Assembly: GCA_017504585.1 (NCBI GenBank)
Contig: JAFVQX010000071.1
Location: 1 to 42,977, forward strand
Source: Lentisphaeria bacterium
GTDB lineage: Bacteria > Verrucomicrobiota > Lentisphaeria > Victivallales > Victivallaceae
DNA length: 42,977 nucleotides
Reading direction: 5' to 3'
Made by a program: the position numbers and the translations under genes. The notes beneath the pieces are model-generated. The model ran no database searches, was not told the origin of the DNA, and saw nothing but the letters and a program-made list of their open reading frames with translations. Shown here one piece after another: positions 1-42,977 of this stretch (within the stretch, counting starts at the first letter, position 1; every line of letters starts with the position of its first letter).

Positions 1-29
1 AAACCAGTGAAAAATTCACGGTGTTTATT

Positions 30-221
30 CTAAATGTTCACCAAGAGTTCGATCAGCGTGAACGCTGATCGAGTGAAGATGTGAAGGTGTGAAGAGCAGT
101 TTTGACAATTGTCAAAACTGCGTGAAGTGCGCCCTGCCGGGCGTAAGGATGTGTTGTTTTTATAGATTTTTTTGAGGTAATACAACGGCAAAACACCTAT
201 TTGACAAGTTTTACTCACCAA
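30..221 (-). pseudogene. truncated prepilin N-terminus (gene remnant)
   Basis: The minus strand reads [13 protein letters not shown] and then meets a TAG stop at 30-32. The FTLIELLV core is the prepilin N-terminal methylation signature that two intact genes in this window also carry, but here the sequence leaves the family right after LLV, where [10 protein letters not shown] should follow, and becomes AT-rich. Because the loss is abrupt, it looks like a recombination scar rather than a point frameshift. The reading frame upstream of the motif is probably not a real protein: it runs through two perfect palindromes. It lies downstream of another gene fragment on the same strand. The motif is certain; the history is inferred. 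Confidence 0.55.
50..120. repeat. two perfect palindromes overlapping the prepilin remnant
   Basis: Positions 50-71 form a 10-bp-arm hairpin with a 2-base centre (CGATCAGCGT / ACGCTGATCG), lying inside the codons of the prepilin motif. Positions 97-120 are a 24-bp perfect palindrome (CAGTTTTGACAA and its complement). A shorter GTGAA/TTCAC hairpin sits at about 7-19. Three hairpins in 120 bases, with no T-tract that would make a terminator, point to a REP-like or MITE-like element rather than a transcription signal. Confidence 0.6.
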
Positions 222-250
222 AACTTCTATAAGGGTGAAGTTCTCCGGCT

Positions 251-577
251 TTACCCGTTCCCGGGCGCGGTAACATATTTGTTGTCGGTAAGCCAGCCGC
301 CTTTTGCCGGGGTAAAGGCGTAATGCCGTGCCGCCACCCGGGGTGCCGCAGCATCGAATGTACCGGAAAATCTGCCTTCGTAACGCTCTTCAAAGAAGTT
401 CCAGACATCGTATTCGCCAGCATCGGGCAGTTTGGCTGTGATCTTGCGATCAAGATTTTCAAAGTTGAATACGCTGCAAATGGTGCGATCTCCCGCCTCC
501 CGGGTCAGCACATCCGGATGGGTCGGGTCCAGATTTCCGCAATAGCTTTTTGCGGAATTCTGAAAATGAAAGTCCAC
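251..577 (-). pseudogene. C-terminal fragment of a glycosidase
   Basis: The frame opens at a GTG at 577 with an in-frame TGA two codons upstream, has no ribosome binding site, and encodes 108 residues. The text resembles the C-terminal beta-sandwich of melibiase-like glycosidases: a phrase of the type 'CSVFNFEN' is followed by 'YDVWNFFEERYEGRFSG' and a closing strand. No catalytic barrel is present. The fragment ends exactly where a plus-strand fragment of another hydrolase begins (578), so the two halves were joined by rearrangement. A small free-standing beta-sandwich protein is possible but unlikely given the missing start signals. Family assignment is by sequence feel only. Confidence 0.5.
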
Positions 578-635
578 TGCTCAAACGCTACCGTTGGAGG
601 AAAGCATTTACGGCAAGCGTGAATGGTGGTTCAAC
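578..635 (+). pseudogene. 58-bp remnant of the hydrolase N-terminal module
   Basis: This stretch matches the coding strand of the intact 1094-residue hydrolase around 24722-24775. An 11-base match is followed by about 10 diverged bases with a one-base indel, then about 35 bases with a single mismatch that encode ESIYGKREWWFN. Similarity stops after the Asn codon. It is therefore a frameshifted scrap of a paralogous gene, inverted relative to the neighbouring fragment at 251-577, and it is followed at once by a terminator. Confidence 0.7.
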
Positions 636-659
636 TATATGCTCTTCCGCAATAACGGA

Positions 660-699
660 AGCCTTGCGGCATTACAGTATCGTGCCGCAAGGCTTTTTT
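660..699 (+). terminator. rho-independent terminator
   Basis: An 11-bp perfect stem (GCCTTGCGGCA / TGCCGCAAGGC) with an 11-base loop is followed by six T residues on the plus strand. A second small hairpin (CTTCCG / CGGAAG) precedes it. It probably ended the plus-strand hydrolase gene of which only the fragment at 578-635 survives. It may also block plus-strand transcription into the convergent gene at 726-4100. Confidence 0.85.
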
Positions 700-725
700 A
701 CCACATTTGCCCTTATGGGGCTGGA

Positions 726-3700
726 TCATTTGATTTTTACGATGGTGTAGGTCTTCAGCAGCTCTTTGGGCAAAGTTACGGTCAGAGCACCATTCTGCCA
801 ACTCTTTTTCAATGCCTTTTGACCGGCAAAATCCGGGCTGACGGCAAAAGCAGCAGCACCTGCCGGGAGATCTTTGAGCGTAAAACTTATATCCCCGGTG
901 AGCGCCGGATAAGGTACTTCAGGATAAGCGGGGTCAAGTTTATCGCCGGCTTTGACCGTTACACCGCTGTAATTGAAAAAGTGTGCATAGATCGCTCCAT
1001 CTTGGCTTTTCCACAAGGCTGTGCAGATCTTTTCGGGGGCATTGACTTGCCATACCCGGGAGCCTGCCAGAATATCGCCGTAAAGCTCTTTGACAAATTT
1101 TTCATGCTCCGGAGTAAACTCTTTGCTGCGGAAGCCCGAACCCTCCCGTTCCCACAAAGGCGCGGCAAGAGCGGCGGCAACATAGACAAATTTGCCTTTG
1201 CCGAAAGCTTTTTCCACCAGCAGCGGCACTTGCTTGCCCTGGCTGGTACGGCCGTAGAGTTTGACACCTTCCACCTTGCCTTTCAGCACCCTCAACACTC
1301 CGGCTTTGGACGGCTGGAAGTTATCCCCCAGCTTTTGGGCATAAACGATCCGGGAAAGATCCGGCTCGAAGCCCAATACATCTTTGAAAGACCACACCTT
1401 GCAGAGTCTGCCCAGTTCGTCACGCGATCCGACAATGGTGGTCAGCACCACCAAGTTGCCATTGGCGGCAAAACGTTTGATCGCCTTGACCCCATCGGAA
1501 GAAATGCAGGTATTGGCGGCAAGCATCAAAGCGGAATATTTGTTCAAGTCTTTATCATTGAGCTGGTTGTCGCAAATAAACTCATAGGATACATTCATGG
1601 CATCCAGCGTCTGCGCCAAACCGAACAGTTCGCCGTCAAAACCGACGCCCGATGCCCAGTCGCGGCTGCTCTGGGAGAAAAGCAACGCGATCTTGCTGTG
1701 AACTTGCACACCCTTGCGGGGCATGTTGTCCGGGGAGGTATCGAATTTCATAAAATCAGCTTCGCCGGGAGCAAGCTTCAGCTCCGGCAGCAATGCCACC
1801 TGATTAGCCATATTGCTTGCCGCCCACCCCGCATAGATCCGGGGATGGCCGGAGGCGTAGATCCACGCCCACACCGGCGACCGGTAAGTCAGGGTCAGCA
1901 CATTCTTCATCCGGCGGTAGGGCAAAAGCGAGCGGAAGCTCTGCAAGGGGTTGCGGCTCATTACTTCGGTACCAAAGTAATTGATCGCCCGAGCCAGTTC
2001 AAAAAGATCGTGGCTGGAATTGTAGCGCACCAGCGACCGGGTAAAGCCCCAGTGGGTGGTATACATGCTCAAAACCAGATTTTTATTGTAGGGCATACAG
2101 CGTTTGCGCAGTTCCACAAACCAGTCGGCGACTGCACTCTTGCGCCAGTTGAACCACTGACGCATAAGCTCGCTGGCATGGTTGTTCAGATTTTTGTCGA
2201 TTTCGTTGACCGGGTAATAGCAGCCGGTGGCGTTGTAGAATTTATCCCGGCAATGCTGACAGCCGCAGCCGTTGTACCAGTAATGCAATTCGTCGATCTG
2301 GAAGCCATCCACCCCCGCCTTGACCAGTTCGGCAAGATAGTTGTAGTAGCGGTCGCAAAACGCCGGGTCGGAGATGCAGAGCTGGTAGCTGGGCAGCATG
2401 GTAACGGTATCCCGGGCGGCTTCGTTGAGCATTTCTGCCAGCGAGCGGAACCCGGCGTCGATATTCCAGCACAAGGTTGCGTCGTGGTGGTCAATAACTT
2501 TAAGACCGCATTTATCAGCCGCCTGACACATCACTTTGAATGCGTCGATCCCCCGCTGGATATGGTTGATATAAGTGTGGCGGCTGTGCATGCCCGAAAA
2601 CATCACCGCATCGTACTTTTTGCCGGCGGTTTTGCTTTTTAAAAGCGCATCGGCTTTTGCCGGAGTATCAGCTTCGCTCAAAGTCGAGGAGTTGCTTAAG
2701 GCCTTGAACCAGTGCCCGCCGTTGAGCCAGTTATTTTCCGGCGCGTTTATATCGGGCAAAACCACCTCTTTTTTGAGTTTTTTGAATGGTCCGGCAGCCT
2801 CTTTGCCCGGCTGGGGCAAAACAAATGTATCGGCAGCCAGCGCAAAGACCGGCTTCTTTTTGTAGTCGATATTGCGGTAGACCGATGCCGGTTCAAAACC
2901 GTCGGAAACCCAGAACCCGCGGTTGAAGAAGAAGTCTTCCGCATCGGCAGTAAGGAACTGCAAACCAATGGCGGAAACAATGAATTTACCCTCGAACTTT
3001 ATATCAATAACGCCATCTTTCCCGACATGGAAAGTTTTGCTGGCAACATGAGCTGTACCGGGCTTGATGCTGATATTTTTTTCCAGAACTTCGCCGTTGA
3101 CCGAAACCGAGAAGTTGTTTGCCGAACCGCTGCCGTTGCCGGCACCTGTTGTGACCACATAAAATCCGGGCGCCAGACCGCTGCGGCGGAAAGTGGCATC
3201 TTTTCCGGCAAGGTGCGAGTAATAGGCACCCTGTTTATGAGCTGTATGTTCCGCAAGCTCCGGAAAATCCACCCACCCGGCACGGTTGCGTTTAGTGTAG
3301 CTGCGTAAGTTCAAAGCCGTATAGCAATCGGCAGTTTCGCTGGCACCGAAGCTGTAAAGATTAAGCGGGGCAAAGGCGTCAGGATAACGGAACTTGCGTT
3401 GAGCATGAAGTTTATCATAATCGGCAAATTCGCCTTCACGGATCACGACCTTCAAACCGGTAAAGTCATGGGCAGTCGTGACGAAGGTACTGCTGGTGAA
3501 AACCAGTTCATCATACTTTTTTTCCACGTTCCACACCCCCCGGACAGCTCCGCCGCGGTAGGTTGTGCAGTAGTCCCCGGCACCGAAAGGACAGAAGTCA
3601 AAAATGATTTTTTTATCGCCTTTTTCTGCCGCCAGAAAACGCCACGGCCGCTGGGGGTAGGGCTTATTGGCATCGCTGGTTTTGAATTCGCCCTGCACAG

Positions 3701-4100
3701 GAATAAATGCTCTGCCGTTGCCGGAAAGAGCTTCGTATTTGCCGCCGGCAAAAACACTGAACGGCAATCGTATGGACATGCCGCGGGCGCGGTTTTCTTC
3801 AAAAATCGGCACATTGCAGGAGAGGCTGATCTCCACACAGTTATCGGCACGCAGAGCGATCTCCCGGCGGTATTTATATTTGGGGTCGTCGTTCCATGCG
3901 TTCCAGACTTGGGAGCCGTCGGGCAAAGCTTTATGCTCGAATCTGGTGGGCGGTGCCGGAACGTTTATATCGATGGCTTTGACCAATACTTCGTTGTTGT
4001 ATTTGATGACCAGATCATTTTTTTCGCCGGTAACGGAAAAATTTCCGGCAAAGCTGGCCGCTGCGGCGAATAATAGGAACAGATGCAGGAAGAACTTCAT
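726..4100 (-). CDS. large secreted TIM-barrel glycoside hydrolase with GATase-like domain
   Basis: Encodes 1124 residues. The ATG at 4100 is preceded by AAGGAG at good spacing and begins a clear signal peptide (MKFFLHLFLLFAAAASFAG), so the protein is exported. The first ~300 residues look like a beta-sandwich; a further lectin-like segment with a Gly/Ser/Asn-rich strand follows near 330-430. The catalytic barrel carries DGFQIDELHYW near residue 600, a typical beta-strand end with acidic residues, followed by a CGCQHC cysteine cluster as found in unclassified GH42/GH29-like hydrolases. Residues about 800-905 look like the class I glutaminase-like fold used as a trimerisation domain in GH42 enzymes. 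The substrate cannot be read from sequence. It is monocistronic, with its own near-consensus promoter at 4140-4168. Confidence 0.8.
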   Translation of the reverse strand: MKFFLHLFLLFAAAASFAGNFSVTGEKNDLVIKYNNEVLVKAIDINVPAPPTRFEHKALPDGSQVWNAWNDDPKYKYRREIALRADNCVEISLSCNVPIFEENRARGMSIRLPFSVFAGGKYEALSGNGRAFIPVQGEFKTSDANKPYPQRPWRFLAAEKGDKKIIFDFCPFGAGDYCTTYRGGAVRGVWNVEKKYDELVFTSSTFVTTAHDFTGLKVVIREGEFADYDKLHAQRKFRYPDAFAPLNLYSFGASETADCYTALNLRSYTKRNRAGWVDFPELAEHTAHKQGAYYSHLAGKDATFRRSGLAPGFYVVTTGAGNGSGSANNFSVSVNGEVLEKNISIKPGTAHVASKTFHVGKDGVIDIKFEGKFIVSAIGLQFLTADAEDFFFNRGFWVSDGFEPASVYRNIDYKKKPVFALAADTFVLPQPGKEAAGPFKKLKKEVVLPDINAPENNWLNGGHWFKALSNSSTLSEADTPAKADALLKSKTAGKKYDAVMFSGMHSRHTYINHIQRGIDAFKVMCQAADKCGLKVIDHHDATLCWNIDAGFRSLAEMLNEAARDTVTMLPSYQLCISDPAFCDRYYNYLAELVKAGVDGFQIDELHYWYNGCGCQHCRDKFYNATGCYYPVNEIDKNLNNHASELMRQWFNWRKSAVADWFVELRKRCMPYNKNLVLSMYTTHWGFTRSLVRYNSSHDLFELARAINYFGTEVMSRNPLQSFRSLLPYRRMKNVLTLTYRSPVWAWIYASGHPRIYAGWAASNMANQVALLPELKLAPGEADFMKFDTSPDNMPRKGVQVHSKIALLFSQSSRDWASGVGFDGELFGLAQTLDAMNVSYEFICDNQLNDKDLNKYSALMLAANTCISSDGVKAIKRFAANGNLVVLTTIVGSRDELGRLCKVWSFKDVLGFEPDLSRIVYAQKLGDNFQPSKAGVLRVLKGKVEGVKLYGRTSQGKQVPLLVEKAFGKGKFVYVAAALAAPLWEREGSGFRSKEFTPEHEKFVKELYGDILAGSRVWQVNAPEKICTALWKSQDGAIYAHFFNYSGVTVKAGDKLDPAYPEVPYPALTGDISFTLKDLPAGAAAFAVSPDFAGQKALKKSWQNGALTVTLPKELLKTYTIVKIK

Positions 4101-4139
4101 GGGGATACTCCTTAACACGGTAAAGTTATGCTGTTGGGT

Positions 4140-4168
4140 AATATACCATTGGGCCTGGGCGTTGTCAA
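4140..4168 (-). promoter_or_regulatory. sigma70-type promoter for the secreted hydrolase
   Basis: On the minus strand a perfect -35 TTGACA (4163-4168) is followed by a 17-bp spacer and -10 TATATT (4140-4145). Start of transcription would fall near 4133, giving a leader of about 33 bases before the ATG at 4100. Confidence 0.8.
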
Positions 4169-4213
4169 CTGCTGACGGATTTTCTCCTGCGGATGCGGCA
4201 AAAGCCGATCCGC

Positions 4214-4258
4214 AAAAAAATGGGGGGTACAAAACCTGAAGATTTTGCAGCCCCCCCA
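4214..4258 (-). terminator. terminator of the symporter-iorAB operon
   Basis: On the minus strand, just after the iorB stop, TGGGGGG...CCCCCCA encloses a second stem TGCAAAA / TTTTGTA around an 8-base loop and is followed by ATTTTTTT. The stem has 14 pairs with one wobble and one small bulge. Confidence 0.85.
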
Positions 4259-4267
4259 GCGTTGTCT

Positions 4268-4741
4268 TTACTTGCTGCGACCCAAAGCAAAAGCGGTCAG
4301 GTTCACTGCGTGGTGTTTTTCCGGCAGGAACTTTTTCAGCGCGTTGATCCAATGCTCTTCGGCGATCTGGGGCAGACTGGCACTCAATACCCCCAGCATG
4401 GCGATATTGATGGTTTTGGGGTTTTCCAGCTTGCTTGCATCCACATCGGCGAGGGTTATCAAAGTGCCTTCGGCTTTCAGCTTGGGCTTGTTGACTTCGA
4501 TCTGGGTATCTTCCAAAACCAGCAGGAAATCGCTTTCTCCGGCAGGGATCATGGGGCTTGCCACATCATCGCCGAATCTTACTTCGCTGGAAACGGAACC
4601 GCCCCGCTGGCTCATGCCGTGGACTTCGCTCTTTTTAACGTCGAATCCGGCGGAAAAGACCGCTTCGGCAACAATGTCGGAGGCTTTCAGCACGCCCTGA
4701 CCGCCCAGACCGGCGACGATGATATTGATGGTATTGCTCAT
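4268..4741 (-). CDS. iorB: indolepyruvate oxidoreductase subunit beta
   Basis: Encodes 157 residues. The N-terminus has the nucleotide/CoA-type glycine motif GLGGQGVLKASDIVAEA, followed by EVHGMSQRGGSV, both hallmarks of the gamma/beta subunit of 2-oxoacid:acceptor oxidoreductases. With IorA it would oxidatively decarboxylate aryl pyruvates (from Trp, Phe, Tyr) to aryl-acetyl-CoA in the cytoplasm. It is somewhat shorter than the usual ~190 residues, ending soon after the conserved core. The ATG at 4741 lies 3 bases after the iorA stop, so the two are co-translated. A strong terminator follows. Confidence 0.92.
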   Translation of the reverse strand: MSNTINIIVAGLGGQGVLKASDIVAEAVFSAGFDVKKSEVHGMSQRGGSVSSEVRFGDDVASPMIPAGESDFLLVLEDTQIEVNKPKLKAEGTLITLADVDASKLENPKTINIAMLGVLSASLPQIAEEHWINALKKFLPEKHHAVNLTAFALGRSK

Positions 4742-4744
4742 AAC

Positions 4745-6346
4745 TTATTTCTCCGCAGCTTTATTGGTTTCTTCGTAGCTCTTGGCTTTGACCGCTCCGA
4801 GGATACAGGGGCGGCGGGCGATGATCACGGTCGTATCGTTGCTGGCAAGGCGTTCTGCCAGCACTGCCCGGAGTTTATCCTGTTCGGTCAGCGGGTCGAT
4901 GATGTCCACATTATCTACACCCATGGCTTTGACGGTATCTTCGATGACCAGTCGCTTTTCGGCGGGGGTGTGGTCAAGTTTTCTGCCGGTGCCGGGGTGT
5001 TCCTGCAAGCCGGTCATGGCGGTGATGCTGTTATCCAGCACCATGACCACATGGCCGGTGGCGGGCTTGTTGTAGACCATATCCACAATGCCGTTGATGC
5101 CGGTGTGCCAGAAGGTGCTGTCGCCCAAAACGCTGACCACCCGGCGGGCTTCAGCTTCGGGCAATGCACGGCGCAGACCCAGACCGGTGGTGATGCTGGC
5201 GCCCATGCAAACGCAGGTATCCACCGCTTCAAAAGGCGGCAGCACGCCCAGCGTGTAGCAGCCGATGTCGCCGGTTACGATACAGTTGAGCGCTTTCAAC
5301 GCTTCGTAGCTCTTGCGGTGGGGGCAGCCCACGCAAAGCTGGGGCGGCTTGCCGGGAGCCGGAACCGGTTCGGCTGTCAGATCGTTGGCAAGGATGCGGC
5401 GCACCCGTTCCACATTAAGTTCGCCGAAACGGTACATTTCGGCTTTGCCTTCCACATTCAGACCCATGGCTTTGCAGGCTTCGTACAGAATGGGGTCGCC
5501 TTCTTCCACGACAACACAGCGTTTGACTTTGGCGGCAAATGCTTTGAGTTTTTCAGCGGGGAAGGGGTAGCTCAAAGTAAGTTTGAGTATGCTTGCTTCC
5601 GGCGCAGCTTCCCGGCAATGGTGATAGCTGATACCGGAAGTGATGATGCCCAGCTCTTCGCCTTTGACCAGCTCTTTGGTGTATTCATTGCTGCTGTCGC
5701 TCAAAGCGGCGATGTCGGCAAGCTTTTTCCGCAGATTTTTGTGGGCGATCCGGGCGTAAGCAGGGATCATCACATTGCTTTTTACATCTTTGGTATAAGC
5801 TGCCGGAGCAACTTCCACCGGACTTTCCCGCCGTGCCACCAGACTTTTGCTGTGGCAGACCCGGGTGGTCAAACGGTAAAGCACCGGCTGGTGGAACTTT
5901 TCGGAAAGCTCAAAAGCTTTAAAGAGAAAATCGTAGGCCTCCTGGGAATCCGAGGGTTCAAACATCGGTACACCCGCAGCAGCGGCGTAACGGCGGTTGT
6001 CCTGTTCGTTCTGGCTGGATGCCATACCCGGGTCGTCGGCAGAAATGATGACCAGTCCGCCGGGAGTGCCGGAGTAGGCAATAGTAAAAAGCGGGTCTGC
6101 CGCCACATTCAAACCCACATGTTTCATGGTGGCGAGGGTGCGCACCTGACCGAAAGCGCCGCCGATGGCGTTTTCCAGCGCGGTCTTTTCGTTGGGCGAC
6201 CACTGGGCCTTACCGCCGAGGCGGGCAAATTCATCGAGGATTTCCGAAGAGGGGGTCCCGGGGTAACCGGCACCGAACGCGACGCGGGCATCAAAAGCCG
6301 CCAGAGCGATAGCTTCGTTGCCGCTGAGCAATTGTTTTACTGCCAT
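4745..6346 (-). CDS. iorA: indolepyruvate oxidoreductase subunit alpha, lacking the C-terminal ferredoxin domain
   Basis: Encodes 533 residues. The start at 6346 has GGAAAGGAG upstream. The N-terminal pyrimidine-binding domain has GAGYPGTPSSEILDE and the ADDPGMASSQNEQDNR motif. The C-terminal thiamine-diphosphate domain has LCVGCPHR, GDIGCYTLG and GDSTFWHTGING with a downstream Asn, the metal/TPP motif. Archaeal IorA carries an additional ~70-residue C-terminal 2[4Fe-4S] ferredoxin module; here the protein stops about 20 residues after IIARRPC and no cysteine cluster follows, in this frame or before iorB. Electron transfer must then use another route or an external partner. Shorter IorA forms may be normal in some gut anaerobes; I could not check. 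Confidence 0.92.
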   Translation of the reverse strand: MAVKQLLSGNEAIALAAFDARVAFGAGYPGTPSSEILDEFARLGGKAQWSPNEKTALENAIGGAFGQVRTLATMKHVGLNVAADPLFTIAYSGTPGGLVIISADDPGMASSQNEQDNRRYAAAAGVPMFEPSDSQEAYDFLFKAFELSEKFHQPVLYRLTTRVCHSKSLVARRESPVEVAPAAYTKDVKSNVMIPAYARIAHKNLRKKLADIAALSDSSNEYTKELVKGEELGIITSGISYHHCREAAPEASILKLTLSYPFPAEKLKAFAAKVKRCVVVEEGDPILYEACKAMGLNVEGKAEMYRFGELNVERVRRILANDLTAEPVPAPGKPPQLCVGCPHRKSYEALKALNCIVTGDIGCYTLGVLPPFEAVDTCVCMGASITTGLGLRRALPEAEARRVVSVLGDSTFWHTGINGIVDMVYNKPATGHVVMVLDNSITAMTGLQEHPGTGRKLDHTPAEKRLVIEDTVKAMGVDNVDIIDPLTEQDKLRAVLAERLASNDTTVIIARRPCILGAVKAKSYEETNKAAEK

Positions 6347-6371
6347 AATGCTTCTCCTTTCCTTACAATTT

Positions 6372-7946
6372 TTATTTGAAACAATTATCGATATGTTCTT
6401 TATCCATCGGCCTGGTCAGCAAACTTACTGTCACCAGTGCCGCTATCGACAGGGGCAAGGCGTAGCACAATGTATCCACAAAGGGAATGGGGAAAGTGCT
6501 GATAAGTTCGTCGCAGCCAAAAAGTTTTTTGCATATACCCAGCGCCGCAGATTCGCTGCGGTGCAGAAATGTCAAGCCGAAAAGACTCACTGCTGCCCCC
6601 ACGGCGATACTTGCCCACACCCCCGGCAAAGTGGCACGTTTCCAGTAAAGTGCCGCCACATATGCCGGCAGGAATGCCGCTGCGCATACGCCGAAAAATA
6701 TTGCCGTGCCCCGCGCCACGATACTGACCGGGAAGATATATGCTACGGCAATACTGGCAATGACCCCCAGAATGATCCCCAGCCGGGTGATGTTTTTGCT
6801 GTCGCCTCTGTCGCCCCGCAGCGTCCGGCAGAGGTCATAACCCAGCGAACTGCCGTTGACATGCACCAGCGAACTTAAAGTTGACATTGCCGCCGAAAGC
6901 AGCGTGAGCATGAATATATAGACAAACGCTTTGGGCATTGCCGAGTCGATAAAACGGGGTATGATCAAGTCGGCATTGCCTTTGGCAGCGGTTATGGCAA
7001 TGACGCCTTCGTGTTTGAAGAACCAGACATTGGCAAGCGCCCCCACCACATAAGCGATCCCGGCGGTGCAGAGAATGAAGACCGACCCCACCAGAATAGC
7101 GCGATTGATCTGTTTGCCGCTTTTGACGGTCATAAAACGCACCGCCAGCTGGGGTTGCGCCAAAGCCCCGATCCCCACACCCAGAATGATGCTGGAAATA
7201 AGAGTCCACGACCACTGGGAGTTCCAGCGGGGCATGGCGGTCCAGCCCTCATGACCCAGCGCCGCAAGATTTGCCGGCACCAGGGGTTTCATATCGGTCA
7301 GCATCTGATGTGCCGAAACTATGCCGCCCAATTCGTGATAAGTCATCCACAACAGCGACACCATGCCCAGAACCATTACTATCCCCAGCAAAGCATCCAC
7401 ATACATAACGCCTTTGATGCCGCCGAAACCTACATAAATAGAAACGATCGCCGCAAAGATCAGCAATGCCATATTGTAATCCAGCCCCAGCGCCTGCTCC
7501 ACAAACCGGGCGCCGCCGATCAGCACCACCCCCGAATAAATGGGCATGAAAGCTACAATGATCGCCGCCATAAGTACTTTGATATTGCGGGAGCGGAAGC
7601 GCAATCCGATAAATTCCGGAAAGGTGTTGGCATCCAGTTTCTGCCCGATCCGGCGGGTGCGTTTGCCGAATACCAGAAAAGCGATCAGCACCCCCACGGC
7701 AATATTCATGAATGGCAGCCAGAGCAGCCCCAGCCCGAACAACCCCGCCATGCCGCCGAAACCCACGATGGCAGATGTGCTGATAAATGCCGCGCCGTAA
7801 CTCATGGCCATAACAAAAGGATGCACCGAATTGCCGCCCACAAGGTAATCTTTGGCGCTGCGGGTGGTACGGTAGCCGTAGTAACTCAAAAAGGCAACTG
7901 CCGCCAAAAATACGGCAATGATAACACACAAAAGCAAGCTGTTCAT
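6372..7946 (-). CDS. SSS-family sodium:solute symporter
   Basis: Encodes 524 residues with about 13 hydrophobic segments, the size and pattern of the sodium:solute symporter (SLC5) family. The sequence AAFISTSAIVGFGG in the second membrane region is the typical SSS motif. The substrate is unknown; sugars, organic acids and amino acids all occur in the family. Its ATG overlaps the stop of the small accessory gene by ATGA, and iorA starts 25 bases after its stop, so import and 2-oxoacid oxidation are transcribed together. That suggests, without proving, that the symporter carries an aromatic acid, a 2-oxoacid or the amino acid that feeds IorAB. Confidence 0.88.
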   Translation of the reverse strand: MNSLLLCVIIAVFLAAVAFLSYYGYRTTRSAKDYLVGGNSVHPFVMAMSYGAAFISTSAIVGFGGMAGLFGLGLLWLPFMNIAVGVLIAFLVFGKRTRRIGQKLDANTFPEFIGLRFRSRNIKVLMAAIIVAFMPIYSGVVLIGGARFVEQALGLDYNMALLIFAAIVSIYVGFGGIKGVMYVDALLGIVMVLGMVSLLWMTYHELGGIVSAHQMLTDMKPLVPANLAALGHEGWTAMPRWNSQWSWTLISSIILGVGIGALAQPQLAVRFMTVKSGKQINRAILVGSVFILCTAGIAYVVGALANVWFFKHEGVIAITAAKGNADLIIPRFIDSAMPKAFVYIFMLTLLSAAMSTLSSLVHVNGSSLGYDLCRTLRGDRGDSKNITRLGIILGVIASIAVAYIFPVSIVARGTAIFFGVCAAAFLPAYVAALYWKRATLPGVWASIAVGAAVSLFGLTFLHRSESAALGICKKLFGCDELISTFPIPFVDTLCYALPLSIAALVTVSLLTRPMDKEHIDNCFK

Positions 7947-8068
7947 CGGGCTTCTCCCGAATCGTCGCCGGAATTATAGCAGACGATCCCGTAAACAACA
8001 CAAAACAACGTTACAGCAATATTGGCGCAGTAGGCTGCCGCAACCCACGGATCACTCATTCCCAACAT
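7943..8068 (-). CDS. symporter small accessory protein
   Basis: Encodes 41 residues starting MLGMSDPW, one hydrophobic helix (residues about 8-28), then a short polar tail CYNSGDDSGEAR. It matches the pattern of the short single-helix proteins found just upstream of SSS symporters. The ATG at 8068 is chosen because GGGAG lies 11 bases upstream; an in-frame ATG at 8086 has no ribosome binding site. Its TGA overlaps the symporter ATG (ATGA), so the two are translationally coupled. It presumably packs against the symporter in the inner membrane. Confidence 0.8.
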   Translation of the reverse strand: MLGMSDPWVAAAYCANIAVTLFCVVYGIVCYNSGDDSGEAR

Positions 8069-8118
8069 AAAAGAATATGCTCCCATCGTATAAAAAGTAA
8101 AACAATAATTAAATGAAT

Positions 8119-8147
8119 AATATAGCACCGGAGCGGTAGTTAGGCAA
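8119..8147 (-). promoter_or_regulatory. promoter for the symporter-iorAB operon
   Basis: On the minus strand -35 TTGCCT (8142-8147) and -10 TATATT (8119-8124) are separated by exactly 17 bp, about 50 bases upstream of the accessory gene start at 8068. Confidence 0.65.
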
Positions 8148-8277
8148 ATTTTTTGATCTCTTTTGCCGCGTGGAAAACCGGAAAAGATCATTATAAGTAT
8201 ACGCGGTTGTATCTTTTTTTGAGTTTTTTCTTGAAAAATTCCCATAACAGGTGTATTTGTAAAGAACATCTATGTTT

Positions 8278-8307
8278 TTGCCGTTTTGATATAACCTTAA
8301 TCATATT
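8278..8307 (+). promoter_or_regulatory. possible promoter for the TPR gene
   Basis: TTGCCG (8278-8283) and CATATT (8302-8307) are spaced by 18 bp, 53 bases before the ATG at 8361. Both hexamers match the sigma70 consensus at four of six positions only, so this is a weak call. Confidence 0.35.
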
Positions 8308-8360
8308 AGCAGCTTTTGGGGGCAACAGATGCCGTTTTTACGCTGCCGGGGTAAGAAAGT

Positions 8361-9746
8361 ATGAAAGAAAAAACTTTGAAAGATGTCCATGCCGGGATCC
8401 GTGATTTTTACAACCGCGCCATGGAGTTTGAACGCAAGAAAAACTGGGAGTTTGCCATCAGTTGTATGCTGGAAGCGGTTTTGCGCGTACCGGCATTTTT
8501 CGAAGCCCGCACCAAGTTGCGCGGTTACGAAAAAGAGTACACAAAAATGCTGAAGGGGGCCGCCCCCTATATGGGGATGCTCAAAGGTTTGCTGGCTCTG
8601 CCGAAAATCAAAAAACTCACCTCCAGCAGTCCGGTCGATGCAATAGGCGAATGCGAAAAAGTCCTGGCTTTCAATCTCAATAACCCGCTGATGCTCCATG
8701 CACTTGCCGATGCGGCGATCAAAGCCGATGCGGCGAATATTGCCATCGAAGCCATGCAGATATTGCGGGAATATATGCCCGGCAATATACAGGTGCTGCG
8801 CAAACTTGCCCATTGCTACCGGCTGGATGGTCAGGGCATGGAATCGCTGAAAGTCTATCAGTATCTGGCAAGCAAAAACCCCAAAGATCAGAAGATCCTC
8901 GCTGAACTGCGGGAGGCCTCCGCTTTTGCCACCCAGCAGAAAGTCGCCTGGGAAAAAGAGAGTATTGCCAGCAAAGGCAAAAGCGTCAAAGACGACGCCC
9001 TTACCATTCAGCTTGCCGAAGGTACTTTGCGCGATGCCGACCACGCCCGGACTTTGATCAAACTTTACACCAAAGAACTCGCCGAAAACGAGTCCGACGA
9101 AATGCGCAAAAAACTTGCCGAAGCCCATATCGTGGTCGGCGATTACGACGAAGCTATAAAACTGCTGGAACTCGTGGCACAGCATCTGCCCGCGCTTGAC
9201 CCCACGCTGGATAAACAGATCGAACGCACATATCTGGCCAAATACAACCTCATTGTGGACGATCTGCGCAAAAAAGCCGCCGCCGATCCGGCTTATGCCG
9301 GGAATTTGGCGGAAGCCGAACAGTTTTTGCTGGATTTCCGAATCGAACGTGCCGAAGCCCGTTCCCGTGCCTACCCGGCAGAAGCTTCGCTGCATTACGA
9401 TCTGGGCGCGATTTATGCCGATGCCAAGCGCTACGAGGAAGCTGCTGTTGAACTCAACGAAGCGGCAAAAAGTCCCCAGCGCCGCACCCAGAGTCTGGCA
9501 AGACTGGGCAGCTGCGCGCTGGAGCAGGGCAAATACGAAGAAGCGATCAAGTTCTGCGAAGACGCCATGGCAGAAATGGTGCGTATGGACCGCCATAAGT
9601 TTGCGGTCATGTACGACCGGGCAAATGCCATGGAAGCTTTGGGCCGCAAAGAAGAGGCACTGGCGGCATTTCAGGAGATCTACCGCAACAATGCCAAATT
9701 CAAGGATGTGCCAGCCAAAATACAGGCTTTGGGCGGCGAAATCTGA
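8361..9746 (+). CDS. tetratricopeptide-repeat protein
   Basis: Encodes 461 residues and is almost wholly alpha-helical. Repeats of the TPR pattern (W/L-G-Y-A-F-A-P spacing over 34 residues) are clearest at about 5-60, 105-190 and 330-455, for example YDLGAIYADAKRYEEA and RLGSCALEQGKYEEAI. There is no signal peptide or membrane segment, so it is a cytoplasmic scaffold, partner unknown. The start at 8361 has only a weak GGGGTAAGAAAG ribosome site. The gene is followed after 144 bases by a separately promoted repeat protein, so functional linkage is only positional. Confidence 0.85.
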   Translation: MKEKTLKDVHAGIRDFYNRAMEFERKKNWEFAISCMLEAVLRVPAFFEARTKLRGYEKEYTKMLKGAAPYMGMLKGLLALPKIKKLTSSSPVDAIGECEKVLAFNLNNPLMLHALADAAIKADAANIAIEAMQILREYMPGNIQVLRKLAHCYRLDGQGMESLKVYQYLASKNPKDQKILAELREASAFATQQKVAWEKESIASKGKSVKDDALTIQLAEGTLRDADHARTLIKLYTKELAENESDEMRKKLAEAHIVVGDYDEAIKLLELVAQHLPALDPTLDKQIERTYLAKYNLIVDDLRKKAAADPAYAGNLAEAEQFLLDFRIERAEARSRAYPAEASLHYDLGAIYADAKRYEEAAVELNEAAKSPQRRTQSLARLGSCALEQGKYEEAIKFCEDAMAEMVRMDRHKFAVMYDRANAMEALGRKEEALAAFQEIYRNNAKFKDVPAKIQALGGEI

Positions 9747-9817
9747 TGTTTTTTGTCCGAAAAATGCTTTTTTTATTAAAAAAGTGGTAATTTCACCGGG
9801 TTTGCATGTTTTATGAT

Positions 9818-9846
9818 TTGCCATTTTGCAAATACCGGGTTATATT
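9818..9846 (+). promoter_or_regulatory. promoter for the Ala/Pro repeat protein
   Basis: TTGCCA (9818-9823) and TATATT (9841-9846) are separated by 17 bp, 44 bases before the ATG at 9891. An imperfect CTTTTTT/AAAAAAG hairpin just after the TPR gene may separate the two transcripts. Confidence 0.65.
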
Positions 9847-9890
9847 CAGCCTTGTAATAATGTTTTTTAATCGTAAAGTAGGATAGTTTT

Positions 9891-11513
9891 ATGGCAGATG
9901 TAAACAACATTCCGGCAGCTGAAGACACCAAGACCAAAGTCACGGCAAAAGTCAGCGGCGATACTCCCGGCAAACAAGCGCCGGCGATCGATTTGAATAC
10001 CGCACCTCCGGCAGCGGAGACTCCGGCGGCAGCAGCGGCCCCGGCGGCAGCAGCGCCCAAGACTGCACCCGCCAACACCATGACCGGGCGCACTATGAAA
10101 TTGCAGGGTCTGGCAGGTATGGCCGCGCCCAAACCGGCAGTTTCGCCTGCCCCCAGCGCCGCCCCGGCGGCACCCGCAGCACCCGCCGCACCCGCAGAAA
10201 ATGCCGACGATACCCGCACCCGCCGCACCGTCAAGCTCGCATCTCTGGCGGCGGCTCCGGCGATCAAGCCGCTGGATCTTACCGGCGCAAGTCAGGCCAA
10301 AAAAGCTCCGTCAGTCGTTACTGTTGAAAAAGATCAGAACAGCGCGGCAAGCACAGTTACCCGGCGTACTCAAAAACTCGAAGCCCTTGATACTCAAGAA
10401 GTCGCCGCGCTCGAACCGGCTGCACTCGATACCGCCACCAAAAAGGCGGCCAAAATCAATGCCGTAGCTGTGGCTCCGGCGCCCCAGACTCTGAACAAGG
10501 CAAGCGGCGGCGCCCGGCACACGATCAAGGTCGAAACTATTGCTCCGGGCAACATACCTTCTGCCGCCGCTTCGGCAGATCCCAAAACCGTGCAGGTTGC
10601 GGCTCCGGCGGCTCCGGCAGAAGATACCACCACCAGAAAGGCTGCGGTGGTAACTCCGGCAGCGGGTCCGGCAGATAACGGCCCCAAAACCATTCAGGTT
10701 GCGGGGGTGGCTCCGGCAACCGTTTCGGCAGTTGAGCTTAATGCGGTAAAAAATGACCCCAAAACTATTCAGATCAGCGCTCCGGCGCCCGCGGCCGCTG
10801 CGGCAGAAGATACCACCACCCGCAAGGCTGCGGTGGTAACTCCGGCAGCAGCTCCGGCAGCAGCTCCGAAGACCGCTGCGGCCCCGGCAGAAGATACCAC
10901 CACCAGAAAGGCAGCCGTGGTAACTCCGGCAGAAGCTCCGGCAGAAGAAAAGTTCAAGGCCGCCAATGTGGACGATACAGTAAAACTTCAGCGCCCGGCG
11001 CCCCGTCCGGCAATGCCCGGTTCGGTAGCACCGGCGGCGCAAGGCAACGCTCCGGCTGTAGGGGGCATCAAGCTCAATAAACCAAAACCGGCGCCCAAAC
11101 CCGCGCCCAAAGCGGAACCCAAGGCGGAAGAAAAGCCTGCCGAAGAAAAACCGGCAGCCGCCGCTGATGCCGCTGCCGAAAAGCCCGCAGAACCCTCCGG
11201 CAATCTGGGCAAAAATCAGACTCCGCCCAAGAAAAAAGCCGGACTCAAGGTCAATACCGATGCCATCAAAGATCTGGGCAGTTCTCCTGCCGCAGCTGCT
11301 CCCGGCGGAGCCGCTCCCACAGTAATGGGCGGCGCAATGCAGCCGAAAACAGCTCCGGAATCGACTGCGATCAATGTATCGTTTGCCATTTTTGCAGTAT
11401 TTGCCTTGCTGCTGCTGGTCTTTGTATCGCTGGTAGCAACCGGGGATTATTTCAAGATCTGGCAGGGCCAGACGGCAGACCCGGGCAAAGCCCTGATCTC
11501 GATTTTTAAATGA
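9891..11513 (+). CDS. Ala/Pro-rich repeat protein with C-terminal membrane anchor
   Basis: Encodes 540 residues, no family recognised. It is low in complexity (Ala, Pro, Thr, Lys) and has no signal peptide. About nine short motifs of the form basic-Thr-x-Lys/Gln-Leu/Ile/Val recur along the chain: GRTMKL, RRTVKL, RRTQKL, RHTIKV, PKTVQV, PKTIQV, PKTIQI, DDTVKL. A longer unit EDTTTRKAAVVTP occurs three times between residues ~243 and ~350. A single hydrophobic helix lies near residues 500-520 with a short tail after it, so the long N-terminal part probably stays in the cytoplasm (tail-anchored topology). I recall similar 'TVRL...P' proteins in other PVC bacteria, not verified. The Thr motifs could be kinase or FHA-domain targets; that is speculation. 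AGGA precedes the ATG. Confidence 0.8.
   Translation: MADVNNIPAAEDTKTKVTAKVSGDTPGKQAPAIDLNTAPPAAETPAAAAAPAAAAPKTAPANTMTGRTMKLQGLAGMAAPKPAVSPAPSAAPAAPAAPAAPAENADDTRTRRTVKLASLAAAPAIKPLDLTGASQAKKAPSVVTVEKDQNSAASTVTRRTQKLEALDTQEVAALEPAALDTATKKAAKINAVAVAPAPQTLNKASGGARHTIKVETIAPGNIPSAAASADPKTVQVAAPAAPAEDTTTRKAAVVTPAAGPADNGPKTIQVAGVAPATVSAVELNAVKNDPKTIQISAPAPAAAAAEDTTTRKAAVVTPAAAPAAAPKTAAAPAEDTTTRKAAVVTPAEAPAEEKFKAANVDDTVKLQRPAPRPAMPGSVAPAAQGNAPAVGGIKLNKPKPAPKPAPKAEPKAEEKPAEEKPAAAADAAAEKPAEPSGNLGKNQTPPKKKAGLKVNTDAIKDLGSSPAAAAPGGAAPTVMGGAMQPKTAPESTAINVSFAIFAVFALLLLVFVSLVATGDYFKIWQGQTADPGKALISIFK
10617..10932 (+). repeat. internal coding repeats (EDTTTRKAAVVTP units)
   Basis: Three nearly identical 45-base units begin at about 10617, 10803 and 10887, differing by a few synonymous changes. 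The last two are 84 bases apart. They encode the repeated EDTTTRKAAVVTP peptide and are a likely site of copy-number variation. Confidence 0.75.
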
Positions 11514-11570
11514 CAAAACAGGATGGTCGAGCCGGAGTGATCCGCAAATCATTCTGAATTTTATAAAAAG

Positions 11571-11597
11571 ACACAGCGCGGCTTTGCCGCGCTTTTG
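11571..11597 (+). terminator. terminator after the Ala/Pro repeat gene
   Basis: An 8-bp perfect stem AGCGCGGC / GCCGCGCT with a TTT loop is followed by TTTG; flanking AGAC/GTCT extends the structure. It lies 58 bases after the stop at 11513 and before the argH ribosome binding site. Confidence 0.7.
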
Positions 11598-11658
11598 TCT
11601 GCAAAGCCCCGGACTGACGGGAGCAATTTGATAAAATTTTTATACAGGAGTATATATT

Positions 11659-13029
11659 ATGGCACTTTGGGGTGGACGTTTCAGCGAAACCGGTCGGGAA
11701 GAATTGACCAGATTTTCTGAATCTATTTCTTTTGACAAAAGATTGTATAAGCACGATATCATGGGCAGCAAGGCCCATGTTACGATGCTGGCGGCGCAGA
11801 AGATCATACCGCAGGCAACTGCCGAAGCGATCAAAGCCAAGCTGGATGCGATCCAAGGCATGATCGACCGGGGCGAAATGGAGTTCAAAGCCGAGCTGGA
11901 AGATATCCACATGCATATTGAGTCCACATTGATCGCCGCCTTGGGCGATGAAGGCGCCTGGTTGCACAGCGCCCGCAGCCGCAACGATCAGGTGGCATTG
12001 GATATACGCTTGTATCTGCGGGATGAGTTGGACAGTATCATCGAAGGCATCCGCTCGTTCCAGAAAGCGCTGGTGGATCTTGCCGACGCCAATAAAACGG
12101 TCATTCTGCCGGGCTTTACCCATTTGCAGCACGCCCAGGTGGTGTTGTTTGCCCATCACCTGCTGGCCTATGTGGAAATGCTTGACCGCGATGCCGAGCG
12201 CCTTGCCGACTGCCGCAAACGGGTCAATGTCATGCCGCTGGGGTCGGGGGCATTGGCAGGCTCCACGCTGCCAATCGACCGGGAACTGGTTTGCCGGCAG
12301 CTGGATTTTTCCCGGGTGACCCGCAACAGTATGGATGCGGTGGCGGATCGGGATTTTGCCATCGAAACGGCGTCGGCGCTGGCGATTTTCGGTATGCATG
12401 TATCGCGTTTGAGCGAAGATATAATCCTCTGGAGCAGTCAGGAATTCAACTTTATTGAGCTTGCCGACGCCTTTTGTACCGGTTCGAGCTTGATGCCCCA
12501 GAAGAAGAACCCCGACGTTGCCGAACTCAGCCGCGGCAAAACCGCCCGGCTTTACGGCAGTCTGACCGCACTGCTGACTCTGTGCAAAGGTCTGCCGCTG
12601 ACCTACAACCGCGATCTGCAGGAAGACAAGATCCCGCTCTTTGACGCAATCGATACGGCGCACGCGATCCTGATGGTCTATCCGCCCATGATCGCCACCA
12701 TGAATGTCCACGCCGACCGGATGCGGGCAATGGCGGCCGATCCGGCGCTGATGGCAACCGATGTGGCAGAAAAACTTGTGGAATTGGGTGTACCTTTCCG
12801 CACGGCGCACCACCGGGTGGGCAGTCTGGTGAAATACTGCCGCGAACACAATAAAGAGCTGGACGAAGTGACTCTGGAAGAAATGCAGATCACCATTCCG
12901 GAAGCAACGGCAGAATTTCTGAAACTCTTTGACCCCGAAGAAAGCGTGGGCAAACGGGAAATCACCGGCGGTACCGGTTATAAAGCGGTCGCCAGCCAGC
13001 TGGAGTACTGGAAAAAACAACTGCAATAA
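11659..13029 (+). CDS. argH: argininosuccinate lyase
   Basis: Encodes 456 residues, the usual length of ArgH. The start has AGGAG 8 bases upstream. It begins MALWGGRFSE, contains HSARSRNDQVA (substrate loop), GFTHLQHAQ and the superfamily signature GSSLMPQKKNPD with the catalytic serine loop. It cleaves argininosuccinate to arginine and fumarate in the last step of arginine biosynthesis, as a cytoplasmic homotetramer. No other arg gene is adjacent; a gene of unknown role follows after 38 bases and is probably co-transcribed. Confidence 0.97.
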   Translation: MALWGGRFSETGREELTRFSESISFDKRLYKHDIMGSKAHVTMLAAQKIIPQATAEAIKAKLDAIQGMIDRGEMEFKAELEDIHMHIESTLIAALGDEGAWLHSARSRNDQVALDIRLYLRDELDSIIEGIRSFQKALVDLADANKTVILPGFTHLQHAQVVLFAHHLLAYVEMLDRDAERLADCRKRVNVMPLGSGALAGSTLPIDRELVCRQLDFSRVTRNSMDAVADRDFAIETASALAIFGMHVSRLSEDIILWSSQEFNFIELADAFCTGSSLMPQKKNPDVAELSRGKTARLYGSLTALLTLCKGLPLTYNRDLQEDKIPLFDAIDTAHAILMVYPPMIATMNVHADRMRAMAADPALMATDVAEKLVELGVPFRTAHHRVGSLVKYCREHNKELDEVTLEEMQITIPEATAEFLKLFDPEESVGKREITGGTGYKAVASQLEYWKKQLQ

Positions 13030-13067
13030 AAATCATCAACGCCGCCATCCGGAGAAAGGGTAATGTT

Positions 13068-13796
13068 ATGGATGTAAAGTATTTACTCAGCTCGGTAGCA
13101 AACGAAGCCGCCAAGCTTGGTGCTGCCGGTAAATTGCTTGCCGGAGTCCGGCTGACCGGTGCGGTCAATGGTGAACGGGGCGAAGGGTATTGGCTGCGTT
13201 ACGAAGATGATCTGGTATTGCTCTACCGGATCCTGGGCAGTGCGGTATACAGCGGTATTTGCGGCGAGATCGAAGAGTGGAATTTTGCCGATTACCGGGA
13301 AGAAAAATACGCTTTGATGCTGACATTATCCATCCGCGGGCAAAGTTACAGCTGCGAATTCACTCCGGCGGAGCGGGAGTCGGCAGAAAGTATTCTTAAT
13401 GCCATAACCTCTGCCCACGCCGAACCCCGGTCGATCTATCCTGAAAAAACTCTGATAATGGCAGGTCTGCTCTGCAGTCTGGCAGACCAGGATCACGAAA
13501 AATACGCCGTGGAGCTGTTGGGCAAAGAGCTGTTTAAATATGGCAGAAAGTATGCTGCAAAACATACTCTGCCGGATCTGCTGGAAGCCGCAAACAGTCA
13601 GTTTACTGCCGAAGAAAAAAAATCTGTGCTGATAAACCTTATGGAGCAGCGTATGAGCGACGATCTCTGGAGCAGTCAGGAAGCCGCCGCGCTGCGGGAA
13701 CTGGCAGACGTCTGGTCGATCGACCAACAATATATGGAAAACTGCGCCCAGGTTCTGCTGTTGCGCAGCAAGCTCTGGACACTCTTCAATAACTGA
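13068..13796 (+). CDS. conserved-looking protein, possibly TerB-like
   Basis: Encodes 242 residues with no signal peptide or membrane segment. The first ~100 residues are predicted mostly strand (WLRYEDDLVLLYRILG, ALMLTLSIRGQSYSCEF) and could be a PH-like domain. The rest is helical and ends in a pattern like TerB/DjlA-type bundles (LTAEEKK-type helix, MSDDLWSSQEAAALRELADVWSID...). These are weak resemblances read by eye. AAAGGG lies 7 bases before the ATG. It sits 38 bases after argH, so it is likely in the same transcript. Function unknown. Confidence 0.7.
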   Translation: MDVKYLLSSVANEAAKLGAAGKLLAGVRLTGAVNGERGEGYWLRYEDDLVLLYRILGSAVYSGICGEIEEWNFADYREEKYALMLTLSIRGQSYSCEFTPAERESAESILNAITSAHAEPRSIYPEKTLIMAGLLCSLADQDHEKYAVELLGKELFKYGRKYAAKHTLPDLLEAANSQFTAEEKKSVLINLMEQRMSDDLWSSQEAAALRELADVWSIDQQYMENCAQVLLLRSKLWTLFNN

Positions 13797-13808
13797 AGCC
13801 GCAGGCAA

Positions 13809-13874
13809 ATCCGGCTTCATTGCACTACGCCGCGACAAGCAGGTGTTCGCCTTGCGACGGTATAGCGTATGCTG
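13809..13874 (+). repeat. 66-bp direct repeat, copy 1
   Basis: This 66-base unit (ATCCGGCTTCATTGC...GTATGCTG) recurs at 14231-14296 with three mismatches. A partial, more diverged copy of its first part lies at 13891-13928. Neither copy encodes a protein. The unit contains short inverted segments, but no terminator is evident. Confidence 0.85.
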
Positions 13875-13923
13875 TTATACTCCGCATACGCCCGGCTTCG
13901 TTACACTACGCCGTGGCAAGCGG

Positions 13924-14023
13924 GCGATAGTGTGCGTGGCGGCAGAACGGAGTATAACGGTAAATAACGGGAAGTAACGGGTTTATCGTGCCGCCAAGCC
14001 AGCGCGATATTGTGCGTGGCGGC
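13924..14023 (+). repeat. nested 20-bp direct repeats
   Basis: The 20-base string GCGATAGTGTGCGTGGCGGC at 13924-13943 recurs with one mismatch at 14004-14023. The copies lie between the two 66-bp repeats, so this 580-base gene-free stretch (13797-14376) is built from nested duplications. Confidence 0.7.
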
Positions 14024-14059
14024 TGTCCGACTGGTCGGACAGGTCGGACAGGTCGGACA
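14024..14059 (+). repeat. hairpin plus 9-bp tandem repeat
   Basis: TGTCCGAC-TG-GTCGGACA (14024-14041) is a perfect hairpin. Its right arm is then the first of three exact 9-bp tandem units GGTCGGACA (14033-14059). Non-coding, role unknown. Confidence 0.8.
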
Positions 14060-14165
14060 GGCATTGCCGCCTTACTGTTGCAACATTGTGTGTATGCCGC
14101 GTGGCAATACCCAGCGTATAGCTCGCCGGAGCGGAGCGTCAACCGGCTGCAGCGGGCTTTGCCCG

Positions 14166-14215
14166 CTTCCCATACCCTCCCATACTTTCTCATACTTTCC
14201 CATACTCTCCCATAA
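14166..14215 (+). repeat. 10-bp tandem repeat, five units
   Basis: Five consecutive 10-base units of consensus YTTCCCATAC run from 14166 to 14215. The CATA core is constant and the preceding pyrimidines vary. The strand is pyrimidine-rich. It is a microsatellite-like array of one DNA turn per unit, non-coding. Confidence 0.85.
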
Positions 14216-14230
14216 TACATCGCGCGGCAC

Positions 14231-14296
14231 ATCCGGCTTCGTTGCACTACGCCGCGACAAGCAGGTGTTCGCCCTGCGACGGTATATCGTATGCTG
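14231..14296 (+). repeat. 66-bp direct repeat, copy 2
   Basis: Second copy of the unit at 13809-13874, 63 of 66 bases identical. It lies about 80 bases from the 3' end of the tRNA-Glu gene. Confidence 0.85.
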
Positions 14297-14376
14297 CAAT
14301 AAGAGTCTGTCGCCCTTTCGAGGCTGATTGTTTGAGGGGGGCTGGTGTGGTCTTCCCGGAATTCGGGCAAAAAAAA

Positions 14377-14452
14377 TGGCATCCCCACAGGGATTCGAAC
14401 CCTGGTTGCCGGGATGAAAACCCGGTGTCCTAGGCCTCTAGACGATAGGGAC
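14377..14452 (-). tRNA. tRNA-Glu (TTC)
   Basis: Read on the minus strand, the 73-base body begins GTCCCTA (14452) and ends TGGGGAT-G (14380), a 7-bp acceptor stem closed by G-U at both 1-72 and 6-67. The D arm reads CGTCTAGAGGCCTAGGACA, the anticodon arm CCGGG-TTTTCAT-CCCGG gives anticodon TTC, and the T arm has GGTTCGAATCC. The CCA end is encoded (14377-14379) and followed by a T run, which may serve as the terminator. The 19-base anticodon/T-arm text and size match bacterial tRNA-Glu. Confidence 0.97.
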
Positions 14453-14561
14453 GCGTTACAAACAACTTGTTGTCTGTGCCTATAAGATACAACAAAATTT
14501 GAAAAATGCAAATTTTGTTATCGGAAAAATGAATTTTTCTGTAATTTTTTGCGGAAAACAT

Positions 14562-14598
14562 AACTTTCTCCTGCAACACATGGCCGCAGGAGAAAGTT
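14562..14598 (-). terminator. terminator of the carbohydrate operon
   Basis: A 13-bp perfect stem (AACTTTCTCCTGC / GCAGGAGAAAGTT) with an 11-base loop lies 14 bases beyond the stop of the last operon gene (14612). Minus-strand sequence after it is ATGTTTTCC, a weak T tract; plus-strand sequence after it is TTATAT. The stem strength makes termination likely despite the modest tail. Confidence 0.75.
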
Positions 14599-14611
14599 TT
14601 ATATTGTTCCA

Positions 14612-15835
14612 TCAATATTTAAATGGATATGGATTATTCTTGTCGTAAATAAAGATCGGGTCCACAAACTTGCGGTTGTGTTCGCCGCCCAGCCAGAAGT
14701 TTTTGATCTTGCCTTCCAGTTTGCACAGGGCAATGAATGAATAGGCGTTGGTACGCATCTGGGTACAGGTGCGGGGATCATCTTCGGCGGTGTAGGGCAT
14801 ACCTTCAAAGGCACCTTTCAGCAAGGGATCGCTGCTTTCGAGTATCTGCATATCCAAAAGTTTGTTATAGGTGCGTTCAGCGGCATTGAGCAATACGGGG
14901 TCGTTGTAGTATCTGCCCAACTCGTCAAAGTACATCAGGGCTATGGGCACAGCGCTGGTAACATATTTTACGCCGTTGAAAAAGTTGCCGTCTTCCTGCT
15001 GATGATTGACCAGCCAGTAGGCAAATTTGCGGGCTTGATCGCGGTATTTTTCATCTTCAAAAATATCCGACGCCGCCATAAGCATCTGATTGCCGAAGTC
15101 GTCGTTGAATGCGTGCATATCCAATTCCACGACATCGCTGCGGTGGCGGATGACTTCTTTGTTGTTGAATACGCCTATTTCCCGGATGATGCCGCCATCT
15201 TCGTAGAAAAAGTTTTCGATATACAAGTCGGCAATGGGTTTTAAACCCTGATCGATGTACCGGGGATCGTTGGTGAACAAAAACAAGTCGTGGTAGAAAA
15301 GCCCGGTACCGGACTGGAAAGAACCTTTGTTGTAAAAGTTGGTGTTCTCTTTATCCATCATCATTGCCCACATGGGCCAGTTGCCGGACATGGCGTACTT
15401 CAAGTGCCAGTCGGCAAACAGCACCGCCCGATCAAGATATTCGGCTTTGCCGGTGGCTTCGTAGAGCCAGACCAGACACCAGGCGGCGGTGGTGGCATCC
15501 CGGGGCAGGCACTCCATGCTCTGGGGGGTGGTTTCCCGGAACATGCCGTAGTGACGCATATCCCGGCTGTCCAGATACTGCAAGCTCATAATATACTGGG
15601 CGGCGTGTTCGGCACGCTCCAGATATTCGGCATTGCCGGTACGCTTATACATGGCGATCAAACACGCCATAAATATACCGGTGCACCAGTTGCCGGAATA
15701 GAGTTTTTTGCCGGTGCGGGCGTTGTAGTCCCGCAAAGTTCTGCCGGAATTGGCATCCAGCCGGTCGATGATCTGACCGGCGATCATGTTATCGATCGCC
15801 AGAGCAAGACGTTCAGAAATAAGTTCTTTGTTCAT
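14612..15835 (-). CDS. (alpha/alpha)6-barrel sugar-processing protein
   Basis: Encodes 407 residues with no signal peptide, so cytoplasmic. The ATG at 15835 has CAAGGAG upstream. Repeated helix pairs carry Trp/Tyr/Asp-rich turns (YSGNWCTGIFMACL, DATTAAWCLVWLYEATGKAEYLDRA, SFQSGTGLFYHDL), as in six-hairpin glycosidases and epimerases (GH88/GH105, GH127-like or AGE-like). I cannot choose among these. It is the last gene of the operon, 26 bases after the GH36-like gene. The two cytoplasmic enzymes probably finish oligosaccharide breakdown. Confidence 0.7.
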   Translation of the reverse strand: MNKELISERLALAIDNMIAGQIIDRLDANSGRTLRDYNARTGKKLYSGNWCTGIFMACLIAMYKRTGNAEYLERAEHAAQYIMSLQYLDSRDMRHYGMFRETTPQSMECLPRDATTAAWCLVWLYEATGKAEYLDRAVLFADWHLKYAMSGNWPMWAMMMDKENTNFYNKGSFQSGTGLFYHDLFLFTNDPRYIDQGLKPIADLYIENFFYEDGGIIREIGVFNNKEVIRHRSDVVELDMHAFNDDFGNQMLMAASDIFEDEKYRDQARKFAYWLVNHQQEDGNFFNGVKYVTSAVPIALMYFDELGRYYNDPVLLNAAERTYNKLLDMQILESSDPLLKGAFEGMPYTAEDDPRTCTQMRTNAYSFIALCKLEGKIKNFWLGGEHNRKFVDPIFIYDKNNPYPFKY

Positions 15836-15861
15836 AAAATATACTCCTTGTTATATGATGT

Positions 15862-18339
15862 TCAAACTGTGGGCGGCGGATAATCTTTGGGATCGGGCAG
15901 TTCAATAAATTCTGCCATGGGGAACCCTTCCGGGTGTTGGGGCACGGTGCAGCCTTCTTCCAGAAATTTGGGCGACCAGCGGCGTTTGAGAGCTTCCCGG
16001 GAGACTGCATAAATGCCTGAAACACTCAACTTGATCTGCTCAAAGGATTTAACACCTTTGAAGAAAAGCGAGTAATACGCTTCGCCCCCTTCGGCAGCGG
16101 GCAGCGAAAAGAGTCCGGCACTTTCCGGCACTTCGACTTCGGGGTTTTTCCTGATACCGTGCCCGGCAACGCCGTGGCTGTACCGGGTTACCGGTGTTTC
16201 GTAACAGCTGCCCCAATCTGCGGCGTAGCGGGATACCCGGGCACGCAGATCCACTTTATCAGGATCATCGGCGGCAATAACTGCATTGATTGTAGTGTTC
16301 CGCATACGGTAGGGCAGTTTGAGCTTGAAAAGCACTTCCAGACCATCTTCGATCTCTTTCATGATCTTCCACTCAACTCCGGTGGATGCTATGCGGTAGA
16401 TTTCGCCCACCATGGGCTGGACTTTGTTGTTGACCGGCAGTTGAGCCGGAAAGCGGAACTCCTGCGTGCCATCACTTTGCCCGGTGATCTGGAAAGGTTG
16501 TTCATAAGGCAGAGCAAGGCGTTTTCTGCTCAATACAATGACCTTCACTTCGTGGGGGGCAAAGATGATCTTTTCATTGGCTGTATAACGGGCAAAATAG
16601 GGGTAAATCCATACCCCGGAACGCTTTTCACTGCTCCAGAGATACTCCTGCACCATGACGGATGGGTTCCGCAGCAGACATATAGCACTGCCGTCGGATT
16701 GCTCGTAGCGGAAACCGTAGATTTCTCCGGCATTGGGGTTGCCGCCAAACATTTTTGAACGGCCGCCGTAAAGTTTTTTGCCGTAGACCCGGGCAAAGTT
16801 CAAAGTGTTGCGCAAGATTTCCACAAACCACGGCTCCAACGCTTCGGGCTGGAGGGTCAATGGCAGATAACTGCACCCCCGCATTATTGCCAGCATGGCA
16901 ATATTGGCAATGGTTCCGGCTTCTTCGTGGAAGGGGTTCCGCAAAGCGTGGGGAAATTCGTGATTGTCAATGGCATCCAGGGGGAATGCACTGTTATCCC
17001 GGTTGAAATTGCAGTAATACATCGTATCCCGGTAGGTCGCCGCCGAATCCCGCTGGGTGCGGGCGGGCAGTGTGGAATACTCCGAATCGCCGCTGTCCGA
17101 AAGAAAGATGTGGTGAGTGTATTTAAGCCACCACGGACTGGGCCACCAGCCGTAACGCATCATCAAATCGGGATTGACCTTGTTTATGCGTTGGGCAATG
17201 CGGATGATCGCATCGATGGAGCCTTCCCGGACATGGTCGCGGGTGGGGTATTTTTCTTTGTATTTTTCGTTGACGGCACAATCGTTATCCCAGTCGAGCT
17301 TAAAGTGCAGTGCCCCGGAGCGGGCGAGTTTTACAAAGCGGTCGCCCAAAACCTTTTCGTACTCTTTATTGAGCAAAACACCGTAGCCCGTGCCGCAATA
17401 GGTGCTGCTTTCGCCGGAGCCCACATCGTAACCGGATTTTTCCAGATATTCCGGAGCTATGCCCATAGGCCCGTTGTGAGAAAGCCACAAGCCAAGGCGG
17501 CTGCCCCGCTTGCGGATATGTTTTTCAAGTTCATCCAAACCCTGCTGACCGCCGAAAGAGGGTTTGGGCTCAAATATGCTCTGGCGATCCTGCCACCCGG
17601 CATCCAGCGTGTAGACTGTGGGCTTCAAGTTCAATTTGTAAAAAGCATCCACAAAACTCTTGTAATTTTCGGGAGCGATCAAATACTCGTAGTTGCCGAG
17701 GTAAGGGTCGCTCCAGAAACTGCACAGCGATACCATGGGCGTTTTCCGGGGAGCCAGCCGGATGCTGTCCACATAGTCCCGGAAGGCATTTTCCGGATCT
17801 TTCGACCAGCCGATGATAACGGGAGCCAGCTCTATACAGTTATTTTCGCTCCACACCGGGTGCTGGGTAAGAGCGTATTCGGCACAATTTGCAGAGGAAT
17901 TTTCCACAGCAGCAAAAGCGGCAGGGTGTTCGATCCCCGCATAGAACTTTTTGCCGATCAAAGGGTAGCCGCAGCCGGGCATCAGGGAGCCTCCGGCTTC
18001 TTCGGCCCGGGGTCTGCCGGTGATCAATGCAGTGGCTTTATAGCCAATGCGTTTCAACGCCGGGTCGGCGACTTTCTGGCGGTCGACTTCCACCCAGTCC
18101 GGAGTGGGGAGAAGCTTTTCCGAAAAGATTTTTACATATTTGCGGAGCAGATTTTCGTGCACCAATTCGACTTTGACCTGAATGGTCACACCATTTGCGG
18201 TGTACTCTCTTGCCAGCTTGCCGATGGTTTTGCCTTCGCCGGAAAAGGTGTAGATTTGAGAATTTATACTCAAACGCACCGCCGGGAATGCAAACTTCTG
18301 CGAATTTACAATGAGAGAATTTTTCTCGATCTTCAACAT
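15862..18339 (-). CDS. GH36-like alpha-galactosidase-type glycosidase
   Basis: Encodes 825 residues. The ATG at 18339 follows GAGG; no signal peptide, so cytoplasmic. An N-terminal beta-sandwich precedes a melibiase-type TIM barrel: TLDAGWQD (~245-251), GLWLSHNGPMG (~283-293), FKLDWDND with the likely nucleophile Asp349, and FLSDSGDSE (~412-420) with the likely acid/base Asp. C-terminal beta domains follow from ~560. Clan GH-D enzymes (GH27/GH36) remove terminal alpha-galactose or related sugars; the actual sugar is not certain. It lies 66 bases after the small secreted protein and 26 bases before the six-hairpin protein. Confidence 0.8.
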   Translation of the reverse strand: MLKIEKNSLIVNSQKFAFPAVRLSINSQIYTFSGEGKTIGKLAREYTANGVTIQVKVELVHENLLRKYVKIFSEKLLPTPDWVEVDRQKVADPALKRIGYKATALITGRPRAEEAGGSLMPGCGYPLIGKKFYAGIEHPAAFAAVENSSANCAEYALTQHPVWSENNCIELAPVIIGWSKDPENAFRDYVDSIRLAPRKTPMVSLCSFWSDPYLGNYEYLIAPENYKSFVDAFYKLNLKPTVYTLDAGWQDRQSIFEPKPSFGGQQGLDELEKHIRKRGSRLGLWLSHNGPMGIAPEYLEKSGYDVGSGESSTYCGTGYGVLLNKEYEKVLGDRFVKLARSGALHFKLDWDNDCAVNEKYKEKYPTRDHVREGSIDAIIRIAQRINKVNPDLMMRYGWWPSPWWLKYTHHIFLSDSGDSEYSTLPARTQRDSAATYRDTMYYCNFNRDNSAFPLDAIDNHEFPHALRNPFHEEAGTIANIAMLAIMRGCSYLPLTLQPEALEPWFVEILRNTLNFARVYGKKLYGGRSKMFGGNPNAGEIYGFRYEQSDGSAICLLRNPSVMVQEYLWSSEKRSGVWIYPYFARYTANEKIIFAPHEVKVIVLSRKRLALPYEQPFQITGQSDGTQEFRFPAQLPVNNKVQPMVGEIYRIASTGVEWKIMKEIEDGLEVLFKLKLPYRMRNTTINAVIAADDPDKVDLRARVSRYAADWGSCYETPVTRYSHGVAGHGIRKNPEVEVPESAGLFSLPAAEGGEAYYSLFFKGVKSFEQIKLSVSGIYAVSREALKRRWSPKFLEEGCTVPQHPEGFPMAEFIELPDPKDYPPPTV

Positions 18340-18405
18340 AAACAATATATCCTCAAAAAAAATCCGGGGCAAAGGTCTTACCCCGGGAACCGGTTCACTG
18401 AAAAA

Positions 18406-18924
18406 TCAGTCGTTGTCCGGCAGCTCCACTTCCACATCGCAAATTTCAATGGTGCCGGTGGCTTTGGTGCTGTAAAAAATCAGCGAAACAAGTTTTTTGA
18501 AATCCGGAGTCTTGACTACACTTTTGTACTCTTTCCACTGGTCGGTAACGGCGATCTTGCGGATGCCGCTGCTTTTGGTCCAGCCTTCGTTGATAAAGAT
18601 CATTGCCAGATTGGCGGCTTTGAAATCTTTGCCCCGCACCTTGAAGCTGACTTCGTATCTGGTGTTGGGTTTAAGCACATTGGTCATAAGCTGCCGGAGG
18701 TCGAATTTGCCGTTTTCCGGCAAAGTAAAAGTTATCGAACCGCCGTCAGGAGCCCCGGTGGCAGCGGCTTTGATGGTGCCGCCTTTGCTGACACTTGCTG
18801 TCCAGCCGACGGGTCTGCCTTTTTTATCGAGCTTTTCAAATTCGCCATTCTGCACGAGGTTATCAGCCATGACCATTGCAGAAAAACCGAACAGAGCCGC
18901 CATAAAAATTGAAAATTTTTTCAT
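18406..18924 (-). CDS. small secreted CBM-like jelly-roll protein
   Basis: Encodes 172 residues. It has a signal peptide (MKKFSIFMAALFGFSAMVMA) followed by NLVQNGEFEKLDKKGRPVGW, the opening phrase of carbohydrate-binding modules of the CBM4/9/16 type, and PNTRYEVSFKVRGKDF, the matching strand of that jelly-roll. No catalytic domain is attached, so it is a free-standing sugar-binding protein outside the cytoplasm. It has its own -10 element (19011-19016) and is separated by 190 bases from the upstream CBM9-like gene, so it may be expressed in excess over the rest of the operon. The ribosome site (AAAGG) is weak. Confidence 0.75.
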   Translation of the reverse strand: MKKFSIFMAALFGFSAMVMADNLVQNGEFEKLDKKGRPVGWTASVSKGGTIKAAATGAPDGGSITFTLPENGKFDLRQLMTNVLKPNTRYEVSFKVRGKDFKAANLAMIFINEGWTKSSGIRKIAVTDQWKEYKSVVKTPDFKKLVSLIFYSTKATGTIEICDVEVELPDND

Positions 18925-19010
18925 TTTTCAAACCTTTCTTTTAGAATTTTCAGTTGTGTACGACAAACAAGATAATTCAGCAAATTTGATATTGCAATTA
19001 AAAAAAAGGC

Positions 19011-19041
19011 ATTATACCGCAAAAAATGCAAAAAAAATCAA
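19011..19041 (-). promoter_or_regulatory. internal promoter before the small secreted protein
   Basis: A perfect -10 TATAAT (19011-19016, minus strand, in GCGGTATAATG) lies 19 bp from TTGATT (19036-19041). The spacing is long, so the -35 assignment is soft. The leader would be about 80 bases of AT-rich sequence. Confidence 0.5.
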
Positions 19042-19077
19042 ATCACATTAGGATAATTGTGCAAAAGAGTGCTTTCA

Positions 19078-19098
19078 GGAGGGGTAAAAACCCCCTCC
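19078..19098 (-). terminator. weak hairpin, possible attenuator
   Basis: On the minus strand GGAGGGG-GTTTTTA-CCCCTCC forms a 7-bp GC stem 18 bases beyond the CBM9-like stop at 19116. No T tract follows, so it could stabilise the 3' end or partly attenuate transcription rather than terminate it. Confidence 0.4.
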
Positions 19099-19115
19099 CG
19101 GCAAAGCGAACTTGT

Positions 19116-19829
19116 TTATTCAGCACTCCACAGTTCGATTTCTGCAAGCATGAAATTGGCTTGGGCAAAAGGAACATTGTGCAGCGGCAGCAGGGCAAAA
19201 CGTAAAATATCCGGAACATTTACAAATTGCGGATAGCCTGATACATCTCGCCGGGGATGATTTTTGCCGTAATTGTAACGTATCAGCATAATTTTCCAGC
19301 TTGTATCGGGCGGCAAATTCAGGTGTTGGGCAGCTTTTTCCAGTGGTATATACATTTTGCAGTGCCAGCCGTTTGCAGTTTTTTCTGCTGTTGCACGGAA
19401 CTCCGGAAAGGCACTTTTGCCATTTTCCGGATAGAATATCCTGCCGGCGCCCCAATGCATAAATGCGCCTATTTTTCCGTTGCAGTCCACTTGTATTTCA
19501 AACAATCTGCTATCGTTTTCCGGTTGCAGATATAAACGCAGCGCATCACCTTTGAAGTGCAGCACCTGCTGGGGGGCTGTGCTGTGGTTGTAACAATCCA
19601 GATCGCACATTGCTGCATCAATGTTCAGCATATTGCCATTCCGTTTGAATTTCACAAAGGCTTTTTCCGGGGGAGCCATATTAAGGTCGTCGGCAGCGTG
19701 TGCCTGTTCAAACAGTTCGTATGTTTGATTATACTCTATTTTCTGCGGCAGTATCTGAGGGGCTGCATTGACTGATGATGAACAAATAAGCAGAAATATT
19801 GTCCGGAGCATTTTTAAGCGCATATTCAT
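19116..19829 (-). CDS. secreted CBM9-like protein (second of a pair)
   Basis: Encodes 237 residues. An N-terminal signal peptide (RTIFLLICSSSVNA) precedes one beta-sandwich of the CBM9/DOMON-like type: FVKFKRNGNMLNIDAAMCD, DALRLYLQPEND and WHCKMYIPLEKAAQHL follow the pattern of that fold, in which the short strand before 'LYL' holds binding residues. There is no catalytic domain. Its ATG overlaps the stop of the preceding paralogue (ATGA). Domain order and length match its neighbour, suggesting tandem duplication and divergence; both probably bind polysaccharide at the cell surface or in the periplasm. Confidence 0.72.
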   Translation of the reverse strand: MNMRLKMLRTIFLLICSSSVNAAPQILPQKIEYNQTYELFEQAHAADDLNMAPPEKAFVKFKRNGNMLNIDAAMCDLDCYNHSTAPQQVLHFKGDALRLYLQPENDSRLFEIQVDCNGKIGAFMHWGAGRIFYPENGKSAFPEFRATAEKTANGWHCKMYIPLEKAAQHLNLPPDTSWKIMLIRYNYGKNHPRRDVSGYPQFVNVPDILRFALLPLHNVPFAQANFMLAEIELWSAE

Positions 19830-20596
19830 TGTTCAAACCTTATCCGGGCGTAATATTTTTCGTCATGAAAGTTCATATTGCACTGAGGATAAGCAGATTT
19901 CTCGCACAGCGGCAGATAGCGGGAGTAATTGTATCGCCCTGTCAATATGATCCACTGGCTGCCAGAGGTGAATTCAACTCCGTTTTTTTCCAGTTCACGG
20001 CGCGGAATCGCCAGTAATATGCTGTATCCTTTGTCCACATCGGACGGGTCGTTGAGCGAACCATTCAGCCGGGCGGCGACCCGGATCGGTGTTGCTCCGG
20101 TACTCAGATCAAGTGAAGCAGGCACCTTGCCTGGCTGCGAATAGTAAAAAACGGTGTGCAGTTGATGTGGTGTTCCGTAGATTTCCCAATAATAGGGTTG
20201 TCCCGGAACTTTTATAAAAATTTCCAGCAGATCCCCCTCCATATACAGGTGACCACCGGATTGGGCGGCTTGCTGGACAATGTCGCTGTCTGCGAGATCA
20301 GCTTTGATATAGAAATAACTTTGGTCATAAAGATATTTTATGGAAGCTCTTTCTTGCGGCAGAACGCGGATGTCATTGGCAGACTGGGCATTGATCAGCA
20401 AATCGTACGCCGGGGTTTTTCTCCACGCCGGATGGTCGAACAGCTGGTCAAACGCCGCCTTTTCCACTCTGGTTACAACCGCTTCGTTGCGAATGTAACG
20501 TGCCGGCTGAACTTCTGCTGAGGTTGAGCCAATCTGCAAATATGCCAACATCAGCAGAAGATTCCTGAATATGATATTTTTTTTAATCAAGTTCAA
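19826..20596 (-). CDS. secreted CBM9-like protein (first of a pair)
   Basis: Encodes 256 residues. The best start is a TTG at 20596, inside the end of the upstream gene (14-base overlap), because it gives a proper signal peptide with a Lys pair and hydrophobic core (NLIKKNIIFRNLLLMLAYLQ); starting at the internal ATG would leave almost no signal. The mature part has the CBM9-like pattern: ASIKYLYDQSYFYIKADLAD, EGDLLEIFIKVPGQPYYWEI, and GYSILLAIPRRELEKNG. It is followed by a paralogue through an ATGA overlap. It probably binds a glycan released by the neighbouring hydrolases. Confidence 0.7.
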   Translation of the reverse strand: MNLIKKNIIFRNLLLMLAYLQIGSTSAEVQPARYIRNEAVVTRVEKAAFDQLFDHPAWRKTPAYDLLINAQSANDIRVLPQERASIKYLYDQSYFYIKADLADSDIVQQAAQSGGHLYMEGDLLEIFIKVPGQPYYWEIYGTPHQLHTVFYYSQPGKVPASLDLSTGATPIRVAARLNGSLNDPSDVDKGYSILLAIPRRELEKNGVEFTSGSQWIILTGRYNYSRYLPLCEKSAYPQCNMNFHDEKYYARIRFEQ

Positions 20597-22412
20597 TTCT
20601 GCGCAATTCCTGCGGTTTCAGTTGATAACTTTTACCATTGACCTTGAAAAATCCATCCAGATCGTAATCCAGATTGGTCACATAAAGAGTTTTGCCGTAC
20701 TTGGCGTAACGGATATTTTCTGAATGTAATACATCAAGCTCCTCCGGCTGTACTGCACGCATAAGTTCTGACAGCACCAAATGGCAGAAATCAAACATAT
20801 TCTTACTGCCGGCAAACTCCACGCTGTTGATCAGAAAAGCCTTGCCTTTGCCCAGTGTATGTTCCAGCAAAACCGGAACTTTTCCGGCAGCACTGTCCAG
20901 CTTGCCGTCAAAATTATTGGAGGCTTCGGCGATATTTATGGCAACTGAACTTTGGAGCGATGCTGCCATAAAATCGCTTTCCGAAAACTTCGGGTCGCAG
21001 AAATCTGTCCAATCCGGCCAGAGCAATCTGCCATCGAAAGAGTCCGGCTTGCAAAATTTCAACCCATTGACCCGCACGCACTTATCCAGCGAAAGTTTTA
21101 CGCCGAAAAGTTCGGAAAAATCCCCCTCTTTGTAAAGTTTTATCGGCTCATCGCGCCGAATGTTGCTGCGCATTTGCGCCAGAGACATCAGCAGCGTACC
21201 GCCGTTGGCAACATATTGCTGCAGCTTGCTGTAAAGCTCATCGGTCATGGTGTTCCAGCCGGGGATCACCAGAAGTTTATAACGTTTGAGCTGTTCCAGA
21301 GGTATATCTGCCGGAACAATATCGTACATGCCGCAAGGCACCTGACCGGAGTTGTCATTATTGCCGCGGAGCATATTGTCGAACCACGGGCGTTTACGGT
21401 AAACAGCTTTGGTCAGTTCCCAGCCTCTTTCGGCATCGCCACAGGCAAACGCCGGGTTGTCAAACTGCCCCCAAACACAGCTTGCCCACAAGCCGGGGAA
21501 ACCATCAAGATTGCCCTGCATAAATGCCATAGGCGTTTCCGGCCCGTTCCACGGACGGCGGTCGGTATCGCAAAATTTGCGGAAATCTTTCATGATTTGG
21601 CGGAAACGGATCGCTTGACTGTCGGACCGCTCCACATTGTTGCCATAGCCTTTGAACCCGAAATGTCCGGACTCGCTGAAAATACCGTCAAAACCAGCTA
21701 TATAAGCGTAGTTGAAAGCATTTTTCAAGCGTTTGAAATAGATTTCATCCCACAAACCGCCGCCGTACCAGCCATGGGCGATCAAAGTATGAAAAGCCGG
21801 TTTGCTGTATGCCCGGGTATTGCCGCGGATCGCCGATGAAAGCCGCTCCGGATCACCGGGCATCATTTCCAGCGAAAATATATCAAAGACATTACTGCCG
21901 TAAGGCGGAAAAATCATTGCCGAACAAAGTCCGATCAGCGGACCGCAGCCGTGTTTGCGTTCTTTAATGCCGTAATCTTTCAGGGTATCAAAGTAATTGC
22001 GGCGGGCTTCCACCAGATCTTTGGCGGGGGCAAGACGGGGATAATTTATCTCGCCCAGTGAATTTTTTGTCCAGTAGAGCATCCCGCCGTACTCGCCTAT
22101 GACCTGACGGCCGAGAAAGAGTTTCCCGGCAGGAGCAACGATCCTGGCAACTTCGGCAGGGGGAATGGAGCCTTCGTACATTTTGTCGACCGGCAGCCGC
22201 AACTTGTGGCGGAGGATTATTTCGCTCAGGAAAAACGGCGTCTGATTTTTTATGCACTCCTGTACCCGGTCTGCCAAACCTTCGCCGTTACGGGTACCGA
22301 AGCGGTAACAGTTGCCGATAGCCTCCGCCTCCGCATCATGATATTTACAGGAACGGGTGGGGCCGAACCAAACTTTCTGCCCCCGGTCTGAATTGTTGAT
22401 TTTTTTATTCAT
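20583..22412 (-). CDS. glycoside hydrolase-like protein with GATase-like domain
   Basis: Encodes 609 residues with no signal peptide (starts MNKKINNSDRGQKVW), so cytoplasmic unless exported otherwise. The ATG overlaps the upstream stop by ATGA. A TIM-barrel-like region includes FDGIFSESGHFGF near residue 247, an acidic strand end suited to a catalytic Glu. Residues ~365-470 read LKRYKLLVIPGWNTMTDE...YVANGGTLLMS, the class I glutaminase-like fold of GH42 trimerisation domains, and a small beta domain ends the protein. No CAZy family can be named with confidence. Confidence 0.7.
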   Translation of the reverse strand: MNKKINNSDRGQKVWFGPTRSCKYHDAEAEAIGNCYRFGTRNGEGLADRVQECIKNQTPFFLSEIILRHKLRLPVDKMYEGSIPPAEVARIVAPAGKLFLGRQVIGEYGGMLYWTKNSLGEINYPRLAPAKDLVEARRNYFDTLKDYGIKERKHGCGPLIGLCSAMIFPPYGSNVFDIFSLEMMPGDPERLSSAIRGNTRAYSKPAFHTLIAHGWYGGGLWDEIYFKRLKNAFNYAYIAGFDGIFSESGHFGFKGYGNNVERSDSQAIRFRQIMKDFRKFCDTDRRPWNGPETPMAFMQGNLDGFPGLWASCVWGQFDNPAFACGDAERGWELTKAVYRKRPWFDNMLRGNNDNSGQVPCGMYDIVPADIPLEQLKRYKLLVIPGWNTMTDELYSKLQQYVANGGTLLMSLAQMRSNIRRDEPIKLYKEGDFSELFGVKLSLDKCVRVNGLKFCKPDSFDGRLLWPDWTDFCDPKFSESDFMAASLQSSVAINIAEASNNFDGKLDSAAGKVPVLLEHTLGKGKAFLINSVEFAGSKNMFDFCHLVLSELMRAVQPEELDVLHSENIRYAKYGKTLYVTNLDYDLDGFFKVNGKSYQLKPQELRRIELD

Positions 22413-25400
22413 TGAACTTTTTTTTTTAGATCTGACTGTTCTTCTTCAACATTGGCATAGCCCGAAAGTACGATCACACAGCTGGAGTTCCAGTCGTGGA
22501 GTTTTACATCGACTTCAAACTTGTTGTGAGCAAGTTTTCTGACTGTTGCCACATTATCCAACTTCTTGCCCTCCGCATCAAAACCGATGATCTTTACCGG
22601 TTTGCTCCCGGTAATGAATTTGCGTGATACAGCTGTAACGATACGTTCTTTGCCGATAACGAACCCTTCGCCCAGTTCCACCGGGGTCAGCGGGAACATG
22701 TGGTTGACTAAATCGTAGCAGTTGAGTGCCGACGACCAGCCGTAATGCACATAGAGCAGACCATGACGCAAACCGCCGATAAAAGCACGGTTATACATCT
22801 TGGGCCACAGTTCGCGCTGCTTGCTGAACCGCACGGGGCGGCAGCCCAGCAGGATCGGACTGGGGCTGAGCTGGGCAAATGCCTGCAAACGGTAGGTTGG
22901 CGGCTTACCGGTACTTAAAAGCATAGGAGCGAGGTTTTCGGAGTCGGATTCATAAAAACGCATCCCGCCAGCCGCCGCTTCGGTAGTAGTTACCGGCTGG
23001 GTGTTGGCAAGGAAAAATTTACCGCGGCTGGTAACAAATCTGATATAATCCGCACGGGTTTTGCTGCAAGCGTAACCTATATCAAAAAGTTTGTTTTTGA
23101 TCGTGCCGTCAGGATTGAGCAGAACAGTTCTGCCGTCCCATTTTTCGTAGCTTATACGGTCACGGGAATTTGCCACAGAGTACATGGTACCGTTGGCGAA
23201 CTGGTCAATGTAAATACCATCCACATTGGCTTTGTCCAGCAAAAAACTGGTGCGTTCAAACATCACTTTCTGATAGTGATTGTTGTTGTACGGATAGACC
23301 AGCAGCGAAAGCATATCCGGCCCGGCGGAGTAGTAGAGGTCGATGATCGCTCTGCCGTCGGCTGCTCGCAGGATACTGTCTTTCCACGGTGAATTATCCA
23401 GTACGCTCGTAGCTTCTTTGCTGATGACCTGACCATAAGTGCCGGTAAGGGGTTTTTCGTTGTTCTCCGGCAGCAAATCCCGATTTACCAGCTTGTTCCG
23501 GTCGACCGTAGCGGGGCTGTTTTCGGTATAAACCAGCACGGTGGTGCGGGGCTGGCGGGTTTTGTACATTGCTTTACTCTTGCGGTACTGTCTTATATAC
23601 TCTTCGCGGGGACGGTTGAGCGAAGCAACATCGCCGTATTCAAACCACTGGGGATTGGTACCTGCCATAGCGACCCGGTATTGGAGAGACGCAGGCGGCA
23701 GTTTGCTGCCTCCGAGAGTAATCGGTCCATGGAGGATATGATTGAGCTTGAGATGTTTACGCAAAGCATTGATAAACTCAAAATAATCTGCCTTGTCTGT
23801 CAGCATCAGCAGTTGTTTTTGAGTGTAAGTTTCGTTGGCAGCCAATGCGGTGGGGTTTTGCATAACAGCCTGATTGGCTCCGGTGCGGGCAAGTTCCAGA
23901 TGACAGCGGAAAGCATCATCCAATGCCATAACTCCCAAACCGGATTTTTTTCCTTTGATATAGAGTGTGGGATTGGCTCCGCAGCCGGTTTCGGTGGTGA
24001 TACCCTGCATACCGGCCAAATAAAGCTCATCGGGTTTGACTTCAAAGGTGCCGGTTGCAGAAAATTTGCTCATCAGCGGCTGATCTTTGGCGGTCAGATT
24101 GGTGACAGCGTCAGATATTTCCAGAAATTTGCCGGCAAATTTCACTGTGCGGACAACCTTGCGATCGGCAGTTTGGGCACTTATGACCAAAGCGTTGCCG
24201 GATTTTTTGACCGAGGCACTCCACCCGGCACGGTTTTTGCTTCGATCAAGACTGAAACGGTCAAACTTCATTTCCGGTTTACCGGGATAAGAAAATGCCG
24301 CTTCGCAGAAATATTTTTCGCCGTTGCGTTCCAGTGCCAGACCGCCGGTTGCGGTCACGGAAACTTTGAAATCGCCGCCGTTGAGTGTAGCAACCACAGG
24401 TGCTGTGGCGGTGGAAACCAACTCCTGACGGGGGCGGATCTTTGCCAGCTCTGCAGGGGACATCCAGATAATAGTGGCATTTTTGAAATTCAGCGGAGCT
24501 TTGCCCAACACTCCGATCTTGGGAGAGGCGATCAAACCGTTGTTAAGCTGTATAACGTTATCTTTGGCTGATTCAATACGGTCATCCAGACCGATTTCCA
24601 CATAGTTGAGCAGATCTGATACATCCAGCATGTAGGTAAAACCTTCCTCGCGGGAAGATTTGATACGCTTATCGACTTCGCCGGAGCCGGTGCCGAAATA
24701 AACCAGCAGACCGGTGCCGTTGAACCACCATTCACGCTTGCCGTAAATACTTTCCATAAACCTGCCGCGTTTGAGCAAGCGTTCCTGCCCCTGCTTGTTG
24801 TAACGGCTGACCGATTTGCCGTTGATCACCATGCTGGTAGAATTGTTCCAGCCGGAAGGTTTGGCAAGATGGAAAAATATATCGGCTTTCAGGATCGGTA
24901 CTTTCCCTTCCACCCGGCGGACGGCAGGGAAGGTGATCCTGCCGCTGGTTTGAGTGTTCTGCGGTGCGATCGCCATTTCCGGCAGCTGTATATTGTCGTT
25001 GCCAAGCACTTTGGCGGAGTTTACAGCGGCGGGTTTGACCACTTGGGCTGGTGCGGCGGCGGCCGGAGTATTTGCCGGGGTTGAACGCAGTTTGTCGGCT
25101 TCCGCCGCCGGCATGATCACGATTTCCATATCTCTGGCGATCAGCAGGCAATCAGCAAATGCGGCAGTTTTTCCTGCGGCACGCATACCGTTGGTTATTT
25201 TAAGAGTGTTTTCTTTATCGGCATTGACAAAGTCGGTTATATCCAGGTAATACCAGTTGCCTTCGGCGGCAGTTTTGGGAGCAATGCGTTTATCCACAGA
25301 ACCTTTGTCATCACCGAAGAATATAAGTAACCCGGAGCGTTTATCCCACCATTCGCGCGGAGGAATTTTGACGAACTCTGCCGCAGTTCCGCGACGCAGC

Positions 25401-25693
25401 AGACGGACTTTTTTATCCATCGTAAAAGGCCGCAGTTTTTTGTTGTTGACAGCCAAACTAGATGCCGTATTCCAGCCGGAGCCTTTATGCCGTTGATAAT
25501 AGAAGCGTCCTTTGAGAATGACCCGCTGATCGCTGTTGAATTTGACTGCGGGAAATTTCACGATCCGGCTGACCGCATTTTTTTCAGTCGGTACTTGCGT
25601 ATCCGGCAGCTTGAGCGACTCTTGTGCCGCAGTTGTAAACAGTGCCGTCAGCAGCAATGCTGACAATGCAGAGAAAAATTTTGCCTTGTTCAT
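22409..25693 (-). CDS. secreted multidomain hydrolase with duplicated N-terminal module
   Basis: Encodes 1094 residues; the ATG at 25693 follows a perfect AGGAGG. A signal peptide (FFSALSALLLTALFTTAA) is followed by two copies of a ~160-residue beta-rich module, near 50-205 and 225-395. Each has the order GSGWNTASS / PSGWNNSTS, LLRRG / LLKRG, then REWWDKRSGLLIFFG / REWWFNGTGLLVYFG and VDKRI. They resemble the CBM or Ig-like modules of secreted sugar enzymes but I cannot name them. A super-sandwich domain follows, then a TIM barrel with VDGIYIDQF near 825, whose Asp is a good catalytic candidate. A C-terminal beta domain ends the protein. A fragment of the second module survives at 578-635. 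Confidence 0.75.
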   Translation of the reverse strand: MNKAKFFSALSALLLTALFTTAAQESLKLPDTQVPTEKNAVSRIVKFPAVKFNSDQRVILKGRFYYQRHKGSGWNTASSLAVNNKKLRPFTMDKKVRLLRRGTAAEFVKIPPREWWDKRSGLLIFFGDDKGSVDKRIAPKTAAEGNWYYLDITDFVNADKENTLKITNGMRAAGKTAAFADCLLIARDMEIVIMPAAEADKLRSTPANTPAAAAPAQVVKPAAVNSAKVLGNDNIQLPEMAIAPQNTQTSGRITFPAVRRVEGKVPILKADIFFHLAKPSGWNNSTSMVINGKSVSRYNKQGQERLLKRGRFMESIYGKREWWFNGTGLLVYFGTGSGEVDKRIKSSREEGFTYMLDVSDLLNYVEIGLDDRIESAKDNVIQLNNGLIASPKIGVLGKAPLNFKNATIIWMSPAELAKIRPRQELVSTATAPVVATLNGGDFKVSVTATGGLALERNGEKYFCEAAFSYPGKPEMKFDRFSLDRSKNRAGWSASVKKSGNALVISAQTADRKVVRTVKFAGKFLEISDAVTNLTAKDQPLMSKFSATGTFEVKPDELYLAGMQGITTETGCGANPTLYIKGKKSGLGVMALDDAFRCHLELARTGANQAVMQNPTALAANETYTQKQLLMLTDKADYFEFINALRKHLKLNHILHGPITLGGSKLPPASLQYRVAMAGTNPQWFEYGDVASLNRPREEYIRQYRKSKAMYKTRQPRTTVLVYTENSPATVDRNKLVNRDLLPENNEKPLTGTYGQVISKEATSVLDNSPWKDSILRAADGRAIIDLYYSAGPDMLSLLVYPYNNNHYQKVMFERTSFLLDKANVDGIYIDQFANGTMYSVANSRDRISYEKWDGRTVLLNPDGTIKNKLFDIGYACSKTRADYIRFVTSRGKFFLANTQPVTTTEAAAGGMRFYESDSENLAPMLLSTGKPPTYRLQAFAQLSPSPILLGCRPVRFSKQRELWPKMYNRAFIGGLRHGLLYVHYGWSSALNCYDLVNHMFPLTPVELGEGFVIGKERIVTAVSRKFITGSKPVKIIGFDAEGKKLDNVATVRKLAHNKFEVDVKLHDWNSSCVIVLSGYANVEEEQSDLKKKVQ

Positions 25694-25710
25694 TTGATTA
25701 CCCTCCTGTA

Positions 25711-26514
25711 TCAATCTTCGATTTTATCCAGATATTGACCGATGTTTGCCCCGTAAGCCAACTTGCGTTTGCCGAAATCCTTATGATTAAAGTTCAGCAC
25801 ATGCCCCCCCAGAAAGAGTGCGTTGGAATTTGTCGGATGCGTTCCGGGGTAACCATAAGTCCTTCTGTTGGCATCGGTATCATTTTTGTCGGCATACCAG
25901 GGGAAAACATCGGCACAAAGTGAGTTGTCCGGACGATCCAGCCCCACAATAGTACGGGCTGCCAGATGCCCGCCGTAAACCTGTGCGGGAGCCAAATCGC
26001 ATCCGGCACGGTTGACCAGAAAGAAGCGGTAACTGGTCAGACAGAACTCGTTTGCATCATTCAATATACTGCGGGAATCGCTGGGGCAATGAAAATACCG
26101 ATCCCGGATATTGCGGAAAACCGGACCATTGTTGTCATTAAGCGCGGCTTTAGCGGATTCTACTTCCGGGAAATACCCGCCGGCAGGCAGCAGATAAATC
26201 ATAGTGCTGCGCAAGGTGGAATAAAGACTGTCGCTGTTGTATAATATTATACCAGCTTGTTCTTTGCCGCTGACCACCCGGTATCCGGCTGGGATATTTG
26301 AGTCATTATCACCGGCATAAGTAATGATCGCCAGCCCGAGGTTTTTCAATTTACCGGCACACTGCGACGCTCTGGCACTTTCCCGGGCGGCACTCAAAGC
26401 AGGCAGCAGCATTGCCGCTAAAATGGCGATGATGGCGATAACTACCAGCAATTCGATCAGGGTAAAATGCTTGCTGACTTTTGAAGTACGAGCTCTGTTA
26501 GCTTTACTTTTCAT
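25711..26514 (-). CDS. prepilin-like DUF1559-type protein (carbohydrate operon 1)
   Basis: Encodes 267 residues; the ATG at 26514 follows a perfect GGAGG. A basic leader of 17 residues ends in [18 protein letters not shown], the type IV prepilin methylation signature, then an amphipathic helix and a globular C-terminal domain. [13 protein letters not shown] fits the H-X9-DG motif of prepilin-type processing-associated proteins, with GG in place of DG. The residue before the Phe is His, not the Gly usual for prepilin peptidases. It is the first gene of the operon, 17 bases before the hydrolase start, directly behind a strong promoter. Role inferred: assembly or presentation at the surface, unproven. 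Confidence 0.85.
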
Positions 26515-26566
26515 GGAAACCTCCAAAATGTTAAAAAAAAATGGAAAAAAATTTTGATTTTACTTT

Positions 26567-26595
26567 ATTATAAGTCAAAAATGGTGTATTGTAAA
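26567..26595 (-). promoter_or_regulatory. strong promoter of the main carbohydrate operon
   Basis: On the minus strand -35 TTTACA (26590-26595) and a perfect -10 TATAAT (26567-26572) are 17 bp apart; the leader is about 45 bases before the GGAGG of the prepilin gene. The 129-base gap to the divergent AraC gene is AT-rich, and two GCAAAAT copies (26598-26604, 26630-26636) spaced 32 bp lie upstream of the -35. They could be activator sites, though this is only a guess. Confidence 0.75.
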
Positions 26596-26642
26596 TAGCA
26601 AAATTTTACTTTTTTTTTACCAAAATAGTGCAAAATCTGATT

Positions 26643-27422
26643 ATGGAACTGCTTTATTGGGGACACGGTCCGAACTGTAAGAACGAAAAAATCCGTCCGC
26701 ATAGACACAGCTATACTCAAATAGAGATCATCCTATACGGCGTCTGCCGCTGCCAGAATTCTGCAGATGACATTCTCCTGAAAGCCGGTGATGCTGTGAT
26801 CGTGCCATTTAATGTGGAACACTCCTTTGCCAACCGGAGCGACGACCTTGAATTCCTGAGTTTCAAGGTCAAAATAGATAAAGAATATTGTCAGCCCCAA
26901 CGGATATACAAAATTCCACACGATCCTTTTGTCGATTGGATCATAAATGATTTCCGGGAATTGGCACGCACCAAACGTTATAAATCTTCGCCGATGTATC
27001 TGGAACTTATGCACACCTTGCTTGAGGCGTTGCTGAACCATTTGGACCGGAACGATTTGCTTGTGCCGGGAAATCCACTGCTGTTGAGCATCCGGGAAAA
27101 AATTCTGAAATATGGTGCCCGATGTGATATCAACACACTTGCTGAACTTTTAAAAGTCAGCGTTTATAAACTGCGGCGTGATTTCAAAAAAGCCGTGCGG
27201 GAATTACCTGCCGGCTCCATACACTGCAACAGCTTGAAAATGCTGATAAAAAGCGAACTGCTGGCTATTGCCTGTAAACATTTACGCGAAAGCGATGTAA
27301 AAATCAGTGAAATATCGGATATGCTGCGTTTTAACAATGTCTACACTTTTTCCCGTTTTATCAAAAACAACACCGGGTTATCTCCAAGCAGCTACCGCAA
27401 AAAATACCACCGGCAGGAGTGA
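26643..27422 (+). CDS. AraC-family transcription regulator
   Basis: Encodes 259 residues from the ATG at 26643; a GTG at 26628 gives five more residues, and neither has a clear ribosome site. The N-terminal cupin-like sensor has RPHRHSYTQIEIIL and ILLKAGDAVIVPFNVEHSF, the sugar-binding pocket pattern of this family. The C-terminal helix-turn-helix pair shows INTLAELLKVSVYKLRRDFKKA and ISEISDMLRFNNVYTFSRFIKNNTGLSPSSYRKKY. It is divergent from the main carbohydrate operon and is the best candidate activator of it, probably responding to a sugar; this link is positional inference. Confidence 0.9.
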   Translation: MELLYWGHGPNCKNEKIRPHRHSYTQIEIILYGVCRCQNSADDILLKAGDAVIVPFNVEHSFANRSDDLEFLSFKVKIDKEYCQPQRIYKIPHDPFVDWIINDFRELARTKRYKSSPMYLELMHTLLEALLNHLDRNDLLVPGNPLLLSIREKILKYGARCDINTLAELLKVSVYKLRRDFKKAVRELPAGSIHCNSLKMLIKSELLAIACKHLRESDVKISEISDMLRFNNVYTFSRFIKNNTGLSPSSYRKKYHRQE

Positions 27423-28027
27423 GCGGCATCAAAAGCCTTTTCAGCAATTCTATTGCCAGCAACAAAAATAATGAGCCTGTTGCAAAACTTGTTGATGTCG
27501 TTTGCCAACAGCAACAAGGGCGGTCAGCCCCGCGAACGCATGGGAGGGGAGTTTGCAGGATAAATTCCTGCAAACCGAGCGGCAAAATGCCGCGAAGCCG
27601 ACCGGAGTTGAGCGAAGCCATCCGGCGTTTGAGGACGATTTTGCAACAAGTTGCAAAATCGCTCTAAGGGGGCGTAGCCCCCGCCGTTAATTAAAAATCG
27701 TGAGGAACTACGCTGGATGTTGCTGCCCAATGAGCAAGGGAGGTCACGGAGGGGAAAGCAATCCCCTCCGTGGTTGTGCGGCGGATACGATATTGCTGCC
27801 GGTAAAAGTGTGCCGCACAACACTTGCTTTTTGCATTGCTCAAAGATTTGTTTTGAGCAAAAAGCAGAATGAGGGTTTATTAAGCTTTTGTTCAGCCTAT
27901 CACAACTCGTTCTGTGGTGAAATTTGAGCTTAAACAATATAATATGGGAGTGTTGCAAAATTTTGAGTTTTGCAACACCCCCGTTATTTTTGTTTCGGAT
28001 AACGTTAAAAATCAGCTTGGTATTACC
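27423..28027. repeat. gene-free region with several perfect hairpins
   Basis: No gene is seen here. The segment holds perfect hairpins at 27552-27574 (TTTGCAGGA arms), 27636-27661 (CGATTTTGCAAC arms), 27668-27682 (GGGGGC arms), 27745-27772 (CACGGAGGGGA arms) and 27950-27978 (GTGTTGCAAAA arms), plus an imperfect one near 27830-27866. None is followed by a T tract except weakly, so they look like a mosaic of REP-like elements rather than a terminator. The AraC gene ends at its left edge and the convergent D-aminopeptidase gene at its right. Confidence 0.6.
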
Positions 28028-28849
28028 TTATTGCGGATAGCTGTATCCGTCGGGCTGGAGCGTATCAAAACTTGTCCACTTCATGGCACGCTCGAACTTG
28101 AAAAATGCTTCGGTTATGGTGTTGCAAGTTACCGGTTCGCCCAGCTCTTCCAAAGGCGGGCAATGGTCGGCACTGTCCAGCAAAGTCAAAGTGACCGGAC
28201 CATTGAGTTTGTAGGGTTTTACTTCAGAAATATTTTTCAGAGCCGCTTTGACTTTTTCGTAAATAAGTTCGCAAGCCGCCGCCGGGATCATGGAACATGC
28301 CTGATAGGGCGAAAGAGCCTGTTTGACTTCGGCAATGGCGATATTGGGGATCTTGGAACGCATTTCAGAGGCGATCTTGTCGTCGCCTGACACCATCACG
28401 GCGGGCACTCCCAGATCTCCGGCGATGGCGGCTGCCATGGAACACTCGCTCAAATAAAGTTCGCCATTGTTGACCTTCCACAAACTGTGGGGCGTTATGG
28501 CACACTCGGTGCCGCCCATGGCGTGCATACCGATCAGAACCATGGCATCAAAAGTGTTGTCCAGAAACGGCAGCCAATGGGGGCCGCTGCAATTTTTGCC
28601 GTGGATGATCCGGCAGCGGGGATCAAGCTCTTCAAAGAGTATATTATAGCCGCTGCCGTGGTTGTCGTTGACCACGACTTCGTCGGCTCCGGCATCGAAT
28701 GCCGCTTTTACCGCAGCGTTGACTTCGGCAGTCAGAAGCTTATACATCCGGTAGCGGTGATTGATAACTTCGTAGTCCCGGCTGCGACGGTTCTCAAAAA
28801 AACAGAACCCGGCAACCCCTTCGATATCCGTTTGGACATATACTTTCAT
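28028..28849 (-). CDS. dppA: D-aminopeptidase, DppA family (M55)
   Basis: Encodes 273 residues, the usual size of DppA. The ATG at 28849 has GGAG upstream; the frame extends further but only into the repeat at 28877-29120, so longer starts are rejected. It has the family's metal motif DIEG (Asp8, Glu10), NDNHGSG (His64), GMHAMGG (His109) and ITPHSLWKVN (His121, likely nucleophile), with a Glu near 136. It would be a zinc self-compartmentalising decamer cutting D-Ala peptides. No dipeptide transporter is adjacent, unlike the dpp operon of Bacillus. It stands alone on this strand. Confidence 0.93.
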   Translation of the reverse strand: MKVYVQTDIEGVAGFCFFENRRSRDYEVINHRYRMYKLLTAEVNAAVKAAFDAGADEVVVNDNHGSGYNILFEELDPRCRIIHGKNCSGPHWLPFLDNTFDAMVLIGMHAMGGTECAITPHSLWKVNNGELYLSECSMAAAIAGDLGVPAVMVSGDDKIASEMRSKIPNIAIAEVKQALSPYQACSMIPAAACELIYEKVKAALKNISEVKPYKLNGPVTLTLLDSADHCPPLEELGEPVTCNTITEAFFKFERAMKWTSFDTLQPDGYSYPQ

Positions 28850-28876
28850 AGATAAACTCCATTTTTGTTTTGCTTT

Positions 28877-29120
28877 GTTCCCGATAAAGGTTGATATGGG
28901 AGCCTTGGGGAAGAGGGAAAGAACCTTTTTAAGGAAAGGTTCTTTCCCTCTTCCCCAACTTGTCACGGCGTAGCCCGCAGGGCGAAGACGGAACCCCATC
29001 ACCCTTTTCCAAACCTTTTATTGGCATTTATCTATTTGTTACACAAATAGATAAATGCCCTTTAAGTTTTGAAAAGATTTTATTCAACATCTTTACTGTT
29101 AGTCAACCGATATTGGGAAC
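28877..29120 (+). repeat. MITE-like dispersed repeat, copy A
   Basis: A 244-base element shared with 40992-41200. Its ends, GTTCCCGATA and TATTGGGAAC, are near-perfect terminal inverted repeats (9 of 10). Inside lie a 24-bp perfect hairpin (28905-28928 / 28935-28958, TTGGGGAAGAGGG arms) and a 17-bp perfect hairpin (29023-29039 / 29043-29059), with a weaker third hairpin near the end. Copy A has an extra ~35 bases between the first and second hairpins. It encodes nothing. It lies between the divergent dppA and the beta-helix gene. Confidence 0.85.
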
Positions 29121-29201
29121 AGAGCCTTTTGTTTTTGCTATAAGATACAAGGAGAAAAAATTATTGCAAATTTTATTTCTGTAAAAGTTGCTTGCAATTT
29201 A

Positions 29202-29230
29202 TTGATTTTTACAACACAATGGTATATTAT
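29202..29230 (+). promoter_or_regulatory. promoter for the beta-helix gene
   Basis: -35 TTGATT (29202-29207) and -10 TATTAT (29225-29230) are 17 bp apart, 34 bases before the ATG at 29264. Confidence 0.6.
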
Positions 29231-29263
29231 AACTGTTGAAGCAAATAACCATGAGGTGTGATA

Positions 29264-30856
29264 ATGATGCGATTTTTCAGTATATTTGTTCTATGCGTTA
29301 CGGGGCTGCTGCCGGTTTTTGCTGATGACAGCACCGCAGAATTTGTCAGCTACGAAAAATTCGGTGCCAAAGGCGACGGCAAACACGACGACCAGCTGGC
29401 CATTGCTGCCGCCCACGACTTTGCCAATTCCGCTGATCTGCCGGTCAAAGCCCGGGATAATGCCACTTATTATATCGGCGGCGGCAAACGGGTGATAAAT
29501 ATTATGACCGATACCGATTTCGGCAAAGCCAAATTCATTATTGATGACCGCAAAGTGAAAAACCGCAAAAAACCGGTTTTTACTGTAAAATCCCGGCTCA
29601 AAAGCTATTCACTCAAAGGTTTGACCAGTTTATACAAATATCAGAACCGTTTGCCCTTACAGCTTAAAGCAAAATCGCTGGTAGTGCTCAATAATGGCAA
29701 TGTAAGACGTTTTATCCGCTATGGGGTCAATGCCAACCAAGGCGCCACCCAAACTGATATGATCATTGTCAATAAGGATGGCTCCATAGATAAAAGCACC
29801 CCGCTGGTGTGGGATTTTGAAAAAATCACCTCCAACACCGTGTACCCCATCGACAAAAAACAATTATTGATCCGGGGCGGGATTTTCACCACCATTGCCA
29901 ATGCGGAGCCGGGAGCGCACCAATATTATGCCAGGAATATGCAAATAACCCGCTCCAATGTTTTGGTTTCCGGATTGGTGCATAAAGTTATTGAACCGAA
30001 AGCAGTTCACAGTTTTCCTTACAGCGGATTTATCACTATCGGTAATTGCTGTAATGTAACAGTTCAGGATTGTGTTTTTACCGGCAGAAAAGTTTACAAA
30101 ACCATCAAGCCCAACAGCCGATCCACCTCCACGGGTACTTATGATATATCCATACGCCGCGCGGCCAATATAAAATTTATAAACTGCAGCCAGACCAACG
30201 ATATACTTGACCGGCAGTACTGGGGCATCATGGGGTCGAATTTCTGCAAAAATCTGGAATACGACCGCTGCAGACTCTCCCGGTTCGACGCCCATTGCGG
30301 GGTCTATAATGCTACCATCAGAAATTCCATACTGCGCACTATCAGCGTGACCGGTTACGGGCATTTGCTGGTGGAAAACAGCACCGTTTACGCCCGGGAT
30401 CTTATTACACTGCGGCCGGATTACGGAAGTTTCTGGAACGGCGATATAACCATCCGCAACTGTACACTGATACCGCCCAACTCCTCAAGCACGCCCACGG
30501 TCATCGGCGGCAGACATTGTGCCGAACACTTCTTCGGCTACACCTGTTATATGCCCCGCAACATATTGATCGACGGCTTGACTATCCGCGACGGCAACCG
30601 CTCCGGAAAATACAAAGGTCCGGCACTGCTGGCAAACTTTAACAACAATTATCTGAAAAACAAAAAATATTCCGAGCCTTACCCCACGATCAAGCCCAAA
30701 CAGATCACCATAAAAAAACTTGATACCGCCAGCGGCAAGCAATATATATTGAGTTCCAACAAAAAGATGTTCAAAGATGTAAAAGTCATCGACGAAGCCA
30801 GAAAAAAACGGGCTAAAGAATACTCTCAACAGCAAAAAAATGCCAAAAAACGCTGA
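29264..30856 (+). CDS. secreted pectate-lyase-like beta-helix protein
   Basis: Encodes 530 residues from ATG 29264, with GAGGTG 5 bases upstream; the ATG at 29267 is an equal alternative. A signal peptide (FFSIFVLCVTGLLPVFA) is followed by YEKFGAKGDGKHDDQLAIAAA, the opening strand of the pectate-lyase-3 superfamily of right-handed beta-helix proteins. Coils with Asn/Ser/Cys ladders follow (FITIGNCCNVTVQDCVFTGR, VENSTVYARD, DITIRNCTLIPPN). The C-terminal end is Lys/Arg-rich. It likely binds or cuts an acidic or galacturonan-type polysaccharide outside the cytoplasm; a pure adhesin is an alternative. Confidence 0.82.
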   Translation: MMRFFSIFVLCVTGLLPVFADDSTAEFVSYEKFGAKGDGKHDDQLAIAAAHDFANSADLPVKARDNATYYIGGGKRVINIMTDTDFGKAKFIIDDRKVKNRKKPVFTVKSRLKSYSLKGLTSLYKYQNRLPLQLKAKSLVVLNNGNVRRFIRYGVNANQGATQTDMIIVNKDGSIDKSTPLVWDFEKITSNTVYPIDKKQLLIRGGIFTTIANAEPGAHQYYARNMQITRSNVLVSGLVHKVIEPKAVHSFPYSGFITIGNCCNVTVQDCVFTGRKVYKTIKPNSRSTSTGTYDISIRRAANIKFINCSQTNDILDRQYWGIMGSNFCKNLEYDRCRLSRFDAHCGVYNATIRNSILRTISVTGYGHLLVENSTVYARDLITLRPDYGSFWNGDITIRNCTLIPPNSSSTPTVIGGRHCAEHFFGYTCYMPRNILIDGLTIRDGNRSGKYKGPALLANFNNNYLKNKKYSEPYPTIKPKQITIKKLDTASGKQYILSSNKKMFKDVKVIDEARKKRAKEYSQQQKNAKKR

Positions 30857-30928
30857 TCGCAGGAGGCAACACAACTTTTCCGACACTCTGTTGATGAAAA
30901 AATCTGCAGTTAATTTTCTGAATTTTTT

Positions 30929-30957
30929 TTGCATTATACACAAAAACATGTTATCAT
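30929..30957 (+). promoter_or_regulatory. promoter for the polytopic membrane protein
   Basis: TTGCAT (30929-30934) and TATCAT (30952-30957) are separated by exactly 17 bp, 34 bases before the ATG at 30992. It follows the beta-helix gene by 72 bases, so the membrane protein gene has its own start. Confidence 0.6.
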
Positions 30958-30991
30958 ACAACATCGTCAACAACAAACAAGGGGAACTGTT

Positions 30992-32077
30992 ATGGAGACA
31001 ATGCAGCTTTTCAAGCGTTACAAGCATTTAATGATCGCTGCAGCGGCAGCAACTGCAACCAAAATACTGATACAAATATACACATTTTATTTTTTGCTGC
31101 TGCCAACATCTGAAAGAGATACATCCTGGTACACGAAAAAATTTATTTCAGGTGAATTCGGGTTGATAATAAACATGGTTTTATTTTTTCTGCTGGCATA
31201 TATGGTAATTTCAGGTGTTGAATATTTTTGTCGGAGATATTGCAATGAAAATGTTACTCAATCAGAAATATGGGGACATTCGTGCGTTACCCGGAAACGC
31301 ACGACTTTCGCATGGATTTTATTGATAAGCTCGATAGTAATATATTTTGTATTAAGTACAATTCCGAAGACCAGCAAGACACTGGGCAGTAACATAGGGC
31401 TTTTAAACATTATCCTCTGTATCCAATCGTTGATGTGGGATGTGATACCTTTGATTGGCACCGCAGCGGCATTGCAAGGCATTAAGAAATCTATTCTCCA
31501 AAAACAAATTGCCGTGGTAGATTCAGAACCGCGACCGCTTGCCAGATTATTTGTCAAAATCCTGCTTGCGGCAACTGCCGTGGGTTTTATTGCTGTAACA
31601 ATGCTGCGTATCAACAGCGTAAAATTCTCTACTGTTATAAGCAGCAGCCTGCCGTTTGAAGAAAAACAAACCATTGCCGCTTCGCTCATGGCAGTATCAC
31701 GGGCAGTTTCAATTATACACCTGACAGCGGTGGCGGTCATTCTTATATGCGGATTTTTCCTGTTGAACAGAGTATTTACTGAACAACGCCAACTATCCAT
31801 AGAACAGACGGTAAAAGCTGCCGGGCGTTCCAAATCGGTGTGCTGGGCAGTTTGTGCGGTATATTTTGTACTGGCATCTTTTTCGAATTTTCAACAGTTG
31901 CAAATCGGTATAGCTTTCAGTAAACAGCAAAATGGTCTTGCACAGCATCTGATCATGCAAAACCAATATTTTTCTTTTCCGATAGCTTACTTGGGGCTGA
32001 TCATACCGCTCCTGCTTTTGTGGTGGGTCTGTGCGGTGATATGGAAAAAACAAACTCAACAGGCAGATGAATTGTAA
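30992..32077 (+). CDS. polytopic membrane protein of unknown function
   Basis: Encodes 361 residues; the ATG at 30992 is chosen because AGGGGA lies 7 bases upstream, while earlier in-frame starts lie in front of or in the promoter. There are about eight hydrophobic helices, the first near residues 12-35, then pairs near 55-75, 105-130, 140-165, 195-215, 245-270, 295-315 and 335-360. No family motif is recognised. Short loops with Lys/Arg suggest an inner-membrane protein. The neighbouring genes give no clue to substrate. Confidence 0.65.
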   Translation: METMQLFKRYKHLMIAAAAATATKILIQIYTFYFLLLPTSERDTSWYTKKFISGEFGLIINMVLFFLLAYMVISGVEYFCRRYCNENVTQSEIWGHSCVTRKRTTFAWILLISSIVIYFVLSTIPKTSKTLGSNIGLLNIILCIQSLMWDVIPLIGTAAALQGIKKSILQKQIAVVDSEPRPLARLFVKILLAATAVGFIAVTMLRINSVKFSTVISSSLPFEEKQTIAASLMAVSRAVSIIHLTAVAVILICGFFLLNRVFTEQRQLSIEQTVKAAGRSKSVCWAVCAVYFVLASFSNFQQLQIGIAFSKQQNGLAQHLIMQNQYFSFPIAYLGLIIPLLLLWWVCAVIWKKQTQQADEL

Positions 32078-32265
32078 AAATTCCCAACATCGTCCGCCTG
32101 CGGCAAGTAAAGTTGCTCGCTTACGCGAGTAAGGTCGTTGACTGTTGAAAAAAATATGTCAGCAAGCACGACCCAATGTAAAGCCAGCCGATACCCCGGC
32201 AGCAGCGCTTCCGGGGTCGATCCCCGCCGGAACAATTCAAAAAAATCTGCGCGGCAAAAGTAAAC

Positions 32266-34083
32266 TCACTTCCACGACAGAAATTCCGGCAAAACCGGCA
32301 GTTTACTGAAGTTTTTATCTTTGGCGGCAAGTTTGCGCCATGCGGCAAGCTCGCCGGCAATATCGCAAGCGGTCTGGGGCACCGCCAGCACCCGGACGCG
32401 CTCCGGCGGAACAAGGCTGACGTTGCTGACTTTAAGCGAGCGCTTTTCCAGAGTACCCAGTATGGTGTAGGCGGGGAGAGCGTTTGAATTTGCCTCCACC
32501 GCCCAGACCGTGGTGCGCCGGTGGTCGCGCCCGTCAGAAAAATAGTTCAGTTTGCCCTGTTCATCCACCATTGCCAACCCGGCAAAACGGGGTGTCAGCT
32601 CCAGACAGCGGCTCAATATACTGCGCTCAAAAATAAACTCTCCGGCAGGACTTCGCAGCACACTTTCGGCAAGGCGCAGTGCGGCAGTAAGTTTGCGGTG
32701 CAAAGTTCCGGGGATAAGTTTGTTCAAATCCAATTCCTGCTGCAGGATGTAGAGAAACTCCGGAAAATGCTCTTCTTTGCCGCTTTGACACATGCTTTCC
32801 AGCTTGAGCAGTAAACTCTGCTTATAGCTTACCGGCAGTTTGCCCCGGGGCGAACCGTTGACCATGGTTCCGGCAAAAAGGCTGCCCGCCACATCCACTT
32901 TGCCCACTCCGGAGGCGGTAAATTCGCCATAGAGTTTTCTGCCGTCCAGCAGCGTAAACTTTATACGGCAGATTTTTTGGGCATCGAATTCAGAAAATTT
33001 GGCATCGTCCAGCGTTTCAAAATGAAAATACTCGTTGAAGCCGCTTTTTAAAATCAATTCAAAAGAGCCGGTTTCCAGCTCGCTTTGACTGATGGAGTTC
33101 AGTTCTTTGACAAAAAGTTTTTTGGCAGCCCCCAGATTTTCTTCCATCAAATTCAGGCGTTTCCGCAAATTTACATCGCCGGGTCTGTCCAGCACCGCCA
33201 GATCTTTCAACAGCTGCTGCAAAACAGCTTGGCGGCAACTGGCAGGATATTTTTGCATAAACTCTGCTGCCTGCGCGGCAATATCTGCCTTGCTGACTGC
33301 TTTAAGCACGGCATGATATGCGGCTGTTTCCTGACGGATCGCCTGTTGTTGAGCTTTGGCCGCCCGGGCTTCGTTTTGCAGTTCCAGAAGGATATTTTCC
33401 GCCGCGGCAGCGGCTTCCGGCAGAGTTTGATACCTTCCGGAGAGAGTTTGCAAGCTGTTCTGCAGCCGGGCGAGCAATGCACTGTGTTCGCTCCACTTAT
33501 GCTGCTGCCGCAACGGGGCAAGCTGACTTTTTGCCTGCTGGAGTTTGCCCAGCTCTTGCGTTGCTACTTGAGCAAACGAAAGCATCCGGCTGCGCGCCAG
33601 CGTTTCGCAATGCAGCTGCAAAGTACGCAAGCTGGCAAGGTCTTCTTCGTCGGCAGCATATCTTGCGGCGTTTGCCAGCTCCAACTCCAGCGGGGCACTT
33701 TCTCCCCCGGGGGCAGCCGCGCGCTGCTGCAAAGATTTGAGTTTCTGCGCAAAAATCACCTTTCTGCGGGCGTTCTGCTGCTGCAATTTCAGCAATTCCT
33801 GCTGCCAGAGAGCAAATGCCGGAGTTTTTATCAGCCGGGGGGCTTCCCGGCGGCAGGCGATCAGCAGCGCCGATACATTTTCCGCATCGCGGGCTTGCAG
33901 CGCTTTATTGATCGCCTTTGCCCAGCGCTGATCGCTGAAATGCGCCATCACCCCATAAACTGCCCAGTAGATCAAAGTCAGAGCGACCAGCACTCCGCCC
34001 CAGATCCAGGCAGCACGCACCCCGGCGCTCCGCCGCCGCTGAATACGGTTCGGAGAGTCATCCGGGGTGAAGTTGCTTTGCAT
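32266..34083 (-). CDS. single-pass membrane coiled-coil protein
   Basis: Encodes 605 residues, no family recognised. After a basic start (RIQRRRSAGVRAAW) one membrane helix spans about residues 24-46 (WIWGGVLVALTLIYWAVYGV). From ~55 to ~330 it is Gln/Ala/Leu-rich and strongly coiled-coil (KLQQQNARRKVIFAQKLKSLQQ, LQNEARAAKAQQQAIRQ). A globular part with beta strands follows to the end, with YFSDGRDHRRTTVWAVEAN near 525. The ATG at 34083 is 27 bases after the purB stop, so it is probably in the purB transcript. A cell-envelope scaffold or protein-secretion part is possible but unsupported. Confidence 0.7.
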   Translation of the reverse strand: MQSNFTPDDSPNRIQRRRSAGVRAAWIWGGVLVALTLIYWAVYGVMAHFSDQRWAKAINKALQARDAENVSALLIACRREAPRLIKTPAFALWQQELLKLQQQNARRKVIFAQKLKSLQQRAAAPGGESAPLELELANAARYAADEEDLASLRTLQLHCETLARSRMLSFAQVATQELGKLQQAKSQLAPLRQQHKWSEHSALLARLQNSLQTLSGRYQTLPEAAAAAENILLELQNEARAAKAQQQAIRQETAAYHAVLKAVSKADIAAQAAEFMQKYPASCRQAVLQQLLKDLAVLDRPGDVNLRKRLNLMEENLGAAKKLFVKELNSISQSELETGSFELILKSGFNEYFHFETLDDAKFSEFDAQKICRIKFTLLDGRKLYGEFTASGVGKVDVAGSLFAGTMVNGSPRGKLPVSYKQSLLLKLESMCQSGKEEHFPEFLYILQQELDLNKLIPGTLHRKLTAALRLAESVLRSPAGEFIFERSILSRCLELTPRFAGLAMVDEQGKLNYFSDGRDHRRTTVWAVEANSNALPAYTILGTLEKRSLKVSNVSLVPPERVRVLAVPQTACDIAGELAAWRKLAAKDKNFSKLPVLPEFLSWK

Positions 34084-34110
34084 AACTGCTCCGTTTATGC
34101 CGTAAAAGTT

Positions 34111-35556
34111 TTACACGTTCACCGAGTCGACGCTGGCACCGGTCAACTCGTAGTCATACATGGCAAGGATGGGCGAAATATGTTCGCGGATAAATTCTTC
34201 GGTCTGTTCCGGAGCGCGGCCCACGAATTTGCGAGGATCGACCAAACTGTCGATCTTGTCGGCAACTTTGGCAAATGCCGGGTCGGCTTTCAGACGATCC
34301 AGCAGGTCGTTGTCCTTGCCTTCGGTCTTGATCATGCGGGCGGCTTCCATGCTGTTTACGCGGATGGCTTCATGGAGTTCCTGACGGTCGCCGCCGGCTT
34401 TTACGGCTTCCATCATAATATTTTCGGTCGCCATAAAGGGCAGTTCGGCCGCCACGCGCTTGGCGATGACTGCGGGCCAAACCTGCAAGCCGTCGGTAAT
34501 GTTGATCAAGAGCGACAGGATCACATCCACACCCAGAAATGCTTCGGGCAGCACCAGACGGCGGTTGGCCGAGTCATCCAGCGTGCGTTCAAACCACTGG
34601 GTGGCGTGGGTATGGGCGGCATTTACCGGCAGATCCATAACGTAACGCGCCAGCGAACAGACCCGTTCACTGCGCATGGGGTTGCGTTTGTAAGCCATTG
34701 CCGAAGAGCCGATCTGTTTTTTGCCGAAGGGTTCTTCGATTTCGCGCAAGTTGGCAAGCAGACGGATGTCGCCAGCCATTTTGTAGGCACTCTGGGCGAT
34801 ACCGGCAAGCAGGGTCAGAATGTAGTAATCCACTTTGCGGGTATAGGTCTGACCGGAAACGGCAATTATATTGTCGAAGCCCATTTTTTCGGCAACGCGT
34901 TTTTCCAACGCCCGGACTTTTTCGTGGTTGCCGTCAAAGAGTTCCAGAAAACTCGCCTGGGTGCCGGTGGTGCCTTTTACACTGCGGAAAGGCAGATTGG
35001 CAAGTTCATTTTCCAACCGTTCAAAGTCCAGCATAAAATCCTGCAAATACAAACAGAAGCGCTTGCCCACGGTGGTCAGCTGTGCCGGCTGGTAGTGGGT
35101 AAAGCCCAGTGTGGGCATATCTTTGTACTGCATGGCAAATTTGGCAAGGTTGTCAAAAAGTTTGAGCATCTTGCCCCGGACGAGCTTCAAGCCGTCGCGC
35201 ATCTGGATAAGTTCGGTATTGTCAGTTACATAGCAGCTGGTTGCCCCCAAATGGATAATGGGCATGGCGCTGGGGCACTGGGTGCCGAAAACGTGGATGT
35301 GGCTCATAACGTCGTGGCGGCGCTCGGCTTCTTCTTTGGCGACGGCTTCAAAGTCGATATCGTCCAGATGACTGCGCATTTCATTTATCTGCTTATCGGT
35401 GATCGCCAGCCCCAGTTCCTGTTCGGCTTCGGCAAGAGCGACCCAGAGCCGACGCCAGGTGGAGTGCTTTTTCTGGGGCGACCAGTTGTAGCTCATTTCG
35501 ACCGAGGCGTAGCGGTCGGTCAACGGATTCTGATAAACATTGTGATTGTCAGCCAT
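34111..35556 (-). CDS. purB: adenylosuccinate lyase
   Basis: Encodes 481 residues, close to the longer, eukaryote-like PurB type. AAGGAG precedes the ATG. It has TSCYVTDN, TLGFTHYQPAQLTTVGKR, VKGTTGTQASF and the superfamily signature SSAMAYKRNPMRSE with its catalytic Ser loop. It makes AICAR and AMP in purine biosynthesis as a cytoplasmic homotetramer. No other pur gene adjoins it; the next gene in the transcript is the coiled-coil membrane protein. A good -10 (TATAAT, 35592-35597 on the minus strand) lies 36 bases upstream of the start, without a clear -35. Confidence 0.96.
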   Translation of the reverse strand: MADNHNVYQNPLTDRYASVEMSYNWSPQKKHSTWRRLWVALAEAEQELGLAITDKQINEMRSHLDDIDFEAVAKEEAERRHDVMSHIHVFGTQCPSAMPIIHLGATSCYVTDNTELIQMRDGLKLVRGKMLKLFDNLAKFAMQYKDMPTLGFTHYQPAQLTTVGKRFCLYLQDFMLDFERLENELANLPFRSVKGTTGTQASFLELFDGNHEKVRALEKRVAEKMGFDNIIAVSGQTYTRKVDYYILTLLAGIAQSAYKMAGDIRLLANLREIEEPFGKKQIGSSAMAYKRNPMRSERVCSLARYVMDLPVNAAHTHATQWFERTLDDSANRRLVLPEAFLGVDVILSLLINITDGLQVWPAVIAKRVAAELPFMATENIMMEAVKAGGDRQELHEAIRVNSMEAARMIKTEGKDNDLLDRLKADPAFAKVADKIDSLVDPRKFVGRAPEQTEEFIREHISPILAMYDYELTGASVDSVNV

Positions 35557-36131
35557 GATAAACTCCTTGCAAAAAAATTAAAGTTGAACCAATTATACTA
35601 TAATATAACCTGTCCCACCATTTTTGCCACTTTTTGGGCATTTTCCGATCTTATATTATTTTATTATTTGGGGCAGCGTCCCGATGCCGCTGTTTTCGGC
35701 AGGCTGTGGCTTTGCGGCTTTTTATCCGGCATACAAAACATCCTTACCTTGCCGTTTTTTAGAGTTTATTTTGATGGCCCACCCTCTTGAAAAGAGTCGG
35801 TATTTTTACTATATTATTGTAGGAGTTTCAAATAATCGGTAATATCTCAAATTTTGCGAGCATGAAGTGTTGAATCATATCATTTACAATTATAGATATA
35901 TCACACAAGTTATGATTTGTCAAAGACTCCAAAAACATAGCGAGCCGCCGGTGGATACAGCGTGCGGCAATGTCGAGTTTTGCAATGCCATGCCCGAGGG
36001 AGTGTACCTTTGTACTCGACCGAGGTGCAGGGTTGAAGCAAGGCTCGAGATTGCCCGCGATGTGCCGCCGTACTTTGATTGCTCACAAAATTCAAAACAA
36101 ACAAATAATCAACCATGCAAAGGGGAAAGTT
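35557..36131. other. gene-free region between purB and the second prepilin
   Basis: No gene is supported in these 575 bases. The left third holds the purB leader; the middle (35810-35930) is AT-rich and probably carries the start of the rightward operon, but no hexamer pair was convincing. The part near 35940-36070 is more GC-rich and its frame is open upstream of the prepilin start, without a ribosome site or family likeness, so I treat it as leader. Confidence 0.4.
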
Positions 36132-36917
36132 ATGAATAAACATTTGTTACAATCTCGAACAAAGCCGTTTACCTTGATCGAACTGTTGGTGGTTATCGCC
36201 ATCATTGCCATCCTTGCGGCGATGCTTTTGCCCGCATTGTCGGCTGCCCGGGAGCGCGCCCGCACCGCCAGCTGTACCAGCAACCTCAAACAGCTGGGGA
36301 TCGCTTACGGTATGTATTTGGGCGATAACAACGATTACTTTTGTTTCAATATAAATTCTGCCCCCGGCAATGTGGCGTGGAATCCATTGATGGGATCGTG
36401 CCTGACTAACGGCGGCTGTCTTGGAGCTTATCTGCCAACCGGGAATGTATATAAAAATGACTATCAGGTGATTGGCGGTTATCGGGTAATATCTGCAACC
36501 GAAGTGCGGGTCAGTACCTTCATGTGCCCTTCGGTCGAGGCTCCGAAAGCCAATGCCACGCCCGGATATTATTACCGTTATTCGCAAAATGCTTATATTA
36601 CGCCGTCAGTGACCGCTGATAAACAGATCAACGGGTATAATCCTCCGATCAATGCCGGGCAGATCAATTTTCCGTCATCTTTAATGGTATTTATGGATTC
36701 CGGCAAAGATAACAATACTGTTAGTAATAACTCTATAGCCTGGACTGGTGCAAATTTCGGATTGCGTCATGCCAACGGAGCCAATGTACTGCATGCCGAT
36801 TGGCATGTGGAGTATTGGACAGAAAAAGCGTTGCCGACTCAGTCTACCCACCCGGAATCTTATTATGCGGCGTTTTATTATCCGGGGTGCACCTCCGGCG
36901 ATTATTATAAAAGATAA
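36132..36917 (+). CDS. prepilin-like DUF1559-type protein (carbohydrate operon 2)
   Basis: Encodes 261 residues; the ATG at 36132 has AGGGGA upstream. A short basic leader ends in [18 protein letters not shown]. Together with the next 11 residues this 29-residue stretch is identical in the other prepilin of this window, although the codons differ. The residue before Phe is Pro, not Gly. The C-terminal domain is Asn/Tyr/Gly-rich and ends with [18 protein letters not shown], matching H-X9-DG with DW in place of DG. It is the first gene of a three-gene operon, 16 bases before the DUF4838-like hydrolase. It is expected in the inner membrane or a pseudopilus. Confidence 0.85.
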
Positions 36918-36933
36918 AATTGGGAGTACAAAT

Positions 36934-39900
36934 ATGAAAATAAAGTTTTTTTATTCTTCAGTTATTCTGCTGGCAGCTGTCAGTATTGCTGCCGCACCAG
37001 TTCCGGTGGAAAAAGGTAAACTGCCGACTTGGGAACGGCCGGAGCGTAAAATTTCTGTCAATAAAAACAGTGCGGCAGTCCTGACCGGCAAGAATACGCT
37101 TATTGTTGTATCACCGCAAGTTGGAAAAGTTACCCGGTTTGCCGCAGAAGAATTGAGAAAATTTCTTTCGCAAATACTTGATTGCAATATAAAAATCAGT
37201 GATAAACCCGGCAATGGCTGCAATATTTTTGTGGGCGATGGCGAATTTGCCCGCAGTAAAAATATCAATATAACTGCTCTGGCACGGGATGGATTTTACA
37301 TCAAAACATTCGGCAAAAATATTCTGATTGCCGGACGGGATGACCCCGCTGTTGATCCTGAAAGGGCTATGCTGGGCGGAGTATGGGATCAACTTTATGA
37401 GCGGGGCAGTTTGTTTGCGGTCTATGATTTTCTGGAACGCTTTGCCGGGTGCCGCTTTTATTTCCCCGGCGATCTGGGCACGATCATTCCCGAAAAACGC
37501 TCCATAAATATACCGGAGTGTGATATTTTTGACCGCCCCGATCTTTTGTACCGTAAATATTCCACTTACTGGGACGGAACTTATTTTGAGGGCAAAGACC
37601 GCGATAAAAAAATTCTGCCAGCCAAAACTCTCAACTTTTACCGTTTGCGTATGGAAACGGCTTATTTCCCTGCCAATCACGGGATGATCAATTTCCGGCT
37701 GCTTGACCGCTTTGCAGATTCGCATCCGGAATATTTTGCCATGGATGATGCCGGTAAACGGCGGGTAAGCAAAAAGGGCATGTTTGCCGGTCATATCTGC
37801 TGGTCGAGTCCGGTAGTGGATGTTATTTATGAGGATATCAAAGCCTATCTGACCGGCAAGAGTGCTGCATCGCGCAATATAACTTTGCCCAACGGCAAAC
37901 CCGGCTGGACGCCTTATACATTCCGGGACAGCCGGGTGGATATTATGCCGCAGGATGGCTTTTTCCTCTGCCGCTGCAAAACTTGTCAGCAGAAAGCCGA
38001 TACCCCGGAAAAACTTAACGACATGATCTGGAAACAGGTAATAAAATGGGCAAATCAGCTTAAAAAAGAAAATATCCCCGGCAAGATATCCATGATGGCA
38101 TACTTCCCCTATTATATGGTGCCGGATATCGAATTGCCCGATAATATTGAAGTTATGGTTGCCGATACCGGGGCGTGGAATAATAACGGTACTCCCGGTG
38201 CATTGACCCCCGACGGCAGATCATTGACCAGCCGTCCGGTCGGTATTGCTGCGTGGCATAAGGCTTTGAAGCAGCCGGTTGCAACCTGGAACTATATGTA
38301 TAAAGTTCATGGTAATCAAATGCCCGGTATTCCGGCACCGTCGCCGCTGGCTGTGGGCAAATATTACTCGCAAGTTCTCCCGCATCTGTTCGGGGCTTAC
38401 ATGGCATCGAACTGCGACAGATTTCTTTACTACGCCATGAATTACTACATATTCAGCAAACTTGCATGGAACAAAAACGCCGATTATAAAGCCATAATGC
38501 GTGAACACTATCTGCTCATGTATGGCAAGGCTGCCGGAGAAATGCAATCTTTAATGGAGGATTTTGAACGCCTCTGGATAAGAAAAGTAGTTGGCAGGGT
38601 AGTTGAAACTGTCGCCGGGCCGGTCAACAGTATGCCATCGGAACAGGAATTGTGGAACAATATCTTTAGCAGTGCCAAGCGTGCTGAACTGGAAAAACGC
38701 TTTGACCGGGCAATCAGTCTGACAGCCCCCGGCAGTATTGAACGCAAACGCATTGAGCTTTTCCGGCGGGAATTTATGATTCCCATGCATCAGGAGGCAA
38801 AAAAATATCAAACCCGCAATCAGGTCGCCAATGTTATGAAGCTTGTTGAAGGCAGAGTTGTTATGCTTAACAGCCTGAAGCCCGCTGACGGGGAAAAGAG
38901 TCCGGCAAGCACGATGGTTTCAGTAAAACGGCAGCAGGAGAACTTGCTGGTCAAGTTCCAATGTACTGAACCCTTTATGGATAAAACTGTTGCCGTAAAA
39001 CGCCAATTTGATGATCCGGCAACCTACCGGGATAACGAAGTGGAATTTTTTATCAATCCTTCCGGCGACCGCAAAAACTATTATCATTTCGTGATCAACA
39101 GCATGGGTTGTTTGACCGATTACCGCTGCGTAAGTGTCGGAAAACGGCCGCCAACTGATATAAACTGGAATTCCAATGCCAAAGTAAAGGCAGTCCGCAC
39201 CGGACAGGGTTTTGATATAGAACTTACGATCCCCATGAAATCATTAAAAGATTTCAAGATCAATTCCGCAACCGTAAATTTTGCCCGCAACCGCAATCTG
39301 GAAAAGGTGGATGATTATACGCAAATGTATGTTTTGAGTTCTCAAAGTTCCGGTTTTCATGATGTAGATAACTTCTATCGGCTGCTGGAACCGGCAAAAG
39401 AATTTTTTTACGATGGCAGTTTTAATTCTCAAACCCAAACTGATGTAAAGAACAGGCGTATCTGGCGGTTGAAAAAACATGTGGCATGGGCTCAATTCAA
39501 TACAAAAGAATCCTACTGTACTTTGGATAACAGGGTTTTTTACAGTGCCCCATACTCATTGAAAATCGTTTCCGGCAATGATAAAGGGAACTTTGTCTGG
39601 TTCACTTTGCCCAAACTGAAACCCAATACCCGTTATCGCTTGAGCTGCATGGTGAAAATGGAAAATGTAGTTCCCCACAATGCTAACGGCGGCTTTGTTT
39701 TGATTTTGCGGGACAATAATAACCGCTTTTTCCCCAAGAAAAACAAACCGCAGGGCACCAGTGGTTGGTTTGCTGTCAGCAGTGAGTTTGTAACAGATAT
39801 GCTTGCTGAAAATGTAGCCGATACCCGGGTTTTGCCGAGATTGCTCTTCGCCAGCGGCACGGTGTGGGTGGATGATCTTTCGCTGGAAGAAATAAAGTAA
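36934..39900 (+). CDS. secreted DUF4838-type hydrolase with C-terminal sugar-binding modules
   Basis: Encodes 988 residues; the ATG at 36934 has GGGAG upstream. A signal peptide (FFYSSVILLAAVSIAAA) is followed by an N-terminal GH20b/GH67-like domain (RFAAEELRKFL, NIFVGD). SLFAVYDFLERFAGCRFYFPG and PQDGFFLCRCKTCQ are typical of DUF4838 hydrolases. Residues about 650-800 form a CBM9-like sandwich (DNEVEFFINPSGDRKNYYHF) and the last ~160 residues a CBM4/9-like jelly-roll (PYSLKIVSGNDKGNFVWF). The substrate is unknown, probably an acidic or complex glycan. It sits between the prepilin and the GntR/LacI regulator, all closely spaced. Confidence 0.82.
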   Translation: MKIKFFYSSVILLAAVSIAAAPVPVEKGKLPTWERPERKISVNKNSAAVLTGKNTLIVVSPQVGKVTRFAAEELRKFLSQILDCNIKISDKPGNGCNIFVGDGEFARSKNINITALARDGFYIKTFGKNILIAGRDDPAVDPERAMLGGVWDQLYERGSLFAVYDFLERFAGCRFYFPGDLGTIIPEKRSINIPECDIFDRPDLLYRKYSTYWDGTYFEGKDRDKKILPAKTLNFYRLRMETAYFPANHGMINFRLLDRFADSHPEYFAMDDAGKRRVSKKGMFAGHICWSSPVVDVIYEDIKAYLTGKSAASRNITLPNGKPGWTPYTFRDSRVDIMPQDGFFLCRCKTCQQKADTPEKLNDMIWKQVIKWANQLKKENIPGKISMMAYFPYYMVPDIELPDNIEVMVADTGAWNNNGTPGALTPDGRSLTSRPVGIAAWHKALKQPVATWNYMYKVHGNQMPGIPAPSPLAVGKYYSQVLPHLFGAYMASNCDRFLYYAMNYYIFSKLAWNKNADYKAIMREHYLLMYGKAAGEMQSLMEDFERLWIRKVVGRVVETVAGPVNSMPSEQELWNNIFSSAKRAELEKRFDRAISLTAPGSIERKRIELFRREFMIPMHQEAKKYQTRNQVANVMKLVEGRVVMLNSLKPADGEKSPASTMVSVKRQQENLLVKFQCTEPFMDKTVAVKRQFDDPATYRDNEVEFFINPSGDRKNYYHFVINSMGCLTDYRCVSVGKRPPTDINWNSNAKVKAVRTGQGFDIELTIPMKSLKDFKINSATVNFARNRNLEKVDDYTQMYVLSSQSSGFHDVDNFYRLLEPAKEFFYDGSFNSQTQTDVKNRRIWRLKKHVAWAQFNTKESYCTLDNRVFYSAPYSLKIVSGNDKGNFVWFTLPKLKPNTRYRLSCMVKMENVVPHNANGGFVLILRDNNNRFFPKKNKPQGTSGWFAVSSEFVTDMLAENVADTRVLPRLLFASGTVWVDDLSLEEIK

Positions 39901-39921
39901 GTTTTCGGGAGTTGGCTGTTC

Positions 39922-40983
39922 ATGAAAAAAGCATCCGGCAAGGCTGAATACCGAAGGATCGCCGCTGAAATCGAAATCGCCATCCGGCGGGGCGTCTGGC
40001 AGGAGCATTTGCCCAATTCGCAGCAGCTTATGAAAATATACGATGTTGCCAAGCAGCCTGTAACGCTGGCATTGAAACTTTTGAAGAGTTTCAATATCCT
40101 TACCTTCGGCGGCTGCAAAGGCATGTTGATAAACCGCACTGCACTTTCCGGAGGTGTGATCGGTATAGTTGTCCGCTATCAGAACAATCAGGATGATCTG
40201 CTGCAGGACAGTTACGAGGTCCGGGAACTGATAAAGCAATGCGGTTTTCAGCCGGTGATGCTCCATGTGGAAAATTACTCTGACCGGAATCTGCCGGAAG
40301 ATTTTTTCAGCCGCTTTTCCGGGCTGATCTTCTGGCAGGGCACTATCAGAGAACAGCTTATAAGTTTTCTCAACTCCCGCAGCATACCCTTTGTTTCCAC
40401 CAGTATTTTACCTTTTTCACCGGAGTTGAGCTATGTGAATTTTGATACCGAAACAGCTGTCAGACGCCTGGCGGAAGATTTTCAGCAGGCAGGTTACCAA
40501 CGCATAGCTTTGCAGCTTTCCGGCTTTACCGATGGCTACAACGACAAACTTAAAAAGATGTGGTACAAGATCAAAAGGGAGCTGGCTCTGGAGTTTCTGC
40601 CCTGCGACCGGGTGCGTTATCACGACGGCTGGGACTGGAACAAAAACGCCATGATCTTTCTGAAAAGTCTTCAGAAAATGCACCCTAAACCGGAAGTGCT
40701 TATCCATTACGGCAGATTACCCGAGGAATTGCGGAAACGCTATCAGGAGTTTTTGCCGAATTATCCATGGGATATGAAACTTGTAAGTGCAGAAGATCGC
40801 TGGGGAAATCCCAAGTTGTTCCCCGGCGAAAGCGTGGTCCGCTCTGCCCGAACTTCCCGATTGCTTTTAGCGGCTTTCCCGGTGCTGCTGGAAAGAATGC
40901 GTAATCCGCAAGCCCGCCCCATACACCGGCTGATACCTTACGATATAGAATATATCATCAACCCGCCGGTGATACAGAAATAA
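39922..40983 (+). CDS. GntR/LacI-type sugar-responsive regulator
   Basis: Encodes 353 residues. A GntR-type winged helix (EYRRIAAEIEIAIRRGVWQEHLPNSQQLMKIYDVAKQ) occupies about 1-70, followed by a LacI-like periplasmic-binding-protein sensor (GVIGIVVRYQNNQ, FSGLIFWQGT, DTETAVRRLAEDFQQAGYQRIAL), as in the AraR-type architecture. It starts 22 bases after the hydrolase stop with GGGAG upstream, so it belongs to the same operon and probably controls it in response to a sugar. Some later part of the sensor is short of the usual Gly-rich loops. The MITE-like repeat copy B follows. Confidence 0.85.
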   Translation: MKKASGKAEYRRIAAEIEIAIRRGVWQEHLPNSQQLMKIYDVAKQPVTLALKLLKSFNILTFGGCKGMLINRTALSGGVIGIVVRYQNNQDDLLQDSYEVRELIKQCGFQPVMLHVENYSDRNLPEDFFSRFSGLIFWQGTIREQLISFLNSRSIPFVSTSILPFSPELSYVNFDTETAVRRLAEDFQQAGYQRIALQLSGFTDGYNDKLKKMWYKIKRELALEFLPCDRVRYHDGWDWNKNAMIFLKSLQKMHPKPEVLIHYGRLPEELRKRYQEFLPNYPWDMKLVSAEDRWGNPKLFPGESVVRSARTSRLLLAAFPVLLERMRNPQARPIHRLIPYDIEYIINPPVIQK

Positions 40984-40991
40984 ACAGCTTT

Positions 40992-41200
40992 GTTTCTGAT
41001 AAAGGTTGATGTGGAAGTCTTGGGGAAGAGGGAAAAACCTTTTCAGGAAAGGTTCTTTCCCTCTTCCCCAAACCCCATCACCCTTTTCCAAACCTTTTAT
41101 TGGTATTTATCTATTTGCTCTGCAAATAGATAAATACCCTTTAAGTTTTGAAAAAAACTGATCCAATATCTTTGCTGTTTAGCAAACGGGTATTGGGAAC
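40992..41200 (+). repeat. MITE-like dispersed repeat, copy B
   Basis: A 209-base copy of the element at 28877-29120, same orientation. It retains the first hairpin with one lost base and has the second as 41102-41118 / 41122-41138. In that stem two base pairs differ from copy A on both sides (C-G to T-A and T-A to C-G), so pairing is preserved. It lacks the 35 bases that copy A has extra. It fills the gap between two convergent genes. Confidence 0.85.
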
Positions 41201-41219
41201 ATGGTCAAACAATCAACCT

Positions 41220-42452
41220 TTATCTGGCGGCTGTTCTTGCCCGGTAGTAGCTGGAACTGGTGATTTTGTTCATCATTACTATAATTACGGGTATCAGCAG
41301 GAATGTGAGGATCGCTCCGGTCATAAAGATACCTCTGGTGCCGATAAAGCTGATAAGTGCCCCCGCCACCAGCGTTGACGCCATACTGCCTATGCCGTTG
41401 AAGGTACTTGTCCAGCCGAAGACCGCACCCCGTTTGCGTTTGGGCGTGATGTTGGAAAGGAGTTTCTGGTAGATCGGTGCCAATCCGCCGCCGGTAACGA
41501 ACATCAATGTTCTGGATATACCGAATGCCGCCAGATTGTCTGCCGTGGCCTGAATTATCAGAAATACCCCCGCCAGTGCCAATGCCGGTACCACCAGTTT
41601 AGTGGGATCCATCCGGTCGGCAAGGTAGCCGAAGAGCGCTCCGGAAACCAATGCTCCCGCCGATACAAAGGCACTTATGACCCCGGTCCAATAAGCCGGT
41701 TTGTCGGTCAACTGATCCACCAGCATTGCTATATAATTGCCTTCAAATGAGCGGGCAAATGCATTGATCAGGAACATGATAAGGCACAACCACACTGCAA
41801 CGGTAAAGGACGGCAGCAGCGGGACTCCCACTCTGGAATGGGTTTTGGGCTGTTTCTTTTTCAGCACCGGTTTGCAGTCTTCTTTGGCGAACAATACTGC
41901 AATACCGCCAATAAAATAGAGTATGCCGCAGAACCAGAATGCCGAAGCAAATCCCCAGTAATGCACCACCAGACCGCCCACCACATTGCCCAGCATCATA
42001 CCGCACCAGTAGGCGGTGCTGAATACACCCATGGCAAAGCCCATGCGGTTGTCAGGCGTATTTTTGGCAATCAAAGCATGTGCCGCTGCCGTAGTACCGG
42101 CACACGCCGCCGTAAGAAAACGCAATGCGATCAACAGCCACGCATTTTCCACATAACCCATTATCGGAAAGATAAATGCCGTACCGAATGTACCCCGCAA
42201 AAGCATGATCTTGACCCCGTAACGGTCAGAAAGCGTGCCCCAGATCGGCAGAAAAACCGCATACGCCAAGCTGCTGAAAAAGGCAAAAAGTGATACATAA
42301 ATACCACATTCGCCCTCATCGGTGATACCCATGTTTTTGAAGAAAAGCGGTATGAAGGGTATCACTCCGGCAAAACCGGTGATGACCATCAGCTGCGAAA
42401 ACCACATCATGGCAAGGTTGAGCTTCCAGTGGCGAGTTTCAGAGTTTTCCAT
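41220..42452 (-). CDS. MFS transporter
   Basis: Encodes 410 residues with about 12 hydrophobic helices in two halves. The first half has LPIWGTLSDRYGVKIMLL, the MFS motif A (GxxxDRxGxR) between helices 2 and 3, and the second half has the related GALFGYLADRMDPTKLV, as in TetA/MdtG-type drug:H+ antiporters. Substrate unknown; a sugar or drug is possible. The ATG at 42452 has only a weak GGGAT ribosome site. It is convergent with the GntR/LacI gene and separated from the EamA/HTH pair, so it is probably its own unit. Confidence 0.88.
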   Translation of the reverse strand: MENSETRHWKLNLAMMWFSQLMVITGFAGVIPFIPLFFKNMGITDEGECGIYVSLFAFFSSLAYAVFLPIWGTLSDRYGVKIMLLRGTFGTAFIFPIMGYVENAWLLIALRFLTAACAGTTAAAHALIAKNTPDNRMGFAMGVFSTAYWCGMMLGNVVGGLVVHYWGFASAFWFCGILYFIGGIAVLFAKEDCKPVLKKKQPKTHSRVGVPLLPSFTVAVWLCLIMFLINAFARSFEGNYIAMLVDQLTDKPAYWTGVISAFVSAGALVSGALFGYLADRMDPTKLVVPALALAGVFLIIQATADNLAAFGISRTLMFVTGGGLAPIYQKLLSNITPKRKRGAVFGWTSTFNGIGSMASTLVAGALISFIGTRGIFMTGAILTFLLIPVIIVMMNKITSSSYYRARTAAR

Positions 42453-42571
42453 AATCCCGTACTATATTCAGAGTTGATAACAAACCATTTTTATATAATT
42501 TACAACCGTTAAACTGTTTTTACAACTGCCACGGCAGGTTTTTATGGAAAAAAGCGCTCAAATGCAGCATA

Positions 42572-42730
42572 TCAGCCCCGGTGCAAAGTATTGCAAACCT
42601 TAATATTGTGTTTTTTCAGCAGGCGTGCCAGATGGCTCTTGCCGCCAAATCCCCATTGAGCGGCGGCTTCTTTGAGCGCAGCATTCCGGCACAAAGCCGC
42701 GGCTGCTGTCGGCAAGCAAGCTTCACTCAT
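42572..42730 (-). CDS. tiny HTH-like protein
   Basis: Encodes 52 residues. The ATG at 42730 overlaps the stop of the EamA transporter by 8 bases (ATGAGTGA), suggesting translational coupling. ALKEAAAQWGFGGKSHLARLLKKHNI looks like one helix-turn-helix unit, of either the Fis type (AAxxxG...LxRxLKK.I) or the second HTH of AraC proteins (GF...SHxxR.FKK). It could be a real small regulator or the surviving end of a degraded one. No ribosome site of its own is seen. Confidence 0.45.
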   Translation of the reverse strand: MSEACLPTAAAALCRNAALKEAAAQWGFGGKSHLARLLKKHNIKVCNTLHRG

Positions 42731-42977
42731 CACTTTTGGTCAACGGCAGCTGCACCAGCAGTACTGCGGCAAAAATCAGAGCGCAGCCCAGCAAATTCTG
42801 CCAGGAATATTGTTCATTACGCAGCCACCAGCCCCAGATCACCGCAAAGACCGACGCGGTACTCAACACGATCGATGCCGTCGCCGGATGCACAAATTTT
42901 TGCGCCGCAACTTGCACCGTACAGGCAAAACCAATGGCTATGATCCCGCAATAGATCAATGGCACCGCCGTCGCCGG
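42723..42977 (-). CDS. EamA/DMT-family transporter, C-terminal part (cut by window edge)
   Basis: The frame is open to the window end and encodes the last 84 residues of a drug/metabolite transporter. Three hydrophobic helices are visible, with HPATASIVLSTASVFAVIWGW and NLLGCALIFAAVLL, the closing helices of the second EamA repeat. The start lies beyond position 42977. The substrate of DMT proteins cannot be predicted. The tiny HTH-like ORF overlaps its stop. Confidence 0.85.
   Translation of the reverse strand, partial: PATAVPLIYCGIIAIGFACTVQVAAQKFVHPATASIVLSTASVFAVIWGWWLRNEQYSWQNLLGCALIFAAVLLVQLPLTKSDE

What the first reader, a model, noticed from the sequence alone, without database searches (positions are those of the whole stretch)
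28877..29120. MITE-like repeat with compensatory changes in its hairpin
The element occurs here and at 40992-41200 with near-identical order, terminal inverted repeats (GTTCCCGATA / TATTGGGAAC) and two long hairpins. In the second hairpin two pairs changed on both arms (C-G to T-A, T-A to C-G), so structure seems selected rather than just inherited. It has no coding capacity, and one copy lies in a divergent and one in a convergent gap.
Basis: seen in the sequence. Interest (0 to 1): 0.65.

Follow-up and report, generated by a model that had tools for sequence, protein, structure and literature searches.

The report
Jumping DNA repeat with triple-strand motif
The two repeats are copies of a small, gene-less jumping DNA element that is widespread in gut Lentisphaeria; its paired hairpin changes can arise from a DNA-copying error alone, but a neighbouring stretch that matches the first hairpin in the pattern needed for a triple-stranded fold hints that the fold itself is kept.

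Summary
Both window copies (28872-29125 and 40987-41205) belong to a non-autonomous transposon (MITE) family: at least 65 places in this genome, more in all four same-genus genomes, and the same ends in 22 of 137 genomes of the order (reversed-pattern control 0). No transposase with these ends was found.

The paired changes in hairpin 2 are also real: 33 both-arm against 7 one-arm cells, at 10 of 17 pairs. They do not by themselves prove selection. Loops occur as reverse complements (14 of 27; 3.3 expected) and mismatches show no G-T over A-C excess, as expected from DNA template switching.

Unexpectedly, the C/T-rich spacer after hairpin 1 is the parallel complement of that hairpin's purine arm. 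It co-varies with the arm across 22 arm types from several genera (0 of 20,000 permutations). The rule is that of an intrastrand DNA triplex: arm G to C 190/193, arm A to T or A 170/174 (hand-anchored alignment). Template switching cannot make mirror copies, so a fold at hairpin 1 looks selected. Whether the triplex forms, and what it does, is untested.

The parts
28863..28870 (.). copy 1, left target-site duplication TTTTGTTT
   Evidence: exact 8-bp match to 29127-29134
28872..28895 (+). copy 1, left terminal inverted repeat GCTTTGTTCCCGATAAAGGTTGAT
28905..28928 (+). copy 1, hairpin 1, purine-rich 5' arm TTGGGGAAGAGGGAAAGAACCTTT
   Evidence: perfect 24-bp stem here, whereas most other copies keep a one-base asymmetry
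28935..28958 (+). copy 1, hairpin 1, 3' arm
28959..28991 (+). copy 1, optional insert CTTGTCACGGCGTAGCC...GAAGACGGA, placed between 3' arm and third strand
   Evidence: present in some copies and absent in others, always at this position
28992..29013 (+). copy 1, proposed third strand AACCCCATCACCCTTTTCCAAA (parallel complement of the 5' arm of hairpin 1)
29023..29059 (+). copy 1, hairpin 2 (17-bp stem, 3-nt loop)
29102..29125 (-). copy 1, right terminal inverted repeat
29127..29134 (.). copy 1, right target-site duplication TTTTGTTT
40987..41010 (+). copy 2, left terminal inverted repeat (2 mismatches in the 15-bp core)
41020..41043 (+). copy 2, hairpin 1, purine-rich 5' arm
41051..41070 (+). 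copy 2, hairpin 1, 3' arm
41071..41092 (+). copy 2, proposed third strand, directly after the 3' arm (no insert)
41102..41138 (+). copy 2, hairpin 2; pairs 3 and 17 differ from copy 1 on both arms
41182..41205 (-). copy 2, right terminal inverted repeat, decayed; target duplication no longer clear (5 of 8 by eye)
   Evidence: for the flanks

Best explanation
Each element is a non-autonomous DNA transposon (MITE) of 205-254 bp. Shown: terminal inverted repeats beginning R-GCTYTGTTCCCRATA, 8-bp AT-rich target duplications, insertion into gaps between genes and once into another copy, and many copies in several genera. Inferred: a DDE-type transposase encoded elsewhere acts on the ends; it was not found. 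The interior is a conserved cargo with a three-part left hairpin (purine arm, pyrimidine arm, and a spacer that is the mirror image of the pyrimidine arm) and a second, AT-rich hairpin. Shown: the arms of hairpin 2 change together, and the spacer changes together with hairpin 1. Inferred: the two arms are kept alike mainly by template switching of DNA polymerase within the palindromes. Inferred: the spacer is kept by selection for an intrastrand triplex in single-stranded DNA, in which the minus strand folds as third strand - purine arm - pyrimidine arm (purine motif, class I of Holder et al.). Such a fold could expose or protect the element when single-stranded, stall the replication fork, or be recognised during transposition. 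Of these I think a role while the element is single-stranded at the replication fork is most likely, but this last step is conjecture.
For: MITE. Target duplication: per-position identity 0.61-0.76 over exactly 8 positions and 0.31/0.37 just outside; 26 of 75 copies at 7/8 or better against 2.0 expected; 89% AT. Nested insertion at L004:622-843 with duplication TTCCCTTT inside hairpin 1 of another copy. Arms changing together: hairpin 2 99.1% paired, 10 of 17 pairs changed on both sides, covariation score 0.187 against 0.072 in shuffles and at most 0.054 when slid. Template switching: 14 of 27 loops have their reverse complement in the same stem class, 3.3 expected; no G-T excess; arm homogenisation plus spacer inversion is its published signature (PMC8604942), and PMC8794818 shows that it makes compensatory pairs. 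Triplex rule: complement of the 5' arm fits its own spacer better than other types' spacers, 303.5 against 220.9 +/- 8.2, 0 of 20,000; it holds separately in the own genus and in other genera and in an automated selection (216 against 168.9 +/- 6.1). Arm G pairs with spacer C 190/193, arm A with T 138 or A 32, arm C with A 4/5. These are the G.GC, A.AT and T.AT triads of the purine motif as defined in PMC4666352.
Against: No transposase with these ends was found, so mobilisation in trans is inferred. No physical evidence of a triplex exists. The 22 types were picked and partly aligned by hand; the automated selection gives the same verdict with a smaller margin. Related types are not independent, so permutation counts overstate significance. 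Some copies carry only the core without the terminal repeats, which the simple MITE picture does not explain. The stem of hairpin 1 keeps a one-base asymmetry in most copies, so template switching has not homogenised it everywhere.
Confidence: 0.7

Rival explanations
1. The element encodes a structured RNA (small RNA or untranslated-region element) whose stems are kept by selection at the RNA level.
For: Strong two-arm changes in hairpin 2; strong RNA folds; copies lie between genes; copy 1 begins 22 bp upstream of a start codon.
Against: No excess of G-U over A-C mismatches on either strand (15 against 20 distinct). No orientation preference relative to neighbouring genes is evident in 26 copies with approximate gene calls. 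No Rfam match. A-to-T pair flips such as pair 12 of hairpin 2 (17 against 15 sequences) have no single-step wobble intermediate.
Confidence: 0.15
2. The mirror relation between hairpin 1 and spacer reflects a G-quadruplex on the minus strand (or an i-motif on the plus strand), not a triplex.
For: Eleven of 22 types have four G-tracts of three or more on the minus strand.
Against: The other eleven types lack them, including subfamily B of this genome, yet keep the register. The matching also covers the A-run against T-run, where a quadruplex asks for nothing.
Confidence: 0.12
3. The hairpins are bidirectional transcription terminators or other protein-binding sites that have been spread by a transposon.
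For: Hairpin 2 is followed by a weak T-run and scores as terminator-like in both copies. Nine of 26 copies appear to lie between converging genes.
Against: Six copies lie in divergent gaps, including copy 1. Hairpin 1 has no T-run after it. A terminator does not need a mirror copy of one arm.
Confidence: 0.1
4. The mirror relation is an accident of low-complexity purine and pyrimidine tracts, inherited in blocks.
For: The tracts are simple; some types fit no better than shuffled spacers (L036+ 156/500, L264+ 58/500).
Against: Own spacer beats other types' spacers of the same composition. The flank on the other side of the hairpin does not match (5.5 against 9.3). Common descent alone would make the fit decay, not follow the arm.
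Confidence: 0.15

Closest known systems
Bacterial MITEs in general (for example Correia elements, RUP, MITEAba12; reviews PMC2229807, PMC10969869)
   Same: Short, no genes, terminal inverted repeats, target duplication, many copies between genes, ability to form stem-loops.
   Different: Different ends and sequence; no parent insertion sequence identified; the interior carries a hairpin plus a mirrored third strand, which I did not find described for a MITE in the papers searched.
Intrastrand triplex motifs of bacteria (TM-ECO and the ITxF set, PMC4666352)
   Same: Purine arm, pyrimidine arm and third strand in one DNA strand; purine-motif triads G.GC, A.AT, T.AT; many near-identical copies between genes; no strand bias.
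   Different: The E. coli motif is 37 nt and was reported as not associated with transposons; here the motif is part of a transposon family, is longer (about 15 triads in the purine part) and co-varies among three strands. On the minus strand the order corresponds to class I; TM-ECO is class II.
Template switching at inverted repeats (PMC8794818, PMC8604942, PMC7202029)
   Same: Homogenised arms and inverted loops.
   Different: This is a mutational process, not an element; it cannot create the mirrored third strand.
REP/BIME palindromes with RAYT transposases (PMC2817692)
   Same: Intergenic palindromes in many copies.
   Different: Here there are terminal inverted repeats and an 8-bp target duplication; RAYT genes were not looked for.

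Membership tests
MITE (non-autonomous DNA transposon) | terminal inverted repeats | tested here: met
   15-bp ends, 131 hits against 8 control in the genome; paired ends in 75 copies
MITE (non-autonomous DNA transposon) | target-site duplication | tested here: met
   8 bp, sharply bounded profile
MITE (non-autonomous DNA transposon) | short, without coding capacity, many copies | tested here: met
   205-254 bp, longest stop-free stretch 64 codons; at least 65 places
MITE (non-autonomous DNA transposon) | a related autonomous element with the same ends | tested here: inconclusive
   four transposase families (ISL3, IS1595, IS4/5, IS6) searched, none found with these ends; none of 113 ends with at least 700 bp inward was judged by eye to lead into a transposase, without a family search of the adjoining frames; draft genomes
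ISL3-derived element | ISL3 transposase with the same ends | tested here: not met
   no ISL3 in the four genus genomes examined; intact relatives in the family end in TTCTGCACTTTGTG
IS6, IS1595 or IS4/IS5-derived element | matching transposase in the genus | tested here: not met
   the IS4 relics found in two genomes have ends CTGTCCGGTAAAAATT
intrastrand DNA triplex motif | sequence rule for three strands with canonical triads | tested here: met
   364 of 372 aligned cells, hand-anchored; permutation tests
intrastrand DNA triplex motif | short loop between duplex and third strand | tested here: inconclusive
   0-3 nt in most copies, about 34 nt in copies with the insert such as window copy 1
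intrastrand DNA triplex motif | forms the triplex in vitro or in cells | not testable with these tools
   needs CD, NMR, DMS footprinting
structured RNA family | match to a described family | tested here: not met
   only a tRNA in the window reaches a gathering score
structured RNA family | wobble pairs tolerated on the functional strand | tested here: not met
   G-T 15 against A-C 20 distinct mismatches
REP/BIME with RAYT | RAYT (Y1) transposase in the genome | not tested
   no search left

The most novel reading that the evidence does not exclude
An intrastrand DNA triplex is the selected core of an order-wide family of bacterial mobile elements: the third strand co-varies with both strands of the hairpin, which would be comparative evidence that a DNA triplex is functional in bacteria, probably during replication-linked or single-strand stages of transposition.
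Probability: 0.35. Interest if true: 0.8.

Novelty: new variant of a known kind. Interest (0 to 1): 0.55.

Why it matters
Two-sided changes in a stem are usually taken as proof of a selected RNA. Here a high-copy DNA element shows the same pattern together with inverted loops and no wobble preference, so it is a natural test case for template switching as the cause. The mirrored spacer is a different matter: no known copying error makes mirror copies, so its co-variation with the hairpin offers a way to test whether bacteria keep DNA triplexes under selection. Earlier work (PMC4666352) showed such motifs and linked them to genome instability, but without a mobile carrier.

Tried and rejected
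Transposase by family: ISL3, IS1595, IS4/5, IS6: no match to the ends. IS4 relics next to a copy have other ends. Long end-to-end pairs as candidate autonomous elements: the 623-812 bp pairs examined are composites or hold nested repeats. Empty sites in same-genus genomes: the flanking genes of the two copies are not contiguous there, so no filled/empty comparison was possible. Phage, plasmid and viral collections: no relative of the element; one phage contig carries a similar hairpin plus mirrored spacer. Loop inversion in hairpin 1 is rare (two cases), so the loop argument rests on hairpin 2. First TSD guess of 9-10 bp was wrong: the profile shows 8 bp with one variable base between it and the ends. 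Pfam domains of neighbouring genes helped only to place the organism.

Full report
Observation. The two stretches are near-complete copies of one repeat. The ends are R-GCTYTGTTCCCRATAnnGGTTGAt and its inverse, about 5 bp outside the coordinates given. Order from left to right: inverted repeat, hairpin 1 with a purine-rich 5' arm, in copy 1 a 34-nt insert, a C/T-rich spacer, hairpin 2, inverted repeat. Neither copy can code for a protein of note.

Copies and hosts. The window lies in a draft genome of 2.94 Mb in 213 contigs. At least 65 separate places in it carry part of the element (merged); all four same-genus genomes have copies. With up to one mismatch, the extended end occurs in 22 of 137 genomes of the order, up to 170 times in one, and never in the reversed-pattern control. 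Named records with exact ends are Lentisphaerae or Lentisphaeria metagenome assemblies; the sampled sources named in the titles are sheep colon and goat caecum.

Mobility. Among 75 copies with both ends, the flanks agree at 61-76% over exactly eight positions and at 31-37% one position further out; 26 copies agree at 7 or 8 of 8 against 2.0 expected when flanks are dealt anew. The duplications are 89% AT. One base, mostly a purine on the element side, lies between the duplication and GCTYTG. Copy 1 has a perfect duplication; copy 2 has lost it. One copy sits inside hairpin 1 of another with duplication TTCCCTTT (L004:622-843). No transposase with these ends was found, so the partner is unknown. 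Some copies consist of the core without the end repeats; this is unexplained.

Paired changes. In 32 distinct hairpin-2 sequences of the genus, 99.1% of cells are paired, 10 of 17 pairs have two-sided changes, and the covariation score is 0.187 against 0.072 in shuffles and at most 0.054 when the partner is slid. Against the consensus there are 33 two-arm and 7 one-arm cells; dealing out 3' arms anew gives at least 37 one-arm cells.

Cause of the paired changes. If an RNA were selected, G-U pairs should be commoner than A-C mismatches on the functional strand. Over both hairpins and all genera the distinct mismatches are 15 G-T and 20 A-C. Loops of hairpin 2 occur together with their reverse complement in the same stem class in 14 of 27 cases, 3.3 expected. 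Homogenised arms and inverted loops are the reported signature of template switching at inverted repeats (PMC8604942), which can create compensatory pairs in one step (PMC8794818). I therefore give this process the larger share. It is an inference: no mutation event was observed, and the loop control with plain complement scores 12 because many triplets are symmetric.

The mirrored spacer. The sequence right after hairpin 1 is the complement, read in the same direction, of the hairpin's 5' arm. Example, subfamily A: arm TTGGGGAAGAGGGAAAA, complement AACCCCTTCTCCCTTTT, spacer AACCCCATCACCCTTTT. Subfamily B: arm TTGAGGAGGGGAAAAA, complement AACTCCTCCCCTTTTT, spacer AACTCCACCCCTTTTT. In an automated selection of 23 arm types the fit of own spacers is 216 against 168.9 +/- 6.1 when dealt anew, 0 of 20,000, and the other flank of the hairpin does not fit. 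In 22 curated types it is 303.5 against 220.9 +/- 8.2; it holds in the own genus alone, in other genera alone, and for the purine half alone (0 of 20,000 each), and in seven remaining types of other genera (4 of 20,000). In hand-anchored alignments arm G faces C in 190 of 193 cells, arm A faces T in 138 and A in 32 of 174, arm C faces A in 4 of 5. Read on the minus strand these are G.GC, A.AT, T.AT and T.CG, the first three being the purine-motif triads of intrastrand triplexes (PMC4666352). The order third strand, purine arm, pyrimidine arm is class I of that paper. A quadruplex would need four G-tracts, present in 11 of 22 types only. Template switching copies a strand as its reverse complement and cannot make a mirror image, so I take the co-variation as a sign of selection on a three-stranded fold. 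The permutation counts overstate significance because types are related, and the curated list was my choice.

Surroundings. Copies lie between genes in converging, diverging and tandem settings (approximate gene calls). [quoted passage not shown] this suggests but does not show an effect on its expression.

Verdict. A new MITE family in gut Lentisphaeria, with a cargo that follows the rule of an intrastrand DNA triplex. What is shown: ends, target duplication, copies, co-variation of arms and of spacer. What is inferred: mobilisation in trans, template switching, the triplex itself and any function.

Noticed in passing
L090:1934-2486, L150:630-872; flanks in L012 and L029: A second MITE-like repeat with ends near GGGGCTGTTGCAAAACT is nested in copies of the first.
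   Followed up: no
window 28959-28991 and other copies: An optional insert CTTGTCACGGCGTAGCC...GGCGAAGACGGA sits exactly between the 3' arm of hairpin 1 and the mirrored spacer in some copies; variants of it occur in elements of other genera.
   Followed up: partly
L165:3197-3593 and other SIG96 loci: In isolate SIG96 the same ends enclose a quite different interior of 397 bp, so the ends have been combined with different cargoes.
   Followed up: partly
L364:8204-8254 (minus strand), IMGVR_UViG_3300038407_000030: A viral contig carries a hairpin with purine arm followed by the mirrored spacer (CCCCCATCCCC), without the element's ends; the motif may be wider than this transposon family.
   Followed up: partly
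G000 contigs C173, C177, C65, C110, C43 and others: Many contigs of the draft genome end inside or next to a copy, so the repeat breaks the assembly and the copy count is a lower bound.
   Followed up: no
L017, L044, L059, L060 and others: Copies of the core (hairpin 1 to hairpin 2) without the terminal repeats, with unrelated flanks; perhaps decayed, perhaps an independent unit.
   Followed up: partly
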